Of a DNA stretch of 39,063 nt, positions 1 through 39,063 are shown piece by piece. Both the position numbers and the translations under genes were made by a program. Within the stretch, counting starts at the first letter, position 1. Every line of letters starts with the position of its first letter. This DNA is from Acidimicrobiales bacterium (GTDB lineage: Bacteria; Actinomycetota; Acidimicrobiia; Acidimicrobiales; AC-14): positions 1 to 39,063 of the forward strand of contig JAODBK010000078.1 in NCBI GenBank assembly GCA_025463925.1, read 5' to 3'. The notes below the pieces were generated by a model that saw only the letters and a program-made list of their open reading frames with translations, had not been told where the DNA came from and made no database searches.

Positions 1-85
1 CTGAGAAATTCGCCTGCGGAGCGTGTGTGACGTTCGGGGTCCACGGCCGGCAGTTAGATGGCGGGAACTCTTGTCTCCGCGGTTT

Positions 86-132
86 GCAGCCCCAACGGGA
101 TTCGAACCCGTGCCGCCACCTTGAGAGTGTGG
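86..132 (-). repeat. Truncated copy of the 3' part of tRNA-Glu (possible att site)
   Basis: Positions 86-127 are identical to 7488-7529, and the match continues to 132 with one mismatch at 128. In the intact tRNA-Glu(CUC) this stretch is the 3' end: discriminator base, acceptor 3' strand, T arm, variable loop and most of the anticodon arm. The D arm and 5' acceptor strand are missing, so this is not a functional tRNA. Tyrosine integrases commonly use the 3' end of a tRNA gene as attachment site and leave such a partial duplicate at the far end of the insert. The island reading is inference; the duplication is directly visible. Confidence 0.85.
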
Positions 133-343
133 CCCGGCGCGATCGCTGCGCGCGGCCGAATGTCCTGCTCACGGGTTTGCTGATGCTCGCAGCAGCGCAT
201 TTGCCCAAAGAGCCGTCTCCCGGCGAGTGATGCAAAGTCCGCCGGCGTCCGCTCGATGACGGCAGATCCGACCACTCGTGTGTCCAACTCGTGTGTCGAG
301 GCCGATCGGTTCGCCCGCCCAAGCAACATGCGCGGACGGCAGG
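133..343. other. Gene-poor stretch at the left edge of the island
   Basis: Together with 1-85 this leaves about 300 bases without a convincing gene. Short open frames exist on both strands, but they overlap each other and lack recognisable domains or ribosome binding sites. The only structured elements are the tRNA-Glu fragment (86-132) and the direct repeat at 274-297. Confidence 0.6.
279..297 (+). repeat. 19-bp direct repeat, left copy
   Basis: The sequence TGTGTCCAACTCGTGTGTC occurs here and, in the same orientation, at 7406-7424. At this copy the 11-mer ACTCGTGTGTC is itself repeated in tandem (274-284 and 287-297). The two copies lie just inside the tRNA-Glu fragment and the intact tRNA-Glu, as expected for integrase arm-type sites or element-end repeats. 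The function is inferred only from position. Confidence 0.7.
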
Positions 344-1282
344 TCAGGGCCGCGGGCTGTGGACCCGTCCGAACGAGTAGGCGTCAGGCCATCCCCGTTG
401 GGCGAGGTTCGCCTCCTGGCGGGCGATGACCGCCGGGAGGTCGTCGGGTTGCCATCCCTCGACGAGGTACTCGCCATGCAGGTCGAGAACCGGCCGCTTC
501 AACTCCACCAGGAGCTGAAGGCTGTACGCGATCCGTCCCGTCAGCACCGTCGGATCGCCCGAGCAGAGCGCCAGCGCGGCCTCGGCCATGGTGTCCAGTG
601 GCTCGAACATCGTGTCGTCGATCCATCCGGCAGCAACGAGGCTCGGCGTGGCGATGGCTGCCTGGGGCGTGAGGCCGTTGACCGCGACGCCCTGCCCCTC
701 GCACTCGCTCGCCGCCGTCACCGTCAGCCGGTTGAGCGCCGCCTTCGACGCGCCGTACTGGAAGCCGCCCTTCGCCGGCTTGTTGGTCGGGAAAGGTGGC
801 CCGGGCGGGAGCTCGGCGGTGAACGACGTCAGGTTGAGGACCCAGCCGCGACCGCGTTCGCGCATGCCGGGCACGGCCGCCTTCATGAGCTCCCACGGCG
901 CCCATACGTTCACCTGGAGGCAGCGCTCGAGCGCTTCGGCGGTCGTTTCTTCGAACGAGTGGTAGCCGTTGGCGGCGGCATTGTTCACGAGGATGTCGAT
1001 GGGCCCGAGCTCGGCCTCGGTCCGGGCGACCAGCTCCTTCCGGCCGCCAACGGGGTCGGACAGGTCCGCCGGGAGGATGACGCACTCGCCACCAATCGCC
1101 TCGATGCGGCGACGGGTGTCTTCGAGGCCCTCGACGGTACGTGCGGTGATCGCGACGCTGGCACCCTCGGCCGCGAGGCGGATCGCGATCGCCGTTCCCG
1201 TCCCGCCCTGGCTGGCTCCGGTCACCAGGGCGATCTGCCCTACGCACGTCCGATGGGTTTCCGGTGCGGTCACGGACGTCAC
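344..1282 (-). CDS. Short-chain dehydrogenase/reductase (SDR family)
   Basis: A 312-aa NAD(P)-dependent oxidoreductase of the SDR superfamily. Visible motifs are the N-terminal cofactor-binding glycine motif (TGASQGGTG, residues 21-29), NNAA near 100-103, Ser153 and the catalytic YxxxK (Tyr176, Lys180). The glycine motif has one residue more than the usual TGxxxGxG. The C-terminal region beyond about 250 is longer than in a minimal SDR. The start overlaps the stop of the upstream SDR by 4 bp (ATGA), so the two are translationally coupled. It is the last gene of a five-gene operon with two amidohydrolases and an NTF2-like protein, which suggests a step in breakdown of a small organic molecule. 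The substrate cannot be told from the sequence. Confidence 0.9.
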   Translation of the reverse strand: MTSVTAPETHRTCVGQIALVTGASQGGTGTAIAIRLAAEGASVAITARTVEGLEDTRRRIEAIGGECVILPADLSDPVGGRKELVARTEAELGPIDILVNNAAANGYHSFEETTAEALERCLQVNVWAPWELMKAAVPGMRERGRGWVLNLTSFTAELPPGPPFPTNKPAKGGFQYGASKAALNRLTVTAASECEGQGVAVNGLTPQAAIATPSLVAAGWIDDTMFEPLDTMAEAALALCSGDPTVLTGRIAYSLQLLVELKRPVLDLHGEYLVEGWQPDDLPAVIARQEANLAQRGWPDAYSFGRVHSPRP

Positions 1283-2058
1283 TTCTGCATGCCGCCAGAC
1301 ACCGAGATGTCGTCGCCGGTTACGAAAGACGACGCGTCACTCGCGAGGTAGACGACAGGGCCGACGATCTCGCTCGGGTCGGCGATGCGCTTCAGGAAGG
1401 TGCCGCCGGCGATCAGCGCCTTGAATCCCGGCGCCTTCTCGCCGGCACCCTCGACCATCTCGCTCATGAACGGACCGGGGCTCAGGACGTTGACGCGAAC
1501 CTTCCAGTCCGCCCACTCCATGGCCATGCTCTTGGTGAGGTTGACGAGCGCGGCCTTTGACGCGCCGTAGGCACAGATGGTGTTGCCACCCGAGTAGGCC
1601 GCCATGGTGCCGATGTTGACGATGCTCCCGCCGCCCTGCGCTCGCATGATTGGGGCGACCGTCTGGCTCAGACGGAGCGGGCCCTCGAGGTTCACGCTGA
1701 ACACCTTCCGCCAGAACTCGAGCGTCATGTCGGAGACCCCGACACGATCCGGATTGATGCCGGCGTTGTTCACGAGCACATCGATCCGCCCGAACCGGTC
1801 GCGCACGTCGCTGATGAAGCCCGGAATGGCGTCCCAATCGCCGACATGACACGCCCGGGCGAACACCTCGGCACCGGTCGTGGCCTCGATCTCCTTGGCG
1901 ACCTGATCGCAGAGGTCCTGCTTTCGGCTGCTCACGACGACCGAAGCCCCGTGCTCGGCGAGGCCCTCGACCGCGGCGCGGCCGATCCCCTTCGTCGAAC
2001 CGGTCACGATCGCCACCTTGCCAGTCAGGTCGAACCTTTCGGCGCCGATGGCGCTCAT
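1279..2058 (-). CDS. Short-chain dehydrogenase/reductase (SDR family, FabG-like)
   Basis: A 259-aa classical SDR, close to the usual 250-aa length. It shows TGSTKGIG (residues 19-26), NNAG (97-100), YxxxK (Tyr164, Lys168) and a C-terminal segment VTGDDISVSGG typical of FabG-like enzymes. The position normally held by the catalytic serine appears to be Thr151. It would oxidise or reduce a hydroxyl/keto group with NAD(P)(H). Start and stop both sit in 4-bp overlaps with neighbouring genes, placing it firmly in the operon that begins at 4860. It is clearly diverged from the following SDR, so the two probably act on different substrates. Confidence 0.92.
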   Translation of the reverse strand: MSAIGAERFDLTGKVAIVTGSTKGIGRAAVEGLAEHGASVVVSSRKQDLCDQVAKEIEATTGAEVFARACHVGDWDAIPGFISDVRDRFGRIDVLVNNAGINPDRVGVSDMTLEFWRKVFSVNLEGPLRLSQTVAPIMRAQGGGSIVNIGTMAAYSGGNTICAYGASKAALVNLTKSMAMEWADWKVRVNVLSPGPFMSEMVEGAGEKAPGFKALIAGGTFLKRIADPSEIVGPVVYLASDASSFVTGDDISVSGGMQK

Positions 2059-3209
2059 CCGACGGGAAGTGGGTCGCCCATCCGCTGGAACGACTCCGTG
2101 ATGTTCCCGAACAGGAACGCGTCTCTCAGTTCGGCGCTAGTGCCGGCGAGGTGCTCCGCGTAGTACGCCGTGGGCTCCGGGTTGCCCTCGAAATGCGGGA
2201 AGTCCGACGAGAACACGACGGTCTCCGGCAGATCGGTCATGAGCGGCAACGGGGACTGATGCGGATGCGGCAGCGGCGTGATCCGGACGTTGCGCCGGAT
2301 GTACTCGCTCGGCCGGAGCGGGAACGGGTACTTCCCGATGAACAGCTCGGACTCAGGGCGCGTGCGCGACTCCATGTGCGACACCGTGTACGGAAGCCAG
2401 CCGACGTTGAGCTCGGCGAGGAGCACCGTGAGATTCGGGTGGCGTTCGAAGACACCACCGAACACCATCGCATTCAGGAACACCTGCACCGACTGATGGG
2501 CCTGACTCGTTGCAATCTGGCGAAGTGCGTACATGTTGCCGTCGGTGTTGGCCCACCCCGGGTCGAACATCGCCGGGTTGAAGCCGATGTGCAACAGGGC
2601 GGCCATCCCGAGATCGGTCGCCGCCGACCAGAGCCGATCGAACTGCGGGTGCATCGGCGGTAGACCTTGCACCGGTGCGGACGGGATGAGGAAGAACCGA
2701 CTGCCGCGATCCCGCATCCGCGCCAGCTCGGCCACCGCGCCGTCGATGTCGGTGAGATCGAGGGCGGTGACCGGCAGGAGCCGCGACTCGTAGCCGTCGA
2801 GCTGGTCAGCCAGCCAGCTGTTGCAGGCGTGGACCACCTCACGAGCCAGCGCTCGGTCGTCGAGGAAGCGGGCCCACGTGATGCCTTCGACGCAGATGAT
2901 GTTCTGCACGTCGATCCCGACGCGGTCGAGCCACTTCACCCGCCCCGGCGCGTCGGCGACCGGGTGCTGCACCGCGTCCTCGAAACCTTTGACCTTCTCC
3001 TCCCCGACGATCGCCTTCAGTCCCGGCGGAACGAGCTGGTCTTCGGACGGCCAGTCGTCTCTCGGGACGCCGCGGAGCAGGTCGCCGCTCACGAAGGCGA
3101 TCAGGCGCTCGGCGTTCGGGAAGTCCGGAAGGCGGTCGCGGAGCGTCGGCGTGGTGTCGAGCCAGCTGGCGCCTGGTTCGAAATGGGCGTCGACGTCGAC
3201 GATTGGCAT
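2055..3209 (-). CDS. Amidohydrolase family protein (amidohydrolase_2, ACMSD-like)
   Basis: A 384-aa metal-dependent hydrolase/decarboxylase of the amidohydrolase_2 group. Probable metal and catalytic residues are Asp7 and His9 in VDVDAHFEP, His207 (LLHIGF), His257 (ERHP) and Asp336 in FSSDFPHFEG. The N-terminal motif is D-x-H-x-E rather than the H-x-H of textbook amidohydrolases. I chose the ATG at 3209 because GAAGGGGA lies at ribosome-binding distance and the first residues align exactly with the paralogue at 3673-4860; an open frame runs further upstream but overlaps the NTF2-like gene. Family members cleave or decarboxylate ring or ring-cleavage products. The substrate is unknown. Confidence 0.9.
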   Translation of the reverse strand: MPIVDVDAHFEPGASWLDTTPTLRDRLPDFPNAERLIAFVSGDLLRGVPRDDWPSEDQLVPPGLKAIVGEEKVKGFEDAVQHPVADAPGRVKWLDRVGIDVQNIICVEGITWARFLDDRALAREVVHACNSWLADQLDGYESRLLPVTALDLTDIDGAVAELARMRDRGSRFFLIPSAPVQGLPPMHPQFDRLWSAATDLGMAALLHIGFNPAMFDPGWANTDGNMYALRQIATSQAHQSVQVFLNAMVFGGVFERHPNLTVLLAELNVGWLPYTVSHMESRTRPESELFIGKYPFPLRPSEYIRRNVRITPLPHPHQSPLPLMTDLPETVVFSSDFPHFEGNPEPTAYYAEHLAGTSAELRDAFLFGNITESFQRMGDPLPVG

Positions 3210-3229
3210 GGTGTCCCCTTCTCTGGCGG

Positions 3230-3676
3230 TCAGCGCTCGGCGAACAGCACTGACGAGCGGGTGTCGAGGACGACCGCGAGCTCGCTGATGAGCAGCGACC
3301 CCGCCACCTCGCGGACCGCGCCGGTCACGATGCCGCTCGACAGACTTGCCACCGACCCCTCGACGATCTGGGTGACGAAGATGTACGACGCGAACGTCGC
3401 CTCCTCGCCCATGCGCTCGACCACGTGCACGTTGGTGCCGTTGTGGCGCAGCGGGTATGGGCTGTTCGTGCGATGGTCGATCTGCCACTCGAGCATCGGC
3501 TCGCGGCCCCGCAGATCGCAGCGCACGAACTCCTCGTAGTCCGTCTCACCGGTGTCGGTTCGACACATGAAGTGCACGTCGTCGGTGAGGAGCTTGGCGA
3601 GGGTGTCGAAATGGCCCTCGTCGTAGTTGAACCACCAACGCCCGAGCAGATCTTGAACCGCTCCGGCGTCGATCAC
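3230..3676 (-). CDS. NTF2-like / SnoaL-like family protein
   Basis: A 148-aa single-domain protein with the alpha+beta pattern of the NTF2-like fold: an N-terminal helix around LLGRWWFNYDEGHFDTLAKLLTDD, then alternating strands. Such proteins act as small isomerases, hydratases or dehydratases, or as oxygenase small subunits, and often accompany SDRs and amidohydrolases in catabolic operons. The start is a GTG at 3676, giving a 4-bp GTGA overlap with the stop of the upstream amidohydrolase; the longer in-frame extension would run antiparallel-free through that gene and is rejected. The gap to the next gene is 20 bp. The specific activity is not predictable. Confidence 0.82.
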   Translation of the reverse strand: MIDAGAVQDLLGRWWFNYDEGHFDTLAKLLTDDVHFMCRTDTGETDYEEFVRCDLRGREPMLEWQIDHRTNSPYPLRHNGTNVHVVERMGEEATFASYIFVTQIVEGSVASLSSGIVTGAVREVAGSLLISELAVVLDTRSSVLFAER

Positions 3677-4860
3677 AGGATCGGATCCCCCATGCGGGCG
3701 AAGCACCCGGCGATGTTGTCGCCGAGGAACGCATCCCTTACCGCTGGGTCGATTGCCGCTAGCTCCTTCTCGTAGTGCTCGATCGGTCCGGCGCTGCCCT
3801 CGAAGTGCGGGTAGTCCGACGAGAACACGGCGACCTCCGGCAGTGAGTCGAAGAGCGGTAGCGGCGATTCCTTCGGAGTCGGGAGCGGCGAGATCCGGAC
3901 ATTGCGGCGGACGTACTCGCTGGGCTTCAACGGCAACTTGTACTCGCCGAGGATCAGCGGGCTGACGCCTGGTTCGGCCATCGTGTCCATCTTGGCGACG
4001 GTCCCGGGCAGCCAGTCGACGCCGAGCTCCGAGATCAGGACTGTCAACCTCGGGTGCCGCTCGAACACGCCGCCAAAAACCATCGCGTTCAGGAAGACCT
4101 GCGTCGTCTGATGAGGATGCAGGATCGAAATCAGGCGGATCAATGCGGGATCGTCGGTGTTCGCCCAGCCCGGGTGATACGACGCCGGGCTCATCCCCAC
4201 GTGGACGTGCGCCACCATCCCGAGATCCTCGGCTGCTGACCAAAGGCGGTCGAAGTCCGGGTGGTGAGGCGGGATGTCGCCGACGGGTTCGGCCGAGATC
4301 AGGAAGGTGCGGCTCCCCCGCTCCCGCATCCGGGTCATCTCACCAATCGTCCACTCGAGATCTTCGAAGCGGAGGTTCGTGACCGGCAGCAGCCGGTCGC
4401 GATGGCCGGCGACGGCATCGCTCATCCACGTGTTCACCGCTTCGAGCGCCGCCTGTCCGAGCGCGGGGTCGCTGATGGCGCGCGCCAACGTGTAGCCGAG
4501 ACCCGAGATAATGCACTGCACATCGATGCCCTGATCATCGAGCCATCCCACCCGCCGCGCCGGATCGACCAACTGATGGAACTGCGATGCGCCGGGATAG
4601 CCGAGGTCGGCCGGCCGGTCCGGCGAGAACATGGCCTCCATCGCCGGCGTGGTGAGGCGGTCGATCGCCATGCGCCGATCGGCCGGCACGTGCCGGAGCA
4701 GGTCGTCGCTCACGAAGTAGGCGAACATCTCGGCGCTGTCCATCCGGAACCGCGGATCGGTGTCCGGGAAGCGCTCGGGGAAACGCTGCTTCAGGGACGG
4801 GAAAGCATCGAGCCAGGTGGCGGCAGGCTCGGCGTGCGCGTCGACGTCAATGATCGTCAT
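3673..4860 (-). CDS. Amidohydrolase family protein, paralogue of the 2055-3209 gene
   Basis: A 395-aa protein of the same amidohydrolase_2 family, with Asp7/His9 in IDVDAHAEP, His220, His269 and Asp349 in FSSDYPHFEG. It shares long identical segments with the protein at 2055-3209, for example QVFLNAMVFGGVFERHP, so the pair arose by duplication, with the NTF2-like gene now between them. It is the first gene of the operon. GAAGGCG just upstream is a reasonable ribosome binding site, and a TATAAC element sits in the 51-bp gap to tetR. The metal-ligand set looks complete in both paralogues, so both may be active, perhaps on successive or related substrates. Confidence 0.9.
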   Translation of the reverse strand: MTIIDVDAHAEPAATWLDAFPSLKQRFPERFPDTDPRFRMDSAEMFAYFVSDDLLRHVPADRRMAIDRLTTPAMEAMFSPDRPADLGYPGASQFHQLVDPARRVGWLDDQGIDVQCIISGLGYTLARAISDPALGQAALEAVNTWMSDAVAGHRDRLLPVTNLRFEDLEWTIGEMTRMRERGSRTFLISAEPVGDIPPHHPDFDRLWSAAEDLGMVAHVHVGMSPASYHPGWANTDDPALIRLISILHPHQTTQVFLNAMVFGGVFERHPRLTVLISELGVDWLPGTVAKMDTMAEPGVSPLILGEYKLPLKPSEYVRRNVRISPLPTPKESPLPLFDSLPEVAVFSSDYPHFEGSAGPIEHYEKELAAIDPAVRDAFLGDNIAGCFARMGDPIL

Positions 4861-4874
4861 CGCCTTCAGAATAG

Positions 4875-4885
4875 CGTTGTTATAT
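4875..4885 (-). promoter_or_regulatory. Candidate TetR operator / promoter of the catabolic operon
   Basis: On the minus strand this reads ATATAACAACG. The same 11-mer occurs at 5690-5700 in the divergent tetR/lipoprotein promoter, in the same orientation relative to the downstream gene. It contains a -10-like TATAAC and lies 14 nt before the operon start codon. A shared site in both target promoters next to a TetR gene is the usual local autoregulon layout. TetR binding itself is inferred. Confidence 0.5.
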
Positions 4886-4911
4886 TAATCTGTCACCCGA
4901 AGATTGGCGAG

Positions 4912-5646
4912 TCAGATCCGCTTGCGTTGCGCTTTCCGTGCCGGGCGTGTGGGTCCGCCGTCCGGCGGAAGCTGGAGGCTCCGGGCCATCCTGTTGTGGA
5001 TGTCGGCCCACCCCTTCTTCGACTTGGGCTCGATGCCCATGCCCTCGAGCACGCCGAGGCCGAGCTCGACCGCCCACGTGTAGAGAACCGCGGCCTGGAT
5101 GTCGACGTTGGGATCGATCCCGAGCAGATCTCGGTCGCGCTCGTAGCCCTTGATCCACGTGTTGATGTGCGAGAGCTGTTCCTCCCGCAGCCCGTTGCGC
5201 GTCTCCTCGTCGGTCTGCGCCGCGGATGCTCCCTGCACGAGGAGGGCTCGCATGCGGCGCCGCTTGGGGTACTCGCCGGCAAGCTTGGTGAGGGTTTTGA
5301 TGTAGTCCTGATCGATGTAGCGCGTAGCTTGCGCTTCCAGCTCCTCGGCGACGCGCATGTTGATGGCCTCGACGAGGAGATCGGCCTTGTTGCGAAAGTT
5401 CCCGTAGATCGCACCCGTGGTGAGTTTGCCCCGGCGGGCAACGTCGCGGATCGACGTCTGCACGTAGCCCTGTTCGGCGAACAGGTCGGCGGCGAGCTGA
5501 ACGAGGGCCCGCCGGGTTGCCTGGGCCCGCTGGGCGCCCCGTACCGTGCCCGGTCCCGACTCAGGCGGTGCATTCACAAGATCGCCCCCGTTCCGGTCGC
5601 GCGTTGATCCCGCATGTTGCCGCATCCGCTCGTGACCGCCGCGCAT
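4912..5646 (-). CDS. TetR/AcrR family transcriptional regulator
   Basis: Up to 244 aa. Residues about 43-90 form a typical TetR DNA-binding domain, with recognition-helix region KLTTGAIYGNFRNKADLL; the rest is a helical ligand-binding domain. Length and N-terminus are uncertain: the ATG at 5646 has no clear ribosome binding site, whereas a GTG at 5577 (residue 24) follows a G-rich stretch and would give a more standard 221-aa protein. It lies between the catabolic operon on the same strand and a divergent lipoprotein gene, and so probably represses one or both, released by a pathway substrate or product. The basic C-terminus (RKAQRKRI) is unusual but carries no recognised motif. Confidence 0.9.
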   Translation of the reverse strand: MRGGHERMRQHAGSTRDRNGGDLVNAPPESGPGTVRGAQRAQATRRALVQLAADLFAEQGYVQTSIRDVARRGKLTTGAIYGNFRNKADLLVEAINMRVAEELEAQATRYIDQDYIKTLTKLAGEYPKRRRMRALLVQGASAAQTDEETRNGLREEQLSHINTWIKGYERDRDLLGIDPNVDIQAAVLYTWAVELGLGVLEGMGIEPKSKKGWADIHNRMARSLQLPPDGGPTRPARKAQRKRI

Positions 5647-5686
5647 GGCTGGCGCGGCAATTTGCCCTGTACGTCAGCAGGAGATC

Positions 5687-5700
5687 GTTATATAACAACG
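5687..5700. promoter_or_regulatory. Palindromic AT-rich promoter/operator between tetR and the lipoprotein gene
   Basis: The perfect palindrome GTTATATAAC (5687-5696), followed by AACG, stands out in very GC-rich surroundings. It supplies a -10-like TATAAC on each strand for the divergent genes and contains the 11-mer ATATAACAACG shared with 4875-4885. A second inverted repeat, GACCG-AAT-CGGTC at 5711-5723, lies between it and the lipoprotein start codon. Both are candidate regulator sites. Confidence 0.55.
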
Positions 5701-5738
5701 TAATAATGTGGACCGAATCGGTCTGAAGGGGTGAATGC

Positions 5739-7148
5739 ATGCGAGTTCGGGTTGCGCTGATCGCACTGGCAGTCGCAACCAGCGGGTGCGGCCTTCGGGT
5801 CAGCCCCAGCCGGCTCGCCGCCGCGCGCCAGGGCAATTCAATAGTCGCCGGGCCGGGCGCGCCGACGGCCGAGTCGAACACCGCCGGGGCCGGCTCGACG
5901 GCGTCCGGCGATCAGGCGACGAACGGCGGGATTGCCGGCAGCGCCGTTCAGTCGGTGGCAACGCCCGGGGCGGGCGCGGCACCGAACGCGTCGAGCGCTG
6001 ACAACGGCGGTGCCACCGACACCGGTGTCACCGCGACCGAGATCAGACTTGGCAACGTCGTCACCCTTTCCGGGCCGGTGCCCGGGCTCTTCCAAGGCGC
6101 GGCCGTCGGCACGCAGGCGGCCGTGGCGTACCTGAACAGCCTCGGCGGGATCAACGGGCGGACGTTCAAGGTCGACATCCGCGACGACCAGTTCGACACC
6201 GGCCAGAACCGGGCCCAGACGATCGATCTCATGTCCAAGGTCTTCGCGTTCGCCGGCTCGTTCTCCGTGTACGACGACGCCGCGGTCAACGAGGTGAAGA
6301 GCTCAGGCATCGTCGACACGACCTATTCGCTGAGCGAAGCCCGCCGGAAGATCTCGAACAACTTCTCGGTGTCACCCGGTTACACCGGATGGCGGCTCGG
6401 GCCGCTGAACCATTTCAAGCAGCAGTTCGCCATTGCCTACACGACCGTGGGCACGCTCTACGGAGACGTTCCGGCCTCGAAGACGTCGTACGTCGGCTGG
6501 AAACAAGCCGCCGAATCCGTCGGCTACAAGATCCTGTACGAGCGTGGCTACCAGCCGACCGAGACCGACTTCACCGCCGACGTCATCCGGATGCGCCAGA
6601 GCGGCGTGAAGATGATCTACATCATGGCCACGGACGTGAAGACGCAGGCCCGACTCGCCAAGACGATGCAGCAGCAGAACTTCAAGGTCGATGCCTTCAT
6701 CTCCGGCGGGACAACGTACGACCCGAGTGTGTTCACCCTCGGCGGCCCTGCGGTGAACGGCATCATCAATGAGCAGCAGATGGCCATGTACATCGGCGAG
6801 GACGCTTCGGTGATCCCCGAAGTCGCGCTGTTCAACAAGTGGCTCACCGCGGTCAAGCCGGGCTACAAGCCGGACCTCTTCGCGGTCTTCGCTTGGTCCG
6901 AGACGCGGCTCCTGGCCCAGGCGATTCAAGCGGCCGGACCGAAGTTGACTCGGGCCGGCGTGATCGATGCCCTACGCCGGCTCGGCACCTTCGACGACCA
7001 CGGGATGCTGGCGCCGGCCAACCCCGGCACCAAGACGCCACCGACGTGCTACTTGATGCTCCGGCTCGTCGACGGAAAGTTCGAGCGGTACGACACGCCG
7101 GCGCCGGGCTTCCGTTGCGGCGAAGGCGGTTTCTTCTACGGCAAGTAG
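5739..7148 (+). CDS. Branched-chain amino acid-type ABC transporter substrate-binding lipoprotein (LivJ-like)
   Basis: A 469-aa protein with a lipoprotein signal peptide: short basic N-terminus, hydrophobic stretch and lipobox ending at Cys17 (ATSGC). A low-complexity Gly/Ala/Ser/Thr linker follows to about residue 85, then a type-1 periplasmic binding domain (IRLGNVVTLSGPVPG..., GGINGRTFKVDIRDD...). The family captures amino acids, amides or aromatic acids outside the membrane and delivers them to an ABC permease. No permease or ATPase gene is nearby, so this is an orphan receptor that must share a transporter encoded elsewhere or act as a sensor. GAAGGGG at ribosome-binding distance supports the ATG at 5739. 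Given the neighbours, its ligand may be the substrate of the adjacent catabolic operon. Confidence 0.9.
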   Translation: MRVRVALIALAVATSGCGLRVSPSRLAAARQGNSIVAGPGAPTAESNTAGAGSTASGDQATNGGIAGSAVQSVATPGAGAAPNASSADNGGATDTGVTATEIRLGNVVTLSGPVPGLFQGAAVGTQAAVAYLNSLGGINGRTFKVDIRDDQFDTGQNRAQTIDLMSKVFAFAGSFSVYDDAAVNEVKSSGIVDTTYSLSEARRKISNNFSVSPGYTGWRLGPLNHFKQQFAIAYTTVGTLYGDVPASKTSYVGWKQAAESVGYKILYERGYQPTETDFTADVIRMRQSGVKMIYIMATDVKTQARLAKTMQQQNFKVDAFISGGTTYDPSVFTLGGPAVNGIINEQQMAMYIGEDASVIPEVALFNKWLTAVKPGYKPDLFAVFAWSETRLLAQAIQAAGPKLTRAGVIDALRRLGTFDDHGMLAPANPGTKTPPTCYLMLRLVDGKFERYDTPAPGFRCGEGGFFYGK

Positions 7149-7488
7149 TCGCCGAGCGATGGCCTGTGACTTGCTTGATCTTCGCGGACCTCATGTCCCT
7201 GCTATTCGTCTCGTAGCTGAACCGCCCCGGGTTTGATGGAGTCCCGCGCCGACCGTTGGTCTGCCGTTGAGCGAGTGAGGCCATGACGCCACTCGTTCGC
7301 AGTGGTGGCATGCGGCTCCGGGCGTCGGTTGGTCCCCTTCATCGCCTGCGGCGCGGAGTTCCGAAACCTTCTCGCGCCCCGTTGAGCCGGACACCCGTCG
7401 TCTCATGTGTCCAACTCGTGTGTCCGGAGAGCACCCGAGCGTTGGCCTGTTGCACCGAAAAAGCGCATGACCTGCAGGTTTGGATGAG
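7149..7488. other. 340-bp gene-free stretch at the right edge of the island
   Basis: No supported gene lies between the lipoprotein stop and the tRNA-Glu 3' end. The stretch contains the right copy of the 19-bp direct repeat (7406-7424) and a small inverted repeat GGACAC...GTGTCC (7389-7394 and 7407-7412) overlapping it. No terminator with a U-tract was found after the lipoprotein gene. Confidence 0.6.
7406..7424 (+). repeat. 19-bp direct repeat, right copy
   Basis: Identical to 279-297 and in the same orientation. It lies 64 bp from the 3' end of the intact tRNA-Glu. A degenerate second unit (TCTCATGTGTC) precedes it, mirroring the tandem arrangement at the left copy. It is consistent with arm-type integrase sites at both ends of an island. 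Confidence 0.7.
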
Positions 7489-7561
7489 CAGCCCCAACGG
7501 GATTCGAACCCGTGCCGCCACCTTGAGAGGGTGGTGTCCTAGGCCACTAGACGATGGGGCC
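7489..7561 (-). tRNA. tRNA-Glu (anticodon CUC)
   Basis: A complete cloverleaf reads on the minus strand: acceptor GGCCCCA paired with TGGGGCT (one G-U), D arm starting GTCT, anticodon stem CCACC/GGTGG with loop CTCTCAA (anticodon CTC), and a T arm with GGTTCGAATCC. The 3' CCA is not encoded. The 3' part is duplicated at 86-132, so this gene is the probable integration target of the island to its left. Confidence 0.96.
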
Positions 7562-7627
7562 GAGCTGCCGTCGATCGCGTGAACGAGCGACGTGAGAGGA
7601 TACCCGGCCGGCGGACCCTCACCTCCA

Positions 7628-8866
7628 ATGAGCCAACCGGACCTCACCGACCTCGACCTGTTCGCCGGCGGGTTCCCGCACGAGGTCTTCCGGGAGCTGC
7701 GACGGCAGGGGCCGGTGTTCTGGCACGAACCGACCGAGCACACGCCCGACGGCGACGGGTTCTGGTCGGTGGTGTCCCATGCCGAGACGCTGGCGGTGAT
7801 GGTCGACGCCGAGACCTACTCGTCCGAGACCGGCGGCCGCCGACCGTACGGCGGCACGATTCTGCCCGACCTGCCGAGCGCCGGGCAGATGCTCAACATG
7901 ATGGACGACCCGCGCCACGCCCGGATCCGCCGGTTGGTGAGCAAGGGGTTCACACCCCGCATGATCCAGCGCCTCGAGGTCGACTTGCGGAGGTGGGCCG
8001 GCGCGCTGCTCGAGATTGCAATCGAGAAGGGCACCACCGACTTCGTCACCGAGGTTGCCACCGAGCTGCCGCTGATGGCGATCTGCCTGTTGCTCGGCGT
8101 GCCCGACGCCGACCGGCACCAGCTGGCCGAGTGGGTGGACTACACGTTCGACTTCCGCGGCCGCAATGCCTTCGAGTCGACCGACGAGGCCGCGGCGGCC
8201 GGCGCCAGCATGCTCGCGTACGGCACCGAGCTGATCGCCGCCAAGCGCGCCGCGCCGCTCGCCGACGATTTGCTCTCGGTCGTCGCGCACGCCGAGCTGG
8301 CCGACGAGGAGCCGTCGCGGCTCACCGACGGCGAGCTGCAGTCGTTCTTCGCGCTGCTGTTCGCCGCCGGCGCCGACACGACGCGCGGCGCCACCGCGGG
8401 CGGCGTGCACGCGCTGGCCGAGCGGCCCGACGAGTACCGACGGCTGCGCGACGATCGCACGCTCCTCGCGACCGCGGTCGAGGAGTCGGTGCGATGGATG
8501 AGCCCGTCGGCGTACAACCGCCGCACCGTGACGGCGCCGGCGACGCTCGCCGGCCATCGCGTCGAGCCCGGGCAGAAGGTCGCGTTCTGGGAGGCATCCG
8601 CCAACCGGGACGAGGCGGTCTTCGCCGACCCGTTCCGCTTCGACGTCGGCCGCGACCCCAACCCGCATCTGGGATTCGGCCACGGCGCCCACCATTGCCT
8701 CGGCGCCAGCCTGGCCCGCCTCGAGCTCGGCGTGATCCTCGACGAGCTGCTCGACCGGGCCGAGTCCGTCGAGCTGGCCGGCCCACCCGAGTGGACCCGC
8801 AGCAACAAGCACAACGGCTTGCGCCATCTGCCGCTCCGGCTTTCTCCGGTCACGAATGTGGGCTGA
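7628..8866 (+). CDS. Cytochrome P450 monooxygenase
   Basis: A 412-aa soluble bacterial class I P450. The I-helix oxygen-binding motif AGADTT is at 247-252, ExxR at Glu286-Arg289 and the haem-binding loop FGHGAHHCLG at 350-359 with axial Cys357. The enzyme would hydroxylate an organic substrate with electrons from a ferredoxin and reductase encoded elsewhere; neither is adjacent. I chose the ATG at 7628 because the N-terminus then has normal P450 length and GACCCT sits 8 nt upstream, matching the leaderless pattern of other genes here; a GTG at 7592 would add 12 residues. The last eight codons lie inside a perfect palindrome (8842-8888), so the C-terminus SPVTNVG is dictated by that hairpin. 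Confidence 0.93.
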   Translation: MSQPDLTDLDLFAGGFPHEVFRELRRQGPVFWHEPTEHTPDGDGFWSVVSHAETLAVMVDAETYSSETGGRRPYGGTILPDLPSAGQMLNMMDDPRHARIRRLVSKGFTPRMIQRLEVDLRRWAGALLEIAIEKGTTDFVTEVATELPLMAICLLLGVPDADRHQLAEWVDYTFDFRGRNAFESTDEAAAAGASMLAYGTELIAAKRAAPLADDLLSVVAHAELADEEPSRLTDGELQSFFALLFAAGADTTRGATAGGVHALAERPDEYRRLRDDRTLLATAVEESVRWMSPSAYNRRTVTAPATLAGHRVEPGQKVAFWEASANRDEAVFADPFRFDVGRDPNPHLGFGHGAHHCLGASLARLELGVILDELLDRAESVELAGPPEWTRSNKHNGLRHLPLRLSPVTNVG

Positions 8867-8888
8867 GCCCACATTCGTGACCGGAGAA
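8842..8888. terminator. Perfect 23-bp-arm palindrome overlapping the P450 stop
   Basis: Arms 8842-8864 and 8866-8888 are perfectly complementary around a single central G, and GC-rich flanks extend the symmetry with one bulge. There is no U-tract. Placed between the plus-strand P450 and the minus-strand tRNA-Gln, it could act as a bidirectional transcription stop or 3'-end stabiliser. It is longer than a normal terminator and includes coding sequence. Confidence 0.6.
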
Positions 8889-8902
8889 GCCGGGGGGATG
8901 CG

Positions 8903-8974
8903 CTCGGGGGGAAGGACTCGAACCCTCAATGACTGGACCAGAACCAGTTGTGTTGCCGATTACACCACCCCCGA
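8903..8974 (-). tRNA. tRNA-Gln (anticodon CUG)
   Basis: The cloverleaf reads on the minus strand: acceptor TCGGGGG/CCCCCGA, D stem GTGT/ACAC, anticodon stem ACTGG/CCAGT with loop TTCTGGT (anticodon CTG) and T arm GAGGG TTCGAGT CCTTC. CCA is not encoded. It lies 15 bp downstream of the ydcF-like gene, in the same direction as gltX. Confidence 0.95.
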
Positions 8975-8989
8975 AAGGGACGCCCCAGA

Positions 8990-9622
8990 CTAGTTGCTGG
9001 TGACGACGCGGTGGACGCCCGCCTCGCGCCGGAAACCGACGACGCGGCCGATCACCACGGCCACCGTCTCCCGGCCCATGTACTGCAACGAGGTGAGCCC
9101 CTTGATCGGGCTGGTGCGGGTGGGCGACGGGTGCCCGCTCAGCCGCAGCTCCCCCGCGATCGCCTGGATCCGGTACGAGTGGAACGGGTCCGACACCAGC
9201 AGCACGTCGGTGATCCCGCGGTCGTGCAGCAGCTTGGCGGCGTACGCCAGCGATTGCCACGACGACCGGCCGAGGACCTCGCGCAGGACCATGGCGGCCG
9301 GCACTCCCCGACCGACGAGGTAGGCCTTCGACGCGTCGGCCTCCGTCGTCGTGTCACCCGGCTGGCCGCCACCCGTCACCATGATCTTGTCGGCGAGCTT
9401 GCGGTGCCACAGGTCGTACGCGTGATCGAGCCGGGCCCGCAGCACCTTCGACGGCGTGCCACCGAACTGCGCGGCGCCGAGCACGACGATGGCCTGCGCC
9501 GGCCGGGCGTGATCCTGCCGGCTCGCGGTGTACACCTGCGCGAACGTCACCAAGAGATACGTGACGAGGATCGCGAGCGCGGCGGCGACGATCTTCAGCG
9601 CGATGCGAAACGGCCACAGCAT
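8990..9622 (-). CDS. YdcF/SanA-like (DUF218) membrane-anchored protein
   Basis: A 210-aa protein with one N-terminal transmembrane segment (about residues 8-30) followed by a DUF218 domain: QAIVVLGAAQFGGTPSKVLRARLDHAYDLW, then VTGGGQPGD and LLVSDPFHSYR. Family members (SanA, YdcF) are linked to envelope integrity and may bind nucleotides or act on cell-wall intermediates; the biochemical role is poorly known. The ATG at 9622 shares one base with the gltX stop (TGATG), so it is probably translated from the gltX message. The longer in-frame extension through gltX is rejected. Confidence 0.85.
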   Translation of the reverse strand: MLWPFRIALKIVAAALAILVTYLLVTFAQVYTASRQDHARPAQAIVVLGAAQFGGTPSKVLRARLDHAYDLWHRKLADKIMVTGGGQPGDTTTEADASKAYLVGRGVPAAMVLREVLGRSSWQSLAYAAKLLHDRGITDVLLVSDPFHSYRIQAIAGELRLSGHPSPTRTSPIKGLTSLQYMGRETVAVVIGRVVGFRREAGVHRVVTSN

Positions 9623-11004
9623 CAGAGGCGGCCGCGTGCCGCCTGCAGGCGGGTCAACGTGCGGTCGCGGCCGAGCACGACCAGCGACTCGAACAGCGGC
9701 GGCCCGACGGTCCGGCCAGTGACGGCGACGCGGATCGGCGCCTGGGCCTTGCCGAGCTTCAGCCCGTGGCGCTCGCCGATCGCGAGGGTCAGGTCGTGCA
9801 GCGCGGTCGCGTCCCACGGTGCCGAGGGGTACTCGGCGATGGCGTCGTCGAGGATCGCGGCGCTGGTGTCCTTGCCGGCGATCGACGCCCAGGCCTGGTC
9901 GTCGATCACCGGCTCGTCGAGGAACAGGAAGTCGACGTACTGCGGGACCTCCGACAGCGTCTTGACGCGCTCCTGGACGAGCGGTGCCATCGTCGTGAAC
10001 GCCGCCGGGTCGAAGCCGGCGACGTCGTCGGCCCACGGTTGCGCGACTGCGATGAACTCGGCCAGTGGCAACGACCGGATGTATTCGGCGTTGAAATGCG
10101 TCAGCTTCTGCACGTCGAAGAACGCCGGCGAGTGGTTCACGTCCTCGAGCCGGAACTCGGCGAGCAGCTCGTCGAGCGACAGCACCTCGCGCCCGTCGGC
10201 CGGCGCCCAGCCGAGCAGCGCGAGGTAGTTGCGCATCGGCTCCGGCAGGAAGCCCTGGTCGCGGTACAGCTCGAGCGCCACCGGATCACGGCGCTTCGAC
10301 AGCTTCTGCCGCTTCTCGTTGACGAGCAACGGGATGTGGGCGAAGACCGGCAGCGGCCGGGCCGGATCCAGCGCCTCCCACAGAAGAACAGCCTTCGGCG
10401 TGTTGGACAGGTGCTCCTCGCCGCGCACGACATGGGTGATCCCGAGGTCGGCGTCGTCCACCACGTTGGCGAGGATGAACATCGGCGACCCGTTGGACCG
10501 CAGCAGGACGAAGTCCTCGATCGTCGAGTGCTCGAAGGTCGGCGTGCCGCGGATCAGGTCGGTGACCGTCGTCGACCCGGTGTCGGGCGTGCGGAACCGG
10601 AGCGCGTAGCCCTCCTCGAGCGGCAGGCCGCGGTCGCGGCAGAACCCGTCGTACCCGGGCGTCTTGTTGCCGCGGGTGCGCGCCTCGACCTGCTCGCGCG
10701 TGCAGTCGCACGCGTACGCCAGGCCGGCCTCGTACAGGCGCCGGGCCGCGTCGACGTACATCGCCGTCCGCGCCGACTGCCGCACCGGTTCGCCGTCCCA
10801 GTCGAGGCCGAGCCAGCGCATCGCCGACAGGATGCCGTCGACCCACTCCTCCTTGTTGCGCTCGGTGTCGGTGTCCTCGATGCGCAGGATCAGCTCGCCG
10901 CCGTGCTGGCGGGCGTGCAGCCAGTTGTAGAGCGCGGTGCGGGCCCCGCCGACGTGGAAGTACCCGGTGGGTGACGGCGCGAAGCGCAAACGAGGCGGAG
11001 GCAT
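9622..11004 (-). CDS. gltX: Glutamate--tRNA ligase
   Basis: A 460-aa class I aminoacyl-tRNA synthetase. The HIGH-type motif appears as FAPSPTGYFHVGGAR (about 8-22), followed by RIEDTD, and the KMSKS-type motif as KLSKR in the middle of the protein. It charges tRNA-Glu with glutamate. Since gatB lies at the other end of the window and no glutaminyl-tRNA synthetase is visible, it is likely the non-discriminating enzyme that also charges tRNA-Gln before amidation by GatCAB; this is inference from the family's distribution. The start lies 10 nt from a TAGCCT -10 element, suggesting a leaderless transcript divergent from proS. Confidence 0.96.
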   Translation of the reverse strand: MPPPRLRFAPSPTGYFHVGGARTALYNWLHARQHGGELILRIEDTDTERNKEEWVDGILSAMRWLGLDWDGEPVRQSARTAMYVDAARRLYEAGLAYACDCTREQVEARTRGNKTPGYDGFCRDRGLPLEEGYALRFRTPDTGSTTVTDLIRGTPTFEHSTIEDFVLLRSNGSPMFILANVVDDADLGITHVVRGEEHLSNTPKAVLLWEALDPARPLPVFAHIPLLVNEKRQKLSKRRDPVALELYRDQGFLPEPMRNYLALLGWAPADGREVLSLDELLAEFRLEDVNHSPAFFDVQKLTHFNAEYIRSLPLAEFIAVAQPWADDVAGFDPAAFTTMAPLVQERVKTLSEVPQYVDFLFLDEPVIDDQAWASIAGKDTSAAILDDAIAEYPSAPWDATALHDLTLAIGERHGLKLGKAQAPIRVAVTGRTVGPPLFESLVVLGRDRTLTRLQAARGRL

Positions 11005-11014
11005 GGCGTGGGCG

Positions 11015-11024
11015 AGGCTACCCT
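11015..11024. promoter_or_regulatory. Symmetric bidirectional promoter for gltX and proS
   Basis: The decamer AGGCTACCCT contains TACCCT on the plus strand (11019-11024) and TAGCCT on the minus strand (11015-11020), sharing the central TA. Each fits a TAnnnT -10 element, 9 nt before the proS ATG and 10 nt before the gltX ATG. The two start codons are separated by only 29 bp. The element sits inside a short inverted repeat (GGCGAGG...CCTCGCC). Promoter activity is inferred. Confidence 0.6.
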
Positions 11025-11033
11025 CGCCTCCCG

Positions 11034-12440
11034 ATGGCCAAGAGCGTGCTCACTCCGCAGTCCGAGGACTTCCCGCGCTGGTACCAGGACGTCGTCGCCA
11101 AGGCGGAGCTCGCCGAGAACGGACCGGTGCGGGGCACGATGGTCATCCGGCCGTACGGCTACGCGATCTGGGAGCGGCTGCAACGCGAGTTGGATGACCG
11201 CATCAAGGCGGCCGGCGCCAAGAACGCGTACTTCCCACTGTTCATCCCCGAGTCCTACCTCCACAAGGAAGCGGAGCACGTCGAGGGCTTCAGCCCAGAG
11301 GTCGCGGTCGTCACCCACGCCGGCGGCGAGGACCTGGCCGAGCCGGTGATCATCCGGCCGACCAGCGAGACCGTCATCAACGTGTACTTCTCGAAGTGGC
11401 TGCAGTCCTACCGCGAGCTGCCGCTGCTGCTGAACCAGTGGTGCAACGTCGTGCGTTGGGAGCTGCGGCCCCGCCTCTTCCTGCGCACCACCGAGTTCCT
11501 CTGGCAGGAGGGCCACACGTGCCACGCCAGCCTCGACGACGCCCGGGCATACGCGCTCCGCATCCTCGCCGACGTCTACGAGGCGACGATGGTCGACGTC
11601 ATGGCCATGCCGGTGCTGACCGGGCTGAAGCCCGACAGCGAGAAGTTCGCGGGCGCCGCCAACTCATGGACGTGCGAAGGGATGATGGGCGACGGCAAGG
11701 CGCTGCAGATGGGCACGTCCCACCTCCTCGGACAGAACTTCGCCCGCGCCTTCGAAACCACGTTCCTCACCGAGACCGGTGAGACCGAGTACGCGTGGCA
11801 GACCTCGTGGGGCGTCTCGACGCGGCTGATCGGCGCGCTGATCATGGGCCACGGCGACGACGGCGGCCTCCGGGTGCCGCCGGTGCTCGCGCCCAACCAG
11901 GTCGTCGTGCTCGTCGTGCGGGCCGAGGACGGTGCCGGCGACGCCGCCGCGAAGATCGCCGCCGAGCTGGCGGGATCCGGATTGCGCGTCGAGCTGGACG
12001 ACCGGGTCGACACGTCGTTCGGCCGGCGCGCCGTCGAGTGGGAGCTGAAGGGTGTTCCGGTGCGGGTCGAGGTCGGGCCCCGCGACCTCAAGGACGGCCA
12101 GGCCGTCGTCGTCCGGCGCGACCGCGCCGAGAAGGAGCCGGTCGCGCTGGCCGGGCTGGCAGCCCACGTCGGCGCCCTGCTCGACGACATCCAAGCGGGC
12201 CTGCTGGCTGCCGCGACCCGGCGGCGCGACGAGCACACCGTCGACGCCGCCACCCTCGACGAGGCGCGCGACGGGTCAGCCGACGGATTCGCGCGGGTGC
12301 CATGGGACGCGGTGCGCGAGCACGAGGGCGACCTCGGCGACGGCGGCCTTTCCATCCGGTGCCTGCAGCGGGCCGACGGGTCGGTGCCGCTCTCCGTCGA
12401 CGAACCCGACCTCGTCGCGTACCTGGCCCGGGCCTACTAG
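11034..12440 (+). CDS. proS: Proline--tRNA ligase, archaeal/eukaryotic type
   Basis: A 468-aa class II aminoacyl-tRNA synthetase. Motif 2 and 3 regions are visible (RWELRPRLFLRTTEFLWQEGHT; SWGVSTRLIGALIMGHGDDGGLRVPP), followed by an anticodon-binding domain. It lacks the large editing insertion of the E. coli-type enzyme and ends in a tyrosine (LARAY), both features of the archaeal/eukaryotic-type ProRS found in some bacteria. The ATG at 11034 was chosen because the protein then begins MAKSVLTPQSEDFPRWYQDVV, the normal family start, and because TACCCT lies 9 nt upstream; 21 codons upstream are open but overlap gltX. It attaches proline to tRNA-Pro. Confidence 0.95.
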   Translation: MAKSVLTPQSEDFPRWYQDVVAKAELAENGPVRGTMVIRPYGYAIWERLQRELDDRIKAAGAKNAYFPLFIPESYLHKEAEHVEGFSPEVAVVTHAGGEDLAEPVIIRPTSETVINVYFSKWLQSYRELPLLLNQWCNVVRWELRPRLFLRTTEFLWQEGHTCHASLDDARAYALRILADVYEATMVDVMAMPVLTGLKPDSEKFAGAANSWTCEGMMGDGKALQMGTSHLLGQNFARAFETTFLTETGETEYAWQTSWGVSTRLIGALIMGHGDDGGLRVPPVLAPNQVVVLVVRAEDGAGDAAAKIAAELAGSGLRVELDDRVDTSFGRRAVEWELKGVPVRVEVGPRDLKDGQAVVVRRDRAEKEPVALAGLAAHVGALLDDIQAGLLAAATRRRDEHTVDAATLDEARDGSADGFARVPWDAVREHEGDLGDGGLSIRCLQRADGSVPLSVDEPDLVAYLARAY

Positions 12441-12447
12441 ACCCGGG

Positions 12448-13596
12448 TCAGCCGAGCAGCCGCTTGGCGATCACGACGCGCTGGATCTGGTTCGTCCCCT
12501 CATAGATCTGCGTGATCTTCGCGTCGCGCATGTAGCGCTCGACCGGAAAGTCCTTGGTGTAGCCATAGCCACCGAGGAGTTGCACCGCGTTGGTCGTGAC
12601 CTCCATGGCGACGTCGGACGCGAAGCACTTGGCCATCGCGCCGGCGGACGTCAGCTCCGGAGCCTGGTCGTCGACCATGGCGCACGCCCGATAGACCAGG
12701 CCCCGGGCGGCCTCGATCTTCATCGCCATGTCGGCGACCATGAACTGCAGCCCCTGGAACTCGGCGATCGGGCGGCCGAACTGCTGGCGCTGCTTGAGAT
12801 AGCCGACGGCGTAGTCGAGGGCGCCCTGCGCGATGCCGACCGCCTGCGCCCCGATCGTCGGGCGCGACCGGTCGAGCGTCATCATCGCGATCGAGAAGCC
12901 TTGGCCCTCCGCGCCGACCAGGTTGGCGGCCGGCACGCGGACGCCGTCGAAGCGCACCTCGCCCGTCGGGCTGCCGCGCACGCCGAGCTTCTCCTCGAGC
13001 TTGAGGACCTGCACGCCCCAGTCGCGCTCCACGATGAAGCACGAGATCCCACGGTGTCCGGCATCCGGGTCGGTCTTGGCGAACACCGTGTAGATGTCGC
13101 TGATGCCGGCGTTGGTGATCCAGTACTTGGTGCCGTCGAGGACGTAGTGGTCTCCGTCGCGCACCGCCCGCGTCTTCATCGAGGCGACGTCCGAACCGGC
13201 ATCGGGCTCGGACAGGCAGTAGCTGGCCTGGGACGCACCGCTGGCGACCCGCGGCAGGTACGTCGCCTTCAGCTCGTCCGAGCCCCAGTTCATCACCGGG
13301 ATCATCCCGAGCTTGGAGATCAGCGCGATGAGGCTGGTCGACGCGCACACCCGGCTGAGCTCCTCGACCATGATCGCCTGCGTCACGTGGTCGGCCCCGC
13401 TGCCGCCGTAGTCCGCCGGGATGCCGAGCGCCGGCACCTCCATCGCCTTGAGCGCCTCGAAGTTGTCCCACGGGTACTCGGCGTCGCGGTCCACCTCGGC
13501 GGCGCGGGGCGCGATCTTGTCCTCGGCGAACTGGCGCATCGCGGCCCGGAAGTCGCGCTGCTCCTCGGTGAGCGTGATGGGTTGCACGTCGCTCAT
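12448..13596 (-). CDS. Acyl-CoA dehydrogenase
   Basis: A 382-aa FAD-dependent acyl-CoA dehydrogenase of normal family length. The substrate/FAD-binding segment YCLSEPDAGSD starts at about 126, WITNAG follows, and the catalytic base is probably Glu366 in IYEGTNQIQR. It introduces a trans-2 double bond into acyl-CoA, passing electrons to ETF. The position of the catalytic Glu in the C-terminal IYEGTNQ motif suggests a short- or branched-chain substrate, though not decisively; an isobutyryl- or 2-methylbutyryl-CoA substrate would fit the valine/isoleucine theme, but that is speculation. The start overlaps the stop of the MBL-fold gene by 4 bp (ATGA). Confidence 0.93.
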   Translation of the reverse strand: MSDVQPITLTEEQRDFRAAMRQFAEDKIAPRAAEVDRDAEYPWDNFEALKAMEVPALGIPADYGGSGADHVTQAIMVEELSRVCASTSLIALISKLGMIPVMNWGSDELKATYLPRVASGASQASYCLSEPDAGSDVASMKTRAVRDGDHYVLDGTKYWITNAGISDIYTVFAKTDPDAGHRGISCFIVERDWGVQVLKLEEKLGVRGSPTGEVRFDGVRVPAANLVGAEGQGFSIAMMTLDRSRPTIGAQAVGIAQGALDYAVGYLKQRQQFGRPIAEFQGLQFMVADMAMKIEAARGLVYRACAMVDDQAPELTSAGAMAKCFASDVAMEVTTNAVQLLGGYGYTKDFPVERYMRDAKITQIYEGTNQIQRVVIAKRLLG

Positions 13597-14513
13597 CCTC
13601 GCGCTGGATCCTCGCCGCGAGTGTCGAGCCAGCGGCGGAAGCCGGCGGCGTTCGAGTGGATCCCGTTCAGCGTCTCGAGCTTCTCGCGCAGCGCGGGATC
13701 GACGAGGTCGAGGTCACGGTCGAACTCATGGGCCAACGCCTCAGCGATGTCGCGCCCGTCCCGCCACGCCCGCTCGGCCACACCGGCCCAGCTCCGCAGC
13801 GTCTCCTCGGCCTCGGCCAGGAGGGCGTCGGTGTCGCCGATGAGCCCGTAGTGGGCCAGTGCCAGCCCGGTCGGGCGGCGCTCGGCGAACCGGTGCATGG
13901 AGGTGAGGGCCTGGTCGAGGTCGAAGTCAGGTGGAGGGGTCGACGGCCGCAGCACGCCCGCATCGGGCAACCGCACACCGACCGCGTCGCCGACGAACAA
14001 GATGCCGCTCTCGGAATCGTGCAGGCCGACATGGTGCTTGGCGTGACCCGGCGAGTCGACCGCCGTCAACGTCCGGCCGTTGCCGACGTCGATCACCGCG
14101 CCGTCGTCGAGAACGGTGATCCGCTCCTCGGGTGTGGGGTCCAGCCGGCCGTAGAGCGAGTCGAGCAGGTCGCCGTAGACGAGGGCCGCCGACCGCACCA
14201 GTCGCCCGGGGTCGGCCAAGTGGCGAGCACCCTTGGGGTGAACGTAGACCGTCGCGTTCGGAAACGCCCGGGCAACATCGCCGACACCACCCGCGTGGTC
14301 GAGGTGGATGTGCGTAACTGCAACCGCGGCAAGATCATGAGGCCCGACACCCGCCCCCGCGAGCGCCTCGAGCAGCGCCGGCACCGACGTCTGGCTGCCG
14401 GTCTCGACGAGCAACGGCATGGGGCCCTCGATCAGGTACCCCGCGGTGACGCGCTCCCATCCGCCGAGCAGGGTGTCGATCTCGGTCACTCCGGGGCCGA
14501 TCTGGGTAGGCAT
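13593..14513 (-). CDS. Metallo-beta-lactamase-fold hydrolase
   Basis: A 306-aa protein with the zinc-binding signature THIHLDH (His68, His70, Asp72, His73), downstream SPGHAKHH and GDAVG, and a helical C-terminal extension. The fold is used by glyoxalase II-type thioesterases, lactonases and many other hydrolases. I chose the ATG at 14513 because homologous MBL proteins start shortly before such an ITEIDTLLGG segment; the frame is open far upstream but there overlaps the opposite-strand membrane protein gene. It is translationally coupled to the acyl-CoA dehydrogenase downstream, so a thioesterase role in acyl-CoA turnover is plausible but unproven. Confidence 0.88.
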   Translation of the reverse strand: MPTQIGPGVTEIDTLLGGWERVTAGYLIEGPMPLLVETGSQTSVPALLEALAGAGVGPHDLAAVAVTHIHLDHAGGVGDVARAFPNATVYVHPKGARHLADPGRLVRSAALVYGDLLDSLYGRLDPTPEERITVLDDGAVIDVGNGRTLTAVDSPGHAKHHVGLHDSESGILFVGDAVGVRLPDAGVLRPSTPPPDFDLDQALTSMHRFAERRPTGLALAHYGLIGDTDALLAEAEETLRSWAGVAERAWRDGRDIAEALAHEFDRDLDLVDPALREKLETLNGIHSNAAGFRRWLDTRGEDPARG

Positions 14514-14561
14514 GCGCTCAGCCTCGCGCGGCGTCGGCAATTCCTTCAGGGTGGGCACCGA

Positions 14562-15266
14562 ATGGTCGATAGAAGAGCGGTGGAGGGCGACGGATTCAGC
14601 GGGTTGCACCTGGCGCGGGTCGCGCGCCACGGCGGGCGGAACCTCCTCGAGGCGACGTTCGTGCCCGTCGTGCTCTTCTACTCCGCCCTCTGGACGATCG
14701 GCGTGTGGGGCGCGCTCTGGATCGCGCTGGCCTACACATGGGGCGCGATCGCGGTGAAGTCGGCCCGCGGCAAGCGGGTGCCCGGCATCCTCGTGCTCGG
14801 CGCGGTGGGCGTGACCGTGCGCACCGTCCTCGCCATGGCGAGCGGCAGCATGTTCGTCTACTTCCTGCAGCCGACCGTCAGCGCGTTCGCCATCGGCGTG
14901 GCGTTCTGCGGATCGGTGGCCCTCGGCCGGCCGCTCGCGATGCGCCTGGCCGCCGACTTCTGCCCCATCACGCCCGAGCTGCAGGCCAGGCCGGCGGTCC
15001 GCCGCCTGTGCAACCGGCTGTCGCTCCTCTGGGGTGGCGTCAACCTGGTCAACGCGCTGGTCGCCATCTGGCTGCTCACCACGCAGCCCGTCGCGACCTA
15101 CGTCTGGACCAAGACCGTGATGTCGATGGGGCTGACGGGCATCGCGGCCACGATCAGCATCACCGCTGGTCTCCGGCTGGCCCGGGCCGAAGGACTCCTC
15201 CCCGAACGCCGGATCGTGCTGCTCGGCATCGACGCCGACGCCCCGCTCGCCTTCGCCGCCGCGTAG
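14562..15266 (+). CDS. Multi-pass membrane protein (VC0807-like)
   Basis: A 234-aa hydrophobic protein with about five or six predicted membrane segments, for example VPVVLFYSALWTIGVWGALW, ILVLGAVGVTVRTVLAMA, AFAIGVAFCGSVALG, LVNALVAIWLLTT and MGLTGIAATISITAGL. It resembles conserved actinobacterial membrane proteins annotated as VC0807 family, whose function is unknown. The start is uncertain: the ATG at 14562 is used, and a GTG at 14580 is an alternative. It is divergent from the MBL-fold gene with a 48-bp gap and converges on the next gene with only 8 bp between stops. Confidence 0.75.
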   Translation: MVDRRAVEGDGFSGLHLARVARHGGRNLLEATFVPVVLFYSALWTIGVWGALWIALAYTWGAIAVKSARGKRVPGILVLGAVGVTVRTVLAMASGSMFVYFLQPTVSAFAIGVAFCGSVALGRPLAMRLAADFCPITPELQARPAVRRLCNRLSLLWGGVNLVNALVAIWLLTTQPVATYVWTKTVMSMGLTGIAATISITAGLRLARAEGLLPERRIVLLGIDADAPLAFAAA

Positions 15267-15274
15267 CCCCGGCC

Positions 15275-15814
15275 TCAGGCGCCCTTCACCGGCGGCACCA
15301 GCGGCGGCGGCTCCCGCAGCAGGCTCCGCCACTCGCCCGACGTCACCCGGGCCCGCGCCGCGGCCGGTGAGAGCGGCAGCGTCTCGTCGGGCACGGTGTC
15401 GCAGATCTCGCGCTGGTCCCAGTAGTGATGGGCCGCGCCGGCGAACAGGTGAGTGCGGAACTCGACGAGGTCGGCCGGCGCCTCGTCGAGGAAGCCGAAC
15501 ATGCCGTACGCGAGTTCGAAGTCGTGGATCACCGGTGCCCGGCCGAAGATCGCCGCCCGCTTGAGGCCGACACCGAGACCGCCGGCGACGACGTCGTCGG
15601 CGTGCTCGCCGGGCTGCAGCTGCAGCTGGTCGACGAACCGCTTGGCCAGCTTCAGCCCGTACCCCTGGTCCGGTCCGGGCGTGCCGAAGCGGGGGCCGCG
15701 CGGCTGGAACACCAGGTCACCCGGTCGCTCGGCGCGCCAGCTGTCCGGCGGCAACGCTTCGGTCGGGCGGGGCAGGTCCGCCAGCGCGACGGGCACGTAC
15801 TCGGGCGCGGCCAT
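15275..15814 (-). CDS. Conserved hypothetical protein, 179 aa
   Basis: I do not recognise the family. The 179-aa protein is soluble, Pro-rich at both ends, and has a central segment (GLKLAKRFVDQLQLQPGEHADDVVAGGLGVGLKRAAIFGRAPVIHDFELAYGMFG region) with normal mixed composition, followed by HHYWDQREICDTVP. Coding is supported by a complete frame, codon bias with G/C at third positions and a TAGGGT -10 element at 15823-15828, 8 nt before the ATG, as for other leaderless genes here. It has no transmembrane segment or signal peptide. It stands alone between a convergent membrane protein gene and cimA, so context gives no functional clue. Confidence 0.75.
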   Translation of the reverse strand: MAAPEYVPVALADLPRPTEALPPDSWRAERPGDLVFQPRGPRFGTPGPDQGYGLKLAKRFVDQLQLQPGEHADDVVAGGLGVGLKRAAIFGRAPVIHDFELAYGMFGFLDEAPADLVEFRTHLFAGAAHHYWDQREICDTVPDETLPLSPAAARARVTSGEWRSLLREPPPLVPPVKGA

Positions 15815-15868
15815 GGGCGCGGACCCTAGCGGTCGGAACGTGGGGGCGGGGCCGGCTGGCGCGGCGCG

Positions 15869-17443
15869 CTACTCGTGGATCAGCAGGCCGTACACCAGGG
15901 ACTCGGACAGGGCCTGCCACGACGCCTCGATGATGTTGTCCGACACGCCGATGGTGGACCAGGTGCGGTCGCCGTCGGTCGAGTCGATCAGCACCCGGGT
16001 GACCGCGCCGGTGCCCCTGCTGGTGTCGAGGACGCGCACCTTGTAGTCGGTGAGGTGGATCCGGGCCAGGGCCGGGTGGCGATCGCCGATGGCCCGCCGC
16101 AGCGCGGTGTCGAGGGCGTTGACCGGGCCGTTGCCCTCCGCCGTCGCGATCAGCCGCTCCTCGCCGACCCACAGCTTGATCGTCGCTTCAGTGAGGAACG
16201 ACTGGTTGCCCCGCTCCTCGGTGATGACGCGGAACGACTCGAGCCGGAAGAAGTCCTGCTCCCACCCCGACGCCCGGCGCAGGAGGAGCTCGAGACTGCC
16301 GTCGGCCGCCTCGAAGTGGTAACCGCGGTGCTCGAGATCCTTGAGCGTCTCGAGGACGCGGCCGATGGCCTCGCCGTCGAGGTCGAGCCCGAGGGCCTTG
16401 GCCTTGGGCTCGAGGGTCGAGCGGCCGGCCAGCTCGCTGACGACGAAGCGGGTGCCGTTGCCGACGACCTCGGGATCGACGTGCTCGTACGCGTCCTTGC
16501 GGCGCGCGATGGCGCTGGTGTGCAGCCCGGCCTTGTGGGCGAACGCCGAGTGGCCGACGTAGGCCGCCTGCGGGTTGAGGGTGACGTTCACCAGCTCGGC
16601 GACGTGGTGCGAGACGGGCGTGAGCCGCTCCATCCGCTCCGGCGGGATCGTGTCGACCGCCATCTTCAGGCTCAGGTTCGGGATGATCGCGGTGAGGTTG
16701 CAGTTGCCGGTGCGCTCGCCGTACCCGTTGATCGTCCCCTGCACCTGCGTGGCGCCCGCCCGCACGCCGGCCAGCGCGTTGGCGACGCCGGTGCCGCTGT
16801 CGTCGTGGAAGTGCACACCGATGCCGATGCCGTCGGTGCCGAAGTACTTCACGACCTCGGCGACGATGTGCTCGACCTCGTGGGGCAGCGTCCCGCCGTT
16901 GGTGTCGCACAGCACCAGCGTCTCCGCGCCGGCCGCCGCGGCGGCTTCCAGCACGCGAAGGGTGTACTCCGGATTGTCCTTGAAGCCGTCGAAGAAGTGC
17001 TCGGCGTCGTAGAGCACCCGGAGGCCGGCATTGCGGAGGAACTCCACCGAGTCGGCGACCATGGCCACGCCCTCGTCGAGCGTCGTCCGCAGCGCCTCGA
17101 CCACGTGGTACTCGGACGACTTGCCGACGATGCACACCGCCGACGTGTTGGCCTTGACGAGATGGTCGAGCGTCTCGTCGACGTCGACCTTGCCGTGGGC
17201 CCGGCGGGTCGAGCCGAACGCGACGAGCGTCGACGTCTCGAGCTTGAGCTCCGAGGGCGCCCGCTGGAAGAACTCGTCGTCCTTCGGGTTGGCGCCCGGC
17301 CAACCGCCCTCGATGAAGTGGACGCCCAGCCAGTCGAGCTGCTCGGCGATGCGCAGCTTGTCGTCGACGGTGAGGCTGATGCCCTCGAGTTGGCTCCCGT
17401 CCCGCAGCGTCGTGTCGTAGATCTCCACCCGGCTACGTGACAT
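15869..17443 (-). CDS. cimA: (R)-citramalate synthase (CimA-type, alpha-isopropylmalate synthase family)
   Basis: A 524-aa TIM-barrel acyltransferase with YDTTLRDGSQ at residues 9-18, metal ligands in GVHFHDDSGTGVANAL and a C-terminal regulatory domain similar to that of LeuA. The sequence resembles the citramalate synthase branch (GSQLEGISLTVDDKLRIA...) rather than leucine-pathway LeuA, which is present separately at 24747-26291. CimA condenses pyruvate with acetyl-CoA to citramalate, which LeuCD and LeuB convert to 2-oxobutyrate for isoleucine without threonine deaminase. The start overlaps the end of ilvE by 11 bp. As last gene of leuB-ilvE-cimA it should fall under the Val/Ile attenuator at 19374-19469. 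A homocitrate-type substrate is less likely in this context. Confidence 0.88.
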   Translation of the reverse strand: MSRSRVEIYDTTLRDGSQLEGISLTVDDKLRIAEQLDWLGVHFIEGGWPGANPKDDEFFQRAPSELKLETSTLVAFGSTRRAHGKVDVDETLDHLVKANTSAVCIVGKSSEYHVVEALRTTLDEGVAMVADSVEFLRNAGLRVLYDAEHFFDGFKDNPEYTLRVLEAAAAAGAETLVLCDTNGGTLPHEVEHIVAEVVKYFGTDGIGIGVHFHDDSGTGVANALAGVRAGATQVQGTINGYGERTGNCNLTAIIPNLSLKMAVDTIPPERMERLTPVSHHVAELVNVTLNPQAAYVGHSAFAHKAGLHTSAIARRKDAYEHVDPEVVGNGTRFVVSELAGRSTLEPKAKALGLDLDGEAIGRVLETLKDLEHRGYHFEAADGSLELLLRRASGWEQDFFRLESFRVITEERGNQSFLTEATIKLWVGEERLIATAEGNGPVNALDTALRRAIGDRHPALARIHLTDYKVRVLDTSRGTGAVTRVLIDSTDGDRTWSTIGVSDNIIEASWQALSESLVYGLLIHE

Positions 17444-18350
17444 GTTCGACCCAGTCCTTGTACTGGTCGACCTGGCCGCGCACGGTCGAGAAGTAGACGT
17501 CTTGGATCTTGCGGGTGATCGGCCCGGGCTCGCCGATGACACGGTCGTCGACCGACTGGATCGGCACGACCTCGGCCGCGGTGCCCGAGAGGAACGCCTC
17601 CTCGGCGGTGTACAGGTCGCTCCGCAGGATGTTCCCCACCTCGACGTCGATGCCCAGGTCGCGCGCGATCGTCATCACCGAGCTCTGGGTGATGCCCTCG
17701 AGCGCGCCGGCGCTCACCGGTGGCGTGATGATGCGGCCGTTGCGGACGACGAAGATGTTCTCGCCGGTGCACTCGCTGACGTAGCCCTGCGGCGACAACA
17801 GGATGGCCTCGTCGTAGCCGGCGTTCAGCGCCTCCACCTTGGCCATCGACGAGTTGACGTACGACCCGGTGAGCTTGGCCGCCGGCGGCATCGCGTTGGG
17901 GTCGTGGCGCTGCCACGTGCTGATCTTCATGCGCACGCCGTGCTGGATGCCCTCGTCGCCGAGGTACGCGGCCCACGGCCACACCGCGATGGCGACGTTC
18001 ACCGAGCACGGCAGCGGGTTGAGACCCATCTCGCCGTACCCGAGGAACGCGATCGGCCGGATGTAGCAGGACTCGAGGCCGTTGACCCGCACCGTCTCCT
18101 TGGTGGCGTCGATGATCTGCTGCGGGCTGAACGGGATGTCGATCAGGTAGATCTTCGCCGACGCGAACAGGCGATTGATGTGGTCGGTGAGCCGGAAGAT
18201 CCCCGGGCCCTGCGACGTCTCATAGGCGCGGATGCCCTCGAAGACGCCGCACCCGTAGTGGAGCGAATGGGTGAGGACGTGGACGTTGGCGTCGGCCCAG
18301 TCCACCAGCGCGCCATCCATCCAGATCTTCTCGGTGGGCGTGATCGGCAT
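17433..18350 (-). CDS. ilvE: Branched-chain amino acid aminotransferase
   Basis: A 305-aa class IV PLP-dependent transaminase, nearly the length of E. coli IlvE. The PLP lysine is Lys159 (AAKLTGSYVNS), with YVSECTGENIF and TAAEVVPI typical of the family. It carries out the last step of leucine, isoleucine and valine synthesis, transferring an amino group from glutamate to the 2-oxo acids. It lies 14 bp after leuB and overlaps cimA by 11 bp, so the three form one transcription unit. Confidence 0.95.
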   Translation of the reverse strand: MPITPTEKIWMDGALVDWADANVHVLTHSLHYGCGVFEGIRAYETSQGPGIFRLTDHINRLFASAKIYLIDIPFSPQQIIDATKETVRVNGLESCYIRPIAFLGYGEMGLNPLPCSVNVAIAVWPWAAYLGDEGIQHGVRMKISTWQRHDPNAMPPAAKLTGSYVNSSMAKVEALNAGYDEAILLSPQGYVSECTGENIFVVRNGRIITPPVSAGALEGITQSSVMTIARDLGIDVEVGNILRSDLYTAEEAFLSGTAAEVVPIQSVDDRVIGEPGPITRKIQDVYFSTVRGQVDQYKDWVEHVT

Positions 18351-18364
18351 TGCGGGGTCCCCTC

Positions 18365-19348
18365 CTAGAGGCGCTCGGCGACGGCGTCGCCCAGCTCGGT
18401 GGTCGTGCCGGTGAGCGCCGTCGCCGACGCCACCGCCTTGGTCATGCGGGCGGCGGCACCGGCCTCGCCCAGGAAGTCGAGCATCATCGCCGCCGACCGG
18501 ATGGCGGCCAGCGGATTGGCCCGCCCGGTGCCGACGATGTCGGGCGCGGATCCGTGCACGGGCTCGAACAGCGACGGGCCGGTGCGGGCCGGGTTGAGGT
18601 TGGCCGACGCCGCCAGCCCGATCCCGCCGGCGATCGCACCGGCGAGATCGGTGAGGATGTCGCCGAACAGGTTGTCGGTGACGACGACGTCGTAACGCTC
18701 CGGCCGCTCGACCAGGTGGATGCAGGCGGCGTCGACGTGGTCGTACCCGGTCGCAACGTCGGGGTGCTCGGCGCCGACGTCGTCGAAGGTGCGCTGCCAG
18801 AGGTCGCCGGCGAACGTCAGCACGTTCGTCTTGTGCACGAGCGTCAGATGCTTGCGAGGCCGTTGCTGGGCCAGCTCGAACGCGAACCGGACGCAGCGCT
18901 CCACGCCCATTCGCGTGTTGACGGAGCCCTGGGTCGCGATCTCCTGCGCGGTGCCCTTGCGCAGGAAGCCACCCTCGCCGGCGTAGGCGCCTTCGGTGTT
19001 CTCGCGGATGACCACCAGGTCGATGCCCGCGTCGGGCGACTCGAACGGCCGCAGGTTCACGTAGAGGTCGAGCGCGAACCGCAGCGCGAGGAGCAGGCCG
19101 CGCTCGAGCACCCCGGGCGGCACGTCGGGTGTGCCGACCGCGCCGAGGAGGATGGCATCGAAGCCGCGGAGCTCGTCGAGGACGGCGTCGGGCAGCACCT
19201 CGCCGGTGCGCAGGTACCGGGCGCCGCCGAGGTCGTAGTCGACGGTGTCCAGCTCGACACCGGCGGCGCGCACGACCTTCAGCGCCTCGGCGACGACCTC
19301 GGGCCCGATGCCGTCACCGGCGAGCACGGCCACTCGATGGGGGCTCAC
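18365..19348 (-). CDS. leuB: 3-isopropylmalate dehydrogenase
   Basis: A 327-aa decarboxylating dehydrogenase with [14 protein letters not shown] at the N-terminus, [18 protein letters not shown] and [11 protein letters not shown] (metal and substrate binding) and [15 protein letters not shown] near the end. It is short, like the mycobacterial enzymes. It oxidises 3-isopropylmalate to 2-oxoisocaproate in leucine synthesis and 3-methylmalate to 2-oxobutyrate in the citramalate route. The likely start is the GTG at 19348, giving [14 protein letters not shown] after Met; the upstream ATG at 19390 would fall inside the attenuator terminator. GGGAGA about 12 nt upstream may serve as ribosome binding site. 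Confidence 0.95.
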
Positions 19349-19373
19349 GACGTTCCAATTCTCCCAGGAAATG

Positions 19374-19399
19374 AAAAACCGCCCACGCAATGTGGACGG
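19374..19399 (-). terminator. Attenuator terminator before leuB
   Basis: On the minus strand an 8-bp stem (CCGTCCAC / GTGGGCGG, one G-U pair, loop ATTGC) is followed directly by TTTTT. It lies between the leader peptide (19434-19469) and the leuB start. A second hairpin (GTGCGC/GCGCAC region, 19405-19432) immediately follows the leader stop codon, giving the two-structure layout of amino-acid attenuators. Confidence 0.85.
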
Positions 19400-19433
19400 T
19401 CGGGGCGCACGCGGCAGGGTTGCCGGGTGCGCG

Positions 19434-19469
19434 CTAGGTAATGACTACGGCGGTGGTGAGGGACTTCAT
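19434..19469 (-). CDS. leuB-operon leader peptide (attenuation)
   Basis: An 11-aa reading frame, [11 protein letters not shown], with the consecutive regulatory codons GTA GTC ATT (Val-Val-Ile) and one Leu codon, ending ACC TAG. It is too short for ordinary gene finding. Ribosome stalling at Val/Ile codons when these amino acids are scarce would favour readthrough of the terminator at 19374-19399. The Val/Ile bias rather than Leu fits an operon that carries ilvE and cimA besides leuB. It shares the end sequence ACCTAGCG with the leuA and ilvB leaders. Confidence 0.8.
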
Positions 19470-19478
19470 GACCAGGTC

Positions 19479-19508
19479 AGTGTGGTTGAGACGCGCCGCA
19501 GGCGTCAA
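19479..19508 (-). promoter_or_regulatory. Promoter of the leuB leader
   Basis: On the minus strand TTGACG (19503-19508) and CACACT (19479-19484) are separated by 18 bp. The leader ATG lies 9 nt after the -10 element, so the leader is probably translated from a leaderless transcript. The same CACACT hexamer precedes the ilvB leader. Confidence 0.6.
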
Positions 19509-19563
19509 CTGCGATGTCCGCGGCGTGGCCGCCGAGCGAGCAGCGCGGCGGTAGCCTCGAACC

Positions 19564-20028
19564 ATGGCTGAGAAGATCGAGCTGTCGCAGGCGGCGTTCG
19601 ACCGCCTCCAGACCGAGTACGAGGACCTCACCATGCGCGGCCGGGCCGAGATCGCCCGGCTGATCGAGCGGGCCCGCGAGCTGGGCGACCTGTCCGAGAA
19701 CGGCGACTACCACGCCGCCAAGGACGACCAGGGGAAGATGGAAGCCCGCATCCGCCAGCTCAAGGCGACGCTCGACCACGCCGTGATCATGGAGGCCGAC
19801 GGCGGCGGGACGGTGGCCAGCGGCAGCGTGATCGAGATCCGCTACGAGGGCGACGACGACACCGAGCGCTACCTCCTCGGGTCGATCGAGGAGCGCCACG
19901 ACGAGCTGGCGGTCATGTCGCCGGGCTCGCCGCTCGGGCGGGCGCTGCTCGGCCGCGTTGCCGGCGACACCGTCGAGTACGAGGCGCCCGGCGGGTCGCT
20001 CAAGGTCGAGATCGTGACGGTGACGTGA
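19564..20028 (+). CDS. greA: Transcription elongation factor GreA
   Basis: A 154-aa protein of exactly the usual GreA size: an N-terminal coiled coil with the acidic tip in LGDLSENGDYHAAKDDQG (about 40-57) and a C-terminal FKBP-like domain (GSVIEIRY..., SPLGRALLGRVAGDTVEYEAPGG). It binds the RNA polymerase secondary channel and stimulates cleavage of backtracked RNA. TAGCCT (19552-19557) lies 6 nt before the ATG, indicating a leaderless transcript. It is divergent from the leuB leader and overlaps the next gene by one base (TGATG). Confidence 0.96.
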   Translation: MAEKIELSQAAFDRLQTEYEDLTMRGRAEIARLIERARELGDLSENGDYHAAKDDQGKMEARIRQLKATLDHAVIMEADGGGTVASGSVIEIRYEGDDDTERYLLGSIEERHDELAVMSPGSPLGRALLGRVAGDTVEYEAPGGSLKVEIVTVT

Positions 20029-20951
20029 TGACGGTGGCGGCGTCGGCGTCGGAGTTCGAGCCGTCGGCGTCGCCGGAGCCGTTCGCGCCGCCGCTGCCAC
20101 CAGGGCGGTACGTCGATCTCCCCGGCCGGGGCCGCACCTGGGTGCGCGAGCTGCCGGGCCCGACCGACGCCGCGGCCAAGCCCACCCTCGTGCTGCTGCA
20201 CGGCCTGGTCGCAAACGCCGACCTCAACTGGTTCCCGTCGTACGAGCCGCTCGGGCGCGAGTTCCGCGTCGTGGCGCTCGACCATCGCGGCCACGGCCGC
20301 GGCATCCGCGTCGGCCCGCGCTTCCGGCTGGCCGACTGCGCCGACGACGTCGCCGCGCTGGCCGACGTGCTCGGGCTCGAACGGATCGTTCCCGTCGGGT
20401 ACTCGATGGGTGGGCCCATCGCCCAGCTGGTGTGGCACCGGCACCGCCCGCTGGTCGCCGGTCTCGTGCTGTGCGCGACCAGCCGCAACTTCTGGAGCTC
20501 GCCCCGCACCCAGATCGCGTTCAACGTCATGGCCGGCGCCAGCACCGTGTTGTCGATGACCCCGTGGCGGTACCGGCGGGCGATCGTCGACCGCATCGTC
20601 GAGCGCCGCATCCGCGACCGCGGCCCGCTGGCCGACTGGGCCGCGGCCGAGCTCCGCCGCAACGACCCGGCGACGATCATCGCCGCCGCCGGGGCGCTGG
20701 GCCGGTTCTCGTCGCACGAGTGGATCGGCGGCGTCGACGTTCCGACCGCCGTGATCGTCACCACGCAGGACTCAGTGGTCGCGCCGCACCGCCAGCGCAA
20801 GCTGGCCGCGGCCATCCCGGGCGCCGAGCTCATCGAGGTGGCCGGCGACCACGGCGCCGGCGTCGAGCGGCCCGACCTCTTCGTGCCGGCGCTGCTGCGG
20901 GCCTGCCGGTCGGTCACCGCCCGCCCCACCCCCCGTTCTTTTCCGGATTAG
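20028..20951 (+). CDS. Alpha/beta hydrolase
   Basis: A 307-aa alpha/beta-hydrolase-fold protein. The oxyanion motif LLHGL is at 56-60, the nucleophile elbow GYSMGG has Ser126, a probable acid lies in TTQDSVV and the catalytic His in GDHGAG near the C-terminus. The N-terminal 25 residues are Pro/Ser-rich and probably disordered. No signal peptide is seen, so it acts in the cytoplasm on an unknown ester, thioester or similar bond. The ATG at 20028 shares a base with the greA stop codon, so the two genes are coupled, though no functional link is known. Confidence 0.9.
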   Translation: MTVAASASEFEPSASPEPFAPPLPPGRYVDLPGRGRTWVRELPGPTDAAAKPTLVLLHGLVANADLNWFPSYEPLGREFRVVALDHRGHGRGIRVGPRFRLADCADDVAALADVLGLERIVPVGYSMGGPIAQLVWHRHRPLVAGLVLCATSRNFWSSPRTQIAFNVMAGASTVLSMTPWRYRRAIVDRIVERRIRDRGPLADWAAAELRRNDPATIIAAAGALGRFSSHEWIGGVDVPTAVIVTTQDSVVAPHRQRKLAAAIPGAELIEVAGDHGAGVERPDLFVPALLRACRSVTARPTPRSFPD

Positions 20952-20956
20952 CGCAC

Positions 20957-20974
20957 CGATTCGGTACCGAATCG
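20957..20974. terminator. Palindrome between convergent hydrolase and IclR genes
   Basis: CGATTCGGTACCGAATCG is a perfect 18-bp palindrome in the 35-bp gap between convergent stop codons. As RNA it folds to a 7-bp stem with a GUAC loop on either strand. It has no U-tract, so a bidirectional terminator role is likely but not certain. Confidence 0.5.
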
Positions 20975-20986
20975 ACGACGAGATCG

Positions 20987-21613
20987 TCAGGAAAGCCGCT
21001 GTTCGACCTGCCTGGCCGCCTTCATGACCGCCTTGGCGTAGCGCTTGCCCGGGTTGCGCGTGGTGCGCTGCACGGGCCCCGACACCGACACCGCGGCCAC
21101 CACGCGGTCGCCGTCCATCACCGGCGCGCTGACCGACGCCACGCCCTTCTGACGCTCCTCCACGCTCTCGGCCCAACCGCGCACCAGCGCGGCGGCGTCG
21201 CCGCGGAGGACGCGGGCCGCCGAGCCGGCCGACATCGGCAGCGCGGCGCCGACGGCCACGATCGTGCGGAGGCCGTGCGGCGATTCGAGCGACGCCAGGC
21301 ACAGGCGGTGGGCACCGCGCCGGACGTAGAGCTGCGCGCTCTCGCCGGTGGCGTCGCGGAGCGCTTCGAGCGCGGGCCCGGCCAGGCGGGCCAGGTCCGG
21401 GGCGACGAGGCGCGGGCCGAGGGTGAACCGGCCCTCGGCGTCGCGCGTCACGAAGCGGTGAACTTCGAGCGCCGTCGCGAGGCGGTGCGCGGTGGCGCGC
21501 GACAAGCCCGTCGATTCCACCAGCTCGCCGAGCGACCGGGGCGCCGCCTCGACAGCGTCGAGCACCGCGACTGCCTTGTCGAGCACGCCGACGTCGGTTA
21601 GCCTGTTCACCAT
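20987..21613 (-). CDS. IclR family regulator, NdgR/LtbR-like
   Basis: A 208-aa IclR-type regulator: N-terminal winged helix (residues about 1-60, [25 protein letters not shown]) and a C-terminal effector-binding domain. It is divergent from leuCD with a 41-bp gap, the conserved position of NdgR (Streptomyces) and LtbR (Corynebacterium), which control leuCD and other amino acid genes. It is shorter than many IclR proteins (about 240 aa), as NdgR/LtbR proteins also tend to be. Ortholog status is inferred from synteny and length. An imperfect palindrome at 21625-21639 in the shared promoter is the likely operator. Confidence 0.88.
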
Positions 21614-21624
21614 TCAAGACGTTA

Positions 21625-21639
21625 TCTCAGCATATGAGA
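21625..21639. promoter_or_regulatory. Candidate IclR (NdgR/LtbR) operator before leuC
   Basis: TCTCA-GCATA-TGAGA is an inverted repeat in the 41-bp gap between the divergent regulator and leuC. It overlaps a -10-like TTATCT (21622-21627), so binding could block leuC transcription and autoregulate the regulator. leuC also has a good ribosome binding site (AAGGA, about 21646-21650), so it is leadered. Confidence 0.5.
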
Positions 21640-21654
21640 CGAGGCAAGGAAGCC

Positions 21655-23055
21655 ATGGTCAGCACACTGAGCGACAAGGTCTGGGACCGGCACGTCGTCC
21701 ACGCCGCCCAGGACGAGCCCGACCTCTTGTACATCGACCTGCACCTGGTCCACGAGGTCACGTCGCCGCAGGCCTTCGACGGGCTCCGGCTCAACGGGCG
21801 CACGGTCCGGCGGCCCGACCTCACCCTCGCGACGATGGACCACAACGTGCCGACCAGCGCGCTGAGCGAGGGGATCAAGGACCCGATCTCCAAGAAGCAG
21901 ATCGACGTGCTCGCGGCCAACTGCCGCGAGTTCGGCGTTCCGCTCTACGCGATGGGCGACGTCAACCAGGGCATCGTCCACGTCATCGGCCCCGAGCAGG
22001 GCTTCACGCAACCGGGCATGACGATCGTGTGCGGCGACAGCCACACCTCGACGCACGGCGCGTTCGGCGCGCTCGCGTTCGGCATCGGCACCAGCGAGGT
22101 CGAGCACGTGCTGGCGACGCAGACGCTCCCCCAGCGCCGGCCGGGAACCATGGCGGTCACCGTCGACGGGTCGCTGCCGGCGGGCGTCACCGCCAAGGAT
22201 GTCGTGCTGGCCATCATCGGCCGCATCGGCACCGGTGGTGGCATCGGCAGCGTCATCGAATATCGCGGCGCGGTCATGCGGGCGCTGTCGATGGAGGGAC
22301 GCATGACGGTGTGCAACATGTCGATCGAGGCCGGGGCTCGCGCCGGGCTCATCGCGCCGGACGAGGTGACGTTCGCGTATCTCGAAGGCCGGCCGGCGGC
22401 GCCGGCGGGGGCGGCGTGGGAACGGGCGCTCGACGACTGGCGCTCGTTGGTCACCGACGATGGCGCGGCGTTCGACAAGGAGGTCGTCGTTGACGGCGCC
22501 ACCATCCGCCCGCACGTCACGTGGGGCACGAATCCGGCCCAGGTCGCGACGATCGACGACGTCGTCCCCGACCCGGCGTCGTTCGCCGATGGGTCGGCTC
22601 GCGAGTCGGCGGCGCGGGCCCTCGAGTACATGGGCCTGGCCGCCGGCACACCGATCCGCGACATCGCGGTCGACACCGTGTTCATCGGGTCGTGCACCAA
22701 CTCGCGCATCGAGGATCTCCGGGCCGCGGCCGCGGTCGTCGACGGCCGTCGCGTGCACGCCGGCGTGCGCACGTTGGTGGTGCCCGGTTCCGGCCGCGTC
22801 AAGGAGCAGGCCGAAGCCGAAGGGCTCGACAAGGTGTTCACCGCGGCGGGCTTCGACTGGCGCGAGCCCGGTTGCTCGATGTGCCTGGCCATGAACCCCG
22901 ACAAGCTGGCGCCGGGCGAGCGGGCGGCGTCGACGTCGAACCGCAACTTCGAGGGCCGCCAAGGCCGCGGTGGGCGCACCCACCTCGTCTCCCCGGCCGT
23001 CGCCGCCGCGACCGCGATCGCCGGCCACTTCTCCACCCCCGAGGAGCTTGCATGA
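21655..23055 (+). CDS. leuC: 3-isopropylmalate dehydratase large subunit
   Basis: A 466-aa aconitase-family protein. The [4Fe-4S] cluster cysteines are in IGSCTNSR and [18 protein letters not shown] and [30 protein letters not shown] are family signatures. With LeuD it isomerises 2-isopropylmalate to 3-isopropylmalate, and citramalate to 3-methylmalate in the CimA route. The ATG at 21655 has AAGGA at proper spacing; 7 upstream codons are open but less likely used. The stop overlaps the leuD start. Confidence 0.96.
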
Positions 23056-23651
23056 TGGAACCGGTCCGCATCGTCACCGGCACCGCGGTGCCGCTCGACC
23101 GCAGCGACGTCGACACCGATCAGATCATCCCGAGCGACTGGCTGAAGCGCGTCGAGCGCACCGGCTTCGGCGCCGGGTTGTTCGCCGAGTGGCGCGACTC
23201 GCGTGACTTCGTCCTCAACCAGCCGCAGTACACCGGCGCGACGATCCTGGTCGCCGGGCCCAACTTCGGCACCGGCTCGTCGCGGGAGCACGCGGTGTGG
23301 GCCTTGGAGGACTACGGCTTCCGCGCCGTCGTCTCCGAGCGCTTCGCCGACATCTTCCGCAACAACTGCACGAAGGTCGGCCTGCTGCCGGTGGAAGTGG
23401 CAGGCGATGTCGCGGCCGCGCTCATGCAGGCGGTGCAGGCCGACCCGTCGCTCGAGATCACCATCGACGTCGAGGCCGGCACGCTGGCGGCCCCGGCGGC
23501 CGGAATCGAGACCTCGTTCGCGCTCGACGAGTTCACCCGCTTCCGCCTGCTCGAGGGCCTCGACGACATCGGGCTGTCGCTTCGCCACGCGGCCGAGATC
23601 GACACCTTCGAGTCGACCCGCCCGGACTGGTCGCCGACCACCACTCGGTAG
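23052..23651 (+). CDS. leuD: 3-isopropylmalate dehydratase small subunit
   Basis: A 199-aa swivel-domain subunit with [15 protein letters not shown] near the N-terminus, [17 protein letters not shown] and [20 protein letters not shown]. It completes the LeuCD heterodimer. Tandem ATG codons at 23052 and 23055 are both possible starts: the first overlaps the leuC stop as ATGA, the second has the better distance to GAGGAG at 23041-23046. The TAG stop codon forms the first three bases of a TAGGCT -10 element for the following gene. Confidence 0.95.
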
Positions 23652-23662
23652 GCTGCGCGGCG

Positions 23663-24688
23663 ATGGCCGACGTCGCCGTGAACCGGGGCGAACCTGGACT
23701 GCTGGCCAAGTGGCGCCACGTCCTGCGCACGACCAACCCACCCGCCGGCCGGCTCGACCTCGTCTCCAAGTGGCTGGTGCTGACGCGGGCCGCGGTGCTC
23801 CCGATGACGATGACCGCGGGCGCGATCGCCGGGCTGCTCGCGGTGCACCAGCACGGCTTCGACAGCCGGTGGTACGCGCTGTCGTTCGTCGGCATCGTGC
23901 TGGCCCACGCGGCCAACAACTTGATGAACGACCTGTTCGATCTCGATGTCGGGCTCGACAGCGACCAGTACCCGAGAGGCCTCTACGCCCCGCACCCGGT
24001 GCTGTCGGGGATGATCAGCCGGCGCGGATTGGCGCTCGCGTCGTTGGTCGTGAACCTCGTCGACCTCGCCATCCTCGCCGTGCTGACCGCGGTCCGGGGC
24101 TGGCCGGTCGTCGCGTTCGCGGTCGCCGGGTTCGTGCTGAGCGCGGCGTACACCGCGCCGCCGCTGCGGTTGAAGAAGCGTGGCCTCGGCGAGCCCGACG
24201 TGCTGGTCGTGTGGGGCCCGCTGATGGTGGGCGGCACCTACTACTCGGCGGTCGGCCACCTCCCGTGGCAGGTGATCGCGGCGTCGATCCCCTATGGGCT
24301 GCTCTGCACCGCGGTGCTCATGGGCAAGCACGTCGACAAGATCCCGTGGGACGCGGCCGAGGGCATCAAGACCATGCCGGTGCTGCTCGGTGAGGCGCGA
24401 GCCCGCCGGGTCACCCAGGCGCTGATCGCGGCGTTCTACGTCACCGTCGCGGCCGACGTGCTCGCGGGCGCGCTCCCCTGGCCGGCGCTGGTGGCCTTCG
24501 TCGCCCTGCCGACCGCGACAAAGGCATGGCAGGCGCTGTCGGCCGGCCGGCCGGAGGCGCCGCCCCACGACTACCCGATCTGGCCGTTGTGGTTCGCGGC
24601 CGTCGCCTTCCTCCACACCCGCCGGGCCGGCGCGCTGCTCGTCCTCGGCCTGATCGCGGCCGCGGTCTTCAACGTCACGCCGCTTTGA
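23663..24688 (+). CDS. UbiA-family prenyltransferase
   Basis: A 341-aa integral membrane protein with about eight to nine transmembrane segments. The first Asp-rich motif is NDLFDLDVGLDSD (89-101) and the second lies in HVDKIPWDAAEGIKT (about 220-235), so the metal-diphosphate site is complete. The family transfers polyprenyl chains to aromatic acceptors; MenA (menaquinone synthesis) is the most likely role in an actinobacterium, but UbiA paralogues are diverse and no men gene is near. TAGGCT at 23649-23654 lies 8 nt before the ATG, pointing to its own leaderless transcript even though leuD ends only 11 bp upstream. Confidence 0.87.
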   Translation: MADVAVNRGEPGLLAKWRHVLRTTNPPAGRLDLVSKWLVLTRAAVLPMTMTAGAIAGLLAVHQHGFDSRWYALSFVGIVLAHAANNLMNDLFDLDVGLDSDQYPRGLYAPHPVLSGMISRRGLALASLVVNLVDLAILAVLTAVRGWPVVAFAVAGFVLSAAYTAPPLRLKKRGLGEPDVLVVWGPLMVGGTYYSAVGHLPWQVIAASIPYGLLCTAVLMGKHVDKIPWDAAEGIKTMPVLLGEARARRVTQALIAAFYVTVAADVLAGALPWPALVAFVALPTATKAWQALSAGRPEAPPHDYPIWPLWFAAVAFLHTRRAGALLVLGLIAAAVFNVTPL

Positions 24689-24693
24689 CCGCA

Positions 24694-24718
24694 GTTGGTG
24701 TCGCATGGCGACACCAAC
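24694..24718. terminator. Hairpin between convergent UbiA and leuA genes
   Basis: An 11-bp perfect stem (GTTGGTGTCGC / GCGACACCAAC) with a 3-nt loop starts 5 nt after the UbiA stop codon and lies 28 nt from the leuA stop on the other strand. It lacks a U-tract. It is probably a bidirectional terminator. Confidence 0.6.
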
Positions 24719-24746
24719 GATGTCCAGAATCGACAGGGCGGGCGGG

Positions 24747-26291
24747 TCAGGGACCGACTTCGGCGGCGCGTTGGTCCGACCGGGCCCGCACCCGCAGCAC
24801 CTTGTTGACGGCGTTGACGTAGGCGCGGGCCGAGGCCTCGACGACGTCGGTGGACACGCCGCGGCCCGAGACCTTCACGCCGCCGGCGTCGAGCTGGATG
24901 ATGACGTCGCCCAGCGCGTCGACGCCGCCGGTGACCGAGGAGACGTTGAAGTCGGTGAGCGTTCCGTCGACGCCGGTCGCGGCCCGGATCGCCTTACACG
25001 TGGCGTCGATCATGCCGTCGCCCTCGCTCGACGATTCGAGCTTCTCGCCGGCGCGGGCCAGCACGACCCGCGCCCGCGGCACGCCGACGGTGCCGCCGCT
25101 GACCTCGAGCGCCTCGAGGGTGAACTCGGGCGCGACCGACGTGCCGAGCTCCTCGGCCACGATGGCCTCGAGGTCGGCGTCGGTGATGTCGACCTTGCGG
25201 TCGGCGAGCTCCTTGAACCGCACGAACGCCGCGTTGAGGGCGTCGCCCTGGATGGTGAGGCCCATCTTGGCCAGCGTGTCGGCGAACGCGTGCCGGCCCG
25301 AGTGCTTGCCGAGCACGATCTGGCGGCCCGTCTGGCCGACGTCGGCGGCGTCGATGATCTCGTAGGTCGTCCGCTCGGCCAGCACACCGTGTTGGTGGAT
25401 GCCCGACTCGTGGGCGAAGGCGTTCCGCCCGACGACCGCCTTGTTGTACTGGACCGGGTAGCCGGTGAGCCGGCTGACGAGGCGTGAGGTGCGGGCCAGC
25501 TCGCCGGTGTTCACGCCGGTCTCGAGCCCCGGGAACTGGTCGGGTCGGATCTTCAGCGCCATGACGACCTCTTCGAGGGCGGCGTTGCCGGCCCGCTCCC
25601 CGAGCCCGTTGACGCAGACCTCGACCTGCCGGGCGCCGGCCTGCACCCCGGCCAGCGAGTTGGCGGTCGCCAGGCCGAGGTCGTTGTGGCAATGCGTCGA
25701 GAGGACGTAGTCGCCCGGCACGTGCTTGCGGACGTACTGGATCAGCGCGCCGAAGTCCCACGGGATGCCATAGCCGACCGTGTCCGGGATGTTGAGCGTC
25801 GTGGCGCCGGCGTCGACCGCAGCCACCAGGACCTCGATCATGAAGTCCAGCGGCGTGCGGGTCGCGTCCTGGGGCGAGAACTCGACGTCCTCGGTGTGCT
25901 CGCGGGCCCGGCCGACGCCACTGCGCGTCTCGTTGATCACCTGCGCGGGCGTCATCTTCAGCATGTGCTCCATGTGGCTGGGGCTGGTGCTGATGAAGAC
26001 GTGGATGCGAGCCCGCGCCGCGTGGCGCACCGCGTCCCAGCAGCGGTCGACGTCGTGGAGCTGCGTCCGGGACAGGCCGCAGATCACCGGACCGTGGACC
26101 GCCTTGGCGATCGCGGTCACGGCCTCGAAGTCGCCTTCGCTGGCCACGGGGAAGCCGGCTTCGATGATGTCCACGCCGAGGCGAGCCAGCTGCTCGGCGA
26201 TCTCGAGCTTCTCGCCGGCATCGAGCGAGATGCCCGGCGACTGCTCGCCGTCACGCAGCGTGGTGTCGAAGATCCGGACTCGCTCGGACAT
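24747..26291 (-). CDS. leuA: 2-isopropylmalate synthase
   Basis: A 514-aa enzyme: N-terminal TIM barrel with [13 protein letters not shown] (8-20) and metal ligands in [15 protein letters not shown], then the C-terminal LeuA allosteric (dimer) domain with [14 protein letters not shown]. It condenses acetyl-CoA with 2-oxoisovalerate, the first committed step of leucine synthesis, and is normally inhibited by leucine through the C-terminal domain. The ATG at 26291 is supported by AAGGGA upstream; an open frame extends further but runs through the attenuator. Transcription appears controlled by a Leu-type attenuator (26324-26418). Confidence 0.96.
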
Positions 26292-26323
26292 CGGGACATC
26301 CCTTTCGGTCGAACTCCGGCAAC

Positions 26324-26354
26324 AAAAAACCTCCTGGCCCGAAGGCGCAGGAGG
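26324..26354 (-). terminator. Attenuator terminator before leuA
   Basis: On the minus strand CCTCCTG and CAGGAGG form the outer stem, an inner GCC/GGC closes a TTCG tetraloop, and TTTTTT follows. A separate 8-bp perfect hairpin (CGAGCGCT/AGCGCTCG, 26363-26382) lies between this terminator and the leader stop codon. This is a strong intrinsic terminator placed 32 nt before the leuA start. Confidence 0.9.
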
Positions 26355-26385
26355 CGGAAGGACGAGCGCTTGCGAGCGCTCGCCG

Positions 26386-26418
26386 CTAGGTGAGAAGCAG
26401 GGTGGCGGTGATGTGCAT
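26386..26418 (-). CDS. leuA leader peptide (attenuation)
   Basis: A 10-aa reading frame, MHITATLLLT, with three consecutive Leu codons (CTG CTT CTC) followed by ACC TAG. It ends four bases before the upstream hairpin. Stalling at the Leu codons in leucine shortage would prevent formation of the terminator at 26324-26354. It shares ACCTAGCG at its end with the leuB and ilvB leaders. Confidence 0.88.
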   Translation of the reverse strand: MHITATLLLT

Positions 26419-26426
26419 GTCGTAGC

Positions 26427-26456
26427 ATCGTCGCAGCCCTCCCGGCGGGGCGTCAA
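26427..26456 (-). promoter_or_regulatory. Promoter of the leuA leader
   Basis: On the minus strand TTGACG (26451-26456) and GACGAT (26427-26432) have an 18-bp spacer. The leader ATG follows 8 nt after the -10 element, so the transcript is probably leaderless. The -35 element lies only 16 bp from the divergent GTG start at 26473. Confidence 0.55.
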
Positions 26457-26472
26457 GCGAAAAGGGGATCGC

Positions 26473-27231
26473 GTGATCGGTCGGTCATTCCGCATCGGGC
26501 TGCGCCTCGGCCTCCTGGCCGGTGTCGCGGTCGCCGTGGTGAAGACCCTCCAATCGCGGCGGGTGGCGATGGAGCAGGCGCCGTCGTGGGACTGGTCGCC
26601 GCCCCCGGCACCGGCACCGCGGCCCGCGGCAACGAGGCCCGCGGCACCGGTCGCCGAGCCGGCGAAGCCCGAACCCGATACGCCGACCCCGTCCGCACTG
26701 AGCGTGGTCTCCGAGCCCGAGCCCGAGCCCGAACCGGCGCCGGCGTTGCGGGTCGTGCCCCCGTCGGCGCCGGCGACCGACGAGTCGCTCGACGGCATGC
26801 TCGACGACCTCCCGGCCCGGCCGTCGGCCCCCCGGCCGGTTCCGCCGCCGGTCGCGGAACCCAAGAAGAAGACGGCGGCGCCGAAGAAGGCCGCGGCCGC
26901 CAAGGGTCCGACCAAGGCCGCGGTCGAGCCCAAGAAGGCGGCGGCGCCGAAGAAGGCGGCCAAGAAGGCGCCCGCGACCAAGAAGGCCACCGCGGCTGGC
27001 GCGCCCGCGGCGCCGGCCGTCGAGAAGTCCCTCGACCCGCCCCATCCGCCTCGGGCCTGGATCGAGCCGGTGGGCAACACCTGCCCCGACACCCATCCGG
27101 TGAAGGCCAAGCTCGGCAGCAAGCTGTTCCACCTGCCGGGGATGTTCGCCTACCCGCGCACCAACCCCGACCGCTGCTACCGCGACGAGGGCGCGGCCAC
27201 GGCCGACGGCCTGACCAAGGCCAAGCGTTAG
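26473..27231 (+). CDS. Membrane-anchored protein with Lys/Ala-rich linker and C-terminal sunset-type domain
   Basis: A 252-aa protein with one N-terminal membrane segment (about residues 8-24), a long Pro/Glu-rich region, then a histone-H1-like stretch of PKKA/AAPKKA repeats (about 130-180), and a compact C-terminal domain from about 190 with CPDTHPVKAKLGSKLFHLPGM, YPRTNPDRCYRDE and a final Lys-rich tail. This end matches the pattern of the small sunset domain (two Cys, H-L-P-G, R-C-Y, A-DG). The function is unknown; the basic linker could bind nucleic acid or an acidic polymer near the membrane. GTG start with AAGGGG upstream. The stop overlaps the serA stop by 4 bp. Confidence 0.75.
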   Translation: MIGRSFRIGLRLGLLAGVAVAVVKTLQSRRVAMEQAPSWDWSPPPAPAPRPAATRPAAPVAEPAKPEPDTPTPSALSVVSEPEPEPEPAPALRVVPPSAPATDESLDGMLDDLPARPSAPRPVPPPVAEPKKKTAAPKKAAAAKGPTKAAVEPKKAAAPKKAAKKAPATKKATAAGAPAAPAVEKSLDPPHPPRAWIEPVGNTCPDTHPVKAKLGSKLFHLPGMFAYPRTNPDRCYRDEGAATADGLTKAKR

Positions 27232-28793
27232 TCGGTCGACACCGCGTGCGCGTGCAGCACGCCGGGCGCCGAGCGCATCCGGTCGAGCAGCTCGTCGCCG
27301 GCGGCCGTGGTGGTCGCGATCACCATCAGCGCGGTGCCCCCCTCGATCCGGCCGACGCGCATGTCCTCGATGTTCACGCCGCCGTCGCCGAGGATGGTCG
27401 TGACCTTGCCGGTGACACCAGGACGGTCGTCGTTGTGCACGACGATCATGTTCCGAGCCGGTGGGATGTCGACCGCGTGGTCGTCGATCATCACGATGCG
27501 CGGCTCGCCCCGCAGTCCTGACAGCGTGCCGGCGATCGCGTGGTCGCCGCCGCGCAAGGTCACCAGGTTCACGTAGTCGACGGTCATCGTCGTCTTCGTC
27601 TCCCGGACCTCGATGCCGCGTTCGGACGCGACCTGCGGCGCGTTGACGTACGACACCGGCTCCTCGCTCGCCGCCCCGAGCAGGCCGCGCAGGACGGCGA
27701 GGGTGAGGATGCGGGTGTCGTAGTCGGCCAGGCCGCCGTGGTACGCGACGTCGAGGACGGGCGGCACGCCCGCGTTGAGCGAGGCGAAGATCGCACCGAG
27801 CTTCTCGGCCAGCGGCAGGAAGGGCCGCACCGTCTCGGACGCCTCGGTCGCGCTGACGTTGACGGCGAACGGGACGAACTCCCCGGTGAGCGCCAGCAGC
27901 ACCTGCTCGGCGATGGTGTCCCCGGCCTTGTCCTGGGCCTCGCGGGTGGACGCGCCGAGGTGCGGGGTGACGATCACGGAATCGAGCTCGAACAGGGCGG
28001 ACTCGGTGGTTGGCTCGTGCTCGAACACGTCGAGCGCCGCCCCGGCGATCCGGCCGGCCGAGATGGCGTCGGCCAACGCCGCTTCGTCGACGATGCCGCC
28101 GCGGGCGGTGTTGACGATGCGCAGCTGCGGCCGGGCCGCGGCCAGCAGCTCCTTGCCGATCAGGCCGGTGGTCTCCGGTGTCTTGGGCAGGTGGATCGTG
28201 AGGAAATCGGCCATCCGCACCAGCTCGTCGAGCGTCATGAGCTCGACGCCCATCTGCCGCGCCCGCTCCGGCGCCACGAACGGATCGAACGCCGCGAGCT
28301 TCATCCCGAAGGCCAACGCCCGCTGCGCGACGAGGGCACCCACCCGGCCGAGCCCGACGACGCCGAGCACCTTGCCGTGCAGCTCGATGCCCTCCCATCG
28401 CGACCGCTCCCACTTGCCGCTCTTCAGCGCGGCGTGGGCCTGCGGGACGTTGCGGGCCTGTGCCAGCAGCAGGGCCATCGTGTGCTCGGCCGCCGAGAGG
28501 ATGTTCGACTGCGGCGCATTGACGACCATCACGCCCCGGCGGGTGGCGGCGGCGACGTCGACGTTGTCGAGGCCGATGCCGGCCCGGCCGACCACCACGA
28601 GGTCAGTGGCGGCCTCGAGCACATCGGCGTCGACCTGCGTCGCCGACCGGACGATAAGCGCGTGGGCCCCGCGGATCTCGCCGAGCAGCTCGTCCGCCGA
28701 CAGCCCGAGCTTCTCGTCGACGGTGTGGCCGGCGTCGCGCATGCGGGCCAGCCCATTGGGCGCGAGTTGCTCGGTGACGAGGATGCGGGACAC
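27228..28793 (-). CDS. serA: D-3-phosphoglycerate dehydrogenase
   Basis: A 521-aa long-form SerA: catalytic and Rossmann domains with GLGRVG (147-152) and probable catalytic Arg231, Glu260 and His278, an intervening allosteric substrate-binding domain, and a C-terminal ACT domain (IVVHNDDRPGVTGKVTTILGDGGVNIEDM) that typically binds serine. It oxidises 3-phosphoglycerate to 3-phosphohydroxypyruvate, the first step of serine synthesis. The start is GTG at 28793, with a CACTAT -10-like element 6 nt upstream, so it may be leaderless. serC lies nearby on the other strand. Confidence 0.96.
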   Translation of the reverse strand: MSRILVTEQLAPNGLARMRDAGHTVDEKLGLSADELLGEIRGAHALIVRSATQVDADVLEAATDLVVVGRAGIGLDNVDVAAATRRGVMVVNAPQSNILSAAEHTMALLLAQARNVPQAHAALKSGKWERSRWEGIELHGKVLGVVGLGRVGALVAQRALAFGMKLAAFDPFVAPERARQMGVELMTLDELVRMADFLTIHLPKTPETTGLIGKELLAAARPQLRIVNTARGGIVDEAALADAISAGRIAGAALDVFEHEPTTESALFELDSVIVTPHLGASTREAQDKAGDTIAEQVLLALTGEFVPFAVNVSATEASETVRPFLPLAEKLGAIFASLNAGVPPVLDVAYHGGLADYDTRILTLAVLRGLLGAASEEPVSYVNAPQVASERGIEVRETKTTMTVDYVNLVTLRGGDHAIAGTLSGLRGEPRIVMIDDHAVDIPPARNMIVVHNDDRPGVTGKVTTILGDGGVNIEDMRVGRIEGGTALMVIATTTAAGDELLDRMRSAPGVLHAHAVSTD

Positions 28794-28803
28794 GCGTCAA
28801 TAG

Positions 28804-31200
<2,397 letters not shown>

Positions 31201-31222
31201 CCGGGTCTCCTAGGGTGGACCG

Positions 31223-32353
31223 GTGCGCCGCCAAGCATCGGTCGTCGCCGGGCTCGTGGTGGCGTGCCTGCTGAGCCTCGGCGCCACCCGGCCCGCCCCG
31301 AAGCCGCCGGTGTCGCTCGCCCCACCGGCGCCCCCGAAGGCGTGGATCCTGCTCGACCAGGACACCGGCGCGGTGATCGACGCCGGCAACGATCGGTCGC
31401 CGCTGCTGCCGGCCAGCGTGTTCAAGGTGCTCACCGCCCTCATCGCCGTCCAGCGGCTCGGGCCCGACGACCAGGTGCCGGTAAGCGACGTGGCCGCGGG
31501 CATGCCGGCCCGCAAGATCAACATGAAGGCCGGGCAGGTCTGGCGGTTCGAGGACGTGCTGACCTCGGTGCTGCTGGTGTCGGCCAACGACGCCGCGGTC
31601 GCGGTGGCCGAGCGGGTGAGCGGCTCGCGCGCCGGCTTCGCCGAGACGATGGCCCGCACCGGCCAGCGGCTCGGCCTCGCCGACCATCCCGCGCTGCGCG
31701 ACCCGGCCGGCCTCGACGACGAGTTCTCGTACGCCGGCGGCACGTACATCTCGGCGCGCGACCTCGCCATCGTCACCCGCGCCGCGATGGCCGAGCCGCG
31801 TATCCGGGCCGTGCTGACGCAGCGGGTGTACCACTTCCACGGCGGCGACGGCACCGACCACCGACTGCTGAACCACAACCCGTTGATCGTCGGCAACTTC
31901 CCCGGCGCGATCGGCGTGAAGACGGGCTACACCAAGAAGGCGGGCCACTCGCTCATCGGCGCGGCGACGCGCGACGGTCGCACGATGATCGCGATCGTGC
32001 TCGACGCGCCCGACCCGACCCGCTTCACCCAGGCCCTGCTCGACAAGGGGTTCACGGTGCCGGCGGCGGCCGAGGGCGGACTCGACAAACTGCCGGCCAT
32101 CGTCCCGGACGCCGCCAAGTTCGCCGAGAAGCCGGCGGTCGAGCCGGCGAAGGCCCACAACGCGGACGCCGCCAACATCGCCGGTGTCAACGCCGCCAAG
32201 CACCCGAAGCGCAGCAGCGACCTGCCACTCGCGATCGCGGTGCTCGTGCTCGGCGGGCTGCCGGCGGGGCTGATCCTCCTGCGGCGGCGCGCCATCCGCC
32301 GCCGGCGTCAGCGCCGGCTGGAGCACCACCAGCGGATGATGACCTGGGGCTAG
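31223..32353 (+). CDS. D-alanyl-D-alanine carboxypeptidase (DacA-like, peptidase S11)
   Basis: A 376-aa penicillin-binding protein: N-terminal signal peptide, S11 catalytic domain with SVFK (Ser65-Lys68), SAN (120-122) and KTG (233-235), then a Pro/Ala/Lys-rich linker and a C-terminal transmembrane anchor (LAIAVLVLGGLPAGLILL) with a basic cytoplasmic tail. It trims the terminal D-Ala of peptidoglycan stem peptides outside the membrane. The anchor is a real hydrophobic helix, unlike the amphipathic tail of E. coli DacA. GTG start with TAGGGT (31211-31216) 6 nt upstream, so it is probably leaderless. Confidence 0.93.
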   Translation: MRRQASVVAGLVVACLLSLGATRPAPKPPVSLAPPAPPKAWILLDQDTGAVIDAGNDRSPLLPASVFKVLTALIAVQRLGPDDQVPVSDVAAGMPARKINMKAGQVWRFEDVLTSVLLVSANDAAVAVAERVSGSRAGFAETMARTGQRLGLADHPALRDPAGLDDEFSYAGGTYISARDLAIVTRAAMAEPRIRAVLTQRVYHFHGGDGTDHRLLNHNPLIVGNFPGAIGVKTGYTKKAGHSLIGAATRDGRTMIAIVLDAPDPTRFTQALLDKGFTVPAAAEGGLDKLPAIVPDAAKFAEKPAVEPAKAHNADAANIAGVNAAKHPKRSSDLPLAIAVLVLGGLPAGLILLRRRAIRRRRQRRLEHHQRMMTWG

Positions 32354-32363
32354 ATGGTTGGGG

Positions 32364-33926
<1,563 letters not shown>

Positions 33927-35666
33927 TCAACGGCCCCCTTCACCCTGGCTGGGGTCGACGACGATGTCGTCGTTGGACGATCCGGCCGGAACCATCGGGT
34001 ACACCTTCTCGCGCGAGTCGGTACGGAAGTCGATGACCACCGGGCGGTCGTCGATGGCGTTGGCCTTCTCGATGGTGGGCAGCACCTCTTCCGGCGACTC
34101 GACCCGGAAGCCGACGCAGCCCATCGCTTCCGCCCACTTCACGTAGTCGGGCAGGTCGGGCGACAGGTAGACCTCGCTGTAGCGCTCCTCGTAGAACATC
34201 TCCTGCCACTGGCGGACCATGCCGAGGTACGCGTTGTTGAGGATGGCGATCTTCACCGGGATGCGCTCGCTCGACGCGGTGACGAGCTCCTGCGCCGTCA
34301 TCTGGAAGCAGCCGTCGCCGTCGACCGCCCACACCATCTTGTCGGGCCGGCCGACCTTGGCGCCGATGGCGGCGGGCACCGCGAAGCCCATCGTGCCGAG
34401 CCCGCCCGAGTTCACCCACGTGTACGGGTGGTCGAACTTCCAGTACTGCGACGTCCACATCTGGTGCTGGCCGACACCGGACACGACGATGGTGTCGTCC
34501 GGCGTGCTGTCGCGCAGCTGCTCGAGCACGAACTGCGGCTTGAGCGAATCGCCGTCGAGCGACTGCTCGTACGTCAACGGGTACCGCTCCTGCCACCCGC
34601 TGATCGTGCTCTTCCACGCGGTGCGGTCGGGCGCCTCGGTGCCGCTCGCCATGAGGTCGCGCACCACCTTCACCAACTCCTCGATGACGAGGCGGCAGTC
34701 GCCGACGATCGGCACGTCCGGCCGGCGCACCTTGCCGAGCTCGGCCGGGTCGATGTCGACGTGGATGATCTTGGCGTCGGGCGCGAACGCACCGACCTTG
34801 CCGGTGACCCGGTCGTCGAAACGGCTGCCCAGCGCGATGAGGAGGTCGGACTGCTGCATCGCGGTGACGGCCGAGTAGTTGCCGTGCATGCCGGGCATGC
34901 CGAGGCACAGCGGGTGGCGGTCGGGGAAGGCGCCCCGTGCCATCAGCGTCGTCACCACGTGGATGCCGGTGAGCTCGACCAACTCCTTGAGCGTCTCGGC
35001 GGCCCGGGCCTTGAGGATGCCGCCGCCGGCGTAGATCACCGGGCGGTGGCTCTCGAGGATGAGGCGTGCCGCCTCGCGGATCATGCGGGGGTGGCCCTTG
35101 GTGTTGGGCTTGTAGCCGGGAAGCTCGGCGGCGACGTCGGCGTCGGTCGGCCAGTACCAGTCCATCATGGTGTTGCTGATGTCCTTGGGGATGTCGACGA
35201 GCACGGGGCCGGGCCGCCCGGTGGTCGCGATGTGGAAGGCCTGCCGCACGATCATCGGGATGTCCTGCGCGTCGGTGATCAGCCAGTTGTGCTTCGTCAC
35301 CGACATGGTGATCCCGGTGGTGTCGCACTCCTGGAAGGCGTCGCTCCCGATCGCGGTCGACGGCACCTGGCCGGTGATGCACACCATCGGGATGGAGTCC
35401 ATGTAGGCGTCACAGAGCGGCGTGACGATGTTGGTCGCGGCCGGGCCGCTCGTCACCATGGCGACGCCGGGGCGGCCGGTCACGTGGGCGTAGCCCTCGG
35501 CCATGTGACCCGCGCCCTGCTCGTGGCGCACGAGGATGTGGCGGATCGGCGAGTCGATGATGGGGTCGTAGACGGGCAGGATGGCGCCGCCGGGGAGGCC
35601 GAACATGACCTCCACCTGTTCCATCTCCAGGCTCTTGATGAGGGCTTGCGCCCCGGTCAGCTTCAT
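33927..35666 (-). CDS. ilvB: Acetolactate synthase large (catalytic) subunit
   Basis: A 579-aa ThDP-dependent enzyme: catalytic Glu49 in [14 protein letters not shown], ThDP/Mg motif GDG (450-452) with NN at 477-478, and full-length PYR, FAD-binding and PP domains. It condenses two pyruvates, or pyruvate and 2-oxobutyrate, as first common step of Val/Leu/Ile synthesis. It is the first structural gene after the LILVVV attenuator and is followed directly by ilvN. Confidence 0.97.
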
Positions 35667-35683
35667 TTCGACTCCTGCTCGGG

Positions 35684-35715
35684 AAAAGAAAAGACCTCCC
35701 GGTTGGGAGGTCTTT
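35684..35715 (-). terminator. Attenuator terminator before ilvB
   Basis: On the minus strand AAAGACCTCCC and GGGAGGTCTTT pair over 11 bp around an AACC loop, followed by a T-rich tract (TTTTCTTTT). An upstream hairpin (GCGCACG/CGTGCGC arms, 35716-35722 and 35740-35746) begins inside the leader stop codon. The terminator ends 18 nt before the ilvB start. Confidence 0.9.
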
Positions 35716-35745
35716 GCGCACGCGCCGGTGACTTCGCGACGTGCG

Positions 35746-35781
35746 CTAGGTGACGACTACGAGGATGAGGCGGCGGGACAT
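35746..35781 (-). CDS. ilvB-operon leader peptide (attenuation)
   Basis: An 11-aa reading frame, [11 protein letters not shown], with six consecutive regulatory codons CTC ATC CTC GTA GTC GTC (Leu-Ile-Leu-Val-Val-Val), then ACC TAG. All three branched-chain amino acids are sensed, as expected for multivalent attenuation of acetolactate synthase. Its end shares ACCTAGCG with the leuA and leuB leaders. Confidence 0.9.
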
Positions 35782-35789
35782 CGCCCGCG

Positions 35790-35818
35790 AGTGTGGCAGA
35801 TCTTCTCGCGGCCGGCAA
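35790..35818 (-). promoter_or_regulatory. Promoter of the ilvB leader
   Basis: On the minus strand TTGCCG (35813-35818) and CACACT (35790-35795) are 17 bp apart, and the leader ATG follows 8 nt after the -10. The -35 element directly abuts the ilvD stop codon, so ilvBNC has its own start although ilvD reads into it. The -10 hexamer is identical to that of the leuB leader. Confidence 0.6.
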
Positions 35819-37501
35819 TTAGGGCTGGGTGATCGCGCCCATCTCGGCGCCGGTGCAGAGCGTCGCGTACTTGGCCAGCACACCCCTGGTGTACCGCGGT
35901 TCGGGCGCCTTCCAGCCGGCCTTCCGCCCGGCGATGGTGGCGTCGTCGACGAGCAGGTCGATGGTGCGGGCCTCGGCGTCGATGACGATCCGGTCGCCCT
36001 CCTCGACGAACGCGATCGGCCCGCCGACCACCGCCTCGGGCGCGACGTGGCCGACGCAGAAGCCGTGGGTGCCGCCGGAGAAGCGGCCGTCGGTGATCAG
36101 CGCGGCGTCGGCGCCGCGGCCGGCCCCCTTCATCGCGCCGGTGATCGCCAGCATCTCGCGCATGCCCGGGCCGCCCTTCGGCCCCTCATAGCGGATGACG
36201 ACGATGTCGCCGGCGTCGATGCGGCCGGCGAGCACCGCTTCCATCGCCTTGTCCTCGCCGTCGAAGACGCGCGCGATGCCGTCGAAGCGGAGGTCCTGCT
36301 CGAGCCCCGCGGTCTTCACGACCGCGCCCTTCGGGGCAAGGCTGCCGGTGAGCACCGCGATGCCGCCCTGCCGGTGGATCGGGTCGGTGAGCGGGTGGAC
36401 GACGTTGCCGTCGGGCTTCGGCGGGTCGAGTGTGGCCAGGTTCTCGGCCATCGTCTTTCCGGTGACGGTGAGGCAGTCGCCGTGGAGCAGACCGGCGTCG
36501 AGCAGCTCGCGCAGGACGACGGGCACGCCGCCGATGTTGTCGAGGTCGACCATGTGGTACTTGCCATGCGGCTTCATGTCGGCGACGTGGGCGACGCGGC
36601 GACCGACCTCGTTGAACGTCTCGAGCTCGAGCTCGACCTGCGCCTCGTTGGCGATGGCGAGCAGGTGCAGCACCGCGTTGGTGGAGCCGCCGAGCGCCAT
36701 CGTCACCGCGATCGCGTTCTCGAAGGCCTCGCGCGTGAGGATCTGGCGCGGTCGGATGCCGAGCTCGAGCAGCCTGACGACCGCTTGCCCGCTGGCGAAC
36801 GCGTAGTCGTCCCGTCGCCGGTCGACCGCGGGCGCGCTGGCGCTGCCGGGGAGGCACATGCCTAGGGCCTCGGCGACGCTGGCCATGGTGTTGGCGGTGA
36901 ACATGCCGGCGCAGCTGCCCTCGGTCGGGCAGGCGTTGTGCTCGATGAGGCTGAGCTCGTCTGCGGTGAGGCTGCCGGCGGCGTGGGCGCCGACCGCCTC
37001 GAACACGCTCACGATGTCGAGGGCCTCGCCGCGTGCGCCGCGGCCGGGCAGGATGCTGCCGCCGTAGAGGAACACGCTCGGAAGGTTCAGCCGGGCCGCC
37101 GCCATCAGCATGCCGGGCAACGACTTGTCGCAACCGGCGAAGGTGACCAGCCCGTCGAGCCGCTCGGCGTGCATGACCGTCTCGACGCTGTCGGCGATGA
37201 CCTCCCGGCTGACGAGCGACGCCCGCATGCCCTCGTGGCCCATCGAGATGCCGTCGCTCACCGCGATCGTCACGAACTCGATCGGGAAACCGCCGGCGTC
37301 GCGCACGCCCAGCTTGGCCCGCTTGGCCAGCCGGTCGAGCGGCATGTTGCACGGCGTGACCTCGTTCCAGCTGCTCGCCACGCCGATCTGCGGCTTGCCC
37401 CAGTCGGCGTCGGTCATGCCGACGGCCCGCAACATCGCCCGCGCCGGCGCCCGCTCGAACCCGTCGGTGACATCGCGGCTCCGCGGCTTCATGTCGGCCA
37501 T
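35819..37501 (-). CDS. ilvD: Dihydroxy-acid dehydratase
   Basis: A 560-aa IlvD/Edd family protein. Cys51, Cys124 (GCDKSLPGM) and Cys197 ([13 protein letters not shown]) have the spacing of the [2Fe-2S] dihydroxy-acid dehydratases. It dehydrates dihydroxyisovalerate and dihydroxymethylvalerate to the 2-oxo acids. The ATG at 37501 has TAACCT (37510-37515) 8 nt upstream and so is probably leaderless; an ATG three codons later is also possible. No leader peptide or attenuator is visible before ilvD, unlike ilvB, leuA and leuB. The palindrome at 37537-37571 lies just upstream of its promoter. Confidence 0.96.
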
Positions 37502-37536
37502 GGCCCGGAAGGTTAGGGGTCGGCAGGCGGTTCCGC

Positions 37537-37571
37537 GGAGTGTTTGTCGGCGTATGGCCGACAAACACTCC
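37537..37571 (+). repeat. 35-bp palindromic inverted repeat, left of the DUF559 gene
   Basis: Arms GGAGTGTTTGTCGGC (37537-37551) and its exact complement (37557-37571) enclose the loop GTATG. The reverse complement of 38545-38579 is the same sequence except for one loop base, so the two elements are 34/35 identical inverted copies that bracket the gene at 37613-38539. This copy lies between divergent promoters, where an ordinary terminator would not be expected. No target-site duplication is evident in the immediate flanks. Confidence 0.85.
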
Positions 37572-37612
37572 CCGAGACGTTGATGTCTCACCCGATTCGT
37601 ACGGTTCGCCGC

Positions 37613-38539
37613 ATGCAAACGCCACTCGACCTTCGTCTCGCCGCGGTGGCGGCCCAGCAACACGGAGTCTTCTCGGCCGCACAAGCGGCCGCGCTCGGCT
37701 TCTCGCGCGACATGATGTCCGACCGCGTCATAGCCGGTCGGTGGGGGCGGATGCACAGGGGTGTGTTCCGCATTGCGGGCTCGCTGCCGAGTTGGGACCA
37801 GAAGCTCCTCGCGGCCTGGCTCGCCGCAGGCAACGACGCCGTCCTGTCGCACATCACGGCCGGGCGGTTGCACACCTTCCCGCTGACCGACGAAGCGATC
37901 GAGATCACGATTGGTGCCACTGCCCGCAGGTCGCGAAATGGCATCCGGTTCCATCGCGCATCCGAGCTCGCGTTCGTCGACCGGTGCACTGTCGGCGTAT
38001 TCGTTGCGACCTCGCCGACGCGGACCTTGATCGACATGTTCCCGGTCCTCCGCAGGGAGAAGTTCGTCGCGTGCGTCGACACGGCCGTGACGAAGCGGGT
38101 GACCAGCGTCCCGTACATCCGTCGCCGTATCAGCGCACTGCCGAAGCGAGGACGTCCGCACCTCGCGCCGCTCGACGAGCTGCTGACGACGCGCTACCCG
38201 CACGAACGCGCTCCCGAGTCGCCGCTCGAGCGCAGTCTCATCGACCTGTTGAGCGAGCTTCCCGGCGACCTGATCATCCCCCAACACTGGGTGCAACTTC
38301 CGAACGGCGAATGGGCCCGGCTGGATGGCGCGTGGCCGTCCGAGATGCTCGCCGTCGAGGGCGACAGTTACCTCCACCACTCGGCGCCGGACGATTGGGC
38401 GCTCGACGGCACGAAACGCGTCGTGCTCACCGCTATGGGATGGCGCATCCTGCCGTTCACACACTTTGACATAACGACGCGGCCGCGCTGGGTGCTCGAG
38501 ACTGTCGCCCGAGCGCGAAAACTGCGCCGCGCGTCGTGA
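37613..38539 (+). CDS. AbiEi-type winged helix / DUF559 (Vsr-like endonuclease fold) protein
   Basis: A 308-aa protein. Residues about 5-55 resemble the winged-helix domain of AbiEi-type antitoxins ([18 protein letters not shown]...[13 protein letters not shown]). The C-terminal 100 residues match DUF559, a Vsr/PD-(D/E)xK-like fold: Asp238 in ARLDGAWP, Glu249 and Asp251 in [10 protein letters not shown], Arg269 and the closing [12 protein letters not shown]. The family is common in actinobacteria; its function is unknown, and no AbiEii toxin is adjacent. The start at 37613 is supported by TACGGT (37600-37605) 7 nt upstream; an ATG at 37583 would add 10 residues. It stands alone, bracketed by matching 35-bp palindromes, suggesting a mobile or selfish unit. 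Nuclease activity is inferred only. Confidence 0.82.
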
Positions 38540-38544
38540 TCACT

Positions 38545-38579
38545 GGAGTGTTTGTCGGCTATACGCCGACAAACACTCC
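38545..38579 (-). repeat. 35-bp palindromic inverted repeat, right of the DUF559 gene
   Basis: The same 15-bp arms as at 37537-37571 enclose the loop TATAC. Read on the minus strand it matches the left copy at 34 of 35 bases. It starts 5 nt after the DUF559 stop and ends one base before the gatB stop codon. In this position it could also serve as a bidirectional terminator; it has no U-tract. Confidence 0.85.
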
Positions 38580-39063
38580 TCAGGACAGGCCGGCGCGGGC
38601 GCGGAGGAGGGCGGTGACGTCCTTGCCGTTGGCCTTGCCGCCGGTGGCCTTCATGACCTCGCCGACCAAGAGGCCGATCACCTTCTGGTTGCCGGCCTCG
38701 AGGTCCGCGAAGTCGGACGGGCGGGCCGCGATCACCTGGTCGACCGCGGCGGCCAGCGAGTCCGCGGCCATCTCCTCGAAGCCGTGCTTGGCGGCGATCG
38801 CCGCGGGATCGCCGCCCTCGACGCCGGCCTGCATGTCGCCGAGCACGATCTTGGCCTGGGTCGCCGTCAGCCGGCCGCCGGCCTGCAGCTGCACGAGGGC
38901 CGCGAACGACGCCGCCGGCGGCAGGTCGAGGTCGGTCGACAGGTCGTGCTCGGCGTGGGTCAGCGCCAGTCGGGCGTCGGCGCCCGCGGCCAGGACGTCG
39001 GCCAGCCAGGCGTCGATCCCCCGCTCGACGAGCAGCGCGACCTCGCCCGGCGCGACGCCGGCC
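38580..39063 (-). CDS. gatB: Aspartyl/glutamyl-tRNA(Asn/Gln) amidotransferase subunit B, C-terminal part
   Basis: The frame is open from the window edge to a TGA at 38580-38582, giving the last 160 residues. It shows the helical GatB middle region (ALLVERGIDAWLADVLAAGADARLALTH, LSTDLDLPPAASFAALVQLQAGGRLTATQAK) and the YqeY-like tail (IAAKHGFEEMAAD, IGLLVGEVMKATGGKANGKDVTALLRARAGLS). GatB with GatA and GatC converts Glu-tRNA-Gln to Gln-tRNA-Gln. The gene is cut by the window end, not broken. Confidence 0.93.
   Translation of the reverse strand, partial: AGVAPGEVALLVERGIDAWLADVLAAGADARLALTHAEHDLSTDLDLPPAASFAALVQLQAGGRLTATQAKIVLGDMQAGVEGGDPAAIAAKHGFEEMAADSLAAAVDQVIAARPSDFADLEAGNQKVIGLLVGEVMKATGGKANGKDVTALLRARAGLS

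Follow-up and report, generated by a model that had tools for sequence, protein, structure and literature searches.

What kind of element is a single gene closed in on both sides by the same palindrome? The window, by which we mean the whole stretch of 39,063 nucleotides analysed here from an Acidimicrobiales bacterium, contains near its right end a unit of 1043 bp (37537-38579) in which two palindromes enclose only one gene. Palindrome 1 (37537-37571) forms the upstream end of this cassette and palindrome 2 (38545-38579) its downstream end. Each is 35 bp long, with perfect 15-bp arms and a 5-nt loop, and the two are identical at 34/35 positions as inverted copies and at 30/35 as direct copies, which confirms the coordinates, arm length and inverted identity given in an initial annotation of this DNA. 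Folded as DNA hairpins they reach -18.5 and -18.2 kcal/mol, and 0/200 shuffles were equally stable. With at most one mismatch, the 12-mer GTGTTTGTCGGC has four matches in the window, all within the cassette arms, where 0.11 would be expected. An RNA family was considered for the locus and rejected, as the one match offered by Rfam was at chance level, with 17.5 bits where the gathering score is 100. The neighbours, named by eye, are ilvD on the left (35819-37501, minus strand) and the end of gatB on the right (38580-39063, minus strand, cut by the window end). Palindrome 1 is flanked by divergent genes (ilvD on the minus strand, the enclosed nuclease-like gene on the plus strand), as had been remarked from the letters alone, and palindrome 2 by convergent genes, immediately abutting the gatB stop codon.

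The enclosed gene (37613-38539, plus strand, start codon estimated) encodes a protein of 308 aa. Pfam places an AbiEi_4 winged helix at residues 8-55 (E=2.6e-8), and the MTES_1575/DUF559 Vsr-like region is matched at residues 243-298, where the window protein taken alone gives MTES_1575 at E=6e-4, under Pfam's cutoff. Among 27 aligned homologs, MTES_1575 is recovered in 25, AbiEi_4 in 23 and DUF559 in 21, and the initial proposal of a winged helix joined to a Vsr-like nuclease is borne out by the Pfam match at one end and the family alignment at the other. No tyrosine transposase domain appeared in Pfam scans of the window protein and the aligned homologs. In the 27-sequence alignment E206 and E249 (window-protein numbering) are invariant, and D238, D251, H256 and D265 nearly so; in a set of 89 homologs each conserved nuclease residue is found in 84-89 sequences, and E243 of that set, equivalent to E249 of the window protein, in 89/89. 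Profile comparison reached 3hrl (E=2e-6) and 3r3p, listed as a 'mobile intron protein' (E=1.5e-4), and Vsr itself only at E=0.03-0.09. We take 3r3p to be I-Bth0305I, a homing endonuclease of a mobile intron. An AlphaFold model built from three sequences was poor (pLDDT 42). By the family alignment the C-terminal domain is MTES_1575/DUF559, and by profile it is related to Vsr-like nucleases; MTES_1575 is described as a Vsr-fold REase in the paper that defines the domain (PMC3710099).

If the palindromes belong to a mobile cassette, where else do they occur? In the 4.08-Mb genome of this bacterium there are two exact copies of the cassette palindrome, both at the cassette. The 15-mer arm with up to two mismatches has four additional single matches, a number equal to the reversed control count (3 + 1), and the palindrome was found in none of nine other genomes of the family. 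A palindrome widespread without the gene, which the initial annotation had set against mobility, is therefore not what we find. The same genome contains sibling cassettes, L067, L068 and L069, whose palindromes lie at 11, 17 and 8 places respectively, two of each at the gene itself, among own-genome matches listed up to E=5.6e-4 (21 of 76, listed after that value, were dropped). One solo palindrome of the L068 family falls within the window (24681-24741), between convergent genes and separate from the reported cassette; it is 87% identical to the family's palindrome, and the L068 cassette is on another contig. For 14 own-genome solo copies the context could be read, genes being called with a small codon model for which four genes of the window served as training set: eight lie between convergent genes, five between genes of the same direction, none between divergent genes, and one is unclassified. 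Two of the six own-genome homologs examined are without a matched pair at threshold (L289 scored 39 and L290 27). The genome holds at least four palindrome-flanked cassettes, and the reported one is that whose palindrome has not spread, which would fit a recent arrival.

The insertion site itself can be compared between relatives. An ilvD match is present in 10/10 family genomes. In one of them (G001) the gatB stop and the ilvD start are 30 bp apart, with neither cassette nor palindrome there. The own genome has 35 bp between ilvD and palindrome 1, and 0 bp between palindrome 2 and the gatB stop. Given this empty site and this spacing, the cassette has the appearance of a clean insertion whose limits are its own palindromes. 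A second relative (G007) has a different gene at the site, by eye resembling a chorismate-using synthase. Vertical fixation of the gene between ilvD and gatB, the other outcome that had been held to speak against a mobile cassette, is thus not seen; in the seven other family genomes gatB was not found in the fetched stretch, some stretches ending early. Outside the family, homologs of about 34-36% identity are also neighbours of these genes. The G045 homolog adjoins gatB and is upstream of ilvD, in the opposite orientation to the own-genome gene; that of G041 adjoins gatB, and that of G105 is upstream of ilvD. This distribution fits repeated insertion, or inversion and loss. Three further pairs of homologs (L055/L122, L047/L080 and L078/L125) apparently share a chromosomal site and are oppositely oriented to their neighbours.

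The palindrome-flanked layout is common in the class. Homologs are present in 149/296 class genomes. Taking 90 of the listed matches, we obtained the gene for 89 (none was found in L103) and sufficient flank for 85, four loci with short flanks being dropped. Flanks were called matched when a segment shared between the two scored at least 40. Matched flanks were found in 62 of the 85 homologs, against 4/2097 mismatched pairings, and six shifted controls gave 0-1 matched per 78-81 windows each; the other 23/85 homologs have no matched pair at threshold. With neighbour genes as a control, 1/52 scored 40 or more, and that gene is bracketed by tandem palindromes resembling the flanks of the cassette beside it, L061. 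The shared segments are mostly imperfect hairpins, and 7/62 pairs have no aligned segment more stable than -8 kcal/mol, in some cases because the alignment covered the hairpin incompletely. The pair is direct in 31 of the 62 cassettes, inverted in 30 and a tie in one. In 50/62 the distance from the end of the upstream aligned copy to the estimated start is 45-95 bp, and the upstream and downstream copies are equally well conserved. Three cassettes (L111, L102 and L164) have tandem-duplicated palindromes on each side, recalling the BIME-type clusters of REPs.

Outside the class, a phylum-wide set that includes two named Nocardioides loci has matched flanks in 13/28 cases against 2/756 mismatched pairings (two of 30 loci having been dropped for short flanks), and in 10/24 without its four same-class loci. 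A looser GTTTGTCGGC palindrome matches 32 loci, two of them with a homolog (L012 and L024); most of the others, in distant bacteria, may be chance matches or unrelated repeats. The cassette of Nocardioides sp. REDSEA-S33_B3 (L024, 3148-4384) is of the same kind, with a related GTTTGTCGGC arm, and two solo copies lie elsewhere in that assembly (L005, 1157-1186, and L011, 3045-3074), a one-sided TCGTC-type extension being common to the copies. In Nocardioides sp. BWSM_104 two palindrome types, GGTTTGTCGG and GGTTCATCGG, are adjacent to each other both in L012 (4536-5872), where a homolog accompanies them, and in L009 (5794-5885), where none does. Palindromes of the AGGAGTTTGTCGGC type in betaproteobacterial and other assemblies (L014, L017 and L023), with no homolog in the stretch, are possibly unrelated repeats. 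Spread by phages or plasmids was also considered and set aside: no relative was found in viral contigs, in a search reaching close relatives only, or in plasmids or phages.

Palindrome sequences differ between loci and track the protein. Over the 62 cassettes (1869 pairs without flank homology), protein identity is correlated with palindrome similarity (Mantel r=0.335, 0/2000 permutations). In 32/36 syntenic pairs, which are not independent, conservation is lower in the gene than in its flanks. Within copies, the inner stem pairs hardly more often than chance would give and stem covariation is weak; with pairing as weak as this, an importance of the hairpin as such is not proven. The outer arms were prescribed by the pattern used for the search.

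Two types of dispersed palindrome were followed through the genomes of the class. The first is found in 5/395 class genomes (reversed control 0), with 33 copies in G234, 14 or 18 by pattern length in G278, eight in G351 and two each in G047 and G312. In G234 the homolog of L042 has two of the copies as its flanks. For the remaining 31, no homolog was seen up to 1.5 kb away or as far as the contig reaches, which shows that a palindrome copy can stand without one. Two G278 copies flank a homolog, among 10/18 copies checked. For both L042 and L060, the cognate palindrome is abundant where the gene is present. G234 holds at least two homologs (C77 and C149), and the homolog besides L042 is not flanked by the second type. 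Extra cargo in G234 palindrome pairs was looked for and dropped as a candidate, the four pairs read enclosing unrelated-looking frames. On a contig of G047 (L215, contig C29, 4750 bases) palindrome copies occupy the two ends or their vicinity (104-152 and 4702-4750), a pattern that breaks of the assembly at repeats would produce.

The second type is present in 23/395 genomes, with up to 18 copies each (reversed control 0), and homologs occur in 23/23 of these: 17/17 within the sample in which 149/296 genomes have one overall (p=9e-6), plus 6/6 others. Considering fetched homologs only, in 22 of the 23 genomes (G227 left out), both flanks of an examined homolog match a dispersed copy in eight, one flank in two and neither in 12; a match here means a score of at least 33, and 50/1848 unrelated comparisons reach 32. 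All listed homologs were examined in five of the 12 (G041, G234, G317, G341 and G373). Palindromes lie inside ORFs of at least 150 aa in 33/82 cases, against 398/444 nearby control windows. A solo copy in G057 is absent from the matching site in G081 and G203; the genus has a fourth genome, G167, in which the site was not found.

We consider it somewhat probable that the unit at 37537-38579 is a single-gene element of a REP-like family, in which the partner is a winged-helix/Vsr-like nuclease and the ends are its cognate hairpin palindromes. The larger claim, that a second REP engine has evolved independently, is one that we put just short of even: a nuclease family of this kind would make and spread its own cognate palindromes, with several specificities per genome (at least four here) and without known transposase chemistry, across the genomes of the phylum and two named Nocardioides assemblies. 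We base the reading as a REP-like element on the layout and its recurrence, the locus-specific co-variation, the dispersal mostly outside long genes, the association with the gene, the conserved nuclease residues and the absence at matching sites in some relatives, and we infer from it cognate binding, cutting, copying and movement. In such a process the protein would recognise its cognate palindrome through the winged helix, and the nuclease would nick or cut at that site. Its substrate would probably be a hairpin, a cruciform or DNA in replication, because an enzyme that cut ordinary double strands would damage the chromosome wherever a copy lies. Repair or replication would then copy the palindrome, and occasionally the whole cassette, into new intergenic sites. 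Solo copies could alternatively be scars of lost cassettes. Against our reading we count the unspread palindrome of the cassette, the 23/85 unmatched homologs, the 8/22 pairing of the second type, the weak inner stem, the 7/62 poorly folding pairs and the mixed orientation.

Some of these data could also be read as regulation. If the protein were an AbiEi-type autorepressor, the upstream palindrome would be its operator, the downstream one a terminator or second operator and the dispersed copies its regulon, while the nuclease fold would serve elsewhere, for example in defence. Such a role has a precedent in the AbiEi of the AbiE system, which represses its own promoter via its N-terminal winged helix (PMC3985639); PADLOC AbiEi models match 27/27 aligned members, and the distance of the upstream copy from the start (45-95 bp in 50/62 cassettes) would suit an operator. 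However, the downstream copy is equally conserved, solo copies vary between sister species, and with 0/14 own-genome solo copies between divergent genes and eight between convergent ones, these are not operator positions. We regard autorepression as unlikely. Less likely again is that the palindromes are REPs spread by another enzyme, with the AbiEi-Vsr genes carried along, acting otherwise on the palindromes or serving as preferred targets. The 12/22 genomes in which the second type flanks none of the homologs examined would agree with this. Against it we set the locus-specific pairing of gene and palindrome (62/85; Mantel 0/2000), the presence of the gene in every one of the 23 second-type genomes, and the 31/33 G234 copies lying away from any homolog, as a copy does not require one. 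That the palindromes are mere terminators or insulators and the gene between them vertically inherited seems very improbable: palindrome 2 stands between convergent genes, as a two-way terminator would, and homologs beside gatB and/or ilvD recur in G045, G041 and G105, yet palindrome 1 stands between divergent genes, palindromes belonging to one sequence family recur around genomes, the ilvD-gatB site is empty in G001, and the G045 homolog is oriented differently at the site.

How does the REP-like element that we favour compare with described systems? As described in PMC2817692, REP-RAYT likewise consists of a single chromosomal gene between two palindromes, with related palindromes dispersed outside genes; palindrome and protein vary together, and the gene changes faster than its neighbours. 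The protein here differs from RAYT in being a winged helix plus Vsr-like nuclease without the tyrosine (IS200/IS605-like) transposase domain in Pfam scans. In REP-RAYT the two palindromes are inverted; here the window pair is inverted and the family mixed (31 direct, 30 inverted). There is no GTAG tag: among 59 upstream copies, GTAG or its complement stands close by on the left in 1 and on the right in 4. The copy number of at most 33 contrasts with the over 100 copies of the REPs of RAYTs. The cassette shares the REP-RAYT organisation without belonging to that class. The likeness that the initial annotation drew to REPs around RAYTs proved apt, since the layout is repeated in 62/85 homologs and sibling palindromes are dispersed, but the cassette's own palindrome has two copies only, and for the second dispersed type both flanks match in 8/22 genomes.

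CGTC-tagged REPs are, in a 2013 survey, short dispersed palindromes outside genes, apparently without a dedicated transposase (PMC3733652), and the palindromes here are likewise short and dispersed outside genes. According to the same source, CGTC REPs combine stems of 8-9 bp and loops of 4-5 bp with a CGTC tag that is left unpaired; here the window stem is 15 bp and the dispersed elements are mostly 44-49 nt. CGTC is not enriched: of 59 upstream copies, 2 have it or its complement close by on the left and 7 on the right. With the AbiE type IV toxin-antitoxin system the protein shares an AbiEi-type winged-helix N-terminus (PMC3985639), but the cassette is not AbiE, because no gene for the partner toxin AbiEii lies between the palindromes; its C-terminus is nuclease-like, and cognate palindromes stand on both sides. 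Conserved acidic residues and profile similarity link the protein to Vsr-fold nucleases including PDB 3r3p, from which it differs in forming a single-gene cassette with palindromes.

We found no description of a palindrome-flanked AbiEi/DUF559 nuclease cassette in the open-access papers searched, and a subscription paper may exist. Our results suggest that nuclease-partnered hairpin cassettes are an undescribed kind of self-spreading DNA repeat. What mobilises REPs without RAYTs was left open by the 2013 survey (PMC3733652). Described REPs that have a dedicated partner use RAYT transposases, and the putative partner here is of another kind. As nature offers dozens of these protein-palindrome pairs, one can test directly how AbiEi-type winged helices achieve recognition and what orphan DUF559/Vsr-like nucleases do. 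If our reading is true, genes now labelled as AbiEi antitoxin or defence genes (by PADLOC, in all 27 aligned members) would gain another meaning.
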